This document shows, piece after piece, positions 1 to 64,000 of a stretch of DNA of 64,000 nucleotides. The stretch is from Thermoplasmata archaeon (GTDB taxonomy: Archaea > Thermoplasmatota > Thermoplasmata > Lutacidiplasmatales > UBA184). Positions within the stretch are counted from its first letter, which is position 1; each line of letters opens with the position of its first letter. The position numbers and the translations under genes were made by a program. Location: the NCBI GenBank assembly GCA_021798195.1, contig JAJZYH010000005.1, positions 1-64,000 of the forward strand, in the 5' to 3' direction. The notes beneath the pieces were generated by a model. That model was not told the origin of the DNA, did no database searches, and worked only from the letters and a program-made list of their open reading frames with translations.

Positions 1-72
1 CTCCAAAACCTCGGCCACCTCCGAGAAGGAGGCCCCCTCGGAGTCCATCTGGACGTTCACGTAGGTTCGCAT
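1..72 (-). CDS. N-terminus of a hypothetical protein running off the left edge (MRTYVNVQMDSEGASFSEVAEVLE...)
   Basis: Open minus-strand frame from ATG at 72 to the window edge, immediately downstream of tgtA on the same strand. Confidence 0.5.
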   Translation of the reverse strand, partial: MRTYVNVQMDSEGASFSEVAEVLE

Positions 73-102
73 CGGCTCCCGGGCCCCGGAACCGGACCCT
101 CT

Positions 103-2085
103 CTATTTACCAATATCCGTCTCGCCGTCTCCTGCCTCCCCGCCCCGTGGCTCGGCGGCGCCAGAGGATCCGCCGGATCGCCCCGAAGGATGGGCGGTCA
201 CGCGGACCGCCACCCCCCGCGTGAACCGGGTCATCTCATGGGCCGCGAGGAGGCTCACGCCCACCCCGAGGAGCCCATCGGACCCGTCGACCACCAGGAC
301 CGGGAACGAGGGTACGATGCGGGGGTCCCGGTCCGTCACGTGCCGGGCGAACAGGCTGCGCCCTTGGGCCACGAAAGGGGCGGCATCCGGGTGGGCCACC
401 ACACGGCCGGAGGGAGGGGGGAGCACCCCCGACAGCGCACGCCCTCCCTGGAAGGTGGGGCGGGGGAGCCCGTCGTTCCCCACCACGAAGAGGACCACGT
501 TCCCGTGCCGGATCTGCCGGAGTCGGCCGGTGGCCCGGGAGTACTGCGGGACGAGCCCCATCTCCAGGAGGGCTCGTGCCGCCGCCTGCCCCCAGGTCCA
601 CTGCAGGATCGCACGGACCTGTCGCTGGCCCCATCGTTGCGCGTTCGCCTCCCCCTCCGCGGGGCCGGGCGGGGACGGCGGAATGGGAGACGTGCGAGGG
701 TCCGCGGACCCATGGACGTCCTCTTGGGGCAACCCCTCCCAGTCGTCGGGGTATCCCAGGAGCACCCCCGCAGGGTAGATCTCGGTGAGTTCCAGGGGTA
801 CCGGCCCCAGCGGGGTGGGCGCCTCCCAGAGGGGTCCATCGGGACCGTTCTCCAAGGCTGGAGCGGTGGCCAGGCCGGCGGGGGAGAGTGCCCGGAGGGG
901 ACCTACCCGGCTCTCCGAGAATCCCTCCCGGTACTCGGCGAGGGCGCGTCGGAAGCGGACCACGGACGGCCGGGAGAAGCTTGCGGGGAAGATGGGCCGG
1001 AAGGTCCGCCGGCTCCATGGCTCGGTGGGAAGGAAGACCTCCGGATGCCGGTAGGTTTCCCCGAGGGCAGCCCACAGGGCGGGGTGGCCCGTGGCCCGGC
1101 GCTCCACGAGCTCCCACAGGGTCCCCTCCCGGATGGCCTGACGCACCCGCCGCATCTCCAGGAGGCATTGGAGGAGGTTGTGTCGCGTGAGATGCTCCAC
1201 CCTCTCCGGAAGGGGGCGGTGGGCGAGGGAGAGGAGGGGGCGCTCGGCGCACAACGTGCAGCCGCAGACCTCCTCCCGCAGGGCCGCGAGGGGGACGGTC
1301 CCCTCCGGGAAGAGGAGGGACTCCCGCCGGGCGAACTTGTGGTACGAGGAGGAGTCGAAGAGGTCCCCTCCGAAGAGGGCGCCCAGGGCGAAGAGCATGG
1401 GATGCCCCATCCCGAACAGATGGACCGGCTTCTCGGGGGCAAGATGGGGGCGCGTGGCCGCGAGGACCTCCACGAGCTCCCGGAAGCGATACCGTTCCAA
1501 GAGGGGGACGATCCCTCCCACGGCCAGGATGTCCCCGAGCCCGGACGCGGCGAGGGCCGAGCGCTCCCGGAGTTGGGGGAAGAGACCCCCCTGGACCGGA
1601 ACGGCGAGGAGCGAAGCTCCCCGGAGCGCCCGGGCCGCTTCGCTGCGCCGGATGGTCTCCTCCACCCCGCGCGTCGCCGAGGCGCGGGGGGCGTCCGGTT
1701 CGATGAATTCGTCGAGGACCGTGGCCACGTCGGACCCGATCCGGTCCTGGAACCCCAGGATCTCCGGGGGGGAGACCTCCACGTGGCCGTAGGCATGCTG
1801 CTGGAACGCCCCCGAATCGGTCATGATCGTCCCCGGAAAGCCCGTCACGTGGTGGATGCCGTGGGCGACCGCCTCCTCCCGCAGCCGGGCGTCCCGGTAG
1901 AGGATGTAGCTCGACGTGATGAGGGCCCGGACGCCCCACCGGCTCCAGAGCTCGGGCCCGTCCACCACCGACCGGGACCGGAGGGGATGCAGGACGGGGA
2001 GGAGCACCGGTGTCTCCACGGTCCCGTGGGGGGTCGGGAACCGGCCGATCCGGGCGAGCCCATCCCGGTCCAGGACCTCGAACAT
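103..2085 (-). CDS. tgtA: Archaeosine tRNA-guanine (preQ0) transglycosylase
   Basis: TGT core (DSGAFQ, VPVQGG, VGGIVP, HLFGMGHP), CxCxxC zinc site, C-terminal PUA-like domain. Confidence 0.93.
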   Translation of the reverse strand: MFEVLDRDGLARIGRFPTPHGTVETPVLLPVLHPLRSRSVVDGPELWSRWGVRALITSSYILYRDARLREEAVAHGIHHVTGFPGTIMTDSGAFQQHAYGHVEVSPPEILGFQDRIGSDVATVLDEFIEPDAPRASATRGVEETIRRSEAARALRGASLLAVPVQGGLFPQLRERSALAASGLGDILAVGGIVPLLERYRFRELVEVLAATRPHLAPEKPVHLFGMGHPMLFALGALFGGDLFDSSSYHKFARRESLLFPEGTVPLAALREEVCGCTLCAERPLLSLAHRPLPERVEHLTRHNLLQCLLEMRRVRQAIREGTLWELVERRATGHPALWAALGETYRHPEVFLPTEPWSRRTFRPIFPASFSRPSVVRFRRALAEYREGFSESRVGPLRALSPAGLATAPALENGPDGPLWEAPTPLGPVPLELTEIYPAGVLLGYPDDWEGLPQEDVHGSADPRTSPIPPSPPGPAEGEANAQRWGQRQVRAILQWTWGQAAARALLEMGLVPQYSRATGRLRQIRHGNVVLFVVGNDGLPRPTFQGGRALSGVLPPPSGRVVAHPDAAPFVAQGRSLFARHVTDRDPRIVPSFPVLVVDGSDGLLGVGVSLLAAHEMTRFTRGVAVRVTAHPSGRSGGSSGAAEPRGGEAGDGETDIGK

Positions 2086-2086
2086 C

Positions 2087-2833
2087 TCAGGCTCCCCTCC
2101 CGGAGGGGATCTCGAGATCCACCCGGATCCGGGCGAGGAGGGAATCGAACATCCCGGCGCTCAGGAGCCCGGTCTGGGTGTTGCGAGGGCTCGGATGGTA
2201 GCCCGCCCAGAGGACGGGAGCGCCCGGACCCAGCGGAACCCGTTCCCCATGGTGGAACGGTCTACGGGGGACGGCCACCCCATAGGCCTCGCCCGCCGCT
2301 CTCCGGACGTTGTCCCAAGCGAATCCCCCCAGGGCAAGGACCGCGCGGAGCCGGGGGAGCCCGCGGAGCTCCGCCACGAGGTACGGCCGGCACCGCCGCG
2401 CCTCCGCGGGGGAAGGGTGATTGCCGGGGGGGACACACCGGACCGCCGCCGTGATGTAGGCCCCCCGGAGGCACAGCCCGTCGTCGCGAGACACCGAGTC
2501 CGGGTGGCTCGCGAAGCCTGCCCGGTGCAGGGCGGCCATGAGGAAGGTGGCGGACCGGTCCCCCGTGAAGACCCGTCCCGTCCGGTTCGCGCCCTGCGCC
2601 GCGGGGGCGAGGCCCACCACCGCGAGGAGGGCTCCCGGGTCCCCGAATCCCGCCACGGGGCGTCCCCAGTGGGGAACCCCCGTCCGTGCGAGCCCCTCCC
2701 TCGCCAGCCGCTCCCGGTACCGGGTGAGGCGGGGGCAGGCCCGGCACGACTCGATGACCGCACGGAGATCGTCGAGGTCCGTGGGCAGCCGGTCGGCCCG
2801 CAAAGCCGCCCCTGGGCGCCCGGGGCGAATCAA
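2087..2833 (-). CDS. Uracil-DNA glycosylase, family 4/5 type
   Basis: CRACPRL, VGLAPAAQGANRTGRVFTGD and WAGYHPSPRNTQTG motifs. Confidence 0.88.
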   Translation of the reverse strand: MIRPGRPGAALRADRLPTDLDDLRAVIESCRACPRLTRYRERLAREGLARTGVPHWGRPVAGFGDPGALLAVVGLAPAAQGANRTGRVFTGDRSATFLMAALHRAGFASHPDSVSRDDGLCLRGAYITAAVRCVPPGNHPSPAEARRCRPYLVAELRGLPRLRAVLALGGFAWDNVRRAAGEAYGVAVPRRPFHHGERVPLGPGAPVLWAGYHPSPRNTQTGLLSAGMFDSLLARIRVDLEIPSGRGA

Positions 2834-2905
2834 TGCCCGACCCTCCCACGAAAGGGCGGTCCGGGGAGATGGATACCCATTCCCCGCAGCGGGCCGTAAA
2901 GCCTA

Positions 2906-4090
2906 ATGAGCATGAAGGACCCCCGACGTACCGTGCCTGCCCAGGGACCCCGGGATTATAGCTCCCTCGAACTCCTCCCGCTGGCGTCGAGCGCCCGGGG
3001 CCCGCTCTCCCCCGGCTGCCTCCAGTGCGCGGAGGGGAAGAAGATGGTCCTCTTCGTCACGGGGCTCTGCCGGTTCCGGTGCTTCTACTGCCCCGTCTCC
3101 GAGAGGCGGAACCAGAAGGACGTCACGTACGCCAATGAGCGCCTGGTGCGATCCGACGAGGATGTCCTCGACGAGGCGCGCGCCATGGGAGCCGGGGGAA
3201 CTGGCATCACAGGGGGGGACCCCCTGGGTTGCATCGACCGGACCGTGCACTACGTGGAGCTCCTCAAGGGTGCGTTCGGCCCTTCCCATCACATCCACCT
3301 CTACACCCACGAGCCCAACCCGGAAAAGCTCGCCCGGCTGGCCCGGGCGGGGCTCGACGAGTTCCGGCTGCACATCCCGCATTACGTCTGGGACCGGCTC
3401 ACCACGTCGGGCAGCGCCTACCGGAAGGTCCTCGCGGAGGCCCCCTCCTGGGGCCTGCGGCGCGGGGTGGAGATCCCCGTGCTCCCCGACAAGGAACGGG
3501 CCCTCCGGCGGCTCCTGCGGAGCCTGGGGCGTCTGGACCTCGACTTCGTGAACCTCAACGAACTCGAGTTTTCCGAGACCAACGAGGAAGGGCTCCGGGG
3601 GCGGGGCTACCGGGGGGACCCCCGGAATGGCTGGGGCGTCCGGGGGAGCCGGGCCCTGGCCCAGCGCCTCGTGGCCGAAGGGAACTGGAAGGTGCCAGTG
3701 CACTACTGCTCCTCCCGCTTCAAGGACGGCGTCCAGCTGCGGGAGCGCCTGAAGCGCAGGGCCCAGCGGACGGCTCCCGCGTTCTGCACCATCACTCCCG
3801 ATGGCACACTGGTGAAGGGGATCATCGAGCTGGACACGGTGGGGGGGGACCTTGGGTCGGTGGAGCGATCCCTGGCCCGGGAGCTGGGGCTGGGACCCGG
3901 GGACTACCTCGTGGATGCGGCTCGGCGGCGGCTGGAGCTTGCCCCCGGGCGCCTGCGCCGGGCCGCCCGTCGGGTCCCTTTCCCGGCCTTCATCGTGGAG
4001 GAATACCCCACGGCGGAAGCGCTGGAGGTGGAGAGGACGCCCTTGAACCGCGCGGCCTTTCCCGAGGGGATCGGAACCGGAGGGCGGTAG
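2906..4090 (+). CDS. Radical SAM protein
   Basis: CRFRCFYC (CxxxCxxC) cluster motif, GGTGITGGDPL, TIM-barrel-like remainder. Confidence 0.88.
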   Translation: MSMKDPRRTVPAQGPRDYSSLELLPLASSARGPLSPGCLQCAEGKKMVLFVTGLCRFRCFYCPVSERRNQKDVTYANERLVRSDEDVLDEARAMGAGGTGITGGDPLGCIDRTVHYVELLKGAFGPSHHIHLYTHEPNPEKLARLARAGLDEFRLHIPHYVWDRLTTSGSAYRKVLAEAPSWGLRRGVEIPVLPDKERALRRLLRSLGRLDLDFVNLNELEFSETNEEGLRGRGYRGDPRNGWGVRGSRALAQRLVAEGNWKVPVHYCSSRFKDGVQLRERLKRRAQRTAPAFCTITPDGTLVKGIIELDTVGGDLGSVERSLARELGLGPGDYLVDAARRRLELAPGRLRRAARRVPFPAFIVEEYPTAEALEVERTPLNRAAFPEGIGTGGR

Positions 4091-4317
4091 CCTTCGTCGC
4101 AGGAATGGCCCCCGAATGTGATGTAGCGGATGTCCCCCCGCTGGTGCTTGATGGAGCAGGGACCCCACCCCCGATCCTCCTCGCCGTACCAGAGGGGACA
4201 GTCCCGGCAGAAGAGGGGTGGAAGCTCGCTCCCCGAGGGCTCCGGGGCGGAAGAGGGCACGACGGGAGACCGGGCCTCATCGCAGGGGCTCACCCCGTCG
4301 GGACCATGGCCCCTCAC
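3904..4317 (-). CDS. Small Cys-rich protein (CRDCPLWYGEEDRGWGPCSIKHQRGDIRYITFGGHSCDEGYRPP)
   Basis: GTG start overlaps the folD stop by 4 nt (GTGA); coherent CxxC...C...C pattern; C-terminal tail is antisense to the radical SAM gene. Confidence 0.6.
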   Translation of the reverse strand: MRGHGPDGVSPCDEARSPVVPSSAPEPSGSELPPLFCRDCPLWYGEEDRGWGPCSIKHQRGDIRYITFGGHSCDEGYRPPVPIPSGKAARFKGVLSTSSASAVGYSSTMKAGKGTRRAARRRRPGASSSRRRAASTR

Positions 4318-5240
4318 GTTCGGTCCCCCCCGGTCCGCGCGGCTTCCCAGCTCCGGACGGTGCTCGCCATGATCTCGGCCACCGTCACGGGACCCACGCC
4401 ACCCGGCACCGGGGTATAGGCGCGGGCCCATCCCTCCAAGGAGCGTGCGTCCGCGTCGCCCGCGACGCGCGGAGGCGCCGAGGGATCCGGGCCCATGGCC
4501 GTCGCGAGCCCCACGTCCACCACCACGGCGCCGCGGGAGGTGTTCCTCCGGGACACGAGCCCCGGGCGACCGGCGCAGGGGATGAGGATCTCTGCCCGCC
4601 GGAGATGCTCCGCGAGGTCCACCGTCCGTGAATGGACCACGGTGACGGTGGCGTCCCCGCGTTCGCCCCGCAGGAGGAAGAGGAGGGCGAGGGGGATCCC
4701 CACCGTCTCCGAACGGCCCACCACCACCACGTGCCGGCCCGCGGTGGGCTCCCCGTAATGCTGGAGGAGGGCCCGGGCGGCGAGGGCCACCGCGGGGACC
4801 TGGACGGGGCGTCCCGTGGCCAGGTTCCCCACGTTGGTGGGACCGACGCCGTCCACGTCCTTCCAGGGATTTATGCCGGAGACGATGCGGGCGAAATCGT
4901 GCGCCGGAGGAAGCGGGTGCTCCAGGAGGATCCCGTGGATCGAGGCGTCTTTGGCAAGTTCCTCGACCCGCGCGCGGAGCCCCTCGGGGGACACGTCCCG
5001 GGGGAGGATCTCCCCTCGGAACCGGATCCCCGCCCGCTGGGCCACCCGGGCCTGCTGGCGCTGGTAGACGTGGAACGGGCTTCCCTCCCCCAGGCCCACG
5101 CTGGCGAGGCAGGGGGGATCCTCAGAGGGGCGTGCCTGGCTCTCCCAGCGCTCCCGGACCTCTGAGACCAGCCGGTCGGCGAGCGGTTTCCCCCACCATT
5201 GGGCCGTCCGGATCTCCGGTTCCTGCGTGGTCGATGCCAT
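4314..5240 (-). CDS. folD: Methylenetetrahydrofolate dehydrogenase/cyclohydrolase-type protein (FolD family)
   Basis: GILLEHPLP, WKDVDGVGPTNVG, VVVGRSETVGIPLALL, VDVG and PGGVGPVTVA motifs. Confidence 0.9.
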   Translation of the reverse strand: MASTTQEPEIRTAQWWGKPLADRLVSEVRERWESQARPSEDPPCLASVGLGEGSPFHVYQRQQARVAQRAGIRFRGEILPRDVSPEGLRARVEELAKDASIHGILLEHPLPPAHDFARIVSGINPWKDVDGVGPTNVGNLATGRPVQVPAVALAARALLQHYGEPTAGRHVVVVGRSETVGIPLALLFLLRGERGDATVTVVHSRTVDLAEHLRRAEILIPCAGRPGLVSRRNTSRGAVVVDVGLATAMGPDPSAPPRVAGDADARSLEGWARAYTPVPGGVGPVTVAEIMASTVRSWEAARTGGDRT

Positions 5241-5366
5241 GGCCTGGGACGAGGGAGGACCCCGGGAGGGGCATATAACCCGTCCGGCCCAGCCGTCCCG
5301 CAGCACGGGCCCCTCTCCGTCCGGATCGGGCGAGAGCGGGTCCGGAAGGAGCCGGTCACGTTCAAA

Positions 5367-5375
5367 GCATATATA
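5367..5375 (+). promoter_or_regulatory. TATA box of lonB
   Basis: AT-rich gcatatata in GC-rich context, about 25 nt upstream of the ATG at 5396; suggests leaderless initiation. Confidence 0.6.
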
Positions 5376-5395
5376 CGCCGCACCGCTCAGTTTTG

Positions 5396-7474
5396 ATGTC
5401 CCGCAGGTCCGAAGAGACCTCGGCGGGGCGCATCCGAGACCAGGGGGGAAGGACCGTGACGGACGAGAACGGTGCTCCCCCCCCGGCCGCCTCCAACGAC
5501 GTGGAGACGTGGATCCAGGGCCAACCGTTCACCACCACGGCCGACGTGGATGTGCCCACGCGCCTCCTGGACCAGGTGATCGGCCAGGACGAGGCCGTGG
5601 AGGTGGCGCAGAAGTCGGCGCAGCAGAAGCGTCACATGATCCTCATCGGGGAGCCCGGCACCGGGAAGTCGATGCTCGCCCGGGCGATGGTGGACTTCAT
5701 GCCCAAGGAGCAGCTCCAGGACATCCTCGCATACCCCAACGCGGAGGATCCCAACGAGCCCAAGATCCGCGTGGTCCCCGCAGGGAAGGCCAAGGAGATC
5801 GTCGCGGCGCAGAAGCTCGAGGCCGCGCAGAAGAAGGAGTACAAGACCGTCCTCATGTTCATCGTCTTCGCGGCGATCCTCTTCCTGGTGGTCTGGGCCG
5901 TCCTGAGCGATCCCACGCACAACCTCACGCCGGTCCTCATCGGGATCCTCATCATCGCCGTGGTGGTGTTCATCTTCCGGTTCGGGTCGGGGAAGTCCGA
6001 CGCGTCCGCCCCGGTGGCGAAGCTCCTGGTCTCCCACACCCCCGATGAGAAGCCGCCGTTCGTCGACGCCACGGGCGCCCACGCGGGGGCCCTTCTGGGG
6101 GACGTGAAGCACGACCCGTTCCAGTCGGGGGGCCTCGAGACCCCGCCCCACGAGCGGGTGGAGGTGGGGGCCATCCACAAGGCGAACGGAGGGGTCCTCT
6201 TCATCGACGAGATCAACCTCCTCAAGATCGAGAGCCAGCACTCCCTCCTCACGGCCCTTCAGGAGCGCCGCTTCCCCATCGTGGGGCAGTCGGAGCGGTC
6301 CGCGGGGGCCATGGTCAAGACGGAGCCCGTGCCCTGCGACTTCATCCTCGTGGCCGCGGGGAACATCGACTCCGTCCAGGAGATGCACCCCGCGCTCCGC
6401 AGCCGCATCCGCGGCTACGGATACGAGGTCTACGTCAAGACCACCATGCCGGACACCCCGGCGAACCGTCAGAAGCTCATCCGCTTCGTGGCCCAGGAGG
6501 TGGTGAAGGACAAGAAGATCCCCCACTTTGACAAGGGAGCGGTGGCGGAGATCATCCGGGAGGCGCAGCGCCGGGCGGGTCGCCACGGCCAGCTCACCCT
6601 CCGCCTGCGGGAGCTGGGCGGTCTGGTCCGCGTCGCCGGCGACGTCGCCAACACGGAGGGCGCCAAGGTGGTCCGTGCGGAGCATGTGCTCCGGGCGAAG
6701 AGGACCAGCCGGTCCCTGGAGCAGCAGATCGCGGACCGCTACATCGAGCGGCGCAAGGAGTACCGCATGTTCTCCACCGAGGGGGCCGCGGTGGGGGTCG
6801 TGAACGGCCTCGCCGCCATCGGGGGACAGGGAGGGATGAGCGAATTCTCGGGCATCGTCCTGCCCATCGTGGCGGAGGTGACCCCGGCCCATACACGGGA
6901 TGCGGGGATCGTCGTGGCCACGGGGAAGCTCGGGGACATCGCCAAGGAGGCGGTGCAGAACGTCTCGGCGCTCATCAAGAAGTACACCGGCGAGGACATC
7001 TCCAACCACGACATCCACATCCAGTTCGTGGGGACCTCCGACGGCGTGGAGGGGGACAGCGCCAGCGTCTCGGTGGCCACGGCGGTCATCAGCGCTCTGG
7101 AGGGCGTCCCCGTGGACCAGTCTCTCGCCATGACCGGGTCCCTCTCGGTGCGGGGCGCGGTCCTCCCCGTGGGAGGCGTCACCGCGAAGGTGGAGGCGGC
7201 GTCGGAATCCGGCATTCGCCGCGTCCTGATCCCGGAGGACAACATGGCCGACCTGGTCCTGGAACCCCGCTACGTGAACCGGGTGGACGTGATCCCGGTG
7301 GCCACCCTGCGCGACGTGCTCCGGTACGCATTGGTGGGCACGGAGGCGAAGAAGGAGTCCCTCCTGGAACGCCTCGCCGCCATGGTGCACGCCACCACCC
7401 GGGAGGCGGTGGGGCCGTCCCCCCCGGGCCCCGCCAAGGGTCCGCTGGCCTCCGCGAAGCCCACGACCTCGTAG
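5396..7474 (+). CDS. lonB: Archaeal membrane-anchored Lon protease (LonB)
   Basis: Walker A GEPGTGKS, two TM helices inserted in the AAA+ domain, GDSAS catalytic Ser and [10 protein letters not shown] Lys motifs. Confidence 0.94.
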
Positions 7475-7484
7475 CGGGGGTACC

Positions 7485-7718
7485 ATGGTCCGTCCGGGAG
7501 CCCATCCTCCGGGCCGTGTCCTCACCCCCCGCCTCCTCTCCATCCCCCGGGAGGCCGAGGAACGCGTGACCCGCGGCCGACCCTGCTACGTCTTCAACCC
7601 CAGGCTCCGCCGGGACCTCAACGACACGGCCTGCGAACACTGCCGGTTCTACCTGACCTACCAATGCCCCCATCTCGACGAGTTCCTCGAGGACGTGGAC
7701 GACCTGAGCCCCGAGTGA
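7485..7718 (+). CDS. Small four-Cys protein (GRPCYVFNPRLRRDLNDTACEHCRFYLTYQCPHL)
   Basis: Short ORF between lonB and nadM with a C..CxxC....C pattern. Confidence 0.6.
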   Translation: MVRPGAHPPGRVLTPRLLSIPREAEERVTRGRPCYVFNPRLRRDLNDTACEHCRFYLTYQCPHLDEFLEDVDDLSPE

Positions 7719-7744
7719 GGGGGACCGGAGAGCGTCACGGGACC

Positions 7745-8302
7745 ATGCGGGGACTCCTCGTGGGGCGATTTCAACCCTTCCACGAAGGGCATCTGCGCCT
7801 CCTCCGGCACATCCGGGACAGCTTCCGGCCGGAGGCGCTCTTCGTGGGGATCGGGAGCGCGCAGCACTCCCACACGTTCCGGAACCCCTTCACGGCGGGA
7901 GAACGGTTCGAGATGATCCTCCGGGTGCTCCGGGAGGAGGCCCTCCCCGACACGTGGCCGGTGCCGGTCCCGGATGTGGACCGGCATGCGGTCTGGGTGG
8001 CGCATGTCGCATCCCTTTTGCCCCCCTTCGAGGAGGTCTATTCCAACGACCCCCTCACCCGCCATCTCTTCGAGAGCGCGGGCTACAGGGTCCCGGAACT
8101 CCCCCTCTTCGAGCGGACCGAATTCCAGGGGACCCTCATCCGGGAGCGGATGCGGGAGGGACGTCCGTGGGAGACGTTGGTCCCGCCTCCGGTCCGGAGA
8201 TACCTCGAAGAGATTAAGGGCGCGGAGAGGGTGCGGATGCTGGCCCGGTCCGTGGAGGCTTTTCGGACCCGCCCGGAGGTTCCCCACCATGATGCGCCGT
8301 AG
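7745..8302 (+). CDS. nadM: Nicotinamide-nucleotide adenylyltransferase, archaeal type
   Basis: GRFQPFHEGH nucleotidyltransferase motif, IGSAQHSHTFRNPFTAGER. Confidence 0.92.
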   Translation: MRGLLVGRFQPFHEGHLRLLRHIRDSFRPEALFVGIGSAQHSHTFRNPFTAGERFEMILRVLREEALPDTWPVPVPDVDRHAVWVAHVASLLPPFEEVYSNDPLTRHLFESAGYRVPELPLFERTEFQGTLIRERMREGRPWETLVPPPVRRYLEEIKGAERVRMLARSVEAFRTRPEVPHHDAP

Positions 8303-9512
8303 AGGACGTGCCGGGGCAACGACCCCCCGCCCGGGACGGAACGCGCCCACCCGGGGGATCGACACCTGGCTCGTCCATGGCGCGGAAGCCCGGGATCTCA
8401 ACGCGGGGTCGGTGGTCCCTCCCATCTACCAGACGACCACCTTCCACTACCCGGGGCAGTATTCCGAGGCAGCGCCTCCCCGGGGGAAGGTCCACCTGTA
8501 CACGCGCCTCGAAAACCCCACCACGACCCAAGTCGCCCGTGTGGTGGCGGGCCTCGAGGGGGCCGAAGCGGCGCGGGTCTACGCCTCCGGGATGGGCGCC
8601 CTCTCCGCGGCCATCTTCTCGTCCCTCCGGCAGGGCGACGAGGTCGTGGCCCTGGATGAGCTCTACGGGAACACCCTCACGCTGCTCCGGGATGACCTTC
8701 CCCGGTTCGGGGTCCGCCTGCACTGGGTCCCGGGACAGGACTCCTCCCGGGTGGAGGAGTTCGTCACTCCCAGGACCCGATTGGTCGTCTTGGAGAGCCC
8801 CACGAACCCCACCCTCGAGGTCCACGATCTGCGCACGTGGGCGAAGGCGGCCCACTCTGTGGGGGCGCTCTTCCTGGTGGACAACACCTTCGCGACCCCC
8901 GTGAACCAGACCCCCCTCTCGTGGGGGGCCGACCTGGTGATGCACTCCGCCACGAAGTACCTGGCCGGCCACAGCGACGTGATGGCCGGGGCCCTCGCCG
9001 GCTCTCGGCCCCGGATGGAGGGGGTGCGGCACCTCTCAGAGACCCTGGGAGCGACCCTCGACCCCCTGGGAGCCTTCCTCCTGGCCCGGGGCCTCAAGAC
9101 CCTGGGATTGAGGATGCGCCGGCACAATGAGAACGGACGGGCGGTCGCCGAGGATCTCGAGGACCATCCCAAGGTGCTCCGGGTGCACTATCCGGGATCC
9201 CGCTCCGCGACCCAGGAGGCCATCTGCCGGAGGCAGATGAAGGGAAGGGGCGGGATGGTGAGCGTGGTGGTCCGGGGAGGTCTCAACGGTGCGCACCGCT
9301 TCATGCGCGGCCTCGGCCTGGTCCACCGCGCCAGCAGCCTTGGAGGTGTGGAAAGCCTCGCGAGCCTCCCTGTGGAGACCTCGCATCGGCAGCTCTCCCC
9401 GGAGGATCGCCGGGCCCGGGGGATCGACGACGGGATGGTCCGGATCTCGCTGGGGATCGAGGACCCCGCGGATCTCATCACGGACCTTCGGCACGCACTT
9501 GGGTCCGTGTGA
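8289..9512 (+). CDS. Cys/Met metabolism PLP-dependent enzyme (cystathionine gamma-synthase/lyase type)
   Basis: YTRLENPTT, ASGMGAL, ESPTNPTLEV, DNTFATP, HSATKYLAGHSD motifs. Confidence 0.93.
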   Translation: MMRRRGRAGATTPRPGRNAPTRGIDTWLVHGAEARDLNAGSVVPPIYQTTTFHYPGQYSEAAPPRGKVHLYTRLENPTTTQVARVVAGLEGAEAARVYASGMGALSAAIFSSLRQGDEVVALDELYGNTLTLLRDDLPRFGVRLHWVPGQDSSRVEEFVTPRTRLVVLESPTNPTLEVHDLRTWAKAAHSVGALFLVDNTFATPVNQTPLSWGADLVMHSATKYLAGHSDVMAGALAGSRPRMEGVRHLSETLGATLDPLGAFLLARGLKTLGLRMRRHNENGRAVAEDLEDHPKVLRVHYPGSRSATQEAICRRQMKGRGGMVSVVVRGGLNGAHRFMRGLGLVHRASSLGGVESLASLPVETSHRQLSPEDRRARGIDDGMVRISLGIEDPADLITDLRHALGSV

Positions 9513-9987
9513 CGCTGCGGACCCACGGGACCTCAAGGTCGGCATCCCCCCCCGGCCCGTCGCCGGGCTTCGCAGAACGGAACCCCAGCTCTCCCAGCGC
9601 AGCCTGGAGTGATGCCATTCCGATGCCGGCCGAAACACGGCAGATCCGCACGATCCCGCCCCCGAGCTCCGCGTCGGCCCGGGTCAGGAGCCGCTGGAGC
9701 ACACGGGGACGGGCGAAGGCGGGCGCGAGATGAACCACCTCGAGGGTGATCCCCTCCCCGGAGCCGGGGTACCACAGAAGGAGCCCGATGGCGTCATCGT
9801 TGGGCCCGGTCCAGAGCACCCCACGGAGAGCCCCGGTCCGGAGGTCGGCGCGAAGACGGTGGAGAGAGGGATCCCCCTCCGCCTTCCCCGTCTCCCTCTC
9901 CCCCTGGAACTCGTCGAGGAGGCGAAGCGCCTCGAAGGGATGTTGGTCCACGGGGAGGAAGCGGGGAGCTTGGGGAGGAAGGGTCAC
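9478..9987 (-). CDS. GNAT-like acetyltransferase or hypothetical protein
   Basis: LEVVHLAPAFARPRVLQRLLTRADAEL...ALGELGFRSAKPG resembles a GNAT fold; GTG start chosen because the annotated upstream start overlaps tRNA-Thr. Confidence 0.5.
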   Translation of the reverse strand: MTLPPQAPRFLPVDQHPFEALRLLDEFQGERETGKAEGDPSLHRLRADLRTGALRGVLWTGPNDDAIGLLLWYPGSGEGITLEVVHLAPAFARPRVLQRLLTRADAELGGGIVRICRVSAGIGMASLQAALGELGFRSAKPGDGPGGDADLEVPWVRSVTRTQVRAEGP

Positions 9988-10010
9988 GGAGGATCGCGAG
10001 ACCCCGAGCG

Positions 10011-10018
10011 CTTTATAG
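10011..10018. promoter_or_regulatory. TATA-like element ctttatag/ctataaag between tRNA-Thr and the GNAT-like gene
   Basis: About 30 nt from the tRNA 5' end on one side and about 27 nt from the GTG start on the other. Confidence 0.5.
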
Positions 10019-10045
10019 CCCCCTCCACTCGGCTTCCAGCGGTGC

Positions 10046-10118
10046 GCCACTGTAGCTCAGTTGGCAGAGCGGCTGATTCGTAATCAGCAGGTCGGGGGTT
10101 CAAGTCCCTCCAGTGGCT
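10046..10118 (+). tRNA. tRNA-Thr (anticodon CGT)
   Basis: Acceptor GCCACTG/CAGTGGC; anticodon arm GCTGA-TTCGTAA-TCAGC; T-arm GGGGG-TTCAAGT-CCCTC. Confidence 0.95.
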
Positions 10119-10804
10119 TTGGTCCCAGCAGAGTGGCAGGTGATGCTTCCCCTGCCTCCTGCTCCGCTCGCGGAGGACTACGACCTCCTGCATCGCACCT
10201 CAACCGCGAAGTCAACGTCCATCTCGAACGTGCTCTGTGGCTCCCCGTACCGATCCCATGCCCTTCGGATCCCCACCGCGGAGGGGCAGCATCCGTGGCG
10301 TTTCAAGTCCCCCCTCCAGGAACGGATGGGAGACGGTCAAGGATGGCGTTTTGCGGGAACGCCCGGTGGTGACCCAGGATTCTACACTCCCACCGCCAGG
10401 ATGCTTCGCTTCGTCGTGCCTCGGAAGGCTTGCGAAGGAGTCTGGGTGCAAACGGGTGCCATCCCTGGATGGATTCTCTCGAACCCGCTTGCCACGGATA
10501 CCGACTTCCTGGCGGTTAGATGGGGACGGCACACGCCAGTCCACGGGGTCCGGTGAGCGGTCGAGTCAGGAGCGGGACCGGAAGGGGAGGCGCTCTGACG
10601 CCGGAGCTTGACTTCGTTGGCACCGCGGATGTCCAGGCTCTGCTGGACATCTTGGATTGGTTCTGGGGCCGACGGCACGATCCCACCCGCGGGCATGGTC
10701 CGGGTCCCACCGGGAGGCTCGCGACGCTGTCCCAGACGAACCGTGAGGATGCAGATCGCTCCCCCGTGTCCCCGTCCGCCTGCAACTCGCCCAACGGCGC
10801 CCGA

Positions 10805-11890
10805 TCAGGACCCGCTCAGTAGCTTTCGCGCATACAGATCTGCGAGGAATCTCGAGTTCAGTCGGTAGGTCCGGCCGCGCCTCTCCCCCCGACTCTCAAG
10901 AACACCCGCCCGACGCAGCTCGTTGAGAGCCCCCCACAGGGCCTGCACGCTATAGTGGCGGGGGTTGGGATAGTCTCCCCGCCCGAACCAGCTGCCATCC
11001 CCCGACAGGATCCAGCGAAGAACGACCCGCGTGCTCTCCCGACGGAAACGGGTGATGATGGGCACAAGGTCCGCCTGCTTCACCGCAACCCGGTAGGCAT
11101 GCTTCACCTCACCCACGAAGTAGCGACACCAGAGGGTGTAGTCGGTACCGGTGTTCGTCGAACCGAGAAGCTCGTAGTACTTCTCGCTACTCCGGAAGAA
11201 GCGAAGGTCCAGCGGAACGACACCCACTTGGGAACATCCCAGCTGCTTCAGGATCATCATGTTGAGATACCGGCCCAGCCGTCCATTCCCGTCGATGAAC
11301 GGGTGGATGGACTGGAACTCCGCAAAGAAGAGCGCGGAGGTCACTGCCGGTGGGTAGTCAAACCGATGGGCGTCGTACCACTCCAGCAGCGCTTGGATCT
11401 CCGCGTCGAGCCTGGCGGGCGGGGTCGGCAAGAACCGAACCTGACCGGTGGTCTCGTGGATGATGGAGTTCTGCCGTGTCTTCAGATGGCCCGCCACCTC
11501 GTCCGCAAGGACGCCCTGGAAGAGCTCCCTGTGCTTCGCCACGATGAGGTCTCTCGTCAGCCGGGGGGGCGGATGGAGGGCGAGATCCTTGTATGCCCTC
11601 GCGAGCTTGAAGAATCCAACCTCCGCGGGTGAGGTGGGTTTCCTCCCCTCCAGGACCTCTCGGGCATGGTCGAACTCCACCTGCTCTCCCTCCAGTCTCA
11701 GGCTCGAAACCGCGTTCCGGAGCCGTGCCATCCCCAGCACTATCTGATGCAGCTGGGGGGAGAGGAGGCGTGTCTCGAGGATGCCGTCGAGTCGCAGCAC
11801 CTCGAACGCCGGACGTGCGATGTCCTCGCCCACATGCACGCGGGGATGGAATCCCCCCGACGTGTCCGGCTTCGATAGAGGCACGGGCAC
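10805..11890 (-). CDS. Fic-domain protein (AMPylase family)
   Basis: HPFIDGNGRLGR matches HPFxxGNGRxxR; N-terminal SLRLEG matches the (S/T)xxxE(G/N) inhibitory helix; C-terminal winged-helix-like region. Confidence 0.92.
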   Translation of the reverse strand: MPVPLSKPDTSGGFHPRVHVGEDIARPAFEVLRLDGILETRLLSPQLHQIVLGMARLRNAVSSLRLEGEQVEFDHAREVLEGRKPTSPAEVGFFKLARAYKDLALHPPPRLTRDLIVAKHRELFQGVLADEVAGHLKTRQNSIIHETTGQVRFLPTPPARLDAEIQALLEWYDAHRFDYPPAVTSALFFAEFQSIHPFIDGNGRLGRYLNMMILKQLGCSQVGVVPLDLRFFRSSEKYYELLGSTNTGTDYTLWCRYFVGEVKHAYRVAVKQADLVPIITRFRRESTRVVLRWILSGDGSWFGRGDYPNPRHYSVQALWGALNELRRAGVLESRGERRGRTYRLNSRFLADLYARKLLSGS

Positions 11891-12300
11891 TAGTCAAATG
11901 ATAGATATATTTCATCATTTCTCAAGCGCGTTGGTCAAAAGCGGTCGGCGGTGGGGCGGGAGCCCCGAGGCAGGTGTCCGGGCCCCCCCGACGAAGGATT
12001 CCCACCGTCCCTCCGGATTCCCCGCCGTGGCGGTCGCTGCCGTGAATGGGGCCTCCTCGTTGGACCCCCTCGGTGGGGACCCACAACGTCGTCGGGTCCC
12101 ACGATTCCCCGGATGCCCGTGCCCTCGCCGGGGGGGCCATCCGCTCCGTACGCTGTGAGATGCCCCGCCGGGGGGGGGAACCCCGGGTGCAGATCCATCG
12201 CCCGATTCGATGCGAGGGAGGTCGGAGATCCTGCTCCCGTGAACCCGTACGGCGCCCTGAAATAGAGTGGCCATCTTCCCGCCCGTATCGGAAGTGTTCC

Positions 12301-12879
12301 ATGAAGCATGAGCGCGTGCAGGGTCAGAATGTGGATCTGGACCAACTGCAGGGCATGATCCGGGACTACCTCACTTCCCAGGGGTTCCAGATCATCCACA
12401 CGGAGAGCACGCCCGCCTATCGGTCGATCCATGGCCGCAAGGCGAGCCTGGGGAGGACCCTCATCGGAGCCGTCCGGGACGCGGAAGTGGACATCGCGGG
12501 GACGAACCAATCCTTCGAGCTCACCCTGCGGACCGGAGCCTGGGGCCGCGACATCGCAATCCCTGCTATCGAGGGGTTCATCTTTCTGGGCGGTGTGGGT
12601 GCCATCGGAGCCGGTGCCGCCGGTGCGATCTTCGCCCACGAGTTCGAGAAACACTTCTGGACGTGGCTCGAGTCCACCGTGGCTGGGATCTCCAGCGGGG
12701 CCGCGACCCTGGGAAAACCATTCTCCCCCACGATGGTGCCTGCGAACAACCTCCCCAACCCTTCCGCCCCCCTTCCGTCCGGTGGCTCCCCCTCCAACGT
12801 GAGCTGCCCTCATTGCGGCGGCTCGGTCCCCGCGGGGGCACGCTATTGCCAGTTCTGCGGTTCCCCGATCCCCACCTGA
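12301..12879 (+). CDS. Zinc-ribbon protein with a Gly-rich hydrophobic segment
   Basis: C-terminal CPHCGGSVPAGARYCQFCGSPIP zinc ribbon; hydrophobic FIFLGGVGAIGAGAAGAIF. Confidence 0.75.
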   Translation: MKHERVQGQNVDLDQLQGMIRDYLTSQGFQIIHTESTPAYRSIHGRKASLGRTLIGAVRDAEVDIAGTNQSFELTLRTGAWGRDIAIPAIEGFIFLGGVGAIGAGAAGAIFAHEFEKHFWTWLESTVAGISSGAATLGKPFSPTMVPANNLPNPSAPLPSGGSPSNVSCPHCGGSVPAGARYCQFCGSPIPT

Positions 12880-12892
12880 CCGGTTGGGCTCC

Positions 12893-14248
12893 TCACCAAC
12901 GGCGAGAGGAGGAGGAGGGGGCCCGCCGGGAAGAGGAACGCCCGCGACCGGACCCCTGGAATCCCCGGCCCCCGCGCCCCGGGCGTCCCCCTTGTCTCCC
13001 CTGCTGTGAAGCGTTCCTCCGGGGCGGAGGACCGGACTCGGGGCCCGACGGGGGCCGGTCGTACTCGAACCCCGGGATGCGGGCCCGGAGGATCTCGATG
13101 CCCAGATGCCGTTCGATCTGGGCGAACTCCCGCTCTTCCTCGGGGGTCACCAGGGAGTACGCATCCCCGCGGCGCGAGGCGCGGGCGGTCCGCCCCACCC
13201 GGTGAATGTAGGCTTCGGGCACGTCCGGGAGGTCGTAGTTCACCACGTGGGAGACCCCCTCCACATCGATCCCGCGGGCGGCGATGTCGGTGGCGACCAG
13301 GACACGGTGGGCTCCCTTCCGGAACTGCTCCAGGGCCCGGACCCTCTGGCTCTGGCTCCGGTTCCCGTGGATCACCCCCACGTCGAGACCCGCCTGGGTC
13401 AACTGGCGGGCCAGCCGGTCCGCCCGATGCTTCGTCCGGGTGAAGACGAGGACGCTCGTCATGGTTTCGTCCTCCAGAAGGGTCCGGAGGAGATCGGTCT
13501 TCCGATGGGCCGGGACCGGAAGCGCCAGATGGGAGACCCCCACGGCCGCCGCGGTGGTCTCCCCCACCTGGACCGTCTTGGGGTTCGTGAGGAACTCGTT
13601 GGCGAGCCGGACGATGTCCGGGGGCATGGTCGCGGAAAAAAGGAGCGTCTGGCGGGTCCGGGGAAGGGCGCCCAGGATCCGCCGGACATCGGGCAGGAAC
13701 CCCATGTCCAGCATCCGGTCCGCTTCATCGAGCACCAGGATCTGGAGCGCCCGGAAATCCACGTACCCCCGGCCCATGTGGTCCAGGAGCCGCCCCGGCG
13801 TGGCCACCACGATCTCCACGCCTCCCTTGAGCGCCTTCTCCTGCTCGGCCATCCCCACTCCACCGTAGACGGCGGCCGACCGGAGGTCCGTGTGCCCTCC
13901 AAGGACGGTGAGGAATTGCTGGGCCTGGAGGGCGAGCTCCCGGGTGGGGGTCAGGATGAGCGCCCGGAGGACGTGCCGGGGGCCCTCGAGGAGCCGTTCC
14001 AGGATGGGAAGCAGGAAAGCGGCGGTCTTTCCCGTGCCGGTCTGGGCCGTCCCGATCACGTCGCGTCCCACCACGGCCGCCGGGATGGTGTCCCGTTGGA
14101 TCGCCGTGGGGATTTCATATCCCATCTCCTGGATCCCTCGCCGCAGGCGCGCATTCAAGGGGAGATCGTCAAACGTGGTACCCCCCTTCTCGGGCGGGGT
14201 CCCTTTTTCCGTGGTTCGGGAAGGCTCGGTTCCATCCATGACGTTCAC
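12893..14248 (-). CDS. DEAD-box RNA helicase
   Basis: AQTGTGKT, PTRELALQ, DEAD, SAT, HRVGRTAR motifs; Arg/Gly-rich tail. Confidence 0.95.
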   Translation of the reverse strand: MNVMDGTEPSRTTEKGTPPEKGGTTFDDLPLNARLRRGIQEMGYEIPTAIQRDTIPAAVVGRDVIGTAQTGTGKTAAFLLPILERLLEGPRHVLRALILTPTRELALQAQQFLTVLGGHTDLRSAAVYGGVGMAEQEKALKGGVEIVVATPGRLLDHMGRGYVDFRALQILVLDEADRMLDMGFLPDVRRILGALPRTRQTLLFSATMPPDIVRLANEFLTNPKTVQVGETTAAAVGVSHLALPVPAHRKTDLLRTLLEDETMTSVLVFTRTKHRADRLARQLTQAGLDVGVIHGNRSQSQRVRALEQFRKGAHRVLVATDIAARGIDVEGVSHVVNYDLPDVPEAYIHRVGRTARASRRGDAYSLVTPEEEREFAQIERHLGIEILRARIPGFEYDRPPSGPESGPPPRRNASQQGRQGGRPGRGGRGFQGSGRGRSSSRRAPSSSSRRW

Positions 14249-14542
14249 TGCGGGGCAGTCCTCGAGGGGACCGGGGCAGCGGCCGGGGGCTTAAGGGTTT
14301 GGCAATCGGCAGGCGGCGGCACTGGGAGGGGTTGCCCGTCATCCGGGGGTGCGTCCGCCTCCCATCGGGAGAGCCTTCCCCGCATCGGCCGTGTCCGCTG
14401 ACCCCCTCTTCCGTGGATTCCCCCTCGGTTCGCAGATCGAAGGGAGGACCACCTCCCCCCGCAAGGGCCCCCGCCGATCCCCACAAGGTCCGGAGGATGG
14501 GGGTCGCCGCAAGCGGCTCCGGGACAGGCCCTCCTCGCCGGT

Positions 14543-15793
14543 TCAGCCGAACAGCGGGATCCGTCCCCGGCGATGCACGCTGGGGAGCGTGGCCGCGAGG
14601 AGAGAGCTCGCGAGCCCCACGAGGGCCACGACCTCGAGGACCCCGTTGAGGTTCCGGTAATCCCCGTAGAGGAAATACCCCACCACGAGGGGTCCGATGG
14701 CTCCGCCTCCGCTGGCCCCCAGTCCGAAGACCAGGGCATTGGCCAACGCCGAGGAGCCGGTGGGGACGTAGTCGGAGGCGATGGACATGAGCAGCGGGAA
14801 CGCGCTGAATGTGAAGAACCCGAATCCGATGAGCCCCAGGAAGGCGAGGTCCCCGGTGACCAGGAGCCAACCCAGTGCAGAGAGGAAGGCCCCGGCCGTG
14901 GTGATGCCGAACAACAGGCGCCTCTCGAACCGGTCCACCAGCCAGCCGAAGAACGGCTGTCCCACGATGGCTGCGGCGTACATCCCCGTCAGCGCGAGCC
15001 CCAGGGAGGTGCCGATCCCCAGGCCGCGGTCCACCGCGAGCTCGGTGGGGAGCCAGGCCACCAGGGCTTGCGTGGTGACCGACCGGACCAGGGCCACCGC
15101 GGTGAGAACGATGATCCCCAGGGTGATGCTCTCCCGCGCGGAGACCGGGTTCCCCGGTTCCCTCCCCGGGCCCGCCGAGGTCGCGGGGGCCCGGAAGCCG
15201 CTCGAGATGAGAAGGGCGCTCGCCAGCCCGAAGAGGGCGAACGTGACCAGGGAACCGGGATCCCCCAGGACCAGGACGGTCAGGGTGAAGGTGACGGGAT
15301 AGATCGCACGGCCGATGCTTCCCATGGCACCGTTCAAGCCCAGGGCGCGGCCCTGGTTCGCTGCGGGATAGGCGCGCTGGACCACCGCCGCGCCCAGGGG
15401 GTGGTAGAAGGAGGAGCCGAACCCGCCCAGGAAAGCGGAGAGGAACACGATGGAGACCAGAGGGATCCCGCGGAGGAACTCCAGGGAGAGGCCGAATCCC
15501 ACGAGCCCGGCCGATAGGATCGAAATGCCCATCCCAATGAGGTTCCCGGATCTCCCGGTACGGTCCGCCCAACGCCCCACCAGGGGGCTCACGAGGGAGG
15601 AGGTCGCATAGAAGATCGCCAGGGTGAGGGCGATGTCCAGGCTGGACTCCGACCTCTGGACCGCCAAGATGGCCCCCACCACGGGGATGAAGAAGACCGT
15701 GCCGTCGTTGACGAAGTGTCCCAGGGAGGTGAGGGCCAACGGCTTCCAGCTGGGGACCGCAGAGAGGTCCGGGCGACCGCCCGTGGAGTTCAT
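14543..15793 (-). CDS. MFS transporter
   Basis: About 12 hydrophobic helices, GHFVNDGTVFFIPVV start, GRWADRTGR loop. Confidence 0.85.
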   Translation of the reverse strand: MNSTGGRPDLSAVPSWKPLALTSLGHFVNDGTVFFIPVVGAILAVQRSESSLDIALTLAIFYATSSLVSPLVGRWADRTGRSGNLIGMGISILSAGLVGFGLSLEFLRGIPLVSIVFLSAFLGGFGSSFYHPLGAAVVQRAYPAANQGRALGLNGAMGSIGRAIYPVTFTLTVLVLGDPGSLVTFALFGLASALLISSGFRAPATSAGPGREPGNPVSARESITLGIIVLTAVALVRSVTTQALVAWLPTELAVDRGLGIGTSLGLALTGMYAAAIVGQPFFGWLVDRFERRLLFGITTAGAFLSALGWLLVTGDLAFLGLIGFGFFTFSAFPLLMSIASDYVPTGSSALANALVFGLGASGGGAIGPLVVGYFLYGDYRNLNGVLEVVALVGLASSLLAATLPSVHRRGRIPLFG

Positions 15794-16176
15794 GGGAGGT
15801 GACGGGCGGTGTTCCCATTTAACGCGCGTGGTTGGGATCATCCATGAGGGTGGGGCATGGACATTCGCAAGCGCACAGTTCCCGAATCGGGGGCTCCCTC
15901 CATGGAGCCTTAAATAGTCCGGCCGGGCCGGGGGACCCAGTCCCGCATGCCGCACTGTCTAGCCTCGTTCTCGGGCGACCCGCGAGAAGGAAGAAGGCGA
16001 GCTCGTGGGCTCCATGCCCAAATGATCCATGACCGGCGGCTCTCCTGGCCCGTGGGTGTCCCCCTTCAGACCTGCCTTCCCCCGTGGATGGGAGGAAGCC
16101 CCGACCGGACCTCTCCTCCTCCCAGCGACCGAAGGGCCAGGTCGCCGCTCCGGCGTTCCTTGGAGGACCCGTTCCC

Positions 16177-17742
16177 ATGAAGGAGTACAGTTCCCTCCCG
16201 GGCTCCTCCAACGCCAACGCCGTCCTCGGGGTCCTCGCCGGGATGGCCCTCATGGTCACCTATGTGGAGACCATGGTCCTTCCCGCCTTCGAGCAGTTCT
16301 ACACCTTCTTCGACGGACCTCCCCTCACCACCATTGCCTGGATCTTGTCCGCGTACCTCCTGGTGGGCGTCGTCGTGACGCCGATCTTCGGGAAGCTGGG
16401 GGACCGCTACGGCAAGAAGAGGATGCTTCTCCTGGTGATGTCCATCTATGCCGTCGCGGTGAGCCTTGCGGGATTCTCCCCCAACATCGGCGCCGCCTTC
16501 GGGATCGATCGGATGGACCAGATCTATGTATTCATCGGGACGCGGGCGGTCCAGGGCATCGGGATGGCCATGTTCCCGCTCGCCTTCGCCATGATCCCCG
16601 AGGTCTTCCCCCCGCAGAAGGTGGGCCAGGCCCAGGGCATCGTGTCGGCCATGTTCGCCGTGGGCGCAGCTCTGGGCCTCGTGGGAGGAGGCTACATCGC
16701 CCAGACCTACGGCTGGCAGCTGACCTACCACACGGTCATCCCGGTCGCGGTGATCCTCGTGGCGCTCACCTACGTCCTCATGAACGAATCCACGCGCCGC
16801 TGGGAGAGATCCATCGATGTCCCGGGGATCCTCGGCATGGGGTTCTCCCTCGCCATGCTCATGTTCGCCATCACGGAGGGAAGTTCCTGGGGATGGACCA
16901 ATTTCGCGGGGGCCACGTGGGGGAAACTGAGCTGGGGCGTCCCGGAATTCTTCCTCCTGTCGGTCGTGGGCCTCGTCCTCTTCCTCCTCTGGGAGCCACG
17001 AAGCCCCAGCCCGGTGGTGAACTTCCACGCCCTGAAGGAACGGAACATCTGGATCTCGAACGTCAACGGTGTCATTGCCGGGATGGCGATGTTCCTGACC
17101 TTCGTCAGCATGACGGTGCTCGCCGAACTCCCGTACCCTCCCGGATTCTCCCAGGATGGGTTCCAGTTCGGGCTCATCGCGCTCCCGTCGGCCCTGACCA
17201 TGCTGGCCACCGGGCCCTTCATCGGCCGGGCGGTCTCCCGCTGGGGCCCCAAGCCCGTCATGGAGATCGGGTTCGCCGCCATGGCGCTGGGCGCGCTCGC
17301 GCTGGTGTTCCAGCATGGCTCCCTCTGGGAGCTCGTCGTGTACCCCATCCCCATCCTGGCGGGGAACGTGGCCTGCCTCATCTCCATGTCCAACATCATC
17401 ATCCTGTCCGTGGATTCCCGGGAGCTGGGGATCCAGACGGGCATGAACCAGACCTTCCGGAACTTGGGGTCTGCCATCGGGCCGGTCCTCTCCACGTCCC
17501 TTCTCGCGGCATTCACCACCACCGTGCTGCTTCCCTTCGGGATCCGCATCCAGCTATACACCTCCCGGGGCTTCGAGGTGGTCTTCGGGGTCACCGTCCT
17601 CGCCGCGATCGCTGGGGGCATCCTGAGCCTCTTCGTCCGGAACTTCCGGTTCCTGTCTGACGGGACCCGGCACGGACATCCGGGACTGGAAGGGATCCCG
17701 GAGGAGAACCCGGTGGCCGAGGTGGAGACCGTTGCGCCCTGA
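16177..17742 (+). CDS. MFS transporter, DHA2/EmrB-like (14-TM)
   Basis: GKLGDRYGKKRMLL motif, numerous TM helices. Confidence 0.9.
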   Translation: MKEYSSLPGSSNANAVLGVLAGMALMVTYVETMVLPAFEQFYTFFDGPPLTTIAWILSAYLLVGVVVTPIFGKLGDRYGKKRMLLLVMSIYAVAVSLAGFSPNIGAAFGIDRMDQIYVFIGTRAVQGIGMAMFPLAFAMIPEVFPPQKVGQAQGIVSAMFAVGAALGLVGGGYIAQTYGWQLTYHTVIPVAVILVALTYVLMNESTRRWERSIDVPGILGMGFSLAMLMFAITEGSSWGWTNFAGATWGKLSWGVPEFFLLSVVGLVLFLLWEPRSPSPVVNFHALKERNIWISNVNGVIAGMAMFLTFVSMTVLAELPYPPGFSQDGFQFGLIALPSALTMLATGPFIGRAVSRWGPKPVMEIGFAAMALGALALVFQHGSLWELVVYPIPILAGNVACLISMSNIIILSVDSRELGIQTGMNQTFRNLGSAIGPVLSTSLLAAFTTTVLLPFGIRIQLYTSRGFEVVFGVTVLAAIAGGILSLFVRNFRFLSDGTRHGHPGLEGIPEENPVAEVETVAP

Positions 17743-18640
17743 CCCGATGGCCCCGGGTCACGGGCGGGACCCCCGCGACCCGGAGGCGGGGAGGATCGGA
17801 AGAGAGGGGAGACCTCCCTCCGCGGTGGATGGGCGGGGCCCTGCCGAAATGGACGGCCACCGGCTGACCCTCCCGCTGGACGGGATCACCTGGTCCTATC
17901 TCGAGGGAGGAACGGGGGACACGGTGGTCTTCCTTCATGGTGCCGTGAGCCTGGGACAGGTCTGGACGGGGGCGTTCCCACGGCTCGCCGCACGCCACCG
18001 CGTGATCCTGCCGGATCTTCCGGGGTTCGGGGATTCGGAGGCAAACCCCCCATTGGAGACCCTGGCGGACGTGATCGCTGCCCTGGACCCCTTCCTGGAT
18101 GCGGTGGCGCCTTCCCCCTTCACACTGGTGGGGAATTCCCTGGGCGGGACCCTGGCGACTCTCTGGACCCGGAGCCACCCCCAGCGTCTCCGGGGACTGG
18201 TCCTGGTGGCCCCGGCCGGCCTCTCGGGAGGGGCGGAGGCATCCGGCCCCGCGGCCGCGGGGTCGCTCCGGGAGATGAACTCCCGGCTCTTCTCCGACGT
18301 CGGCCGGGCCCGAGGGAACCTCCCGCACTTCTCGGTGCCTCAGGCACGGATGAGATGGGCACGGGCCCGGAGCACCACCCGTCGCTGGCTCCGGAGGGGG
18401 ATCCCTCCGATCTCGCTCGAGGACCTTCCGGTCCCCATCCGTGTGATCTGGGGCACCGAGGACCGGATCCTTCCCTACGCTGAGGTGCTCCGCGCCATGG
18501 AGGGACTCCCGGGCGGCACGCTGGTCCCCCTCGCGGACTGCGGGCACCTCCCCCAATGGGATTGCCCCGAGGCCTTCGTGGCGGCGGTGGAGGACTTCCT
18601 CCGAGGGAGCGCTCCTCCCCGAGGTGTTCCGCGACCTTGA
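17732..18640 (+). CDS. Alpha/beta hydrolase
   Basis: VFLHGAVSLGQVW, VGNSLGGTLA nucleophile elbow, GHLPQWDCPE C-terminal His. Confidence 0.88.
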   Translation: MRPDPMAPGHGRDPRDPEAGRIGREGRPPSAVDGRGPAEMDGHRLTLPLDGITWSYLEGGTGDTVVFLHGAVSLGQVWTGAFPRLAARHRVILPDLPGFGDSEANPPLETLADVIAALDPFLDAVAPSPFTLVGNSLGGTLATLWTRSHPQRLRGLVLVAPAGLSGGAEASGPAAAGSLREMNSRLFSDVGRARGNLPHFSVPQARMRWARARSTTRRWLRRGIPPISLEDLPVPIRVIWGTEDRILPYAEVLRAMEGLPGGTLVPLADCGHLPQWDCPEAFVAAVEDFLRGSAPPRGVPRP

Positions 18641-19368
18641 TGGGCACCGAGGTCCATGCGGACCCCATGGAAGGAAGCGGCGGACGGGGGCAACCGCCCC
18701 TTTCGGACCCCGGGGTCCTTGCGGCACTGGCCCCGCTCCGCGAACTCCGGTGGCGCCATCCGGTGGAAGTGGGCCTCCACGCAGCTTCCATCCCCTGTCC
18801 TCCGTGCGACCGGATGGATTCCTTCGCCCGGGCTCTCCTCCGCTCCGCCCCGAACCTCTCGCTCGAGTTCGTGGCTCCCGCAGGGCTCGATCAAACGGGG
18901 GAAGCCGCACCCGTCCCATGGCTCCGCTTCCCCGAGCCTTCTCGCATCCGCTTCCTGGGGGCTCCCGGGAGCGCCCTCTCCCCCGCGTTCGCGGGTCTCC
19001 TCACGGAGGCCGTCCAGGGCCCGGGTCCGCTGGATCCCGCCCTCCGGGAGGTTCTCCGTCAGATCCTGCGCCGGCATCATCTGCGCCTCTTCGTCTCGGA
19101 GCAGGGACCGGATTCGTCCCCGGTCCTCTGGGCCCTGGGAAGATGGGTCCTCCATGACGAGCGTCACCTCCGCCTGGACGTGATCTCCGTGGATCAGATG
19201 CCGGACCTTTCCCGACACTTCGGGGTGCGGACCATCCCCGCTCTCCGCGTGGACGATTTCGCCCACTTCTATGCGAGCCCCGACCCACGGGAGCTTTCGG
19301 GTGCGCTCCGGGACGTCCTGCCCGACGGGAGCTGGCCCGCCACGGATCCTCCCGCGACCGGCCGATGA
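18640..19368 (+). CDS. Thioredoxin-fold protein resembling two-domain protein disulfide oxidoreductases
   Basis: CPPC at 18796-18807; second domain with DLSRHFGVRTIPALRVDD (cis-Pro); start overlaps the upstream stop (TGATG). Confidence 0.6.
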   Translation: MGTEVHADPMEGSGGRGQPPLSDPGVLAALAPLRELRWRHPVEVGLHAASIPCPPCDRMDSFARALLRSAPNLSLEFVAPAGLDQTGEAAPVPWLRFPEPSRIRFLGAPGSALSPAFAGLLTEAVQGPGPLDPALREVLRQILRRHHLRLFVSEQGPDSSPVLWALGRWVLHDERHLRLDVISVDQMPDLSRHFGVRTIPALRVDDFAHFYASPDPRELSGALRDVLPDGSWPATDPPATGR

Positions 19369-19396
19369 ACCAACGGTCCACGCCATGCGGCGAAGC

Positions 19397-21169
19397 TCAC
19401 GACGGATCCGGAGGGGGGACGGATGGGGAACCGGAGACCCGGGGCGCTTGACCCATCCGCCGAACGTGACGCCGCATGGCGGACTCCCGTTTCCTCTCCG
19501 CGCGCTGATACCCCTCGTCCCGGGTCCCGGACGCCATGAGCACCACCACCTTCCCCGCGGCGTTCCGGCCCGTGCGTCCGCGGCGCTGGATGGTCCGGAT
19601 CTCCGAGGGGAGCGCCTCGTAGAAGACCACGAGGTCCACGTTGGGGATGTCCAACCCCTCCTCCGCCACGCTGCTCGCCACGAGGACCGGGAAGCGTCCT
19701 TCCCGGAAGTCCTCCACCAGGCGGACCTGCTCCCGCTGCTTCATCCCCTGGTCCTCGGCGTTCCGGGTCGCCTGCCCCACGAACCGACGCGCCGCGATGC
19801 CATGGGCCCGGAGCGTCGCCTGGATGGCCCGGATGGTGTCCCGGAACTGGGCGAAGACGAGGATCCGGGCCTTCGGGTTCGACGCCATCTCCTCCGCCAC
19901 GACGCGGGCCAGTTCCGCCAGCTTGGGATGGGACACGTCCGAACCCCCCTCGAGGATCTTCCGGCCCACGGTGAGAGCCTTCTGGACCGTGGGAAGGGAT
20001 AGGAAGGCCCGGTCCGCCCGACCGGGCCGATCCTTGGTCGCCAGCCGCTTGAGATAGTCGAGGAACGGGGCCACTCCCTGCGTCTCCAGGAGCTCCAGGC
20101 TGTGCTGGAGGTGGATGGCCAGCATGAGACGGTACATGGCGCCGAACTTCCGCCCCATGGGGCCCGGGCGCGCCATGATGGCTCCCCGGGTCTCCACAAG
20201 GTCCTTCACGCCCACGTACGCCAGGGGCTTCTTCCGGAGGAAGCCCATCCGTTGCAGCCGGACGAGCTCCTCGTGGAGGCTTCCCCGGAGCGCCTTGCGG
20301 ACCTCCTCGACCTCCGCGGGCAGCTTCACCCGGACGGTCTCCATGGAGATCGATTGCAGGTACCCCTGGACATCCGGATCGCCCGGGGAGCGGGCCTCCG
20401 CCCGGGTGATCCCCAGGTGGCCCAGCACCTCCCGGATCTTCGCCTCCTGGCCTCCCGGGGAGGCGGTGAGCCCCAGGACGCGGCGTCCTTCCCCCCGCTG
20501 CGTGCGGTAGATGGAGGCGACCTTGACGTAGGCATAGTTCCCCACGGCCCTGTGGGCCTCGTCGAAAATGAGGAGTCCCACGTCCACCAGGGAGTAAGCT
20601 CCGTCCTGGAGGTCGTTGAGCACCACCTGGGGCGTGGCGAACACGAAGTCCGCCGCGTCCCAGTTCCCCTCCCTCCGCGGGGAGGACACGGTCCCCGTGA
20701 AGACGGTCCGGGGAAGGGACCGGAACCACTGGGAGAAGCTTCGGGCGTGCTGCTCCACCAACGGGCGCGTGGGGGCGAGCATCAGGACCTTTCCCTGACG
20801 CGCTCTCCGGCGCTCCGCGGCCACAAGGGCGGCGATCACCGTCTTCCCCAGGCCCGTGGGGAGGACCACCAGCACGTCCTCCGCGAGGGCCGCCCGGGCG
20901 ATGGATAGCTGGAAGGGGTGCGCCCGCAGGGCCCGGGGACGCAACAACGGATGTTGGACGAACCCGTCGGCCGTTGCCTCGAGGAGCTCCCCCTCCGGCA
21001 CGTGGGCCCAAGAGGCATCCTCCGGGTTCTCCGGCGGCCCCCCCTCGCCGGGGTCCCCCCCATCGGTCTGCGAGACGAATTCGTCGAGGGTCCTCTGCGG
21101 TTTGGTGGTGCGGGAGAGGAGGGCAGGGCCGGCCCCGGGGGAACCCTCACTGAGTCTGAGTGTGTCCAT
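19397..21169 (-). CDS. Hef/FANCM-type SF2 helicase lacking a nuclease domain
   Basis: PTGLGKT, DEAH, TASPGG, SVAEEGLDIPNVDLVVFYE, QRRGRTGR motifs; ORF ends after the helicase core. Confidence 0.9.
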   Translation of the reverse strand: MDTLRLSEGSPGAGPALLSRTTKPQRTLDEFVSQTDGGDPGEGGPPENPEDASWAHVPEGELLEATADGFVQHPLLRPRALRAHPFQLSIARAALAEDVLVVLPTGLGKTVIAALVAAERRRARQGKVLMLAPTRPLVEQHARSFSQWFRSLPRTVFTGTVSSPRREGNWDAADFVFATPQVVLNDLQDGAYSLVDVGLLIFDEAHRAVGNYAYVKVASIYRTQRGEGRRVLGLTASPGGQEAKIREVLGHLGITRAEARSPGDPDVQGYLQSISMETVRVKLPAEVEEVRKALRGSLHEELVRLQRMGFLRKKPLAYVGVKDLVETRGAIMARPGPMGRKFGAMYRLMLAIHLQHSLELLETQGVAPFLDYLKRLATKDRPGRADRAFLSLPTVQKALTVGRKILEGGSDVSHPKLAELARVVAEEMASNPKARILVFAQFRDTIRAIQATLRAHGIAARRFVGQATRNAEDQGMKQREQVRLVEDFREGRFPVLVASSVAEEGLDIPNVDLVVFYEALPSEIRTIQRRGRTGRNAAGKVVVLMASGTRDEGYQRAERKRESAMRRHVRRMGQAPRVSGSPSVPPPDPS

Positions 21170-21723
21170 GTAGAGATCTCACCGACAGATGGCCCGGGGG
21201 GAGGGGCCGCCACTTAATTCTCCTTCGCCTTGCGGAGAGCGCGGGCCGCGGCGGTGGACCACGTCGTTCCAGCGAAAATGATGTGGGTACGTCACGTCGG
21301 TCCCTTGGGTCCGGCGTGGGTCCAACACACCTCCGAGGGCTCGCATGTCCACGCTGGATCCGGCCGCTGAGTGTTTGCCCCGGTGGTGCCCCTTCCGGCG
21401 GGTTGCAGAATCCTCCCCGCATGGAACGATGGTCTCGGTCCACTCGCGGAGATCAAGAAGATCGAGGGAGGGCGTGACGGGGCGCGGGAGCTGGGGAGCC
21501 CGGGGATTCGCGGGGGGGTCTCACGGGTGGCGCCCCGGGTCCTTCCAGTCGGTCCTGAATCGGTCGCAGGATGGCCCGTGTTGGTGGGAGGGTCGATCCG
21601 AGGGCGGGATCCGCAATCTCCCGGGCACATGTCGGGCTGCCGATGGGACGCCATGGGCAAGCGAGGAGAACGGTCCGGGGAGATCGGATCGCGGGGAGCC
21701 GTCCCCGGCATTCCGTTGATGGC

Positions 21724-22380
21724 CTACTTCACCTTCTCGTAGTCGATGAGGATGGCGTACAGGAGAGGATAAAGCGGGTCGATGTTCCCCAACAGGTCGA
21801 CATTGTAGGTATCGGCGATCGCCACCCACTTTTCGTGGACCTTGGCGACCTCATTCCCGACCCCATCGCGGATCTTGAAGTTGTGCCGGAGGAGGTTTCC
21901 TTCCGATTGGAGCATCGGTCTCCCATCCGGGGAGACGGCTGTCGCTTGGATCCCTCCCATAAGGCTGCGCTGGACCGTGATGACGACCCGGGAAAAGCCC
22001 GCCCGGTCCACCAGGGTGAAGACGGAGGAGTTTGCGCTGCCTTCCTTCTGGATCATCCCCCACACTGTTCCCTGGGCGTCGATCAGACTATAGCTCATGG
22101 CCATCGATCGGGTCGCCCTCCGCCCGAGGTAGCCCCCTCCTACGGTCGCGACGAGGTCTCCGACGACGGCCGCCCGGATGTTCTGTCCCTTGTTTCCCTT
22201 GACCTCGAAGAGGGGCTGCTTGCCCTCGTCCATCACCGTGTAGCTATGCCCGAGAGAAAGGACCTGGTGACGGACGAGGAAGCTCTTCCTCCCCGCCAAC
22301 CGGAGCGCAGTTTGCAGGTCGATCGGCCCCACCGATCTGCCCGGCGGTGTGAACGCACCCGGGAGCGGGTTCGCGGACAT
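21724..22380 (-). CDS. LURP-one/Tubby C-like family protein
   Basis: LAGRKSFLVRHQVLSLGHSYTVMDEGKQPLFEVKGN...RDGVGNEVAKVHEKW. Confidence 0.7.
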   Translation of the reverse strand: MSANPLPGAFTPPGRSVGPIDLQTALRLAGRKSFLVRHQVLSLGHSYTVMDEGKQPLFEVKGNKGQNIRAAVVGDLVATVGGGYLGRRATRSMAMSYSLIDAQGTVWGMIQKEGSANSSVFTLVDRAGFSRVVITVQRSLMGGIQATAVSPDGRPMLQSEGNLLRHNFKIRDGVGNEVAKVHEKWVAIADTYNVDLLGNIDPLYPLLYAILIDYEKVK

Positions 22381-22736
22381 ATGCAATGGATGGAATGAGT
22401 AGGCTCCCCTCACTTGAAGCCTTGGGTGGGAGGGCTTTGGGCTCCCGAGCGACCCCTGGGACGAAGCCGATGTGGGTTTTGTCCCATGCCCCGAATTTCT
22501 GTCCCATCCTTCAGGTTCGACCAGGGCCGCTCCGGATGGGGGTCGGAATCGGGGAGGCGGAGACCCCGGCAACCCCGCTTCTGGGTCGAGGGGAACCGGT
22601 CCCGGCGGAGGGTGCGGGGAGAGGCCGGGAATCCCCTCCGCGAGGTGCCCCGCACGACCTCCCCTTTGACCGGCAGGGTGGTGCCCCGCAAGGAGAGACG
22701 TGGATCGTACCCGAGAGGCGCAGGGGAGAAGGTCTC

Positions 22737-24038
22737 TCAGCGGCCGATCTCGTTCCGAGGCTCCAACCGTTCCCGACCCCCCATGTAGGGGATGAGGACC
22801 CGGGGGATCCGGACCGTCCCGTCGGGAGCCTGTCCACCCTCCAGGATCACGGCCATCGCCCGCGACGTGGCCACCTCCGTGGAGTTCAAGGTGTGAGGCA
22901 CCCGTTTGCCCGGCTTGCCCGCCTTTCCCATCCGGATGCCCAGGCGCCGGGCCTGGTAGTCCGTGCAATTGGAGCAGCTCACCACCTCCCGGTAGGCCTT
23001 CTGCCGGGGGAACCACGCCTCGATGTCGTACTTCTTCGCCGCCACCACGCCCAGATCCCCGGTGCAGACGTTCACCACGCGGTAGGGGATCTCCAGGGCC
23101 CGGAAGAACTCTTCCGCGTTGGCACGGAGCTCCTCGTGCACCTTGGGGGAATCCTCCGGCGCGCAGAAGACGAACTGCTCCACCTTGCTGAACTGATGGA
23201 CCCGGAAGATGCCCTTCTGATCCACCCCGTGGCCCCCGATCTCCCGCCGGAAGTTCTGGCTGATGCCGGCCAGCCGGATGGGGAGCGAGGTCTCCTCCAG
23301 GATCTTCCCCCGATAGAGCGCCGCGAGAGGGTGCTCGCTGGTGGCGATGAGGTAGAGGTCCTCCCCCTCGACCCGGTACATCACCTTCTCGAAATCGGCG
23401 AGATCGGTCACCCCCTCGTAGGGTTCCCGGCGGAGCATGTACGGGGGGACGACGGGGACGAACCCCTTCTGGACGAGACGGTCCACCGCGAACCTCTGCA
23501 GGGCCAGGTCCAGGAGGGCAAGATCGCCGAGAAGGTAGTAGAACCCCGCACCGCTCACGTCCCGGGCCTGGCCGAACTCCGCCCAACCCATTGCCTCGGC
23601 GAGGTCTCCATGGGAGCGGAGGGGAAACCCGGGCTCCACCGGCTCTCCCCAGCGGGAGACCTCCACGTTTCCCGTGTCGTCGGTGCCGAACGGGACGGAC
23701 GGATCCAGAAGGTTCGGGAGGCGGCGCAGGAGGTCATCTCGGACGCGCGCTGTCTCCTTCTCGCGGAGCTCCAGCGCCTCGATCTGGGCGGGGAGTTCCC
23801 GGGCCTCCCGGGACACCTCCTCGGGAGGGGGTGTCCCGGACTTGTGTGCCCGGGCCAGGGCCTGGGACAGACGGTTGCGCTGGGCCCGGAGGCGATCCGC
23901 CTCCCCGTGCAGCCTCCGCCACTCCGTGTCCACCTCCAGCGCCTGCTTGAGGAGCGCGACGTACGGAGGATGCCGGCGGCGTTCCAGGTTCTCTTCGACG
24001 TGGCGGGGGTCCTGACGGATGAGGTCAATGTCCAGCAT
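22737..24038 (-). CDS. serS: Seryl-tRNA synthetase
   Basis: N-terminal coiled coil; class II motifs (GISQNFRREIGGHGVDQKGIFRVHQFSKVEQF, TLNSTEVATSRAM). Confidence 0.96.
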   Translation of the reverse strand: MLDIDLIRQDPRHVEENLERRRHPPYVALLKQALEVDTEWRRLHGEADRLRAQRNRLSQALARAHKSGTPPPEEVSREARELPAQIEALELREKETARVRDDLLRRLPNLLDPSVPFGTDDTGNVEVSRWGEPVEPGFPLRSHGDLAEAMGWAEFGQARDVSGAGFYYLLGDLALLDLALQRFAVDRLVQKGFVPVVPPYMLRREPYEGVTDLADFEKVMYRVEGEDLYLIATSEHPLAALYRGKILEETSLPIRLAGISQNFRREIGGHGVDQKGIFRVHQFSKVEQFVFCAPEDSPKVHEELRANAEEFFRALEIPYRVVNVCTGDLGVVAAKKYDIEAWFPRQKAYREVVSCSNCTDYQARRLGIRMGKAGKPGKRVPHTLNSTEVATSRAMAVILEGGQAPDGTVRIPRVLIPYMGGRERLEPRNEIGR

Positions 24039-24258
24039 CTGGTTCCGTTCGGCATGGAGGGGGCCCGCTAAATCATTATCTTCGCCGCGAGGGGACCGTG
24101 GCATCCGACGGGGGGCGCCCGAGACGTTGCCGGTGCCTCGCCCCGGCGTGTGCGTCCCCGGAGGCCCGAAGTGCATCCTCCCGGAGGTTCCACAATGGAT
24201 TGGGAAGGGATTGGGAACCGAATCTGGCGGCCGTTCAAGTGCTCGCATCGCCGTGTCC

Positions 24259-26202
24259 ATGCCCGAGACCATGACCGCTGAGGATTCCCCTGAGCCGCCG
24301 ACCCCTACCGAGAACTCCACCGAACCTGTCTCCCGTCGCGGACCCACCCGCCGTCCCGTGGTGGGTGCGCTGGTGGCCCTTGCGGTGGCCCTGGTGCTCG
24401 TCTCCGCGGGACTCGCATACCTTTACGAGGGTGAGGTGAGTTCCGCCCGCGCGCTCTCCGGGACCGACCAGGCCCAATCCGCCCAGCTCTCCGCCCTGGC
24501 GCCGTACGTGGTGGAACAGGCCGCCTTTGCCCACTGGAACGCCGTTGCCGGCCGGTCGGTCCCCACGTCGACCTACCTCTCCAACGCCACCCTCGATTGG
24601 GTGGGGGGACCCCTCGCCGGATCCTACTCGGGCGCCTCTGCGATCGGGACGGTGTGGAGCCACTTTGCGGGCCAGTGGTCATCCCTCGCCGTGGCCGCGT
24701 CGGGCCCCTCGGTCTCCGTGTCTCCCTCCGGCCGGTCGGCCAACGCGTCCGCCACCCTCACCTTCCTCGCCTCCCCGTCGGCGGATCCCCTGGTGGAACA
24801 GGAGCTCGTGGTGAGCTCGACCTTGACATTTGAGAATGTGGCCGGAAACTGGCTCATCCAGAGCGAGGGGTGGACGCTCCTGTCCGCGCGTGCTGTGTCC
24901 GGCCCTCAGGCGATGGTGCAGGCCCAGGCGTACCTGCACTGGGGGGCAATCGCCATCGAGAACCTGAGCCTCCTCGAGCCCCAGTACGTCTCCACGGCGG
25001 TGGTGGTGTGGGAAGGGGGACCCCTGAACGGCACCTATTCCGGTGCCGCGGCCATCCAGGGTCTCTGGACCCGGTTCTTCACCCTGTGGGGGGCCGTCTG
25101 GTTCTACGCGGAGACCCCGGCGACGATCACCGTCGCGGCGAACGATTCGTACGCGGTGGTGACCGCACCGATCCAATTCGTGGTGACCCCCGTGGCCAAT
25201 CCGGGAGACGTGGAAGTGCTCAATGTGACGTTCACCCTGGACTACCAGTACGTCGCCGGTCCGGGATGGCAGATCTCCCGTGAGGTGTTCCAGAACACGG
25301 GCCATACCGTCCTGGTGGATCTCTCCGCCCAGGTGGAGAACGCCGCCTTCCTGCACTGGGACCAGGTGGCCATCGAGAATGCCTCCGCGGTGACATCCCA
25401 GTACGTGCCAACCGCCACCCTCGACTGGGTCGGAGGCTCGCTCAACGGGGTCTACACCGGGTCCGCCCGGATCGACTCGGCCTGGAATCACTTCTTCACG
25501 GCCTGGGGAGCCATCTGGTTCTACACCGAGACGCCGCCATCCGTCGCCGTGGCCGCCAACGGGTCCGCCGCCACGGTGACGGCCCCCGTACAGTTCGTGG
25601 TCACTCCCGCGGCCAACCCGGTGGACTTCGAACTGTTGACCGTCAACGAGACGCTGGGGATGGTCTACGGGGCCGGGGGGACCGGCCCGACCGGTTGGTA
25701 CATCTCCACCGAGACCTTCCAGGTCCGTTCCCTCGTCAACGAGGGAAACCAACCCCAGGTGGTGCTCTCCGACGCCTTCGCGCACTGGAACGACATCGCC
25801 ATCGAGAATTTGAGCCTCCTCGTGGGCCAGTATGCCCCCAACGCCACCTTGAACTGGACCAATGGTCCCATTGCGGGAGTCTACAACTACAGCGAGATCA
25901 TCAATCCCAACTCCTCGACCTCCCACAGCGCCCCCTGGGCCCGGTTCTTCGCGCTCTGGACCGCGGTCTGGTTCTACTCCGAGTCCCCTCCCGTGGTGAC
26001 GATCTCCGCGAGCCAGGGCTACGCCAACGTCTCGGCCACCGTCCAGTTCGTGGTGACCAACAACACCACGGTCCTCTCGGACTACCGGGCCATCAACGTC
26101 ACCTACTACCTGGACTACGTATTCGACCCCGCGGCGGGCGGCTGGCTCATCTACCACGAGTTCTTTGGGAACACCCAGACCGTGGCGCTCAACAAGGTCT
26201 AG
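24259..26202 (+). CDS. Membrane-anchored protein with four tandem NTF2/SnoaL-like repeats
   Basis: N-terminal TM (VVGALVALAVALVLVSAGLAYLY); four repeats of AxxHWxxxAIEN...Y.P.ATLxWxGGxLxGxYxG. Confidence 0.8.
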   Translation: MPETMTAEDSPEPPTPTENSTEPVSRRGPTRRPVVGALVALAVALVLVSAGLAYLYEGEVSSARALSGTDQAQSAQLSALAPYVVEQAAFAHWNAVAGRSVPTSTYLSNATLDWVGGPLAGSYSGASAIGTVWSHFAGQWSSLAVAASGPSVSVSPSGRSANASATLTFLASPSADPLVEQELVVSSTLTFENVAGNWLIQSEGWTLLSARAVSGPQAMVQAQAYLHWGAIAIENLSLLEPQYVSTAVVVWEGGPLNGTYSGAAAIQGLWTRFFTLWGAVWFYAETPATITVAANDSYAVVTAPIQFVVTPVANPGDVEVLNVTFTLDYQYVAGPGWQISREVFQNTGHTVLVDLSAQVENAAFLHWDQVAIENASAVTSQYVPTATLDWVGGSLNGVYTGSARIDSAWNHFFTAWGAIWFYTETPPSVAVAANGSAATVTAPVQFVVTPAANPVDFELLTVNETLGMVYGAGGTGPTGWYISTETFQVRSLVNEGNQPQVVLSDAFAHWNDIAIENLSLLVGQYAPNATLNWTNGPIAGVYNYSEIINPNSSTSHSAPWARFFALWTAVWFYSESPPVVTISASQGYANVSATVQFVVTNNTTVLSDYRAINVTYYLDYVFDPAAGGWLIYHEFFGNTQTVALNKV

Positions 26203-26416
26203 GTGGGGGGCCGGTGGTGGGTCATTGGAGAGAAAGGGGGGTCCCGGACCGGACCCCCCGGGGCCCGCCCCGGTTCCGGCGGAACCCGATGGGCTACCCT
26301 CGGAGCCGAAATCGGCTTGTGGACCCCTCCGGCGAGCTCCCCCGAAGGGAAGCCGACATGATATACGGGCCGGGTCCTGCCTCTCCGACGAGGGACACCG
26401 GGGGCCAGCATCACCC

Positions 26417-26773
26417 ATGCCGCCGGAGGGGGACGGAGCGGGAGACGCGACCCGCCGCGTCCTGCACTGGATGCTGATCGGGACCCGGGGAGGGCCGATG
26501 CGGGCACGAATCCTGGATCTCCTCCGCCAAGAACCCCAGAACGCGCACCGGATCGCACAGCGGCTGGAGGTCCAGTACCGCACGGTCCTCCACCATCTCG
26601 ACGTCCTGGTCCGGAACGGCCTGGTCATACCGGTGGGGGAGGGGTACGGGCGGGAGTATTTCCCCAGCCAGTGGATCGCGGGCCACCCGCAGGAGTTCGA
26701 TGGGCTGCTCCGTCAACTGGGTCCCGGATGGCGACGGGCACCGCGGGGCGAGGGAGGGCCCCCGAGACCGTGA
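26417..26773 (+). CDS. Winged-helix (ArsR-like) transcriptional regulator
   Basis: MRARILDLLRQEPQNAHRIAQRLEVQYRTVLHHLDVLVRNGLV. Confidence 0.85.
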   Translation: MPPEGDGAGDATRRVLHWMLIGTRGGPMRARILDLLRQEPQNAHRIAQRLEVQYRTVLHHLDVLVRNGLVIPVGEGYGREYFPSQWIAGHPQEFDGLLRQLGPGWRRAPRGEGGPPRP

Positions 26774-27057
26774 TCGGGCCCGAATGGTGGATCGACATCG
26801 GACTCGCCGGGGCCGCTTCCGCCGTGGCGCTCGTGGGGGTGGTGAGCTTTCTGCCGGTGGTGCGGTCCACCGCCTCCGCCTTCGCGCGACGGGTGCTGGT
26901 GGCCGCCGCGCTCCTCCTCGGCGCCGGCGTGGCCACGACCCTCGCCTTCCTGGACCTTTCCCGGAGCTACGGGAGCCCGGTGGCCTGGCCCCTCATGGGC
27001 GTGGCGGCGCTCCAGCTCGCGGCCACGGGGGTCCTCACCCTCCTGATCCGCACCTGA
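26728..27057 (+). CDS. Small three-TM membrane protein coupled to the upstream regulator
   Basis: Three hydrophobic helices; 46-nt overlap with the upstream HTH gene. Confidence 0.7.
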   Translation: MATGTAGRGRAPETVIGPEWWIDIGLAGAASAVALVGVVSFLPVVRSTASAFARRVLVAAALLLGAGVATTLAFLDLSRSYGSPVAWPLMGVAALQLAATGVLTLLIRT

Positions 27058-27132
27058 CGGGAAATCCGGCCCAAACCCTTTTTACCGCCGGCCGGGCTCC
27101 CCGAGACCCTCGGAACCTGAGGAGGGTGGACC

Positions 27133-28611
27133 ATGAGCGAATCACACGGTCTGTACATCGATGGAAAGTGGGAGATCCCGCCCGGCGCGAAGACCTTCTC
27201 CACGCACAACCCGGCCACCGGGGACGAACTCGGGACCTTCGTCGCCGCACGGCCCGAGGATGTGGAGCGCGCCGTCGCGGCGGCGCACAAGGCATTCAAG
27301 AGCTGGCGGGAGGTCCCGGCGCCGAAACGGGGGCGGATCCTGCTCCAGGCGGCGGAGATCTACCGGCGGGACAAGGCCTCCCTGGGCCGGACGGTGACCA
27401 TGGAGATGGGGAAGATCCTGCCCGAGGGCCTCGGGGATGTCCAGGAGGCCATCGACTTCATCGAGTATGCGAGCGGGGAAGGCCGCCGCCTCCTGGGGGA
27501 GACGGTCCCCTCGGAGCTCCGGAACAAGGCCTGCCTCACCCTGCGCCAGCCCAAGGGGGTGGTGGCCGCCATCACACCCTGGAACTTTCCCACGGCGATC
27601 CCCAACTGGAAGATCGCCGCCGCCCTCATCTCGGGGAACACGGTGGTCTTCAAACCCGCCTCCAACACGGCCCTCTGCGGGACCCGGGTGGTCCAGGCCT
27701 ACGCGGAGGCCGGGCTCCCCGCCGGGGTGCTCAACCTGGTCACGGGCTCCGGTGGCGTGGTGGGGGACACCCTCGTCTCCGACCCCCGCGTCCGGGCGGT
27801 GAGCTTCACCGGCGGCTCGGACACGGGCCGGGAGGTCTACCTCAAGGGGGCCCAGAAGCTCAAGTACGTCCACCTGGAATTGGGTGGGAAGAACCCGCAG
27901 ATCGTCATGGACGATGCGAACCTGGACCTCGCCCTGGAGGGCGTCCTCTTCGGCGCCTTCGGATCCGCGGGCCAGCGCTGCACGGCCACGAGCCGGCTGA
28001 TCCTGCACCAGGACATCTACGAGGAGTTCCTGGGACGGCTGATCGAGCGGCTCCGCAGGCTCCGCGTGGGAAACCCCCTCGACGAAGGGGTGGAGATGGG
28101 ACCCGTGGCCAGCGCCGAACAGGAGCGGAAGGTGCTGGGATACATCGAGATCGGGAAGAAGGAGGGGGCAGAGCTCCTTCTGGGGGGGACCAAGCTTACC
28201 GGAGCACCCTACGACCGGGGATTCTTCATCGCCCCCACGATCTTCGCCGCCACCCACGGGATGCGGATCACGAAGGAGGAGATCTTCGGACCGGTCCTCT
28301 CGGTGCTCAAGGTGCGCGACTTCGAGGAGGCGGTCCGGGTGGCGAACGACGTGGACTACGGCCTCTCCTCGTCGATCTACACCCGGGACGTGAACCTCTC
28401 CTTCCAGGCCATGGAGCGCCTGGAGGCGGGCATCACCTACATCAATGCCCCCACCATCGGAGCGGAGGTCCAGCTCCCGTTCGGCGGCATCAAGAACACG
28501 GGGAACGGCGGGCGGGAGGCGGGGACCACCGCCATCGACGAGTTCACCGAGATCAAGACGGTCTTCGTGGATTTCTCGAACCGCCTCCAAAAGGCTCAAA
28601 TCGACGCGTGA
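27133..28611 (+). CDS. NAD(P)-dependent aldehyde dehydrogenase
   Basis: TPWNFPTAIPNWKIAAAL, FTGGSDTGR, LELGGKNPQIV, GQRCTA, EEIFGPVL motifs. Confidence 0.95.
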   Translation: MSESHGLYIDGKWEIPPGAKTFSTHNPATGDELGTFVAARPEDVERAVAAAHKAFKSWREVPAPKRGRILLQAAEIYRRDKASLGRTVTMEMGKILPEGLGDVQEAIDFIEYASGEGRRLLGETVPSELRNKACLTLRQPKGVVAAITPWNFPTAIPNWKIAAALISGNTVVFKPASNTALCGTRVVQAYAEAGLPAGVLNLVTGSGGVVGDTLVSDPRVRAVSFTGGSDTGREVYLKGAQKLKYVHLELGGKNPQIVMDDANLDLALEGVLFGAFGSAGQRCTATSRLILHQDIYEEFLGRLIERLRRLRVGNPLDEGVEMGPVASAEQERKVLGYIEIGKKEGAELLLGGTKLTGAPYDRGFFIAPTIFAATHGMRITKEEIFGPVLSVLKVRDFEEAVRVANDVDYGLSSSIYTRDVNLSFQAMERLEAGITYINAPTIGAEVQLPFGGIKNTGNGGREAGTTAIDEFTEIKTVFVDFSNRLQKAQIDA

Positions 28612-28688
28612 CACCTTCGGGGTCCGTCGATGACGCGGCGCGCTGGACGGGGGAGGCGTTCCCCCGACATCCCTGGGGGCCCGGGTCC

Positions 28689-28883
28689 ATGAACGACGAA
28701 CAGCTGGAACGGGAGATCCAGACCATCCGGGGCATCATCCAGGTGCGGCTCCGGCGCTACAATTTCGAGATGCGGGAACTGGACCGGGACCTCAGGGAAC
28801 TGCGGGCCCTGCAGCGGAAGAGGAGACGGGCCGAGATCCCCCTCGCGGATCGGGAGCAAACCGCCCAAGAGTCGAACCCGTGA
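28689..28883 (+). CDS. Small coiled-coil protein
   Basis: MNDEQLEREIQTIRGIIQVRLRRYNFEMRELDRDLRELRALQRKRR; overlaps the next gene start by 4 nt. Confidence 0.55.
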   Translation: MNDEQLEREIQTIRGIIQVRLRRYNFEMRELDRDLRELRALQRKRRRAEIPLADREQTAQESNP

Positions 28884-30199
28884 GCGCGGTCCGGGAGAGG
28901 GGCGGGACGTCCGCCGCCCTCCGGCTCCCCGAGGTACCATGGCCTCCCCGGAGGATCCGGGCCGCCCTGCGGCGGGCACGCCGGTCCGATTGGGATTTCC
29001 GGGACGGCCGGATCTTCGGGAGCATGTGCACCATGCCCCTTCCCCTGGCCTGGGAGTCGGTCCACGCGTTCCCCACCGCGAACCTGGGGAATCCGGGCCT
29101 GTGCCCCGGGACCGCGCGCCTGGAGGAGGAGGTCGTGGCCATGCTCCTCGACCTGTTCCACGCCCCCCCTCTCACCGCGCAGGGCCAGATCCTCAGCGGG
29201 GGGACCGAGGCCAACCTCATGGCCCTCTGGATGGCCCGGGAGTTCACGGGAGGGACCGAGGTGGTCCTTCCCTCCAGCGCGCATTTCTCCCTGACGAAGG
29301 CCGCGCGTCTCCTGGGGCTCACCCCCTCCTGGGTCCCGGTCGATGCCCACGGGCGCATGCAGGTCCAGGGGGCCGCGCGTCGGGTGCGCAGGCGGACGGC
29401 CGCCGTCGTGGGGCTCGCGGGATCCACCGAGCTCGGTGCGGTGGATCCCCTGGACGAGCTCTCCCGGCTCGCGCTCTCCCGGGGGGTCCCTCTCCACGTG
29501 GATGCCGCGTTCGGAGGGTTCGTACTCCCCTTCCGGCACGAACTGGGACTTCCGGGAATCCCTTTCGATTTCTCCCTCCCGGGGGTCACCTCCATGACGG
29601 TGGATCCCCACAAGATGGGGATGGCCCCCATCCCCACGGGAAGCCTTCTCACGCGGGACCGGGAGCTGTGGCGGTGCATCGAGGTCGCCTCCCCCTATCT
29701 CACGGACCCCACCTCGCGTTCCCTGCTGGGCACACGTCCATCCTCGAGCGTGGCCGGATGCTTCGCCGCGATGATGTCCATGGGACGGCAGGGTTACCAG
29801 GGGATGGTGAGGCGCGCGCTGGCCCTCACCGGGCGCCTGCGTTCCGGCCTGGAGGCGCTGGGCCTACCCATCGTCACCGAGCCCACCATGAACATCGTGG
29901 CGGCGCGTCACCCCAACCCCCGCGGCCTCCAGAACGCCCTTCTGGAGCGCGGATGGGATGTGAGCGCCATCCGGGAACCCCCCGCGCTCCGCTTCGTGGT
30001 GATGCCCCACGCCACGCGGGTTTCGGTGGACGGCTTGCTCCGGGAGCTGGCGGGGATCCTCCGGACCCATCCCTCCGCGGCGCGATCCCCCCGGAGCCGC
30101 GGGTCCCGGGGCGGCGCTGCTTCAGGAAGGGGGCGAACCGGCCGTGCCCGTCTCGAACCGGAAGAGGTTCGTCTGCCCCGCGCCCCGCCGTCGGGATAG
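28880..30199 (+). CDS. PLP-dependent decarboxylase (MfnA-like, tyrosine/aspartate decarboxylase family)
   Basis: GGTEANLMALW, HVDAAFGGFVLPF, TVDPHKMGMAPIPTG motifs. Confidence 0.85.
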   Translation: MSAVRERGGTSAALRLPEVPWPPRRIRAALRRARRSDWDFRDGRIFGSMCTMPLPLAWESVHAFPTANLGNPGLCPGTARLEEEVVAMLLDLFHAPPLTAQGQILSGGTEANLMALWMAREFTGGTEVVLPSSAHFSLTKAARLLGLTPSWVPVDAHGRMQVQGAARRVRRRTAAVVGLAGSTELGAVDPLDELSRLALSRGVPLHVDAAFGGFVLPFRHELGLPGIPFDFSLPGVTSMTVDPHKMGMAPIPTGSLLTRDRELWRCIEVASPYLTDPTSRSLLGTRPSSSVAGCFAAMMSMGRQGYQGMVRRALALTGRLRSGLEALGLPIVTEPTMNIVAARHPNPRGLQNALLERGWDVSAIREPPALRFVVMPHATRVSVDGLLRELAGILRTHPSAARSPRSRGSRGGAASGRGRTGRARLEPEEVRLPRAPPSG

Positions 30200-31525
30200 C
30201 CCCTTGAGGAGCTCGTCCTCCTCCAGGGCGTTCAGCGTCTCCGACGCCGGGACCGCGATGTCGATCTGCCGGGTCCTCCCCCCGCGCCCTTTGGAGATCA
30301 CCTTGGCCCGGATGAGGCCCAGTTCCTCCAGATCGGCGAGGTGGTTGGAGATGCTCCTCTGGTGGAGGGGGGGGACGCTGAGGCGGTGACAGACCCCGGT
30401 GTAATTTTCGTAGACCTCCCCCGTGGGGAGGCTCCCCCGGCGCCGTTCGCACGTCACGACGATGGCCCAGAGGAGGAGCTTGTAGTGCGGGGCCAGGGTC
30501 CGGACGCACTCGGTGATGATGTCCCGCTCCAGGCTGCTCTTGGCCTGGACCACGTGCTCGTCCCGGATCTGGGAGACCCCGGAGCGCTCGGCGATCTGCG
30601 AGGCCACCCGCAGGAGGGCGAGGGCCCGGCGCGCGTCGCCGTTCTCCTGGGCCGCGTAGGCGGCGCACCTCTCGAGGACCCCCGGTTCCAGCGCATTGGG
30701 CGCGAACACCTCCCGGGCCCGGTCCTCCAGGATGTCCCGGAGCTGCAGCGCATCATAGGGGGGGAAGAGGATCTTCTCCTCGTTGAGACGGCTGCGGACC
30801 CGGGCATCGAGGTTATCCGTGAACTTGAGGTCGTTGGAGATCCCGATGATCCCCACCCGGGCCTCCTTGAGCTCGGTGTTGATCTGGGAGAGGGAGTAGA
30901 GGACCTCGTTCCCGGAGTTCTTCACCAGCTTGTCGATCTCGTCCAGGACGAGGAGGATGGTCCCGCCCTGCCGGTCGCAGTGGGCGCAGAAGACCGAATA
31001 GACGCGGTCGAGGGACCATCCCGTGGGGATGCGGTCCTCCTCCCGGTCCACCAGGGAGTTCCCCAGGGTCTGGAGGAGGGCGTAGTGAGTATCCACCGTG
31101 GCGCAGTTCACGGCCAGGAATCGGATCTTCTTGGGCAGGTTCGCCCGCCGTGCGATGTCCTGCCGGACCTGCGTGACCACCGCCGTCTTCCCGGTGCCGA
31201 TCTTGCCGTAGATGAGCAGGTTGGAAGGCGTGTCCCCCTTCAGGGCGGGCGCGATGACCTCGGCCACCCGGCGGATCTGCTCTTCCCGGTGGGGGAGACG
31301 CGGCGGGACGTACGCCTCCCGAAGGACGTCCGGGTTGCCCCGGTAGAGCGTGCTGGACCGTTTGAGGATCTGGTCGAAGACATCCGTGACGGACCCCTTC
31401 GGGGGCGGGGAGGTGGGTTTCTGCCCCTCGCCTTCGGGCCGTCCCCCGCTGGGGGCGGGGAGAGGCCCCGGAAAGGGGGGGTCCCCCCCCGCAGGGCTCG
31501 ACGTGGACTCCGATTCCCGATCCAT
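30122..31525 (-). CDS. cdc6: Orc1/Cdc6 replication initiator
   Basis: REEQIRRVAEVIAPAL, YGKIGTGKTAV, VLDEIDKL, C-terminal winged helix. Confidence 0.94.
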   Translation of the reverse strand: MDRESESTSSPAGGDPPFPGPLPAPSGGRPEGEGQKPTSPPPKGSVTDVFDQILKRSSTLYRGNPDVLREAYVPPRLPHREEQIRRVAEVIAPALKGDTPSNLLIYGKIGTGKTAVVTQVRQDIARRANLPKKIRFLAVNCATVDTHYALLQTLGNSLVDREEDRIPTGWSLDRVYSVFCAHCDRQGGTILLVLDEIDKLVKNSGNEVLYSLSQINTELKEARVGIIGISNDLKFTDNLDARVRSRLNEEKILFPPYDALQLRDILEDRAREVFAPNALEPGVLERCAAYAAQENGDARRALALLRVASQIAERSGVSQIRDEHVVQAKSSLERDIITECVRTLAPHYKLLLWAIVVTCERRRGSLPTGEVYENYTGVCHRLSVPPLHQRSISNHLADLEELGLIRAKVISKGRGGRTRQIDIAVPASETLNALEEDELLKGLSRRRGAGQTNLFRFETGTAGSPPS

Positions 31526-31786
31526 GCAATGTGGGGGGCCCGGGCCGAATGCGCCCATTCCCCCGGACCCTGCGACGCCCGGAGCGAATAAAGATTTTAC
31601 GAGACCCGTGGGGCGCCCTTTCCGCGTCCCCCGCGCCGTCGGGCTCCGATGCGTCCCCGGCCGTCCCCCTTACGCACCTCCGAGGGGTTCGTGCGTCCGA
31701 TGCAACCCTCCGAGAGAAGGCGGGGCGCTTCGGGGGCGACTCGGGAAGCGAAACGCTTATGCGGGTGACCCATTCGAATCGCTCCC

Positions 31787-32992
31787 GTGACCCCCATGGA
31801 CCGCAACATCACGGTGGAGACTCTGAAGTCGCAGTACATCGAGGACCAGCCCGTCGAGTTCGTGGAGCGAAAGGGCCTCGGGCATCCCGACAGCCTCTGC
31901 GACGGGGTGTCCGAGGCCGTGAGCCGGGCCCTCTCCAAGATGTACCTCGACGAGTTCGGCCGCATCCTCCATCACAACACCGACGAGACCCACGTGGTGG
32001 GCGGCCAGGCGCGGCCGGAGTTCGGGGGCGGGAAGGTCCTCCATCCCGCCTACGTGTGCCTGGTGGGCCGGGCCACCACCCAGGTCGACGGGGAGAAGCT
32101 TCCGTACCGCCAGGTGGCCATCGATGCGGCCAAGGCCTACGTCCGTTCGGTCTGCTCCCATCTGGACGTGGACAAGGACGTCGACTTCGACTGCAAGATC
32201 GGCCAGGGTTCGGTGGACCTCCGGGGCGTGTTCGAGCAGGAGGGGATCCTGGCCAACGACACTTCGTTCGGCTGCGGGTTCGCCCCGCTCTCCGAGACGG
32301 AGACGCTGGTCCTGGAGACCGAGAAGTTCCTCACCCTCCGCCTGAAGAAGAAGGTGAAAGCCCTGGGGGAGGATGTGAAGGTCATGGGCTGCCGGCAGGG
32401 GAACAAGATCACCGTGACCGTGGCCGCCGCCCTGGTGGGACGGGAGCTCAAGGGCCCCAAGGAGTACCAGTCCACCATCCAGGAGATCCGGGACGCCGTG
32501 GCGGATCACGCCACGAAGCTCACGCGGCGGGAGGTCACCATCGACGTGAATACCGGGGACAATTTCGAGAAGGGAGTGTACTACCTCACCGTGACCGGCC
32601 TTTCCCTGGAGAACGGGGACGACGGGTCCACGGGACGGGGCAACCGGGCCAACGGCCTCATCACCCCCTACCGCCCCATGAGCATGGAGGCCACCAGCGG
32701 GAAGAATCCGGTGAACCACGTGGGGAAGATCTACAACCTCCTGGCCAACGAGATGGGCCGGGAGATCGTGAAGGAGACCCGGGGGGATGTGAAGGAGGTC
32801 CACATCCGGATCCTGTCCCAGATCGGGAAGCCGGTGGACCACCCGCTGGTGGCCGCCGTGAACCTGCTCCCCGCCGATGGTGTGCCCCTCTCCAAGGTGG
32901 AGGGGACGGCCCGCGCCGTCGCCGATTCCTGGCTGGAGAAGGCCCACACCATCCCCCAGCGCCTCCTCACGGGGAAGCTCACGACCTTCTGA
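31787..32992 (+). CDS. mat: Archaeal S-adenosylmethionine synthetase
   Basis: ERKGLGHPDSLCDGVSEAVS, VGGQARPEFGGG, GRGNRANGLITPYRPMSMEATSGKNPVNHVGKIYN. Confidence 0.97.
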   Translation: MTPMDRNITVETLKSQYIEDQPVEFVERKGLGHPDSLCDGVSEAVSRALSKMYLDEFGRILHHNTDETHVVGGQARPEFGGGKVLHPAYVCLVGRATTQVDGEKLPYRQVAIDAAKAYVRSVCSHLDVDKDVDFDCKIGQGSVDLRGVFEQEGILANDTSFGCGFAPLSETETLVLETEKFLTLRLKKKVKALGEDVKVMGCRQGNKITVTVAAALVGRELKGPKEYQSTIQEIRDAVADHATKLTRREVTIDVNTGDNFEKGVYYLTVTGLSLENGDDGSTGRGNRANGLITPYRPMSMEATSGKNPVNHVGKIYNLLANEMGREIVKETRGDVKEVHIRILSQIGKPVDHPLVAAVNLLPADGVPLSKVEGTARAVADSWLEKAHTIPQRLLTGKLTTF

Positions 32993-33045
32993 TCCACCCC
33001 ATCGGAGGGACCCACGAAGGACGCGCCCGTCGGGTCGTGATCGGG

Positions 33046-34407
33046 ATGCGCGTCTACGTGGAGGGGTACGGGTGCTCCCAGAATCTGGGAGAAGCCGAGG
33101 CGCTCCGGGAAGCGACGCGAGCCTCCGGGCATACCCTGGTCCAACGCCCCCAGGACGCAGAGGTGGGGGTGCTGGTCACCTGCGCGGTCATCGGGCCCAC
33201 CGAAGACCGGATGGTCCGACGATGGCAGGAGATGTCGCCCCTCTGGCGCCATACTGTCGTGACCGGCTGCATGGTCCCCCTTCGGAAGGAGAGGTTCGTT
33301 GGACCCTTGGCGCGTGGATCCCCTCCGCACTTCCTGAGCATACGGGACCAGACCCGTTTCCCCCAAGTGCTCGCCGAACTCGCGGGACTTGAGGCTCCGC
33401 GGTCTCCGCCCCAGGCCCCCGCCGCGCCACCCGGGGCAAATCCCGGTGGCTCGTCTCCCCCGCGCCACGTGTGGGGAGAGGTGACCCTCACCCAGGGATG
33501 CACCAGCCACTGCACATACTGCTTCAGCCGGCTGGCCCGTGGGCCGCTCCGCAGCGTCCCGCTGGACCAGATCCGGACTTCCGTGGAGCGTGCCCTCGGC
33601 CAGGGGGCCCGGGAGATCCGGCTCACCTCCCTGGACACCTCCTGCTACGGCATGGACATGGGGGGGCCCGAAGCCCCCCGGCTGCCCGAAGTGGTCCGCA
33701 TGCTGGGGCGCCTCGGATGCCCGGAGGAGTTCCGGATCCGGGTGGGGATGATGAGCCCGCAGACGCTCCGGACCATCGCGGATGAATATCTTCCGCTCTT
33801 CCGGGCGGAACCCCGGCTGTTCCGGTTCCTCCACCTCCCGGTCCAGTCGGGGTCGGACGGCGTCCTGGGGTCCATGCGCCGGGGGTATACGGTCAGCGAG
33901 TTCCGCCAGCTGATCCTCCGCGGACGGGAAATCGCCCCCGATCTTACGGTATCCACGGACGTGATCACGGGTTTCCCGGGCGAATCGGAAGAGGACCACC
34001 AGGCCACCCTTCGCCTGCTCCGGGACGTGGAACCCGAGATCGTCAACGTCACCCGGTTCTCCCCCCGTCCCCTCACACCGGCGGCGCGCCTTTCCCCCGT
34101 TCCGGCGCGCGTCGCCAAGGAGCGGTCCCGCGAGATCGCCCGGCTCCGGCACGACGTGGCCCGCCGCAGGTTGGAGAGGTACATCGGCTCCCGCTGGGAT
34201 TGTCTGGTGGTCGAAGAAGGCGTGGGAGAAACCCGGGTGGGACGGCTGGACAACTATCTCCCCGTGGTCCTTCCGCAGGAGGCCCCCATCGGGCAATGGG
34301 CCCGCATCCAGGTCCACGGGGTCCGCACTACATACCTCTTGGGCGACTTTCTGGGACCGACCCAGCGGCCACTCCCAGCAAGTCCCGGGGAAGTTGAAAC
34401 CCCTTGA
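33046..34407 (+). CDS. tRNA threonylcarbamoyladenosine methylthiotransferase (MiaB/CDKAL1 family)
   Basis: YVEGYGCSQNLGEAE, TQGCTSHCTYC radical SAM motif, LQSGSD, STDVITGFPGE, TRAM-like C-terminus. Confidence 0.92.
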   Translation: MRVYVEGYGCSQNLGEAEALREATRASGHTLVQRPQDAEVGVLVTCAVIGPTEDRMVRRWQEMSPLWRHTVVTGCMVPLRKERFVGPLARGSPPHFLSIRDQTRFPQVLAELAGLEAPRSPPQAPAAPPGANPGGSSPPRHVWGEVTLTQGCTSHCTYCFSRLARGPLRSVPLDQIRTSVERALGQGAREIRLTSLDTSCYGMDMGGPEAPRLPEVVRMLGRLGCPEEFRIRVGMMSPQTLRTIADEYLPLFRAEPRLFRFLHLPVQSGSDGVLGSMRRGYTVSEFRQLILRGREIAPDLTVSTDVITGFPGESEEDHQATLRLLRDVEPEIVNVTRFSPRPLTPAARLSPVPARVAKERSREIARLRHDVARRRLERYIGSRWDCLVVEEGVGETRVGRLDNYLPVVLPQEAPIGQWARIQVHGVRTTYLLGDFLGPTQRPLPASPGEVETP

Positions 34408-34850
34408 GCCGGTCCTCCGTCGTCCGAGGCCCGACGGAACCGGACCCCAGGGAACCTGGGGAAGGTTCCCCTTGCAGAGGGAATACCCGCGCCGGGGGCT
34501 CCCGACTGGACGGCCGGGAGCTCCTCCGGCAGAACCATTTCTCCGGGTGAAACCGTCGTCGGCGGCACATACCCCGCGGCATTCCTTTGCCTACGGATGG
34601 TACCTGGGCTTCCCCTCGGAGTCCTTGCTTCTGGCCCGTAGCCCTTTATGCATCCAGGTCCCGCGTCTCCCCGCGGGTCCCTTGGGGCAGCGAAGAATCC
34701 GTCCGAGGGATCCCTGGGGCAGGGGTCCCCCCGGCCGGGGTCGAAGGAGGGAGGTTTAAAGTCCCCCCAGAGCGCTATTCTCCGCAAGCCCGGGGTTCCC
34801 GTCCGTGGGGTTCCCTTCCCCACAGGACACCCGGGGAGGAGAGATCCCCC

Positions 34851-35948
34851 TTGAGCGAGACCACCGCATTCATCGGGATCGCTCTCGTTGCATTCGCGGG
34901 CATCCTGCTCATCATCCTGATTTCCCGGCGGAACCGACTGAAGCGCGAGCGGCTGGCCGCCGCCTTGGATGAACCTTCAGACCTCTTCGACTCCGCCTTC
35001 AACCGCATCGAGGCGGCGAGCCATTTCGCCGACCGGATGCAGCGGGAGGGCTATCGAGTGGCCGGGGCGAGAGAGTACGTGAGCCAGGCCCGCTCGGATC
35101 TGTCCAGGGGAGATCCCACGAGCGCGTTGCAGATGGCCCGGAAGGCCCAGGAACTTCTTTTGGAGCTCCGCCGGGCGGGTCCTCCGGGCTCCCCCGACCC
35201 GGAGGAATCCCCCGAGCCTTCCGGAGACGCCGCTGAGGAGTCGCGAGGGGAACCCATGGTCCGGGATCTGGCCCGGCGCGTGGGAGATCCGGAGGAAGCG
35301 CTTCCAGCTCACCGGGAAGGCAGGGCTTCCTTCCCGGTGCGGGCGGCCCCGGAAGATGCGCGGTCGTCTCCCCCAAGTCCGCAACAGGAACAGACCATGC
35401 CCGACGAAGAAACCTCCACCATGTCCGATTTCCGCCGATCTCTGCCCAAGAACTTCCTGGAGGCCCGGTTCGAGCTCAAGATGCTCGTCGACGAGCTCGC
35501 GGCGGCAGAAGCCGCGAGTTCGGGGCACGCGGACTTCCGGGAAGCGAGCCTTCTGGCGCAGCAGAGCCAGAAGGCACTGGACCGGAAGGACTTCACGGAG
35601 GGACTCCGCCTGGCGGTCCGGGGACGGCGACGGTTGGGGAGCCAGCGCCTGGAGACGATCTCATTGAGCCCGGGAACGGTGGTGGAACCTCCCCCCGGAC
35701 CAACGCCCATGGCCCAACGCTCCTCGGGCCCCCCTCCCGTTCCCGAGGCCGCGCCGGACCCCGACGGGCCGGCCAAACCCCTGGCGGTGCCCTGTCCCCG
35801 GTGCGGTCGGGAGAACCCCGCGGACAACCGTTTTTGCCGGGGGTGCGGGAAACCGCTTACCGAGCCAAAATGCCCCCGATGCCAGAGGGTGGTAGAGTTG
35901 GAGGATGCCTTCTGCGGGAGTTGCGGGGCCCCCCTCGCGCCGGTCTGA
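34851..35948 (+). CDS. Membrane-anchored double zinc-ribbon protein
   Basis: TTG start after ggaggaga; N-terminal TM; C-terminal CPRCGRENPADNRFCRGCGKPL and CPRCQRVVELEDAFCGSCGAPL. Confidence 0.75.
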   Translation: MSETTAFIGIALVAFAGILLIILISRRNRLKRERLAAALDEPSDLFDSAFNRIEAASHFADRMQREGYRVAGAREYVSQARSDLSRGDPTSALQMARKAQELLLELRRAGPPGSPDPEESPEPSGDAAEESRGEPMVRDLARRVGDPEEALPAHREGRASFPVRAAPEDARSSPPSPQQEQTMPDEETSTMSDFRRSLPKNFLEARFELKMLVDELAAAEAASSGHADFREASLLAQQSQKALDRKDFTEGLRLAVRGRRRLGSQRLETISLSPGTVVEPPPGPTPMAQRSSGPPPVPEAAPDPDGPAKPLAVPCPRCGRENPADNRFCRGCGKPLTEPKCPRCQRVVELEDAFCGSCGAPLAPV

Positions 35949-35954
35949 CCTCGC

Positions 35955-37166
35955 TCAAAGGTACTGATCCAGCCGCCGCTGGCTCTTCCACTCCCGCAAG
36001 AGGGTGCTCTGGAGGAGCCAGCGTCGCATGGGAATGGAAAAGAAGCGGGAGATGCGCTGGAGGACCTCTTCCCAGGAGGAAAGGCGCTGGGGGTGTCCCC
36101 CCAGCGCCGTTCGGACATGCTCCCGGACGTTCCAGACACCCAAGGGGAGGACCTCCCCGGGATGGATCTCCCGAAGGATCAGTGCTCCCGACTGCCGGTT
36201 CAAGTCCAAGAGCTTCTCGGTGATGGCCAACCGGCCGGCGTAGTAACATCCTCCCATCCCGGCGTATTGGGTCCGACCCCGAAACCCCTCATGATCCCCC
36301 AGCATCAGAACGTTCGCCCCTTCCGGATTCCAGAGGGTCCCCGGATACCACGCCTCGATGGATTCGTAGCGCCAACTCCCCGGGAGGAAGAGAACGAACC
36401 AGCGGTTTCCCAACGCTTCCAATGTGTAGAGCCACCACTCCGACAGTTCCGGGAGCATGCGGATGCGCTCCAGATTGGCCTTGCCCAGGAGGTCGTCCAC
36501 GGCGGTGATGGACCACCGCGTGGGAACGAACCGCCGGTGACCCCGTCGGCCCAGGACGCCGGCGCTCAATGCCCGTTGGATGCGGCTCACAGGGACCTTC
36601 TGGCCATAGAGCTCTTCCACGACGATCCGGGCGGTGGCATGGATGTCCCCTGCGGAGCGTTCCAACCGGGGATCCACCCGGCGGACGTCGAGGTGCAGAG
36701 CCTCGAGCGGCGCCGTGGGGCCGTATGGCGGCGTGTCGTCGGACAGCTCCAGACGGAGCTGGGGGGCCTTGCGGAACTTGGCCTCTCCCTCGGAACTTTC
36801 CGAGGACAAGGAAACCATCTGGATCTCTTCCACGATGGGGTTCGCCCGCTCGGCATCCGTAACCTTCACCGGATACGTGCCCCGAAGCAGCGAGGTACGG
36901 AACCCCACGATCTCCTGGAGGGGGCGCCCTACCCAGCGTTCGGGAGTGTCGTAGAGGAGAGTGTCCCCGTGCTGGGGGGCAAGGAGGGGGCCCACATTGA
37001 CGTACGGATACCCGAACCTTCCCACAAAGACCCCGGGAGGGGTGCTCCCATCCCAGCCCCGTCCGGAGAGGTAGGGAAAAGTTCGGGTCGCTCCTTGGAA
37101 GCGGAGCAGAAGTGGGCAGACAGGCTTGCCACACAGGAGGCGGGCCGACCGACACCGCAGGCACAT
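35955..37166 (-). CDS. nreA: NreA-family DNA repair protein
   Basis: MCLRCRSARLLCGKPVCPLL zinc motif, PPGVFVGRFGYPYVNVGPL, C-terminal QRRLDQYL PIP-box-like; longer start excluded by antisense tRNA-Pro. Confidence 0.85.
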   Translation of the reverse strand: MCLRCRSARLLCGKPVCPLLLRFQGATRTFPYLSGRGWDGSTPPGVFVGRFGYPYVNVGPLLAPQHGDTLLYDTPERWVGRPLQEIVGFRTSLLRGTYPVKVTDAERANPIVEEIQMVSLSSESSEGEAKFRKAPQLRLELSDDTPPYGPTAPLEALHLDVRRVDPRLERSAGDIHATARIVVEELYGQKVPVSRIQRALSAGVLGRRGHRRFVPTRWSITAVDDLLGKANLERIRMLPELSEWWLYTLEALGNRWFVLFLPGSWRYESIEAWYPGTLWNPEGANVLMLGDHEGFRGRTQYAGMGGCYYAGRLAITEKLLDLNRQSGALILREIHPGEVLPLGVWNVREHVRTALGGHPQRLSSWEEVLQRISRFFSIPMRRWLLQSTLLREWKSQRRLDQYL

Positions 37167-37345
37167 CGTGGGATCGTCCCGGAGGCCGGGGATGGTCCAA
37201 CTGATCCCGGGGGGAGGTTTCGCCAACGGGAGGAGGGAGAGTTCCGCTGGCAGCGTGGACGGGGATGCGGGAACCACATCCGGGGATGACTCCCCAACCT
37301 CAAATAGGGAAAGGTGATGAAACGCCTCTCCCGAGAGGGTGTTAC

Positions 37346-37420
37346 GGGACTGTGGGGTAGCTTGGTCCATCCTATGGCGTTCGGGACGCCGTGACTCCGG
37401 TTCAAATCCGGACAGTCCCA
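37346..37420 (+). tRNA. tRNA-Pro (anticodon CGG)
   Basis: Acceptor GGGACTG/CAGTCCC; anticodon arm TGGCG-TTCGGGA-CGCCG; T-arm TCCGG-TTCAAAT-CCGGA. Confidence 0.94.
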
Positions 37421-37755
37421 TCCCACCAGGATTCGGGACTTCACCCCGATGGCCCTTCGCAGATCTCCTGGAGAAGCGCCATACGGAAGGTCCCGACGTT
37501 GGCTCCCCACTCCTTCGCGAGGACTCGCTGTGAAGAGAGATTTCGCAAGGTGGTGTCCGCAGAGCCAACCCAGGGGACGGGCCTGGCTCTGAGTCGCACC
37601 TCCATCGCGACCATCCTGTCTTCGCACGTGGAATCTCAACACCCTCTCCGGGTGGCAAGTCCCGTTGGCCCTTGGGAACCCGGGAGCCGGGACCGTCCAT
37701 TCACCGAACCTTGAAGAGAGACGGGACCTCTCCGCAGGAGGGACGGGAACAAGAA

Positions 37756-38382
37756 ATGACCGCACACCACCACGGAAGCGAACACACCCACTCACCGGGA
37801 TCGCATGGATGGAACCGGAGGGATGCGTTGGAACGGCTCGAGAGCCCCGAGCGTAGGAGATTCCAGGACCCCGATGCATTTTGGGACCGCTTCCCCCTCG
37901 CACCCGGTTCCACTGTTGTGGAGGTGGGGGCCGGGACCGGATACTTTGCAATCCCGGCGGCCCGGCGGGTGGGTGCCAAGGGACGGGTGTATGCCGTGGA
38001 TGTGTCCGCGGATCTCGTCGAGCTTCTCCAGGAACGGGCGAGGGCCGAAGGACTCCCCCAACTCGTCCCGGTGCTGAGCCATTCGGACCGGATCCCCCTT
38101 GCGTCGGAAATCGCGGATGTCGTCCTCCTCGCCAACGTCCTCCACGATGTCCCTCCGGAAACCGTGCGTGAGGCGGTCCGGTTGGTCAAGCGCGACGGCA
38201 GAATCCTCAATGCGGATTGGAAGAAGGAGGAGACTCCCATGGGTCCACCCCTGGACATCCGGCTGACCCCTGGGGAGGCGGCCCACCTCCTGCGCACGCA
38301 CGGGCTCGAATTGGAGGAGACCCTGGAGATCGGGCCGTATCACTACGCCCTTCGCCTGAGGCCCAGAGGGCCGCCCCGGTGA
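37756..38382 (+). CDS. SAM-dependent methyltransferase with His-rich N-terminus
   Basis: VVEVGAGTGYFAIPAA, VYAVDVSADLVELL, DVVLLANVLHDV; MTAHHHGSEHTHSPGSHGW. Confidence 0.88.
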   Translation: MTAHHHGSEHTHSPGSHGWNRRDALERLESPERRRFQDPDAFWDRFPLAPGSTVVEVGAGTGYFAIPAARRVGAKGRVYAVDVSADLVELLQERARAEGLPQLVPVLSHSDRIPLASEIADVVLLANVLHDVPPETVREAVRLVKRDGRILNADWKKEETPMGPPLDIRLTPGEAAHLLRTHGLELEETLEIGPYHYALRLRPRGPPR

Positions 38383-38680
38383 GGACCGGGTTGCCATTCG
38401 GCCTCTGGAGGCCCCTTCCCTCGCTGGACCATGGCGCCGGCACCCCCAGCCAGGTACGTGCGCCCCCCGTCCCGCTGAACCGGTCTCGAGAGCTCCGACC
38501 GGCTCTCATGGATGGGACCTGGCGCCGACCCCGTCCGGGTCTTCCGGCATCAGGCATCTCTGCCTTGGAAGGCAACCCCTTGAAGCGCTTGGAGCTGGGT
38601 TTGCCCCTGTCCCCCTTGGATGAGCCCGCACCACCAGTAGTTGGGGAGGCCCTCCGTGGTGGGCCCTCTCCGATTGCCCC

Positions 38681-39109
38681 CTACCTCTCCCTCTCCTTGT
38701 CCTGCTCGTAATGCCATTCCTGGATGGGGTCGGTGTGGATGCCGGCGGCCTTCGCCAGTTCCTTTTTCACGTCCTTCTTGACCGCCTTTCCGGCCGCGGC
38801 CGTGGCGGCCACCCCCTTCTTCCCGAACCAGACCGCCTTCCGACCCATGGATTGGGCGCCATCCGACACCTTCCGAGGGAGCTTCTTGAACTCCTGGTGC
38901 ACCCGGTGGATCTTCACGCTCAGGGAAAACAGGTCGTAATCGATCTCCCGGAGCAGGTGGTCGGCCTCCTTTCCCACGGCCTTCGGGAGCTCGGCAATGT
39001 CCTTCTCCACGGATCGGAACTCCGATTCCAGGTCCAGCCCCAGGCCCTTGGCCGCCTGCCGCAGCATCGACAAGTGCTCCCGGAAGCGGGCTTCGTGGAC
39101 GTCTGCCAT
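38681..39109 (-). CDS. Hypothetical helical protein with Lys/Ala-rich C-terminus
   Basis: Coherent helical ORF (LRQAAKGLGLDLESEFRSVEKDIAELPKAVGKEADHLL...), plausible ATG. Confidence 0.6.
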   Translation of the reverse strand: MADVHEARFREHLSMLRQAAKGLGLDLESEFRSVEKDIAELPKAVGKEADHLLREIDYDLFSLSVKIHRVHQEFKKLPRKVSDGAQSMGRKAVWFGKKGVAATAAAGKAVKKDVKKELAKAAGIHTDPIQEWHYEQDKERER

Positions 39110-39291
39110 GGTCCTCTACCCACCCCGATGGTGGCTCCAACTCATAAAGGAGTTGGGGATATCCGAAGGGGGGGCAGGGGGTGGAGGAGAGTCCCGGGTC
39201 CGTCGATCCTCCTCGCACCGCCAGGCCCTCGCCCAGGGACACCAAGCCCGTGGGTCCATTGGAAGACCGGATCGCGCGGGGTACCGTGCTC

Positions 39292-39786
39292 ATGGACCAG
39301 GGGGTCTTGGTCCACTTTGACGGCGCCTGTGAACCGCCCCGGGGGGGAGGGATCGCCACATGGGCCTTCACGGTGGAGGGGGAAGGTCTGGATTTCGAGG
39401 AATCGGGACTCGCCGCGGTGCCCGGGGCACCCCATGCCACCAACAACGTGGCAGAATACGTCGCGGCGATACGGGCCCTGGAGTACCTGGCCCAAAAGGG
39501 ATACCGGGGATCGGTCACGCTCCTCGGGGATAGCCAGCTGGTGATCCGCCAGTTCACCGGGGAGTACGCCGTGCGCACCCCCCATCTGCGATCCTATCAC
39601 GAGCGCCTTCATCAACTGGGTCAGCGCTTCGAGAAGGTGCAGTTCTTCTGGATCCCCCGAGAGCAGAACGCCCGGGCCGACTGGCTCACCAAGCAGGCCA
39701 TCCGGCGTGTGCTCCGCCAGGGAGGGAACGGACCCCCCTCCCCCGACGGGAGGGAACCCTTCCCGGGCGGAACTCCCGGACCTTAG
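39292..39786 (+). CDS. rnhA: Ribonuclease HI family protein
   Basis: VHFDGACEPPRGGGIATWAF, TNNVAEYVAAIRAL, LGDSQLVIRQFTGEY, WIPREQNARADWLTKQA. Confidence 0.92.
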   Translation: MDQGVLVHFDGACEPPRGGGIATWAFTVEGEGLDFEESGLAAVPGAPHATNNVAEYVAAIRALEYLAQKGYRGSVTLLGDSQLVIRQFTGEYAVRTPHLRSYHERLHQLGQRFEKVQFFWIPREQNARADWLTKQAIRRVLRQGGNGPPSPDGREPFPGGTPGP

Positions 39787-39940
39787 GTTCCCTCACCGGT
39801 ACGGGGAGCCACAGTCCCCCGAGAGTGGGCATCCATCCGCCTTGGCAGAGGGGGTTGTGGTGATGCGCATTACCACGTACAAGCCCATACTATTATGTAT
39901 AGGCTCTTCGCATCCGTATCACCCGAAGAGGGATGAGAAC

Positions 39941-40708
39941 TTGAGAGAGAGCGATCGATCCCGAGGAGAATCGAAGACCCGATCCGCGCACCGACCGGTC
40001 CGATGGCTGTCCATCCTGATGGGTCTCGCCATCGTGATGGTGTCCGGGACCGTTCTGGCCGATGTGGTGCTGACCTATTCGGTGGCGAACAACCTCAACA
40101 CCGGAGCGACTTCGCCTTTCACATTCGCGGAGGGCTCCAACTTTGTCACCGCGAACGGGCTCGGCATGCTACCCGCTCCCAGCTGCAACCCGGGTGCCCT
40201 TGGCTCGGATTGCTATCAACTGGACACCACTGTGGTGGGTGTCCAATACGTCCCCACCGAGATCTTGAATGGGTACTCATTTGAAGAGACGGAAGCCACG
40301 ACCGCTGCCTGGACCGTGGGATCGACATCGATCGCCGGGGTGGCTCCCAGCACCGCGCCCACCAACGTCGTGTGCGCGTATGCGTTCATCTCGGACGAGA
40401 CGTTGGCCCCCGGGGATGTCACTGTCTCCACCACATCCACGAGCTGCACAACGCCCAGCCTGTCCCTTACCGGAGCCACCTTGAACGCCGCCTGTGGGAC
40501 CGGCAGCACCGGTGGGATCTCGGCCATCGATCTCACCACGGGGACTGTTGTCGCCACCACGGGCCCATGGACGTGCTCCATCGCCAGTGGTAGCGGCGCG
40601 GCCTCGACGATGGTGCTCACCATCAGCTACTTCATCTACAGCAACACCGGCCGATCCACCACGGCGGCCGCTGGCGCGAGCATCCAGATCAGCCCCGGGA
40701 GCAGCTAA
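39941..40708 (+). CDS. Secreted surface protein A (DVVLTY family, six Cys in mature part)
   Basis: In-frame TTG start; Arg-rich N-region, hydrophobic signal ending GTVLA|DVVLTY; Thr/Ser/Gly-rich beta-type body; paralogous N-terminus with 40865 gene. Confidence 0.75.
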   Translation: MRESDRSRGESKTRSAHRPVRWLSILMGLAIVMVSGTVLADVVLTYSVANNLNTGATSPFTFAEGSNFVTANGLGMLPAPSCNPGALGSDCYQLDTTVVGVQYVPTEILNGYSFEETEATTAAWTVGSTSIAGVAPSTAPTNVVCAYAFISDETLAPGDVTVSTTSTSCTTPSLSLTGATLNAACGTGSTGGISAIDLTTGTVVATTGPWTCSIASGSGAASTMVLTISYFIYSNTGRSTTAAAGASIQISPGSS

Positions 40709-40864
40709 GGACCTCCTCGGTACCCGCGGCGAGACAGCATTCCATGGGTCCCGGAAGGCGTATCCCCGGTCTCTGGGGCCCCAAACCCGTTCTTCCAACC
40801 ATCTCAACTCATGGCTCTGATTGACCGCCTTCGCTCTCTTCCCCCGAAGGAGAAGGTAGAAACG

Positions 40865-41557
40865 ATGAGCAGGATCGGGGCCCACGTTCGGAACTTCATC
40901 CGGGGAAACCGGCGCCTGGGGATCCTCGCGATCGGGATTGCCATCATGGCCATCGTAGGCGTCGGCTCGGCCGACGTGATCCTGACCTACCATTCGGGAA
41001 GTGCCGTCGGTCCGGGCGCACCCTCCCCCTTCCGGTTCGTGAATGGAGCGGATTATCCCACGGCCGCCGCGGAGGGATTCGTGACCAGCTCCTATCCCAA
41101 TGGGGCCCAGGTGTCCGTGAGCACCACCCTCAACGGAGCGGACGGAGCCTACGGTACCTACCTTCTCGATGTCCTGGAAGTCCAGGCGACCGCCACGGAA
41201 ACCAACACCTGGGCGCTGAATCTGGCCGTTTCCACCCCGTTGGGGGCCTCCGGGCTCAATGCGGCGTACCTCTTCTATTGCAGCCAGGCCCCCGCCGGCG
41301 TTCCGCTCACATCGCCTCCGCTCGCGTCGGGGACGGACGCGAATGGGAACCCATGGGCCATCTATCCGGTCTCCTGCCCAGGGACCGGGGGGTACGTCCC
41401 CCTCACCAGCATCGCCAACGGACCGGTGACGGTGACCCTGAACGGCATCCACGCCGGGACCTCCGTGCTGTACATTTCCTTCGGGCTCGCAGTCACCAAC
41501 ACAGGTTCCGTCACGACGACCCCGGGCACAGTGACCCTCCTCGCGTCCTCTTCCTGA
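40865..41557 (+). CDS. Secreted surface protein B (DVILTY family, two Cys in mature part)
   Basis: ATG after ggagaaggt; signal ending GVGSA|DVILTY; aligns to protein A around TSPFTFAEGSNF/PSPFRFVNGADY. Confidence 0.78.
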   Translation: MSRIGAHVRNFIRGNRRLGILAIGIAIMAIVGVGSADVILTYHSGSAVGPGAPSPFRFVNGADYPTAAAEGFVTSSYPNGAQVSVSTTLNGADGAYGTYLLDVLEVQATATETNTWALNLAVSTPLGASGLNAAYLFYCSQAPAGVPLTSPPLASGTDANGNPWAIYPVSCPGTGGYVPLTSIANGPVTVTLNGIHAGTSVLYISFGLAVTNTGSVTTTPGTVTLLASSS

Positions 41558-41653
41558 GCACGGGCGTCCGGGGAGCCGCGCAGGGGGGCCGGAGGCCCAC
41601 GGGAAGGTTTCAGATATCGTACGTGTTCCTAGGGTTGAACAAGAGGACCGGTC

Positions 41654-42829
41654 GTGGTCGAGGAGTCTCGGGATCTGCGGGACAAGGCATTCCTCACCAT
41701 CCTGATCTTGGTGGGAGCTGCGGCCACGGCAAGCGGCCTGGTCCAGATCCTCTATGAGCCCTCACCGTCCCCCGCTGCTCTTTTCGACACGGCTCTGGGG
41801 CTTGCCGTCCTCCTCGTGACCGCCCTGTTCCTTGCCCCCTATGTGTTCCCCAAGACCTTCGGGATCCCCGTCGAAACGGCGGAGGTGGTCTCCCGCCCGT
41901 ACCTTCCTTACGCCATCGGGGCCCGCGCCGCTTCGCCCGCAGCCATGAGATCCCCCTCGTCGGAGCCCATGGCCCTCTCATCCCGCCCGCCGGAGGCGAC
42001 TGGGACCGGGATCCCGGGAGGGGCCACCATCCCCCGCGGAACGCCGCAATCTCCCCAGGAACCCGTGGTCCTGCCGCGGAAACCCATGCCGGACTCGTCC
42101 ATCACCGAGGGGAGGTTCCGCGTCCCGAGGATGCCCGAAAGCCCGCCTCCCCCCGATTACCTTGCGCCGGCCCCGGAGGAGGACGAACAGGGGACCACCC
42201 CGATCCCCCGGGAGGTCGACCAAGCGCTGGAGGACCTGGAGCGGATGGCACGCCGCCTTTCCTCCCCCCTCCCGAACGACGGCGCTTCCCACTCCGTTGC
42301 GGGTGGGACTCCGCGGGGCGCCCCTTCCCCGGCAAGGCAGGTTCCATCGGTGACCATGGGCCCCGAACTTTCCCGCTCGGGAGCTCCCGAACGTGTCCCA
42401 GTCCCTTCCAACACCTCTGCGCGCCCGGGGGAACGGCCGGAGGGGAGCGTTCCGTCCATGGCGCCGCCCGAGACGTTCCGCGAAGACGATGAAGAGTCGG
42501 CGGACCTCGCTCTTCTGGAACGAGAGCTGACACGTGTGCGCGGCATCATCCGGGGATCCCGACAGGCAGGGCAAGTCCCGGACCCGCTCGCACGGCAACT
42601 GCTGGGGGAGGAACCTGAGACGAACCCCATCCCGGAGACTGGGGCGAGGGCCCAGATGGCACGAACCAGCACCGGCCACCCTCCCGTACCTGTTTCCGGC
42701 ACGAAGGACCGTGACGGAGAGAAGGTCCTGGACCCCGAGTTGGAAGGCATCATGGAAGAAGTGGAAGCCTCCGTCCGCCAGGCTCTCCGACGGACGACCC
42801 CCTCCAACTCCCCCGATGGGAAGGCATGA
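41654..42829 (+). CDS. Two-TM membrane protein with long Pro-rich tail
   Basis: Two N-terminal TM helices, long disordered Pro/Ser-rich region, short helical segments. Confidence 0.65.
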   Translation: MVEESRDLRDKAFLTILILVGAAATASGLVQILYEPSPSPAALFDTALGLAVLLVTALFLAPYVFPKTFGIPVETAEVVSRPYLPYAIGARAASPAAMRSPSSEPMALSSRPPEATGTGIPGGATIPRGTPQSPQEPVVLPRKPMPDSSITEGRFRVPRMPESPPPPDYLAPAPEEDEQGTTPIPREVDQALEDLERMARRLSSPLPNDGASHSVAGGTPRGAPSPARQVPSVTMGPELSRSGAPERVPVPSNTSARPGERPEGSVPSMAPPETFREDDEESADLALLERELTRVRGIIRGSRQAGQVPDPLARQLLGEEPETNPIPETGARAQMARTSTGHPPVPVSGTKDRDGEKVLDPELEGIMEEVEASVRQALRRTTPSNSPDGKA

Positions 42830-43212
42830 CGAAGGGAGGCCCTTCGGACCATCCTGGCGGGCTCCTGCTGGAGAGGGGCCGACGCGCCCGGGACCGCGAA
42901 CGCTATCGTGCGGGCTTCCAGATCCTCGCCCTTCTCACCGTCGTCGTGGCCGCCCTCGGGTACCTGGTGAAGGTGCCCCTCTCGGCGGTGGTCACGGCCC
43001 TGGCCGCGGCGGGGATCCTCTTTGCGGTGACCGAGCTGGTCTTCGCCACCGCCCCTCCGGTCGAAGCCACGGGACCCCAACTGCGCGTACTGCCTGGGAG
43101 CGTGGTCCGGTATGAACTCGGCCCCGGGCCGCCCTCAGATACCGGCTTGCGCCAGGATGAGGAGGATCCGGGCCAGCGCGATGACGGTGAGCAGGAACAG
43201 GGGAAGCAGTGA
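42826..43212 (+). CDS. Small two-TM membrane protein
   Basis: ILALLTVVVAALGYLVKVPLSAVVTALAAAGILFAVTELVF; 4-nt overlap with upstream gene. Confidence 0.65.
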   Translation: MTKGGPSDHPGGLLLERGRRARDRERYRAGFQILALLTVVVAALGYLVKVPLSAVVTALAAAGILFAVTELVFATAPPVEATGPQLRVLPGSVVRYELGPGPPSDTGLRQDEEDPGQRDDGEQEQGKQ

Positions 43213-43830
43213 AAGGGCCAGCGCGCGGAGGCCGAAGACCGGACGCTGGAGCCGGGAGCGTTCTTCCAGGGCCAGGCCAAAGACCAGGGCGAGGAGCGCC
43301 ACCGGGGTCAGCACCTGAGCCTCCCCTTGGAACCCGAATGCGGGATCGCTCCCCGCCAGGATCCCCGTCAGCGCCCCCACCACCGAAACGCGGGTCAGGA
43401 TCTCCCGATGGAGAGCGGTGTCCTGAACGAAATACGCGGTGAGGACGAGGGACGATGTGACGGTGCTGGCGACGACCGTCCACAGGAGGACGTTGGTGAG
43501 GCCCGCGGGGGCCTGGCCGGGCGCGGGGAGAACGAACTGGACCACCAGGGAGGGGTAGAAGAGGGAGAAGACCGCCAGGGAAGAGGTGGCCAAGAAGATC
43601 CCCAAGGGAACCCCTGGAAGGGTGTTCACGCTGCAGTCCTCCTCGCATGTGAGGCGCCGGGACAGGCGGTCCTCGTGGATGCACCCGATGCAGCTCTCCC
43701 GTCGGTGAGGGAGGGCGCTCCTCCACGAGGCGCGCCACAGGAGGGTGGTGAGGATCGCCCCGATGCAGAGCGAGGTCAGCACCGGCAACGCGACCGCACC
43801 GACGTTCCCCCAGTCCAGAGTCAGTGACAC
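43135..43830 (-). CDS. Polytopic membrane protein with CIGC and CEEDC motifs (possible VKOR/DsbB-like)
   Basis: Multiple TM helices; CIGCIHEDRLSRRLTCEEDCSVNTLPGVPLGIFL. Confidence 0.6.
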   Translation of the reverse strand: MSLTLDWGNVGAVALPVLTSLCIGAILTTLLWRASWRSALPHRRESCIGCIHEDRLSRRLTCEEDCSVNTLPGVPLGIFLATSSLAVFSLFYPSLVVQFVLPAPGQAPAGLTNVLLWTVVASTVTSSLVLTAYFVQDTALHREILTRVSVVGALTGILAGSDPAFGFQGEAQVLTPVALLALVFGLALEERSRLQRPVFGLRALALSLLPLFLLTVIALARILLILAQAGI

Positions 43831-43861
43831 GACGAATCCATTTCCATGGCAAAATTTGAAC

Positions 43862-44659
43862 CTATCGATGGGGAGGATCGGTTCGGGAGCCGGGCCGGAG
43901 AACCCGAGAGAGATAGGCGCTCAGCCAGGGGATCGCCTGCTGGACGGCTGTACTCATTTCCTCGGGGAGGATCCCGGTGGGCCGGGGGAGGACCGGGGGG
44001 ACCCGCTCCAGGGCAGAGGGGGTCGCCACCAAATCCAGAGGGACATCGTGGAGGGTCCATGGAAGCGGCCGCGGGATGCGCTGGAGAGGGTGGATCGTGG
44101 TGGCCACGGACGTAGAGGAATCCACCTTCCCTTCCATGGCGAGCAGGGCGAACTCGAGGTCCGCGTACCCTCCCCCTTTCCCCACCCTCTCGCCCCGGTC
44201 TCCCACCGCGACGCTCCCCGCCACCACGAGATCGACATGCGGGACGTCCTTCGGAGGGCGCGGGACGCCATGGGAGAGGGCGGCCTGGATGGTGGGAACC
44301 AGGTGGGAACCCCGGGGAAAGAGGCGGAAGCAGGAGGGGTCCGTGAGCCGTGGAACCGACATGACGAGCTGCTTTCCGGAGCGGACCACGAGCGTCCTCA
44401 GCGGGAGCTGCGGGGCATCGGGATTCACCTTGACGACCTCGGCCCTCTCAAATTCCGGGGTCTCCGAGAGCTTCTTAGCCGCCTCGGCTGCCCCGTCGAA
44501 ATTGGGGATCCGGTCCTCGATGGGGAAGGGGAAGCGGGCCACCCCCTCCGACCGCATCCGGGTCCACGTCTCACGACGGATCCGTGCCTTCTCCCCCTCG
44601 ATGCGTCGTCGGTCCTCTTCCCCCAGACGGGGCGGAGTTCCCCTCCGGATTTCGGCCAA
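43862..44659 (-). CDS. 5-formyltetrahydrofolate cyclo-ligase family protein
   Basis: EEDRRRIEGEKARIRRETW, VDLVVAGSVAVGDRGERVGKGGGYADLEFALL. Confidence 0.85.
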   Translation of the reverse strand: MAEIRRGTPPRLGEEDRRRIEGEKARIRRETWTRMRSEGVARFPFPIEDRIPNFDGAAEAAKKLSETPEFERAEVVKVNPDAPQLPLRTLVVRSGKQLVMSVPRLTDPSCFRLFPRGSHLVPTIQAALSHGVPRPPKDVPHVDLVVAGSVAVGDRGERVGKGGGYADLEFALLAMEGKVDSSTSVATTIHPLQRIPRPLPWTLHDVPLDLVATPSALERVPPVLPRPTGILPEEMSTAVQQAIPWLSAYLSRVLRPGSRTDPPHR

Positions 44660-44907
44660 GGGACCACCTCAGAGCGCCATCGGGGAGCCAGCGGATGGGC
44701 TCCGATGGCCCCGCCTTGCCTGAAGGGAACCCGTCACCCGGACGGGCGCGTTGGAATGCGGTCCCCCGCCCGGACAGAGGGGACCGGGTCCCAGAACCGT
44801 AGGCGGGACTTCCTTCTGCACGTCGACCGGCCCCCGGAGAGACCACCCTCCTCTTCCCATGGAACGGGGGAGCCTTAAAATCCCCCATCTGGTGGTTCCA
44901 TCACCGA

Positions 44908-46944
44908 ATGCCCGCCAAACGCACTCTCGCGGAAGAACTGGCCTCGCGGCAGCGGGAGATCTCGGTCGCGGAGTTCTTCGAGAGGAACCGGCAGATCCTG
45001 GGGTTCGACAACCCGCAGAGAGCCCTTTTGACCACGGTCAAGGAAGCCGTGGACAACTCCCTCGATGCCTGCGAGGAAGCCCGAGTCCTGCCCGAGGTCT
45101 CCGTGGAGATCTCCAAGGTGTCGGAGGACCGGCTGCGGATCGCGGTGGAGGACAACGGGCCGGGCATCCTGCGCCGGGAGATCCCCAACGTGTTCGGCCG
45201 CCTACTCTATGGCTCCCGGTTCCATGCGAACCGGCAAGCCCGTGGGCAGCAGGGGATCGGGATCTCGGCCGCCGTGCTGTACGCGGGGCTCACCACCGCC
45301 ACGGCGGCCCACATCATCTCCAAGGTCCCCGAAGAGCCGGCGGCCCACGACCTGGAGCTTGTCCTGGACACCGCGAAGAACATGCCCCGGGTCGTCCGGG
45401 AGGATGTCTCCCTGTGGGGCGACAAGGAACGGGGGACCCGGGTGGAGCTCACCATCCGGGCTCGCTACCAGAGGGGACGGCAGTCCCCCTATGAGTACCT
45501 CCGGGGCACCGCCATCGTGAATCCCCATGCCCGGATCATCCTCCTGGAACCGGACGGGACACGGACCACGTGGGAGAGGGCCACCACCGACCTTCCGGTC
45601 CTCCCCAAGGAGATCCCTCCCCACCCGCACGGGCTGGAACTGGGGGAGCTCGTCCAGCGCCTCCGCCGGACCCGCTCCCCGTCGCTGGCGAGCTTCCTGA
45701 CCGATGAACTCTCCGGGGTCACCCGCAGGGCCTGCTCCGAGGTGTTGACGCTGGCGAGGCTTTCGGGACGTGAGGCCCCGGCCTCCTTGGAGGGCGCCGC
45801 CATCGAGCAATTGCTGGCGGCCCTCAAGGCGGCATCCATCGCCCCGCCCTCGTCCGAATGTCTCTCGCCCATCGGGCCCATGCTGATCAAGCGCGGTCTC
45901 AAGAACGTGCTGGGGACCCTGCGGCCGGATTTCTATGCCCCTCCCGTGACGCGCCCTCCCAAGGTCCATAGTGGATGCCCCTTCGTTGTGGAGGTGGGCC
46001 TCGTGTATGGGGGGGACCTGCCTCCGGACCAGCCGATCCAACTCCTGCGGTTTGCGAACCGCGTCCCGCTCTTGTTCCAGCAGGGGGCCTGCGCCATCAC
46101 ATCCGCCGTGGCGGGCATCGATTGGCGGCGCTACGGCTTGGAGCAGAAGACGGGGGCGCTTCCCGTGGGCCCGGTCCTCCTTCTGGTGCATGTGGCCTCC
46201 ACCAAGATCCCATTCACCTCGGAGGCGAAGGAGGCCATCGCCGAGACGGAAGACATCTCCCGGGAAGTGGAACTGGCCGTCCAGTCTGCGGCGCGGAGCC
46301 TCAAGCTGCACCTGTCCCGCCGCATCCGGCGATCCATGGCGCAGGAGAAGTTCGCCATCATCCGGCGGATCCTGCCCAAGCTCGCCGAGAAGGCGAGCGG
46401 GCTCGTGGAGAGACCCGTCCCCGACCTCACGCCCGTCATCACCCGCATCATGGACGTGGTGACCGTGGAGTCCCAGGGAGGAGGGAAGGACCCCGAAGCG
46501 GCCTCGGACCGCTATCTATTGGAACTCACCAATTACACGGCGCGCCTCCGGAGGCTCGAGGTCTTCCTCGAGGTACCCCTGGAGGCCCTCGCGGAAGGGT
46601 TCTCGGCCACCCCGGCGCCGGCCTCGGTGCAACCGGAATCGGGCCGTGTCTCATGGGAGGTCATGAAACTCGACCCCAGCGCGCGGACGCGCCTCGAGCT
46701 CCACTGGCCCAAGGGGGTCGCCCTGGAACCCTCGGACATCGACGTCTATGTCGCGGGGGTGGACGACGCCCACCTTCTGGGGGCGGACCCGCTCCCGGGA
46801 GACTGGGATGTCCGGTTGCCCGCCGCGCTGGTGGAGGCGGCCGAGAACGCGGAGAGCGCCCCCGAGAAGCTTTCCCCCGATGAGGAGGAACTCGATTACG
46901 ATGCCACCGAAAGGAAAGAGTCCGTCAGCCAGGACGAAGACTGA
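44908..46944 (+). CDS. top6B: DNA topoisomerase VI subunit B
   Basis: GHKL motifs ([44 protein letters not shown]). Confidence 0.97.
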
Positions 46945-48043
46945 TCCCGCGCTGCTCCGGGCTTCGCGCGAGGCCCTGCGGCCGACCCTCCAGCTCGCCG
47001 AGCAGATCTACGGGCAGTTGGACAAGGGGGAGATCCCCCGCATGCGGCTCCCCCTCCGGACCAAGCAGAACATCCAGTTCAACCTCCGGGACGGGGTCTG
47101 GAAGCTCGGGAACCAGACGGGAGTCCGCTCGGCGCGGAAGCTCGACGGAGCCCTCATGCTCCTGCGGACCTTCTGGCTCGTGGATTTCATCCAGGAGATG
47201 GCCCGGGAGAGCAAGACCTCCACCCTCCGGGAACTCTACTACATCTCCGAGCAATGGGAGGACGCCAAGTTCCACTCCGAGGATGAGTCGAACCTCCTGG
47301 TGGAGGATCTCGAGGTGCTCTGCGAGCGCCTGCGGGAGGACTTCCGCCTCCATCCCGAGGAGAATGGGGCCTCCGTCATCGGGGACCTCACCCTGGAGGA
47401 AGTGAACCGGAAGGGGATCAAGAAGAGGATCAACTGCCGGGACGACGTGGGGGACGGGGGATACCAGCTTCCCAACAACGTGGAGAAGGAGAAGATCACG
47501 TTCCGGGGGACCGGGGCCAAGTTCATCCTCGCCATCGAATGCGGGGGCATGGTGGACCGCCTTGCCGAGAACGGGTTCGACGAGGAGTTCCAAGCGCTCC
47601 TGGTCCACCTCAAGGGACAGCCGGCCCGGTCCACGCGGCGGTTCCTCAAGCGGCTCAACGAGGAGCTCAAGCTCCCGGTGGTGATCTTCACCGACGGAGA
47701 CCCCTGGTCCTTCCGGATCTACGCTTCCGTCGCCTATGGGGCCATCAAGACGGCGCACCTTTCCTCCTACCTCGCCACCCCTTCGGCGGAGTTCCTGGGG
47801 GTCACCGCCTCGGACATCGAGAACTACAAGCTTCCCAGCGACAAGCTGAGCGACGTCGACGTGCGGGCCCTCAAGGCGGAACTTTCCGACCCCCGGTTCA
47901 ACACCGAGCAATGGAAGAGCGAGATCGAACTCATGCTCCGGATCGGGAAGAAGGCGGAGCAGCAATCCCTCGCCAAATATGGCCTGAACTACGTGACCCA
48001 GACCTATCTCCCCGAAAAGCTCACCGAGATGGGCGTGCTCTAG
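46901..48043 (+). CDS. top6A: DNA topoisomerase VI subunit A (Spo11-like)
   Basis: [11 protein letters not shown] catalytic Tyr region, TOPRIM ([30 protein letters not shown]); overlaps top6B. Confidence 0.97.
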
Positions 48044-48097
48044 GCCCCCTCCGCCTCGACCTTGCCGGAAGAGGTCTCCGGGGAGCGGGAAGTGGGC

Positions 48098-48538
48098 TCA
48101 CTCCTCGAGGGGGGGAGGGAGTCCCAGCGCGTTTCGGCCCTCCGCATCGAGCGCCGTCCCGGTGTAGGGGGACGGGATGTAGATCTCCAGGTCCCCCGGG
48201 AAGTGCGTGGTGGTGAACTCGATCCCCCGCTCCGTGAACCGGGGACCCGGGCGGACGGCCTCCGAGGAGATGTCGGGAAGCGTTCCCGGGGAAGGGCCGG
48301 CTCGTCTGCCATCCCGTGCGACCCGGAGGATGTCCTGGGACCGGTCCAGCACGACCCAGTCCTTCGGCACGAGGACCCAGCGCCGGATGAGCTTGGGGCG
48401 GAGCTTGGCCTCGCTCTCGGTTTCCCTCCTCGTGAAGAGGACGAACTCGGTCCCGCCGAGGGCCACGACCCGATCGAACCCGAAGCTCGCGTTGAGAAAG
48501 TTCAGGACATTGGAGCTGAGGTCCTCCTCTTCCAGCAC
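48098..48538 (-). CDS. Hypothetical protein
   Basis: Coherent coding composition (MLEEEDLSSNVLNFLNASFGFDRVVALGGTEFVLFTRRE). Confidence 0.6.
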   Translation of the reverse strand: MLEEEDLSSNVLNFLNASFGFDRVVALGGTEFVLFTRRETESEAKLRPKLIRRWVLVPKDWVVLDRSQDILRVARDGRRAGPSPGTLPDISSEAVRPGPRFTERGIEFTTTHFPGDLEIYIPSPYTGTALDAEGRNALGLPPPLEE

Positions 48539-48648
48539 CGTGGAGCCACCTCCCTTGGGGTCCCCTTCGCGGCGAGGCCTTAAGCCATTCGGTCCGGTGG
48601 GTCTCCTTGCCCCCGGCCCACGCGTTCCCGTCCTCGGAGACCGGTAAC

Positions 48649-48657
48649 GTTAAAAAG
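48649..48657 (+). promoter_or_regulatory. TATA box of the eL41 gene
   Basis: gttaaaaag in a GC-rich gap, about 45 nt upstream of the eL41 ATG. Confidence 0.45.
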
Positions 48658-48698
48658 AGGTGCCTTGTAGGGCGGCCCGTTCCCTCGGAAGGACCTGA

Positions 48699-48806
48699 AT
48701 GAAACGCAGTTCACGCGTCTGGAAGAAGCGGGGCCACATGCGTTGGAAGTGGCGGAAGAAACGCATGCGGCGACGCATGAGAAGCCAGCGGATGCGGACC
48801 CAGTGA
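48699..48806 (+). CDS. rpl41e: Ribosomal protein eL41 (35 aa; not in the ORF track)
   Basis: Own translation: MKRSSRVWKKRGHMRWKWRKKRMRRRMRSQRMRTQ*; MRWKWRKKRMRR is the eL41 signature. Confidence 0.85.
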   Translation: MKRSSRVWKKRGHMRWKWRKKRMRRRMRSQRMRTQ

Positions 48807-48899
48807 AGTTGGGTTCGCAGACGGGCGCCGGTGGGGGGTTTCAATCCCCGCACCAACCCTTTCCTCGACTGTCCACGACCCCTCGCGGGGGGATCCGGT

Positions 48900-49112
48900 T
48901 CATCGGCCCAGTCGTTCCAGTTCCCGCTCCTTCCGGGTCGACTTCTTCCACTCCTTGTAATGGGCCTTGCACAGATGCGTCCGGCGGGTCTCCCCCAGCG
49001 TGGGGAATGCCTTCCGCGCCTCCGCCGTGGCGAGGGAGCGGTGGGACGCCTCGGAGCAGCCCGGGATGTCACAGGAAACTCCTTCCCCCGGGGGAACCGG
49101 ATCCGGGCTCAT
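48900..49112 (-). CDS. Small zinc-finger protein (CDIPGC...LCKAHYKEWKKSTRKERELERL)
   Basis: CxxxxC...CxxH pattern in a 70-aa ORF next to sucD. Confidence 0.65.
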   Translation of the reverse strand: MSPDPVPPGEGVSCDIPGCSEASHRSLATAEARKAFPTLGETRRTHLCKAHYKEWKKSTRKERELERLGR

Positions 49113-49119
49113 GCCCCGT

Positions 49120-50004
49120 TCACCCCCCGTGAAGGACCTGCCGCACCAGGTCGGGGATCTCGTACGGGAACCGGGCCACGTGGACCCCCGCCCGGGTGAG
49201 CGCCTCCACCTTGCTCTCGGCGGTGCCCCGCCCCCGGCTGATGATGGCGCCGGCATGCCCCATGCGTTTGCCCGAGGGGGCCGACCGGCCGGCGATGTAC
49301 GCCACGGCCGGCTTGCCGAAGCGGGAGTGGATGTAATCCGCCGCTTCCTCCTCGGCCACGCCTCCGATCTCCCCCACCAGGACCACCGCGTCGGTCCCGG
49401 GGTCGTTGTGGAACATTTCGAGGGCCTCCACGAAGGTCGTCCCGGGGACGGGATCTCCTCCGAGACCAATGCAGGTGGATTGGCCGATCCCCGCCTCCGA
49501 GAGGCTGTTCACGATCTCATAGGTGAGGGTCCCACTGCGGCTGATGACCCCCACCCGTCCGGGCCGGAAGATCATGTTGGGGATGATCCCGATCTTGCTC
49601 CCCTTGGCCGGTCCGGGCGTCGCAACCCCGGGGCAGTTGGGTCCGATGATCCGGGTCCCGTGGACCCGGCCGTAATAGAGCATGGAGAGCATGTCGTGGA
49701 ACGGGATGTGCTCCGTGATGATGGCCGCGAGGGGGATCCCGGCGTCCACCGCCTCGATGAAGGCGTCCCGGGCAAACGGAGCGGGGACGAAGATGGTGGT
49801 GGCGTTGGCGCCGGTCGCCCGGACCGCCTCCTGGACCGAGTTGAACACGGGGACGCCCTCCACCGTGCTTCCCCCCTTGCCGGGAGTGACCCCCGCCACG
49901 ACCTCCGTGCCGAAGCTCTTCATGTTCCGGGTATGGATGGTCCCCTGGTGGCCGGTGATCCCCTGGACCACCACCTTGGTCTCGGGCCCCACCAGGACGC
50001 TCAT
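49120..50004 (-). CDS. sucD: Succinyl-CoA synthetase (ADP-forming) subunit alpha
   Basis: [45 protein letters not shown]. Confidence 0.96.
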
Positions 50005-51185
50005 GAAGCGCCTCCCGGGGCCGGGATGGCCTCCGACGGGGGGGCGGGACCCCCTGGGTTCCTCCCGTTCCTCTCGAGGGCCACCACCTGCCGGGCCGCT
50101 TCCGCGAGGCTGGTGAAGGAACCCACCCCCGCCTTCCGGAGGATCTCCACCCCCTCCTTCTCGTTGTTCCCGCGGATCCGGGCCACGAGGGGGAACTTGG
50201 GAGGCGCGAGCCGCATCGCCTCCACGAGCCCGTTGGCCACGGTGTCGCAGCGGGTGACCCCTCCGAAGATGTTGATGAACACCACCTTGGGGTGGGCCTC
50301 GCTCATGAGGAGGAATGCCTCGGCGACCTTCTTGGGGTCGTCGGTCCCCCCCAGGTCGAGGAAGACCCCGGGGGCACCCCCTTCCTGGGAGAGGACGTCG
50401 AGAGTGGCCATGGTGATCCCCGCCCCGTTGGCGATGACGCCGATGTCCCCTCCGATCTCCACGAAGGCGATCCCCTTCTCGTGGGCCTTTGCCTCGAGAG
50501 GGGTCAGGTCCCCGGTCAGTTTCTCGTACTCCGGATGGCGGAAGAGGGCGTCGTCCTCGATGATGACCTTGGAATCCAGGGCCACCAGGGCTCCCCCCAC
50601 CAGGGCAAGAGGGTTGATCTCCACGAGTTCCGCGTCCTCCATGACGAAGATCCTCCACAGGGCCTGGAGCGTGGCATCCAGGGAGGGGTTCGCGGACGGG
50701 GGAAGGCCGAGGGCCGCCGCGACCTCCCGCCTCTGGTAGCTCACGAGACCCACCATGGGGTCGATGGGGATCTTGAGGATCTTCTCATCGGGGACCGTCT
50801 CGATCTCCATGCCACCGGACGCGCTGGCCATGAGGAGGGGAAGACGGCGGGAACGGTCCAGGGTCAGGGAGACATAGAACTCCCGGGCGATGGGGAGCTT
50901 CTCCTCGAGAAGCACCTGACGCACCCTTTCTCCCTTGAACTCCTGGCCCAGGATCCCGCCGGCCCGAGACCCTGCCTCCTCCGGGGTCTCCGCGAACTGG
51001 ACCGCCCCCCCCTTGCCGCGGCCGCCGGACAGCACCTGGGCCTTGATGACGCAGGGGAGGGGGACCTTGCCCTGCGCCACGAGATCCCGCGCCTCGTTCG
51101 CCGAAGTTGCCACGTGTCCCCGGGGCAAGGGGATCCCGTACTTCCGGAAGATCTCCTTCCCGCGGTATTCGGCCAGCTTCACCAT
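50001..51185 (-). CDS. sucC: Succinyl-CoA synthetase subunit beta
   Basis: ATP-grasp; [32 protein letters not shown]-type motif; 4-nt overlap with sucD. Confidence 0.96.
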
Positions 51186-51368
51186 GGAAAGACGCCTCGG
51201 GAGGTCGCGACGGGTGCGGGAGTATAAGGTTTGCATCGCACGGCGCGCCGGGCGGTCCCCGGAATGCCCCGGGGCGCCTGTTCCCCGCCGAAATCTATTA
51301 GGCGGGACGACCCTGCGCTGGCCAACAAGAGGGGGGCCAGGTCCGCCTTGCCCCCTCGCCCCGGACCC

Positions 51369-52010
51369 ATGGTGAACACCGATCTGGCCTTCGCGGTGGC
51401 GGCGACGGTGAGCGTGTTCGCCATCGTGGACCCGGCGGGGACGCTTCCGTTCTTCGTGACCCTCACCGATGGGTTCACCCCGGAGGACAAGAGGGTCGTC
51501 CTGCACCGGGCCATCATCGTCCTGGGGGCGACCCTGGCCCTCTTCGCCCTCTTCGGGAGATACCTCTTCGCGGCCTTCGGGTTCACCCTGTTCGCGTTCG
51601 AGATCGCGGGAGGGATCCTCCTCTTCTTCGTGGCCTACGAGATGCTCAACGGCCAGACCGCGCGGACCAAGCTCACCGAGAAGGATCGGGACGAGGCCCT
51701 CCGCCGCCGCGACGAGATCTCCATCGTTCCCCTGGGCATCCCCCTCCTTGCGGGCCCGGGGGCCATCTCCACGGTCATGATCTACGAAGGGAACGCGGGC
51801 GCCGACCCCTTCCGCTTCCTGGCCGTCTTTGTGGCCATCGCCATCACCACGGCGGCCTCCTTCGTGATCCTCCATTACGGCCAGTTCATCTTCCGCCACC
51901 TGGGCCGCATCGGCATCATGGCGATCTCCCGGGTGATGGGGCTCCTCTTGGCCGCCGTGGCGGTCCAGTTCGTCATCAACGGGATCGTGGGGACGATCCA
52001 CCTGTTCTGA
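51369..52010 (+). CDS. MarC-family membrane protein
   Basis: VFAIVDPAGTLPFFVTLT, SIVPLGIPLLAGPGAISTVMIY. Confidence 0.9.
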   Translation: MVNTDLAFAVAATVSVFAIVDPAGTLPFFVTLTDGFTPEDKRVVLHRAIIVLGATLALFALFGRYLFAAFGFTLFAFEIAGGILLFFVAYEMLNGQTARTKLTEKDRDEALRRRDEISIVPLGIPLLAGPGAISTVMIYEGNAGADPFRFLAVFVAIAITTAASFVILHYGQFIFRHLGRIGIMAISRVMGLLLAAVAVQFVINGIVGTIHLF

Positions 52011-53280
52011 GGGGCCCCGGGACCGCCTCCGCCGGAGGATCGGTCCCTTCGTGGGGGGAGAGGGATTGCCCGATGTCCTCCAGGAGGCGCGCCGCCACCC
52101 GGTCCTTCCGGCCCGTGTAGGGATGCGGCTTCCCCTCGGGACGCACCAGGAGGACCTGGGCCTCCTCGGCCCCCATGGTGGCGACGGGGTTCGCCACCAC
52201 CATGTCGCACTGGTTCTCCACGAGGCTCGCGCGGGCCCGGGCCACGAGTTCCTCCCCGGAGGGGACCGCCTCCAATTTGAAGGAGATGAGGAGGGTGGGG
52301 GAGGGGGCCGCGCGGCGGAGCAGGGGAAGGATCTTCTCCGTCCGGTCCAGGGAGACGAGCAGGGTGGATCCCTGCGAGGACGGGATCTTCCCGGAACGAG
52401 CCCGGGGAACGAAATCGGAGAGGGCGGCGGGCACCAGGATGGCATCCATGTGCCGGAGCCTGGCTCGGGCTTCTCGGATCAATTCCCGGAGATCCCCCAC
52501 GGTCCGGAAGCGCCGGGCCTCGAGGAAGGAGGGGATGGGCACCCGGAGATCGCCGAGCCACGTCTCCACATGCGCCCCCCGGAAGAATGCCTGCTGGGCC
52601 AGCTCCAGGGCCATCCTTCCGCTCCCTTCGTTGGTCAGGGAGCGGACCTCGTCGAGCGGTTCCGAGGTGGACCCCCCGATCACCAGGACCCTGCGCCCCC
52701 GCCACGGAAGGGTCCCCAGGCGATGGAGGACGTGGGCGGACAGCACCTCCGGCCCGGGAAGCTTGGATTCTCCTTCCTCCTCCACGGGCGGGATGAAGGT
52801 GACCCCCTCTGCCTTGAGCCGCTCCAGGTTCTGGAGGACGAAGGGGTTCCGGAGCATGTCGGAGTGCATGGCGGGAGCCACGAGGACCGGGACCCGGGCG
52901 CCCAGGGCCACGGAGGCGCAGGTGGTGACCGGGGTGTCGTCGATGCCCAGGGCCACCTTGGAGAGCGTGTTCGCCGTGGCCGGGGCGAGGAGGAGGAGGT
53001 CGGCGCGGCCCGGACCGGGCCCGAAGAGCCGGATGTGCTCCACGTCGCCCGTGAGCTCGGTGACGGGAGGCTTTCCCGTGGCGAACCGGACGGCCTCCGG
53101 CGAGAGGAGGTTCCGGGCATCCGGGGTCATCACCACCTCCACCTGGGCCCCGTGGCGGATGAGTTCCCTCGCCAACCGGGGGACCTCGATGGCGGCGATG
53201 GAGCCCGAGACACCCACGACGATGAGCCTCCCCGCGAGGAGCTGGGTCCGGCGGCCCCGGATGGCCTCCGATGGGTGCAC
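51976..53280 (-). CDS. coaBC: Bifunctional phosphopantothenoylcysteine decarboxylase/synthetase
   Basis: GVSGSIAAIEVPRLARELI, LLLAPATANTLSKVALGI, APAMHSDM; GGSTSEPLDEVRSLTNEGSG, VALVANPVATMG-like C-terminus. Confidence 0.94.
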   Translation of the reverse strand: MHPSEAIRGRRTQLLAGRLIVVGVSGSIAAIEVPRLARELIRHGAQVEVVMTPDARNLLSPEAVRFATGKPPVTELTGDVEHIRLFGPGPGRADLLLLAPATANTLSKVALGIDDTPVTTCASVALGARVPVLVAPAMHSDMLRNPFVLQNLERLKAEGVTFIPPVEEEGESKLPGPEVLSAHVLHRLGTLPWRGRRVLVIGGSTSEPLDEVRSLTNEGSGRMALELAQQAFFRGAHVETWLGDLRVPIPSFLEARRFRTVGDLRELIREARARLRHMDAILVPAALSDFVPRARSGKIPSSQGSTLLVSLDRTEKILPLLRRAAPSPTLLISFKLEAVPSGEELVARARASLVENQCDMVVANPVATMGAEEAQVLLVRPEGKPHPYTGRKDRVAARLLEDIGQSLSPHEGTDPPAEAVPGPLRTGGSSPRSR

Positions 53281-53399
53281 GCCACCGGAGAACCCTTCCT
53301 CATCTTAAGGAGTTGGAGGGAGGGAGGGGCGCCCAAGCGCCGCTCCCAAACCAGAAACGGACCTCGATGGGCCCACCGGGCGGGTCGCTCCCCGGGGGC

Positions 53400-54338
53400 T
53401 CAGTGCACCGGTTCCGTCGCCGGGTTCCGGGAGGGAGGGGATTCCAGCGTCCGGACCGCCTTGATGGCGGCGAGGAGGATCTCGCTCCGGGGGGGTTCCT
53501 CCCGGTTGCCCCGGCAGATGGCATCGATGGAGATGACGTGGGAGGTTTGGGTCGCCTGGTTGAGGAGGACGGTGACCGATTCCGCCCTTGCCACGCACGG
53601 CTCTGCCTGGACCGCTTCCCGGATCCGTGCCAGCGCCACCGCCGGGTCCACCTCGGCGCGGAGCTCGTACTTGGTGCGGACCCAGCGTTCGGGGACCTCG
53701 TGGGAGATCACCGCCGCCTGGATGAGCACGCTGTTGGGGATCCGAAAGAGCGTCCCCTCATCGGTCTCGATGCTCGAGTAGACGAGCCCCATGGACCGGA
53801 CGCGGCCGGTGAACCCGGGGATCACCGTGTCCTGGGAATAGAACTTGGGGGGGTAGGCGGGCGCAATCAGCCCGTACTGCCACGTGGTGATGGTCACCCT
53901 TTCCCCGGGCTCGATGGGCCGGGCGAAGACCAGGGCGATCCCGGCCACCACATTGGAAAGGACCTCCTGGGCCGCGAGGCCCAGGACCAGTCCCCCGAAG
54001 GTCCCGCCAGCCAGGAGGTCCAGTCCATTCACCCCGGCCGCCGCGAGCACCAGGAAGGCGAGGACCACGGCCGCCACCAACCGGTAGACCGTGAAGGCAA
54101 GAGAGGCCCGTTCGGGCCCCATGGTCTTCGTCGCGGCCCTGCGGACGAGCCAGCCGATCCATACGATGGCGATGATCCCGAGTCCCGCCACGAGGGCCAC
54201 TCGGAACGGGAGCACGTAGGCCGGGGGGACCCACCGCGTGGCGGGCAGGAGGAGGAAGAGTACCAGCCCCAGGAACGTGAGGGCCAGGGCGACGAAGGCG
54301 GCGGATCTCCCTGCAAGGTGAGAGGGTTGTCCGTTCAT
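53400..54338 (-). CDS. MscS-type mechanosensitive channel
   Basis: TM helices then GGLVLGLAAQEVLSNVVAGIALVFARPIEPGERV. Confidence 0.9.
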   Translation of the reverse strand: MNGQPSHLAGRSAAFVALALTFLGLVLFLLLPATRWVPPAYVLPFRVALVAGLGIIAIVWIGWLVRRAATKTMGPERASLAFTVYRLVAAVVLAFLVLAAAGVNGLDLLAGGTFGGLVLGLAAQEVLSNVVAGIALVFARPIEPGERVTITTWQYGLIAPAYPPKFYSQDTVIPGFTGRVRSMGLVYSSIETDEGTLFRIPNSVLIQAAVISHEVPERWVRTKYELRAEVDPAVALARIREAVQAEPCVARAESVTVLLNQATQTSHVISIDAICRGNREEPPRSEILLAAIKAVRTLESPPSRNPATEPVH

Positions 54339-54514
54339 GGCGGCCCGTTCCTCGTGGTCCGCAAAGGGCGGGGGCACAAAACCATGCCGTGACTCTTCAG
54401 AAATGCGCTCCGGGAGCCGGGGCGCGCTTCCAAAGGCTGGACGCGTGCCGGGGGATGGGGGTCGATCCGCTGAGGTCAGTGCCTTATTATCCCTCTCCAC
54501 CCCTCCGCCCGCCG

Positions 54515-55285
54515 ATGCCGAAGCCATCGGGGTCGAAACGGTCCCCCCGGCCTTCCCGTACGCGTCCGGGACCGGCCTCCCGGGCCCCCTCCGCAAGGCC
54601 GCCCGGGGTCGTGGTGTTCGACATGGATGGGACGATCTTCGACGACATGGGCCTCATCGGTCGTACGGCCGCGGAGGTGATCCATGAGGCCTTCGGGACG
54701 CCGCTGGAGGAGGCGAGGCGCCAGTATTTCCAGACCACGGGGAAGCCCTTCGAGCTCCAGCTCCAGGAACTCTACCCGGACTCCACCCCCTACGAACGTC
54801 TCTCCACGGCGCAGAAGTTCCACCAGGCCAAGGTGACCAACGCCTACGCGCACACCTCCTTCTTCCCCGAGATGCCGCGGGTCCTGAAGCAATTGGACCG
54901 GGAGGGCTGGATCCTCGTGATCTCCACGGGCGCGGAGCGGGAGATGGCCCAGCTCCTTTTGGAGCGGGAAGGTCTCGCATTCTTCTTCCGGGAGGTCCTG
55001 GGGGCGGCCCAGGGCACCAAGGTGGAGCATCTGAAGGAGTACCGGCGGCGCTGGCCCGGCCTCCCCCTGATCCTCGTGGGGGACTCCCGCTTCGATATGG
55101 AGGCGGCCCGGGAGGTTCCCGGGACCATGGCGCTGGGCCGTGCGTGCCTCCTCCCCGGCTGGACCATCTCGCCCGCCGATCTGATCCGGTGGGGAGCCCG
55201 CTGGGCCGACTACCACCTCGAGGAACTCCCGCAGGAGCTACGGCGCCTCATCGAGGACCCCCATCACCCCGCGTCGGTCCCGTGA
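54515..55285 (+). CDS. HAD-superfamily hydrolase
   Basis: VVFDMDGTIFDDMG, LVISTGA, LILVGDSRFDMEAAR. Confidence 0.92.
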   Translation: MPKPSGSKRSPRPSRTRPGPASRAPSARPPGVVVFDMDGTIFDDMGLIGRTAAEVIHEAFGTPLEEARRQYFQTTGKPFELQLQELYPDSTPYERLSTAQKFHQAKVTNAYAHTSFFPEMPRVLKQLDREGWILVISTGAEREMAQLLLEREGLAFFFREVLGAAQGTKVEHLKEYRRRWPGLPLILVGDSRFDMEAAREVPGTMALGRACLLPGWTISPADLIRWGARWADYHLEELPQELRRLIEDPHHPASVP

Positions 55286-55471
55286 AGCGACCCGGCTCGG
55301 GGATGCTTCCCGGGACCGCGGCCGCGACCCTCGGGATCCTCCCATGCGCACCCGCGCTGGGACGAGGGAAGATGGGAGGGGTCTACCCCGGTGGGGCCGC
55401 GTCTTGCCGCACCCCGTGAAACTGGACCCGGGAATCCTGGGATGGCCGCTCCAGGGGGTCCATATTGGGAG

Positions 55472-55578
55472 GGCCGGGACCGAGATTCTCCGGGAAGGGG
55501 GTGGGGCCCCCTTCCCATTTGAACCCGGGTCGAGGGATCCACAGTCCCCCAGGATAACCAAACTACCCCATCCCGGCC
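55472..55578 (-). tRNA. tRNA-His (anticodon GTG) with a 32-nt intron in the T-loop; encoded G-1
   Basis: G-1 then GCCGGGA/TCCCGGC acceptor, C73; D-arm GGGTAGTTTGGTTATCC; anticodon arm GGGGA-CTGTGGA-TCCCT; T-stem CCGGG/CTCGG after intron removal. Confidence 0.87.
55486..55517 (-). other. Predicted tRNA-His intron at position 59/60 with BHB-like boundary
   Basis: 10-bp hairpin GGGAAGGGGG-CCCCA-CCCCCTTCCC flanked by symmetric AA|T bulges; splicing restores TTCAAAT-CTCGG. Confidence 0.8.
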
Positions 55579-55602
55579 ACGGCCGGCGGCCACAGTTCAC
55601 CC

Positions 55603-55612
55603 GCATATATCC
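55603..55612 (-). promoter_or_regulatory. TATA box of tRNA-His
   Basis: ggatatatgc (minus strand) about 29 nt upstream of G-1. Confidence 0.65.
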
Positions 55613-55673
55613 ATTGTCCAACGAAGAACTGCGGCCCCTCGGGCACGGGGGAGGCAGTGGGGGGGGCGCGGAC

Positions 55674-56648
55674 CTAGGTCCCCCGGGGGGATCTCCACAC
55701 GGTCCGCACGGCCACATCGCCCGTAGCGGCGTCCACCCGGGCGAGGACCCCGGGGGCCCTGCCGAAGGTGGTGAACTCGAGGGAGTACCAGAACACCTCG
55801 TACCCCCGTTCATCCCGGGAGACCTCGGCGAAGCGGTAGGAGTCCGCGAGGAACCGGGAGGCCTTCGCGATGGAAGGGAGCGATCGGGCGAGCGCATCCC
55901 CCTCGGTCTCCACCGGGCCCGGGCGGATCTCCGGGGGCGCCTCGACGTCCAGGGCCCGCTCCGGGGTCGTGTACCCCGTTCCCCACCGGTACTCCCGCCA
56001 GCGGATCCGATAATGGCCGGGACCCGGGGACTCGTCCACGAGGATCCAGCGGCGCGGGTTCCCCGTGGGGATCACGCCCCCGTACCCGTCCCTCCGGCGG
56101 AGCCGCTGCACCTGGATGCGACCGGCCCCCCGGATGACGAGGTACGCCCCGTAGACCCCCACCAGGACCCATGCGGTGACGATCCAGACATGGAGGGGGA
56201 CGGCTCCCCGCTCCGAGATGAGGACGAAGAACGAGAGGAGGGTCATGGTCATCGTGGCGAAGTTCACGGCCCGGTCGGCGTCGAGGCGCAGCTCCTTGGT
56301 GGAGAAGGGGGCAAGGGGAGGGACCGAGAAATGGGTGAACCCGTCCAGGAAGACATGGGAAAGGCCTCCCCCCTCCATCGCCAGGAAGGTGAGGTACCCG
56401 TTGAGCCCCGGGACCAGGTACGGGCCCAGGATGGCCCCGCCGAGGGCGATGATGGTGACTCCCAGGAGCGAATGGGTGATGCCATGGTGCCGGAAGATGG
56501 GGAACCGGCGGGAGAGCGGGTAGAGCAGGATGTCGGCATCCGGAAGGGCTCCCGCGAGGGCTCCCGCCGCGATGTAGGTGGGATACGTGGGGCCCCAGAT
56601 GGCGAAGGTGAGGAGGTAGGCGAACAGGATGTGGGTGAAGAGGTCCAT
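55674..56648 (-). CDS. Membrane-bound metal-dependent hydrolase (YdjM/DUF457-like)
   Basis: MDLFTHILFAYLL, LPDADIL, HHGITHSLLG, LSHVFLDGFTH. Confidence 0.88.
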   Translation of the reverse strand: MDLFTHILFAYLLTFAIWGPTYPTYIAAGALAGALPDADILLYPLSRRFPIFRHHGITHSLLGVTIIALGGAILGPYLVPGLNGYLTFLAMEGGGLSHVFLDGFTHFSVPPLAPFSTKELRLDADRAVNFATMTMTLLSFFVLISERGAVPLHVWIVTAWVLVGVYGAYLVIRGAGRIQVQRLRRRDGYGGVIPTGNPRRWILVDESPGPGHYRIRWREYRWGTGYTTPERALDVEAPPEIRPGPVETEGDALARSLPSIAKASRFLADSYRFAEVSRDERGYEVFWYSLEFTTFGRAPGVLARVDAATGDVAVRTVWRSPRGT

Positions 56649-56710
56649 GTGCGGCCTTCCCGAGCCTTGGCGCCGGAGAAGAGTTCCACCGGAGGGCCGC
56701 CGGCGATGGG

Positions 56711-56977
56711 CTACACCAGGGAGGCTTCGAGGACTTCCACGTTCTCCACGTGCGGCACCGCGGACAGGCTTTTCTCCACCCTTTCCTGGATCCCCCCGGC
56801 ATCCGGCATCTGGACCGCGAGGAGTAGTGCCCGGAGGCCGTAGGCGATGTCCTTCACCTGCATTCCCCGCAGCTGGACATCCGCGGGGAGGGCGTGGCGC
56901 ACGGACTCGGCGAGGCCCCGCATGTCCACCTCCACGCCGGTGGGCATGATCCGGTAGGTCACGGATACGGTTCCCAT
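56711..56977 (-). CDS. ef1b: Translation elongation factor aEF-1 beta
   Basis: MGTVSVTYRIMPTGVEVDMRGLAE...VKDIAYGLRALLLAVQMPDAGG. Confidence 0.95.
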   Translation of the reverse strand: MGTVSVTYRIMPTGVEVDMRGLAESVRHALPADVQLRGMQVKDIAYGLRALLLAVQMPDAGGIQERVEKSLSAVPHVENVEVLEASLV

Positions 56978-57006
56978 GGGAGATCCTCCTCGTTACGCGG
57001 GGCCCC

Positions 57007-57225
57007 TCACGGACCCTGGAAGCCGCACACGCGGCAGATGTACGGGACGGATTGGTCCCGGCATTGCCGACACCGGCCGATGATCCCCTTGCCGCAGGAG
57101 GGGCACACGAAGGTCACGGAGCCCCTTGTGGTGAGGGAGATCCCGCAGGACGAGCACCGATGCTCGTCGGCCGAAAAGGGGCTTGCGGCGGCCTCGTAGG
57201 GGGCCGCGGTGGAGGGTGCGCTCAT
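57007..57225 (-). CDS. Zinc-finger micro-protein (HVO_2753-like)
   Basis: CSSCGISLTTRGSVTFVCPSCGKGIIGRCRQCRDQSVPYICRVCGFQGP: four CxxC knuckles. Confidence 0.9.
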   Translation of the reverse strand: MSAPSTAAPYEAAASPFSADEHRCSSCGISLTTRGSVTFVCPSCGKGIIGRCRQCRDQSVPYICRVCGFQGP

Positions 57226-58067
57226 GTGGACTTCTTCCGCCGTCCTCGGCGGGGGCCCAAAATCAGGGTCGATATAAAGATGGCCGCCACCGCCACCCCG
57301 GCGCCCCCCAGGTAGTACGGCGTGTAATCCACGGGGGGCGGCGTCACGTAGAACGAGATGGACTCGGTGGGGCTACCCGTGGAGAAGAGGAGGAGCCCGG
57401 GAGGGCCCATGATCTCCAACGTGAACGTGTGCCATCCCGGCGTGAGGGAAAGGGTGCTGTAGTTGTAGTGGAGGTCGAAGTCCGCCTGCGGAGCCATGGA
57501 AGGGACGGACACGTTCCCCACCACGGTCCCGTCCAGCTGGACCTCCACCTCCACGTGGGAGACGGTGAAGTTGTTGGGGTTCTGGAGCACCGCGTTCACC
57601 GAGTAGGGGAGGACCACCGTGAACGCGGCGGTGAAGTTCTGCGAGGCATTGTCGCTCTTGTTGGAATAGGCGAAGCTGGTCACCTCCACCTCGAGCTCGA
57701 AGTTCCCGGTGATGTTGGGCGCCTGGACGGTCACGTTGGCGGTGTTGTTGACGAACACCCCTTGCGGGGGGGCCACGAGCCCCGAACTGGTGTTGCCTCC
57801 GATGAGGCTCGCGTGGTACGACAGGTTCCCCGTGGTGGACCCGTTGGAGGCCTCGGCGGGTCCCCCGTGGGCCGTGAAGTAGAAGGTCGCCTTGGCGCTG
57901 ATCCCCAGGACGGAAGGACCCTGGATGGTGGCCTGGATCGGGGGGGAGGATGCGGACCGGCTCGCCGGCGCCCCCACGGTGAGCCCGGGGGCCACGAGGA
58001 GCGCGCCCAACGCACAGAGGACCATGGCGAGGGTCCACCCGGAGGGAGTGGTCCGGTGCCGTCTCAT
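57222..58067 (-). CDS. Secreted C-terminally membrane-anchored protein with many N-glycosylation sequons
   Basis: Signal peptide, multiple NxS/T, C-terminal TM YYLGGAGVAVAAIFISTLIL + RRGRRKKST; 4-nt overlaps with the genes on both sides. Confidence 0.75.
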   Translation of the reverse strand: MRRHRTTPSGWTLAMVLCALGALLVAPGLTVGAPASRSASSPPIQATIQGPSVLGISAKATFYFTAHGGPAEASNGSTTGNLSYHASLIGGNTSSGLVAPPQGVFVNNTANVTVQAPNITGNFELEVEVTSFAYSNKSDNASQNFTAAFTVVLPYSVNAVLQNPNNFTVSHVEVEVQLDGTVVGNVSVPSMAPQADFDLHYNYSTLSLTPGWHTFTLEIMGPPGLLLFSTGSPTESISFYVTPPPVDYTPYYLGGAGVAVAAIFISTLILGPRRGRRKKST

Positions 58068-61000
58068 CGCCGCACCCATCGCCGGGTCTTCCACCAGCGA
58101 TATGTCCCGGCCCCCGCCACGATGGCGGCTCCGGGCACGAACACGAGGATGAGGTAGAGCGTGGGGAGCCAGGAGGGGCTCTGGGGGGTCCCCACGGCGG
58201 GTCCGGTCACCGGTGAGATGCTGGGGATGCCCATCGCGGCGCTGGTGGGCAGGGAGAGGGAGACGCTCCGCGATGCGCCGGGGAAGGTCCGGTCCTGCAC
58301 CTGGATCAGGACGCTCCCGGGCGGCACCGGCGCGGACGTCCGTGCGGTGAGCTTCACGATCCCCTGGGTGGGCGGCTGACCGGGGCTCAGGATGAGGGAG
58401 GAGCCCAGGGCCTTCCCCTGCAGCGTCTCCAGGGAGACCGACCAGCCGTCCTGCACCAGCGCGGCCTCGTTGGCCACGACGACGGTGACGTTCTCCGGGG
58501 TGTTCCCGGCCGCGCCCACGTGGAACCCGACCTCCAGGAGGCCGCTCCCCACGATGTTGGAGGAGTCGGTCTCCCCGACGTTCAGGGCATGGATGGGAAG
58601 GATGTTCACCTGGGGGCCCGGGGTGGCGTTGGCAAGGATCCGTTGCGTCCCGTTGAGAAGCGCCTGGAAGACGAGGGGCGCATGGTTCACCATGGTCCCC
58701 ACCGGGACCACCAGGGTGGCTTCCACCTCGGCCGTGGAGTTGGAGAGGCCCGTCCCCAGGGTCACCACGGAAGGTTGGAAGGAGATCTTCAGCGTGGAGG
58801 GGCTTCCGGCAAGCCGGACCCGGAAGGGGGTGTTCCCCGTGTTCCGGAGAACGAGGTTGAACGTGACGTTGGAGCCCACCGACGCCGTCACGGACTGCTG
58901 GCCCACCAGGGTGAGGGAGGCGGTCCGGACGTACTGGGGGACCAGAGGCATCTGGGTGGCCACATTGCCCGCCACGATGGTGACCGTGGCCGTCCCTTGC
59001 ACCGGGACGGTCATCGGGACCGTGGCGCTGGCATTCACCGCCCACGTGCCCTGCGGCAGCACCAGCGCGTACGGGGCGTCCACCGGGACTCCGGAAAAGC
59101 CCAGGGAAGCCGCCGTGCCGGGGATCGTCACGTTGACGAGGAGGGAGGAGGGGACGGAGACCCCCGGGGGCGCGGAGAACGTCAATGTGTCCACCCACCC
59201 GGGGCTCAGCGCCATCGTGACGTTGTCTCCCGTGGCATTGTAGGGCACCGTGAGGGTGGTGAGGTTCGCCGCGGGAACTCCCTGGGGGTCGACCACCGCC
59301 TCCATAGTGTACAATCCGGGGTAGACGGGGATGGTCACGGAGCCCTCCCGGATGCCGATGGAGACCGTGGCGTTGGCGGGGCTACCCAGCTCGTTGAGGT
59401 AGAGGGTGCCGTTGGCGGAGGAAATGGCCCCTCCCTGGCTCAAGCGGATCCGTAGGAGCGTCCGGGATTGCGTCTCCTGGAGGGGAATGGAGCAGGTGGC
59501 CGGGGAGGTGGTGTTGGCGACGCAGGAGATGCCCGTGGGCGTGGTGAACGTCTCGTACCGGAGCACCCCCTGGACCGAGCGCAGGAGGGTCGCGTTGAGC
59601 GTCACGCTCACGGGCAGGTCCAGGGGGAGCACCAGGGTCCCCACGCCTGCGGAGGAGGTGTTGAGGGAGAGAAGGCTCGAATTGGGCCCTTCCACCTGGA
59701 ACGGAACGGAGGCGTTGAGGACGTTCCCCTGAGGGGTCATGAGCACCACGCGGAGGGTCCCCGCGGCTGTGAGCGAGAAGTTGTCCGGAACCATGGTGTC
59801 TTGCGACGTGAGGAGCACGCGGCCCAGGAAGGAGTACTGCGAGGTACCATTGTGGGCGGTGATCCACAGCGTGTAGTTCCCGGCCGGGGCGGTGAAGCCG
59901 GCCGCCAGCTGGGACCCGTTGAGGACGAGCGACGCGTTGGCGGAGATCAGCTGGACTTCGGCGGCGGACCGCCCCGCCGCGGTGGCGTTGGGGAACGTGA
60001 GGGTGGCGTGGTAGGGATGCTGGGCCAGGAAGGACAGGGTCAACTGGGTGGGTCCGTTCCCCGGAGGCAGGGAGAGCGTCACATTGGCCAGGGGCCGGAA
60101 CACTCCGCTCCCGGAGACCGAGGGGGCCCAGCCCGAGATCTGGTAGACGCCCGGTGTCAGGGAGACCGAGACGAACGTCCCCGACGCGGTGGTGTTGGTC
60201 CCGCCCGGACTCGAGGTGGTGAAGTTCAGTTCCGGCGGGACGGTCTCCGTCGGAGGGACCCCTGTCACCGTGACGTTGAGGAGGATGGGGCGGGGGGTGA
60301 GGGAGATCCGGCCCAGCCCGAGGAGTCCCGACTCGTCCAGGGGTCCGTAGGAGGAGGAAAAGAACCCTGTCCGCTCCGCCTGGATGGTGAACGTGGCGTT
60401 CGTGGCGGGCAGGACGTAGGAGAAGGACCCGTTCAACCCGGACACCATGCGGAGGGTGGCGCCGTCCGGGGACTCCCGGATCGCCAAGGAGACCCTGGGA
60501 ACGGTAAGGAAGGTCCCCGAATGGGTGAGGTATCCCGTGGTCCCGCTGAAGGTGATGGCCCGGGTCAGGGAAAGGTCGAGGTGCGTGGGGCCGAGGACAT
60601 CCAGCGCCGCAAGGGCGGCCTGGGCGAGGGAGGGGGACTGGGCATCGTAGGTGGCGAGAAGGCTGTAGGTTCCCGAAGGCACGTAGAGAGAGTATGCACC
60701 GGTGGCGTTGGAGAGGGCAGTGAGGGTGGCCCCGGTGGCCGTCTCCAGAGTGAGGAGGACTCCGGGGGATCCGGTGGACGTCCCCGCGAGGGAGGTGACG
60801 CCGGACAGCACCTGGGCGGGCTCCAGCGAGAGGGGAGGGATCACGAACTGGCCGGGGGCCCGGTCCAGGGCGACGTTGCCGATGCCGGCGAGCCAGGTCC
60901 CGTTCTCCGCCCCCATGGCGTAGACGGACCAGTTCCCCAACCCCAGGCGGGCCGTCACGACGCCGCTCCCGTTGGTCAGGAAGACGGCCGTGGCGTTGGG

Positions 61001-64000
61001 GGCGTTGGGGATGGGGTCGAACCGCACGGGGATGTTGGGGACGGGCCGACCCTGGTAGAGCACCACCATGCGGACCTCCACCGGGAGCGAGAGGGTGAGT
61101 GAGAGCGTGGCATTCTGGCCCTCCTTGAGGAGGCTCACGGTCTGGGGCGCGGAACTGTAGCCATTGGGACCCAAGGCGACCGCCGAATAGTTCCCGGGAA
61201 GGATGGGGCTCACGGTGAAGTTCCCCGCCCCGTTGGTGGTGACCGTGGAGGGGGGGCCCGCTGTGGAGAGAGGGGTCAGCGTCACTGTGACCCCCGCGGC
61301 CGGCCGGCCATTCCCGTACTGGACCGCGCCGGCGACATGGGCCGGTGTGAGACCCTCGTTCTGAGTCACGGCAGCCCCTGTCCCCACGGAGACCGGGGAC
61401 TGGGGGAAGGAGATGGTGCCCAGCCGCAGGGTCACGTTGTAGCTTCCGGGGGTCACCCCCGTAAGATCGTAGGTCCCGCTGGCGTCGGTGACGGTGCGGT
61501 AGGTGAGGCCCAGGCCGTTGGAGAGGGTCACGTTGATCCCCGGGATCACCTCGTCCACGGTGGAGCTGTAGGTGGGGCTGTTGGCGAGGTTCCAGTAGAT
61601 GGTCCCGCTCACGCTGCCCGTCTTGAGGACGATAGGGACCTCTAGGGGGGGAGAGCCGTAGGTCTCGGCGAGGTAGCTGGGGACGGTCATGTTGACCTCG
61701 GTGAGCACGTTCGCCCCCGTCTGGGTGAGCCCCTGGAGGGCGCCGTAGCTCGCCACCAGGGTCACGTTCCCCGGTGGGGCAAGGAGGCTGTAGCGGCCGT
61801 CGGGCCCGGTCACCGTGGTCATGTGCGGGATCCCCCACGAGTCCAGCACCGTGACCCGGACCCCCGGTGCCGGCACACCCGTGGAGCTCACCACCTGCCC
61901 CTGGATCGTGGCCCCGGGATAGTACTCCAGGAACGTCTCCCCCGCGCTGTAGTACTGCAGGGGGGAGGTATCCGCGGTCCCGTTGTTCGCCTTCTGGTAA
62001 TCCAGGGCCGTGTTCAGGTTCACCGGAACGAAGCAGTTGGGATGGGCCTGGTAGTCGGTGTAGGGGCACCAGTAGGCGGTCCGGTACGCGAGGACGAAAT
62101 GCTGGAGCATCCATCCGGGCTCCGGGTTCGAGGTGGAGAGCCCCGGCGAGAGGCCGGGGATCCCGCTCCCCGCCCCCACGTCCGTCCCGTTGTACCCCAC
62201 GAAGATCCGATAGATCATGCTGTTGTAGAACGGGGCGTAGTAGACGATCTGGGGATTCCCCACCTGGACCGTGGAGGGCTGGCCCCCCAAGGGGTAGGTG
62301 TTGCCGTTGGACCCGGTCACGTAGACCTGGAAGTACTGGGTGGGAACTCCGCCCGGGCTGATCACCCGGTCGGTGAGGTCCGCGGGCGCGTAGTAGATCC
62401 CGGTGTTGGACCCGGAGGTGGGGAAGAGGCGGCTGTCCACCATGGCGTAGCGGATGCTCCAGCCGGTGTAGGTCTGGACGTCCTGGTAGACCCGGACCAC
62501 GCCGTTCTCCGAGAGCGTACTCGCGAGGTAGTTGCTCACCACGTCGTACATGGCGTTCTCGGCGTCGAGGTGGCTCGGGTCGAACTGTCCGTAGATGCTG
62601 GGATGGGCGAGGACGATGCCCACGTCCTGGGAGTTGTTGGCGAGATAGGTGTGCAGGAGCGTGAGGTTCACCCCGTCCGCGGCGAGGCGCTCGTTGAGCC
62701 CCGCGGGCAGGTAGGGGAGGCCCGTGACGTGCTCCTCCGAATAGAGGAGGTCCGTGGCGAGGACCCCGATGGCCAGGGATTCGTTCTGGGCGAGGAGGAA
62801 GTTCCCCGCCGGGTCGATCCCCTCCTGGAAGTTGTCCGCCACGGTGGGATGCTGCCCCTCGTCGACGGCCTGGAACCCGTAGTCCCACCAACTGATGAAG
62901 GCGGGACGTTGGGCCGGAGGGAGCTGCGTATCTTGCGTGGCGAACCAATTGTACCCCGCTTCGTCGTACTGCTGGGGGGTGTCGGTCTGGATGCCGGCGG
63001 CCCCCAGGTAATAGCCCGACTGGTTCGCGGCGGACGGCTGCAGGAAGGACGGGATGGTGTCGACGATCTGCTGGTTGTACTGGGACTTCACGTTGTAGGG
63101 GATGCCCGCGTCGACGGCGTACCACGCATTGGGGAGGATCACCCCGATGACGATGAACACCACCACGAGATGCCGGACCTTCACCGAGCGGCGGAACGCG
63201 GACCACCAGCCTCCCTGGCTCCCCAGGGACACGATGTTCCGGCGGAGCTGGGGGTACCCCATGCGCCCCAGGGCGAACACGAGCACCTCGGCGGGCAGGA
63301 GGGCGAAGACGGGCGAGCCCAGGAGGAAGAACTTGGCCGCCGAGACCGGCAGGTAGATGCCCAGGAGGCCGAAGACCACCATGAAGATGTGTTCCCGGCG
63401 GAACCGGAAGCTGTAGAGATACGCGAGGAAGAACGCGAGCCCCACGAACGCGAGGAAGAACGTCACCACCCCGTAGCTCACGATGAGCGCATCGAAGCTG
63501 GGAGCCTGCGCCTCCGCGACGGTGCTGTAGATGAGCGTCTTCACGAAGTAGCCCTGGCCGGTGAGGACGGCGTTGAAGTAGCCCTTGTTGTAGACGTAGA
63601 GGAGCCCGCCGGCCCCGGCGAGGCTCCCGAAGAGCACGGGGACCGAGACCACCCAGGGGGTGTCCCGGAGCATGAGGAAGGGGATGGTGAACAGGAGCCC
63701 GCCGAAGAAGATGAGCAGGGGGACGGTGAACCAGAACGCGAACTCCTGCTGGACGTAGTAGTAGGGCATCGCCATGGGGAAGCCCACGAATCCCACGATG
63801 AGGGTGGAGACGAAGAGGCCGAACGAGTCCACCCGCCGGACCCGTTCGATGATGAGGGTGATGGCGTAGAAGATCACGATGGTGGCGATGACGTAGGTGT
63901 ATCCCTGCCACGCCAGGATGGAAGCACCCAGCACGACCCCGGTGAAGATGGACCAGTTGACGCTATTGCGCTCCACCCGCAGGAACTGCGTGAACCCGTG
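58064..64000 (-). CDS. aglB: AglB/STT3 oligosaccharyltransferase with a giant extracellular repeat extension (5' end beyond window)
   Basis: WWDYG motif at 62876-62890 after multiple TM helices; frame is open through the right edge (HGFTQFLRVERN...); tandem carboxypeptidase-regulatory-like repeats and C-terminal TM. Confidence 0.92.
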   Translation of the reverse strand, partial: HGFTQFLRVERNSVNWSIFTGVVLGASILAWQGYTYVIATIVIFYAITLIIERVRRVDSFGLFVSTLIVGFVGFPMAMPYYYVQQEFAFWFTVPLLIFFGGLLFTIPFLMLRDTPWVVSVPVLFGSLAGAGGLLYVYNKGYFNAVLTGQGYFVKTLIYSTVAEAQAPSFDALIVSYGVVTFFLAFVGLAFFLAYLYSFRFRREHIFMVVFGLLGIYLPVSAAKFFLLGSPVFALLPAEVLVFALGRMGYPQLRRNIVSLGSQGGWWSAFRRSVKVRHLVVVFIVIGVILPNAWYAVDAGIPYNVKSQYNQQIVDTIPSFLQPSAANQSGYYLGAAGIQTDTPQQYDEAGYNWFATQDTQLPPAQRPAFISWWDYGFQAVDEGQHPTVADNFQEGIDPAGNFLLAQNESLAIGVLATDLLYSEEHVTGLPYLPAGLNERLAADGVNLTLLHTYLANNSQDVGIVLAHPSIYGQFDPSHLDAENAMYDVVSNYLASTLSENGVVRVYQDVQTYTGWSIRYAMVDSRLFPTSGSNTGIYYAPADLTDRVISPGGVPTQYFQVYVTGSNGNTYPLGGQPSTVQVGNPQIVYYAPFYNSMIYRIFVGYNGTDVGAGSGIPGLSPGLSTSNPEPGWMLQHFVLAYRTAYWCPYTDYQAHPNCFVPVNLNTALDYQKANNGTADTSPLQYYSAGETFLEYYPGATIQGQVVSSTGVPAPGVRVTVLDSWGIPHMTTVTGPDGRYSLLAPPGNVTLVASYGALQGLTQTGANVLTEVNMTVPSYLAETYGSPPLEVPIVLKTGSVSGTIYWNLANSPTYSSTVDEVIPGINVTLSNGLGLTYRTVTDASGTYDLTGVTPGSYNVTLRLGTISFPQSPVSVGTGAAVTQNEGLTPAHVAGAVQYGNGRPAAGVTVTLTPLSTAGPPSTVTTNGAGNFTVSPILPGNYSAVALGPNGYSSAPQTVSLLKEGQNATLSLTLSLPVEVRMVVLYQGRPVPNIPVRFDPIPNAPNATAVFLTNGSGVVTARLGLGNWSVYAMGAENGTWLAGIGNVALDRAPGQFVIPPLSLEPAQVLSGVTSLAGTSTGSPGVLLTLETATGATLTALSNATGAYSLYVPSGTYSLLATYDAQSPSLAQAALAALDVLGPTHLDLSLTRAITFSGTTGYLTHSGTFLTVPRVSLAIRESPDGATLRMVSGLNGSFSYVLPATNATFTIQAERTGFFSSSYGPLDESGLLGLGRISLTPRPILLNVTVTGVPPTETVPPELNFTTSSPGGTNTTASGTFVSVSLTPGVYQISGWAPSVSGSGVFRPLANVTLSLPPGNGPTQLTLSFLAQHPYHATLTFPNATAAGRSAAEVQLISANASLVLNGSQLAAGFTAPAGNYTLWITAHNGTSQYSFLGRVLLTSQDTMVPDNFSLTAAGTLRVVLMTPQGNVLNASVPFQVEGPNSSLLSLNTSSAGVGTLVLPLDLPVSVTLNATLLRSVQGVLRYETFTTPTGISCVANTTSPATCSIPLQETQSRTLLRIRLSQGGAISSANGTLYLNELGSPANATVSIGIREGSVTIPVYPGLYTMEAVVDPQGVPAANLTTLTVPYNATGDNVTMALSPGWVDTLTFSAPPGVSVPSSLLVNVTIPGTAASLGFSGVPVDAPYALVLPQGTWAVNASATVPMTVPVQGTATVTIVAGNVATQMPLVPQYVRTASLTLVGQQSVTASVGSNVTFNLVLRNTGNTPFRVRLAGSPSTLKISFQPSVVTLGTGLSNSTAEVEATLVVPVGTMVNHAPLVFQALLNGTQRILANATPGPQVNILPIHALNVGETDSSNIVGSGLLEVGFHVGAAGNTPENVTVVVANEAALVQDGWSVSLETLQGKALGSSLILSPGQPPTQGIVKLTARTSAPVPPGSVLIQVQDRTFPGASRSVSLSLPTSAAMGIPSISPVTGPAVGTPQSPSWLPTLYLILVFVPGAAIVAGAGTYRWWKTRRWVRR

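Follow-up and report, generated by a model that had tools for sequence, protein, structure and literature searches.

A tandem pair of candidate donor-strand pilins with adjoining membrane proteins in a Thermoplasmata archaeon

Described donor-strand filaments and the five-gene locus

AbpA of Pyrobaculum calidifontis (7ueg), an all-beta secreted pilin, is a donor-strand polymer. The subunit of the Sulfolobus thread (Saci_0406, 7pnb) is cleaved at LVA/DV, polymerises via donor-strand complementation, and is encoded next to a paralogue that shares its fold (PMC9715654). Thread homologues were reported only in Crenarchaea; the assembly pathway was given as unknown, and finding the machinery was called paramount (PMC9715654). 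Donor-strand exchange and a paralogous starter protein were also described for the TasA system (PMC9674648, PMC10151520).

The locus compared here lies in a window of 64,000 nucleotides (the whole stretch analysed; contig JAJZYH010000005.1 of a Thermoplasmata archaeon, assembly GCA_021798195.1). All five ORFs of the initial annotation, including a two-TM protein with a Pro-rich tail (P3) and a small overlapping two-TM protein (P4), were confirmed (Table 1). The cluster is best read as encoding donor-strand filaments of a new AbpA/thread-like family rich in disulfides, for which P3 to P5 are candidate assembly or anchoring proteins. Its pattern of paralogy, motifs, neighbours and P5 cysteines is far beyond chance.

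Table 1. Positions of the genes and candidate donor strands in the window
Feature	Position	Strand	Description
P1	39941..40708	+	secreted donor-strand-type pilin (putative), variable paralogue; VLA/D site, mature DVVLTY..., six Cys
P1 mature N-terminal strand	40061..40078	+	DVVLTY, candidate donor strand; directly after signal-peptidase-I-type site; low pLDDT in monomer model
P2	40865..41557	+	secreted donor-strand-type pilin (putative), conserved paralogue; GSA/DVILTY, two Cys
P2 mature N-terminal strand	40973..40990	+	DVILTY, candidate donor strand; residues 1-16 low pLDDT
P3	41654..42829	+	two-TM hairpin; long Pro/Glu-rich tail (predicted cytoplasmic), charged segment at end
P4	42826..43212	+	small two-TM protein; ATGA overlap of its start with the P3 stop; at 9 other loci, counterparts by position and, weakly, by sequence
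P5	43135..43830	-	convergent 5-6-TM protein; C-x2-C-x11-C-x3-C in basic loop after TM1; within this family of genomes only with P1/P2

P1 starts with TTG and, like its orthologues, has 40 aa ahead of the cleavage site. For P2, a start at 40811 is possible and 40865 is likelier. Judged by their sequences, P1 and P2 are true tandem paralogues, as had been proposed: a search with either protein recovers the other (per-genome E, 7e-6 to 3e-5), and iteration led from both queries to an identical set of 36 ORFs, spread over 18 loci. The tandem pair is present in most of these loci. A promoter scan found none of bacterial type, in keeping with an archaeal host.

Cleavage site, fold and sequence relations of P1 and P2

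Both proteins share a site of the signal peptidase I type (A/D) followed by the mature start DV(V/I)LTY. Across the family, conservation is highest at two places that the initial annotation had recognised, this mature start and the block (S)PF.F..G.N(Y/F). In the family alignment V2 and F20 are invariant, and D1, L4, P19, G25 and N27 are nearly so; in alignment A3, D1 is kept in at least 90% and V2 in all.

In almost all members the A/D site lies downstream of the hydrophobic helix, and no prepilin-peptidase-type site was found upstream of the helix in the P1/P2 family. The order of these elements bears on a type IV pilus- or archaellum-like system, in which P1 and P2 would be class III prepilins with the hydrophobic helix kept in the filament core. 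Secretion with an N-terminal basic region and a hydrophobic helix would suit prepilins, and type II/IV secretion ATPases (PF00437) are encoded elsewhere in the genome. However, both PF00437 matches lie on another contig (C52), the cluster contains neither an ATPase nor a platform gene, and the pilin matched in fold is all-beta and of the donor-strand type. Together with the site behind the helix, this leaves a type IV system with next to no probability.

For fold comparison, AlphaFold monomer models of the mature proteins were built from alignments of 28 (P1) and 25 (P2) sequences and reached pTM values of 0.83 and 0.73, respectively. The best match of both models among 350,542 PDB chains (Foldseek) was 7ueg_A, AbpA, with E 1.8e-4 (P1) and 5.4e-3 (P2), probability 1.00 and TM about 0.5; a TM of about 0.5 with E of 1e-3 to 1e-4 is moderate. 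The resemblance to archaeal bundling pili noted at the outset was recovered in the predicted folds. An unrelated monomeric fold had been named there as counter-evidence; the AbpA match speaks in favour of the earlier reading, and both models have their low-confidence part in the N-terminal strand (8 to 16 residues). AbpA differs from P1 and P2 in several respects: identity in the fold alignment is 10-13%, no sequence-profile match was found, AbpA belongs to another phylum, and P1 and P2 contain cysteines.

Weaker matches were obtained with Pyrodictium CanA (P2) and with FimA of type 1 pili (P1 and P2), an immunoglobulin-like domain without one strand. FimA is a second-tier match with weak scores. 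A chaperone-usher pilus differs in that neither chaperone nor usher is encoded here, P3 to P5 being TM proteins for which Pfam and NCBIfam gave nothing above cut-off; to our knowledge, archaea have no outer membrane. Lower Foldseek ranks include sugar-binding modules, and the hydrophobic helix could serve as an anchor. Both would fit monomeric or membrane-anchored secreted beta-sandwich proteins (for binding, for carbohydrate binding, or as a coat with uncleaved helix), beside which P3 to P5 would form a sensor or transport module. This arrangement is judged rather unlikely, since both paralogues match a donor-strand pilin best in fold, with FimA next among the meaningful matches. Moreover, conservation is highest in a short strand behind an A-x-A-like site, which would be free to vary in a merely anchored protein.

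A true biofilm-matrix operon of the SipW-TasA-TapA kind (Bacillus; camelysin family PF12389) also has an N-terminal donor strand and two related secreted proteins, and its published working principle (PMC9674648, PMC10151520) is probably the one used here. A gene resembling signal peptidase (below the curated cut-off) was located no more than a few kilobases from the pilins in two Thermoplasmata relatives. However, PF12389 was found in 0 of 61 genomes (relatives, source genome included), P1 and P2 matched no Pfam or NCBIfam model, the cluster contains no SipW or other signal peptidase gene, and TasA was absent among the fold matches listed for P1 and P2. For the TasA/camelysin side of the resemblance drawn in the initial annotation, membership is therefore unsupported, and an operon of this kind is very improbable.

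By sequence, the closest system appears to be the Sulfolobus thread, which had not been named before. In searches of 177,635 PDB sequences, Saci_0406 (7pnb) ranked second with the P1/P2 profile A1 (E 0.19, weak) and first with profile A7 of Thermoplasmata relatives (E 0.039, weak; residues 1-130 aligned); A1 and A7 are themselves homologous (hhalign, 99.2%, 1.2e-19). The A1-7pnb alignment exactly spans the ADVI cleavage site. Pairwise hhalign of the family with Saci_0406 gave P 5.5e-5 over 32 columns, and in a reverse search of 3,748 ORFs with a Saci_0406 fragment, 14 of the 15 best matches were family members. The 7pnb sequence matches are individually weak and rely on the signal-peptide and N-strand region. 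Mature-only P1/P2 profiles did not find 7pnb among the PDB sequences, the mature Saci_0406 fragment alone gave no clear preference for the family among the 3,748 ORFs, and 7pnb was absent among the best 50 Foldseek matches.

The Saci_0406/Saci_0405 thread resembles the locus in its signal peptidase I site followed by a DVI-type strand and in its tandem paralogue of the same fold (the models of P1 and P2 match one structure). The weak profile match is in register, and Saci_0406, too, has no Pfam domain. The thread has a YYY motif, the family LTY. An isopeptide bond as proposed for Asp24 and Asn57 of the thread was rejected for the family, in which no conserved residue, and no Asn, is aligned to Asn57; the near-invariant Asn27 aligns with Saci Asn51 (A7-7pnb alignment).

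The thread further carries five N-glycans per subunit, whereas the family has 0-4 sequons (mean 0.65) and even numbers of cysteines. P1 and P2 have zero N-x-S/T sequons, which does not agree with heavy N-glycosylation. The mature part contains 2, 4 or 6 Cys in 31 of 31 aligned family members; other Thermoplasmata members have none (16/16). Because Cys counts are even and sequons few, disulfides may substitute for glycans and take over much of the thread's glycan armour. VKOR is present in 35 of 37 family genomes tested and also occurs in genomes without the cluster; it was not found in the source genome (incomplete assembly).

Membrane proteins P3 to P5 and gene linkage

Within one Thermoplasmata family, which includes Ca. 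Lutacidiplasmatales genomes, several genera carry the cluster, and they do so in several genomic contexts. Conservation of the neighbourhood, a test set initially, was strong: orthologues of P3 and P5 adjoin P1/P2 in most loci. The P3 head is present in 18 of 19 genomes with strong P1/P2 matches. A strict linkage of P3 to the pilins was rejected, as a P3 relative occurs in two genomes without them.

For P4, sequence search alone returned no counterparts. An orphan or spurious ORF was rejected by position: 10 of the 13 loci inspected (source locus included) have a small two-TM ORF behind P3, and just one genus lacks a counterpart. The ORFs at this position share a recognisable F-R-G...T-x-A-V-A-G-L-T / ILY-x-V-x-E-W pattern.

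Among the 103 family genomes, P5 and strong P1/P2 matches occur in exactly one and the same set of 19 (counts that ignore phylogeny), and P5 is on this ground a concrete candidate for assembly machinery. The CIGC and CEEDC motifs recognised at first reading are kept, their cysteines being invariant in 12 of 12 orthologues. Since the Cys loop carries 5-9 K/R and the opposite-side loops few or none, the positive-inside rule predicts these cysteines to be cytoplasmic. A DsbB-like thiol oxidase is thought unlikely for this reason. A PDB search with P5 gave no useful match.

In related Thermoplasmata, a 6-TM protein of P5-like topology adjoins the pilins and agrees with P5 in size, TM spacing and charge pattern. 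No support was obtained for sequence homology between P5 and these 6-TM proteins, whether of family f19 (A8, A10) or f11 (best P 0.18 to 0.19). One complete genome, too, encodes related pilins beside a 6-TM protein.

Proposed filament and its meaning

The most likely product of these five conserved genes of a soil archaeon is a thin fibre on the cell surface, its subunits joined by a strand that each inserts into its neighbour. P1 and P2 would be exported by Sec and then cut by signal peptidase I at A/D, and the freed DV(V/I)LTY strand of one subunit would fill a gap in the following subunit's beta-sandwich, so that the fibre would run head to tail. The paralogues probably split roles, one as main subunit and the other as cap, base or initiator (compare Saci_0406/Saci_0405 and TasA/TapA). 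Receiving, assembling or anchoring the fibre would likely fall to the membrane proteins P3 and P4 and, most of all, P5. Formation of an extracellular donor-strand filament of the archaeal type, like AbpA pili and Sulfolobus threads, is considered probable; strand exchange, polymerisation, disulfides and the roles of P3 to P5 are inferred.

The filament type would thereby extend to a further phylum and, within it, to genomes of soil archaea that were predicted to lack archaella (PMC9287336). The main interest lies in P5 and the 6-TM protein of the same topology beside the pilins of related Thermoplasmata. Tentatively, P5 and the topologically matching 6-TM proteins of Thermoplasmatales-type genomes might be one kind of dedicated filament-assembly platform, with P3 and P4 as lineage-specific partners and with disulfide-stapled fibres in the Lutacidiplasmatales family. 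If true, an assembly machinery would for the first time have been identified for filaments of the thread/AbpA type.

Gene cluster and its conservation

The cluster of five genes with paralogous DV(V/I)LTY secreted proteins described in the initial annotation was confirmed by the ORFs, their cleavage sites and the conserved gene order. It is located on C35, a contig from an archaeal MAG of 1.75 Mb, with an RNase H gene upstream and topoisomerase VI B and 5-FTHF cyclo-ligase downstream. With a TTG start, 40 residues of P1 precede the cleavage site, as in ATG-started orthologues (LRESDRSRGES... vs. e.g. MVNERDRSQS...). Five TM segments were counted in P5 of the window and six in most orthologues. 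No P1-P5 product matched a Pfam or NCBIfam family at curated cut-off. At 58064-64000 (minus strand) a large, incomplete membrane-protein ORF was noted by eye as a candidate STT3/AglB-like oligosaccharyltransferase.

Genes of the cluster (TM segments of P5 from a simple hydropathy scan)
Gene	Position	Strand	Features
P1	39941-40708		basic N-region, single hydrophobic helix, signal-peptidase-I-type site, mature start DVVLTY
P2	40865-41557		basic N-region, single hydrophobic helix, signal-peptidase-I-type site, mature start DVILTY
P3	41654-42829		2-TM hairpin, long Pro/Glu-rich tail
P4	42826-43212		two TM
P5	43135-43830	minus	TM protein

Family searches covered ORFs in all six frames, both from the window region and from loci of relatives (Thermoplasmata MAGs, among them the Lutacidiplasmatales genomes AcS5-116 and SubAcS15-120 (PMC9287336)), and recovered 36 P1/P2 family, 14 P3 and 12 P5 members. 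The neighbourhood comparison initially suggested showed the order P1-P2-P3-P5 (convergent) kept in loci with widely different flanking genes (RNase H and topoisomerase VI in genera g1, g2 and g7, other sites in g3 and g4), and the cluster thus travels as a unit. In g2, P1, P3 and P5 are together and the P2-type gene is displaced by several kilobases. A 2-TM P4-like ORF follows P3 in 10 of 13 loci, none of them in g4. Two g4 genomes carry an extra secreted gene, divergent and upstream of P1 (L119:2-214 and L118:5942-6484, both minus), perhaps a minor or tip subunit; that of L119 reads ...SSDVALRYNLAGRVTG, again with a DV..Y start.

In a 46-member tree, genes of the P2 type fell into one clade (11 rows, 100/99, single member per genome) and those of the P1 type into a second (17 rows, 95/95), with the second gene of g3 in a clade of its own. 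The age and retention of both paralogues suggest two roles.

Linkage of P3 and P5 to the pilin candidates

P5 was present in 19 of 103 genomes of the window's family (f1, presumably that of the Lutacidiplasmatales). The P1/P2 profile matched in 22, three weakly and 19 strongly (E below 1e-30), and the latter were exactly the P5 genomes; in g4, whose genomes mostly have no such cluster, P5 and strong P1/P2 matches fell in the same six. Such a perfect match by chance has an uncorrected probability of about 1 in 10^20, which would become much less extreme after kinship correction. The P3 head was found in 18 of the 19 P5 genomes and in two genomes without pilins. These two genomes also lack P5, and their P3-like two-TM heads (L116:8184-8792, minus; G048:C10:120700-120894) sit in an unrelated, conserved neighbourhood.

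Fold and probable relation to archaeal filaments

The predicted structures of P1 and P2 consist entirely or almost entirely of beta strands, the N-terminal one being modelled poorly in each. The bundling pilin AbpA was the top PDB match for both models and, for P1, the sole match with E below 0.001; FimA (P1, P2) and CanA (P2 only) followed with weak scores. In the PDB sequence set, the Sulfolobus thread subunit Saci_0406 (7pnb) ranked second for the P1/P2 profile (E 0.19) and first for the profile of other Thermoplasmata relatives (E 0.039), the latter aligned in register across signal peptide, ADV site and F-x-x-QP region. The two profiles are homologous (probability 99.2%). A reverse search with Saci_0406 was consistent with this; in both directions, the mature parts alone were not decisive. 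Saci_0406 is cleaved at LVA/DV, assembles by donor-strand complementation, has a proposed Asp24-Asn57 isopeptide bond and has a paralogue, Saci_0405; the thread assembly machinery is given as unknown (PMC9715654, PMC11607397). The initial guess of a donor-strand-type filament has good support as far as the fold class goes, the nearest kin being AbpA and threads and not TasA. Strand exchange by P1/P2 and roles for P3-P5 are proposed.

Pilins of other Thermoplasmata and possible disulfides

Across the class, the profile of other relatives matched 40 of the 300 genomes searched. Many loci of family f19 have a 6-TM protein (about 227-290 aa; one TM, long loop, five TM) at a distance of up to about 3 kb from the pilins. 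P5 has the same layout, with a Cys loop of 42 residues, but sequence similarity between the two was not demonstrable, so common ancestry is only hypothetical. The complete f19 genome G136 (1,564,906 bases) has pilin, signal-peptidase-like (TIGR02228 match below cut-off) and 6-TM genes within a few kilobases. Signal-peptidase-I-like genes of Thermoplasmatales-type genomes (L096:5738-6532, L090:11015-11809; TIGR02228 E about 3e-4, below curated cut-off) lie no more than a few kilobases from thread-like pilins. A second f19 locus type (L134-L139) comprises an A|AVIV-start pilin, a second, AVIV/EVII paralogue and then a 6-TM protein. In family f11 (L088:1237-2715; L093:801-2309, minus) a secreted protein of 490-500 aa, hydrophobic in a C-terminal segment and possibly a tip adhesin, comes after the pilin; next is a multi-TM protein of roughly 205 aa, possibly a platform.

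Mature cysteines were even in number (2, 4 or 6) in 31/31 aligned f1 members, which averaged 0.65 sequons; the 16 other Thermoplasmata members averaged four sequons and all lacked cysteine. VKOR is a disulfide-forming enzyme. Its family (PF07884) was detected in 35 of 37 f1 genomes tested vs. only 3 of 24 from elsewhere in the class; a search of the window's own genome found none. Given the even cysteines, the few sequons and the VKOR distribution, it is a reasonable idea that disulfides may replace glycans in f1 pilins.
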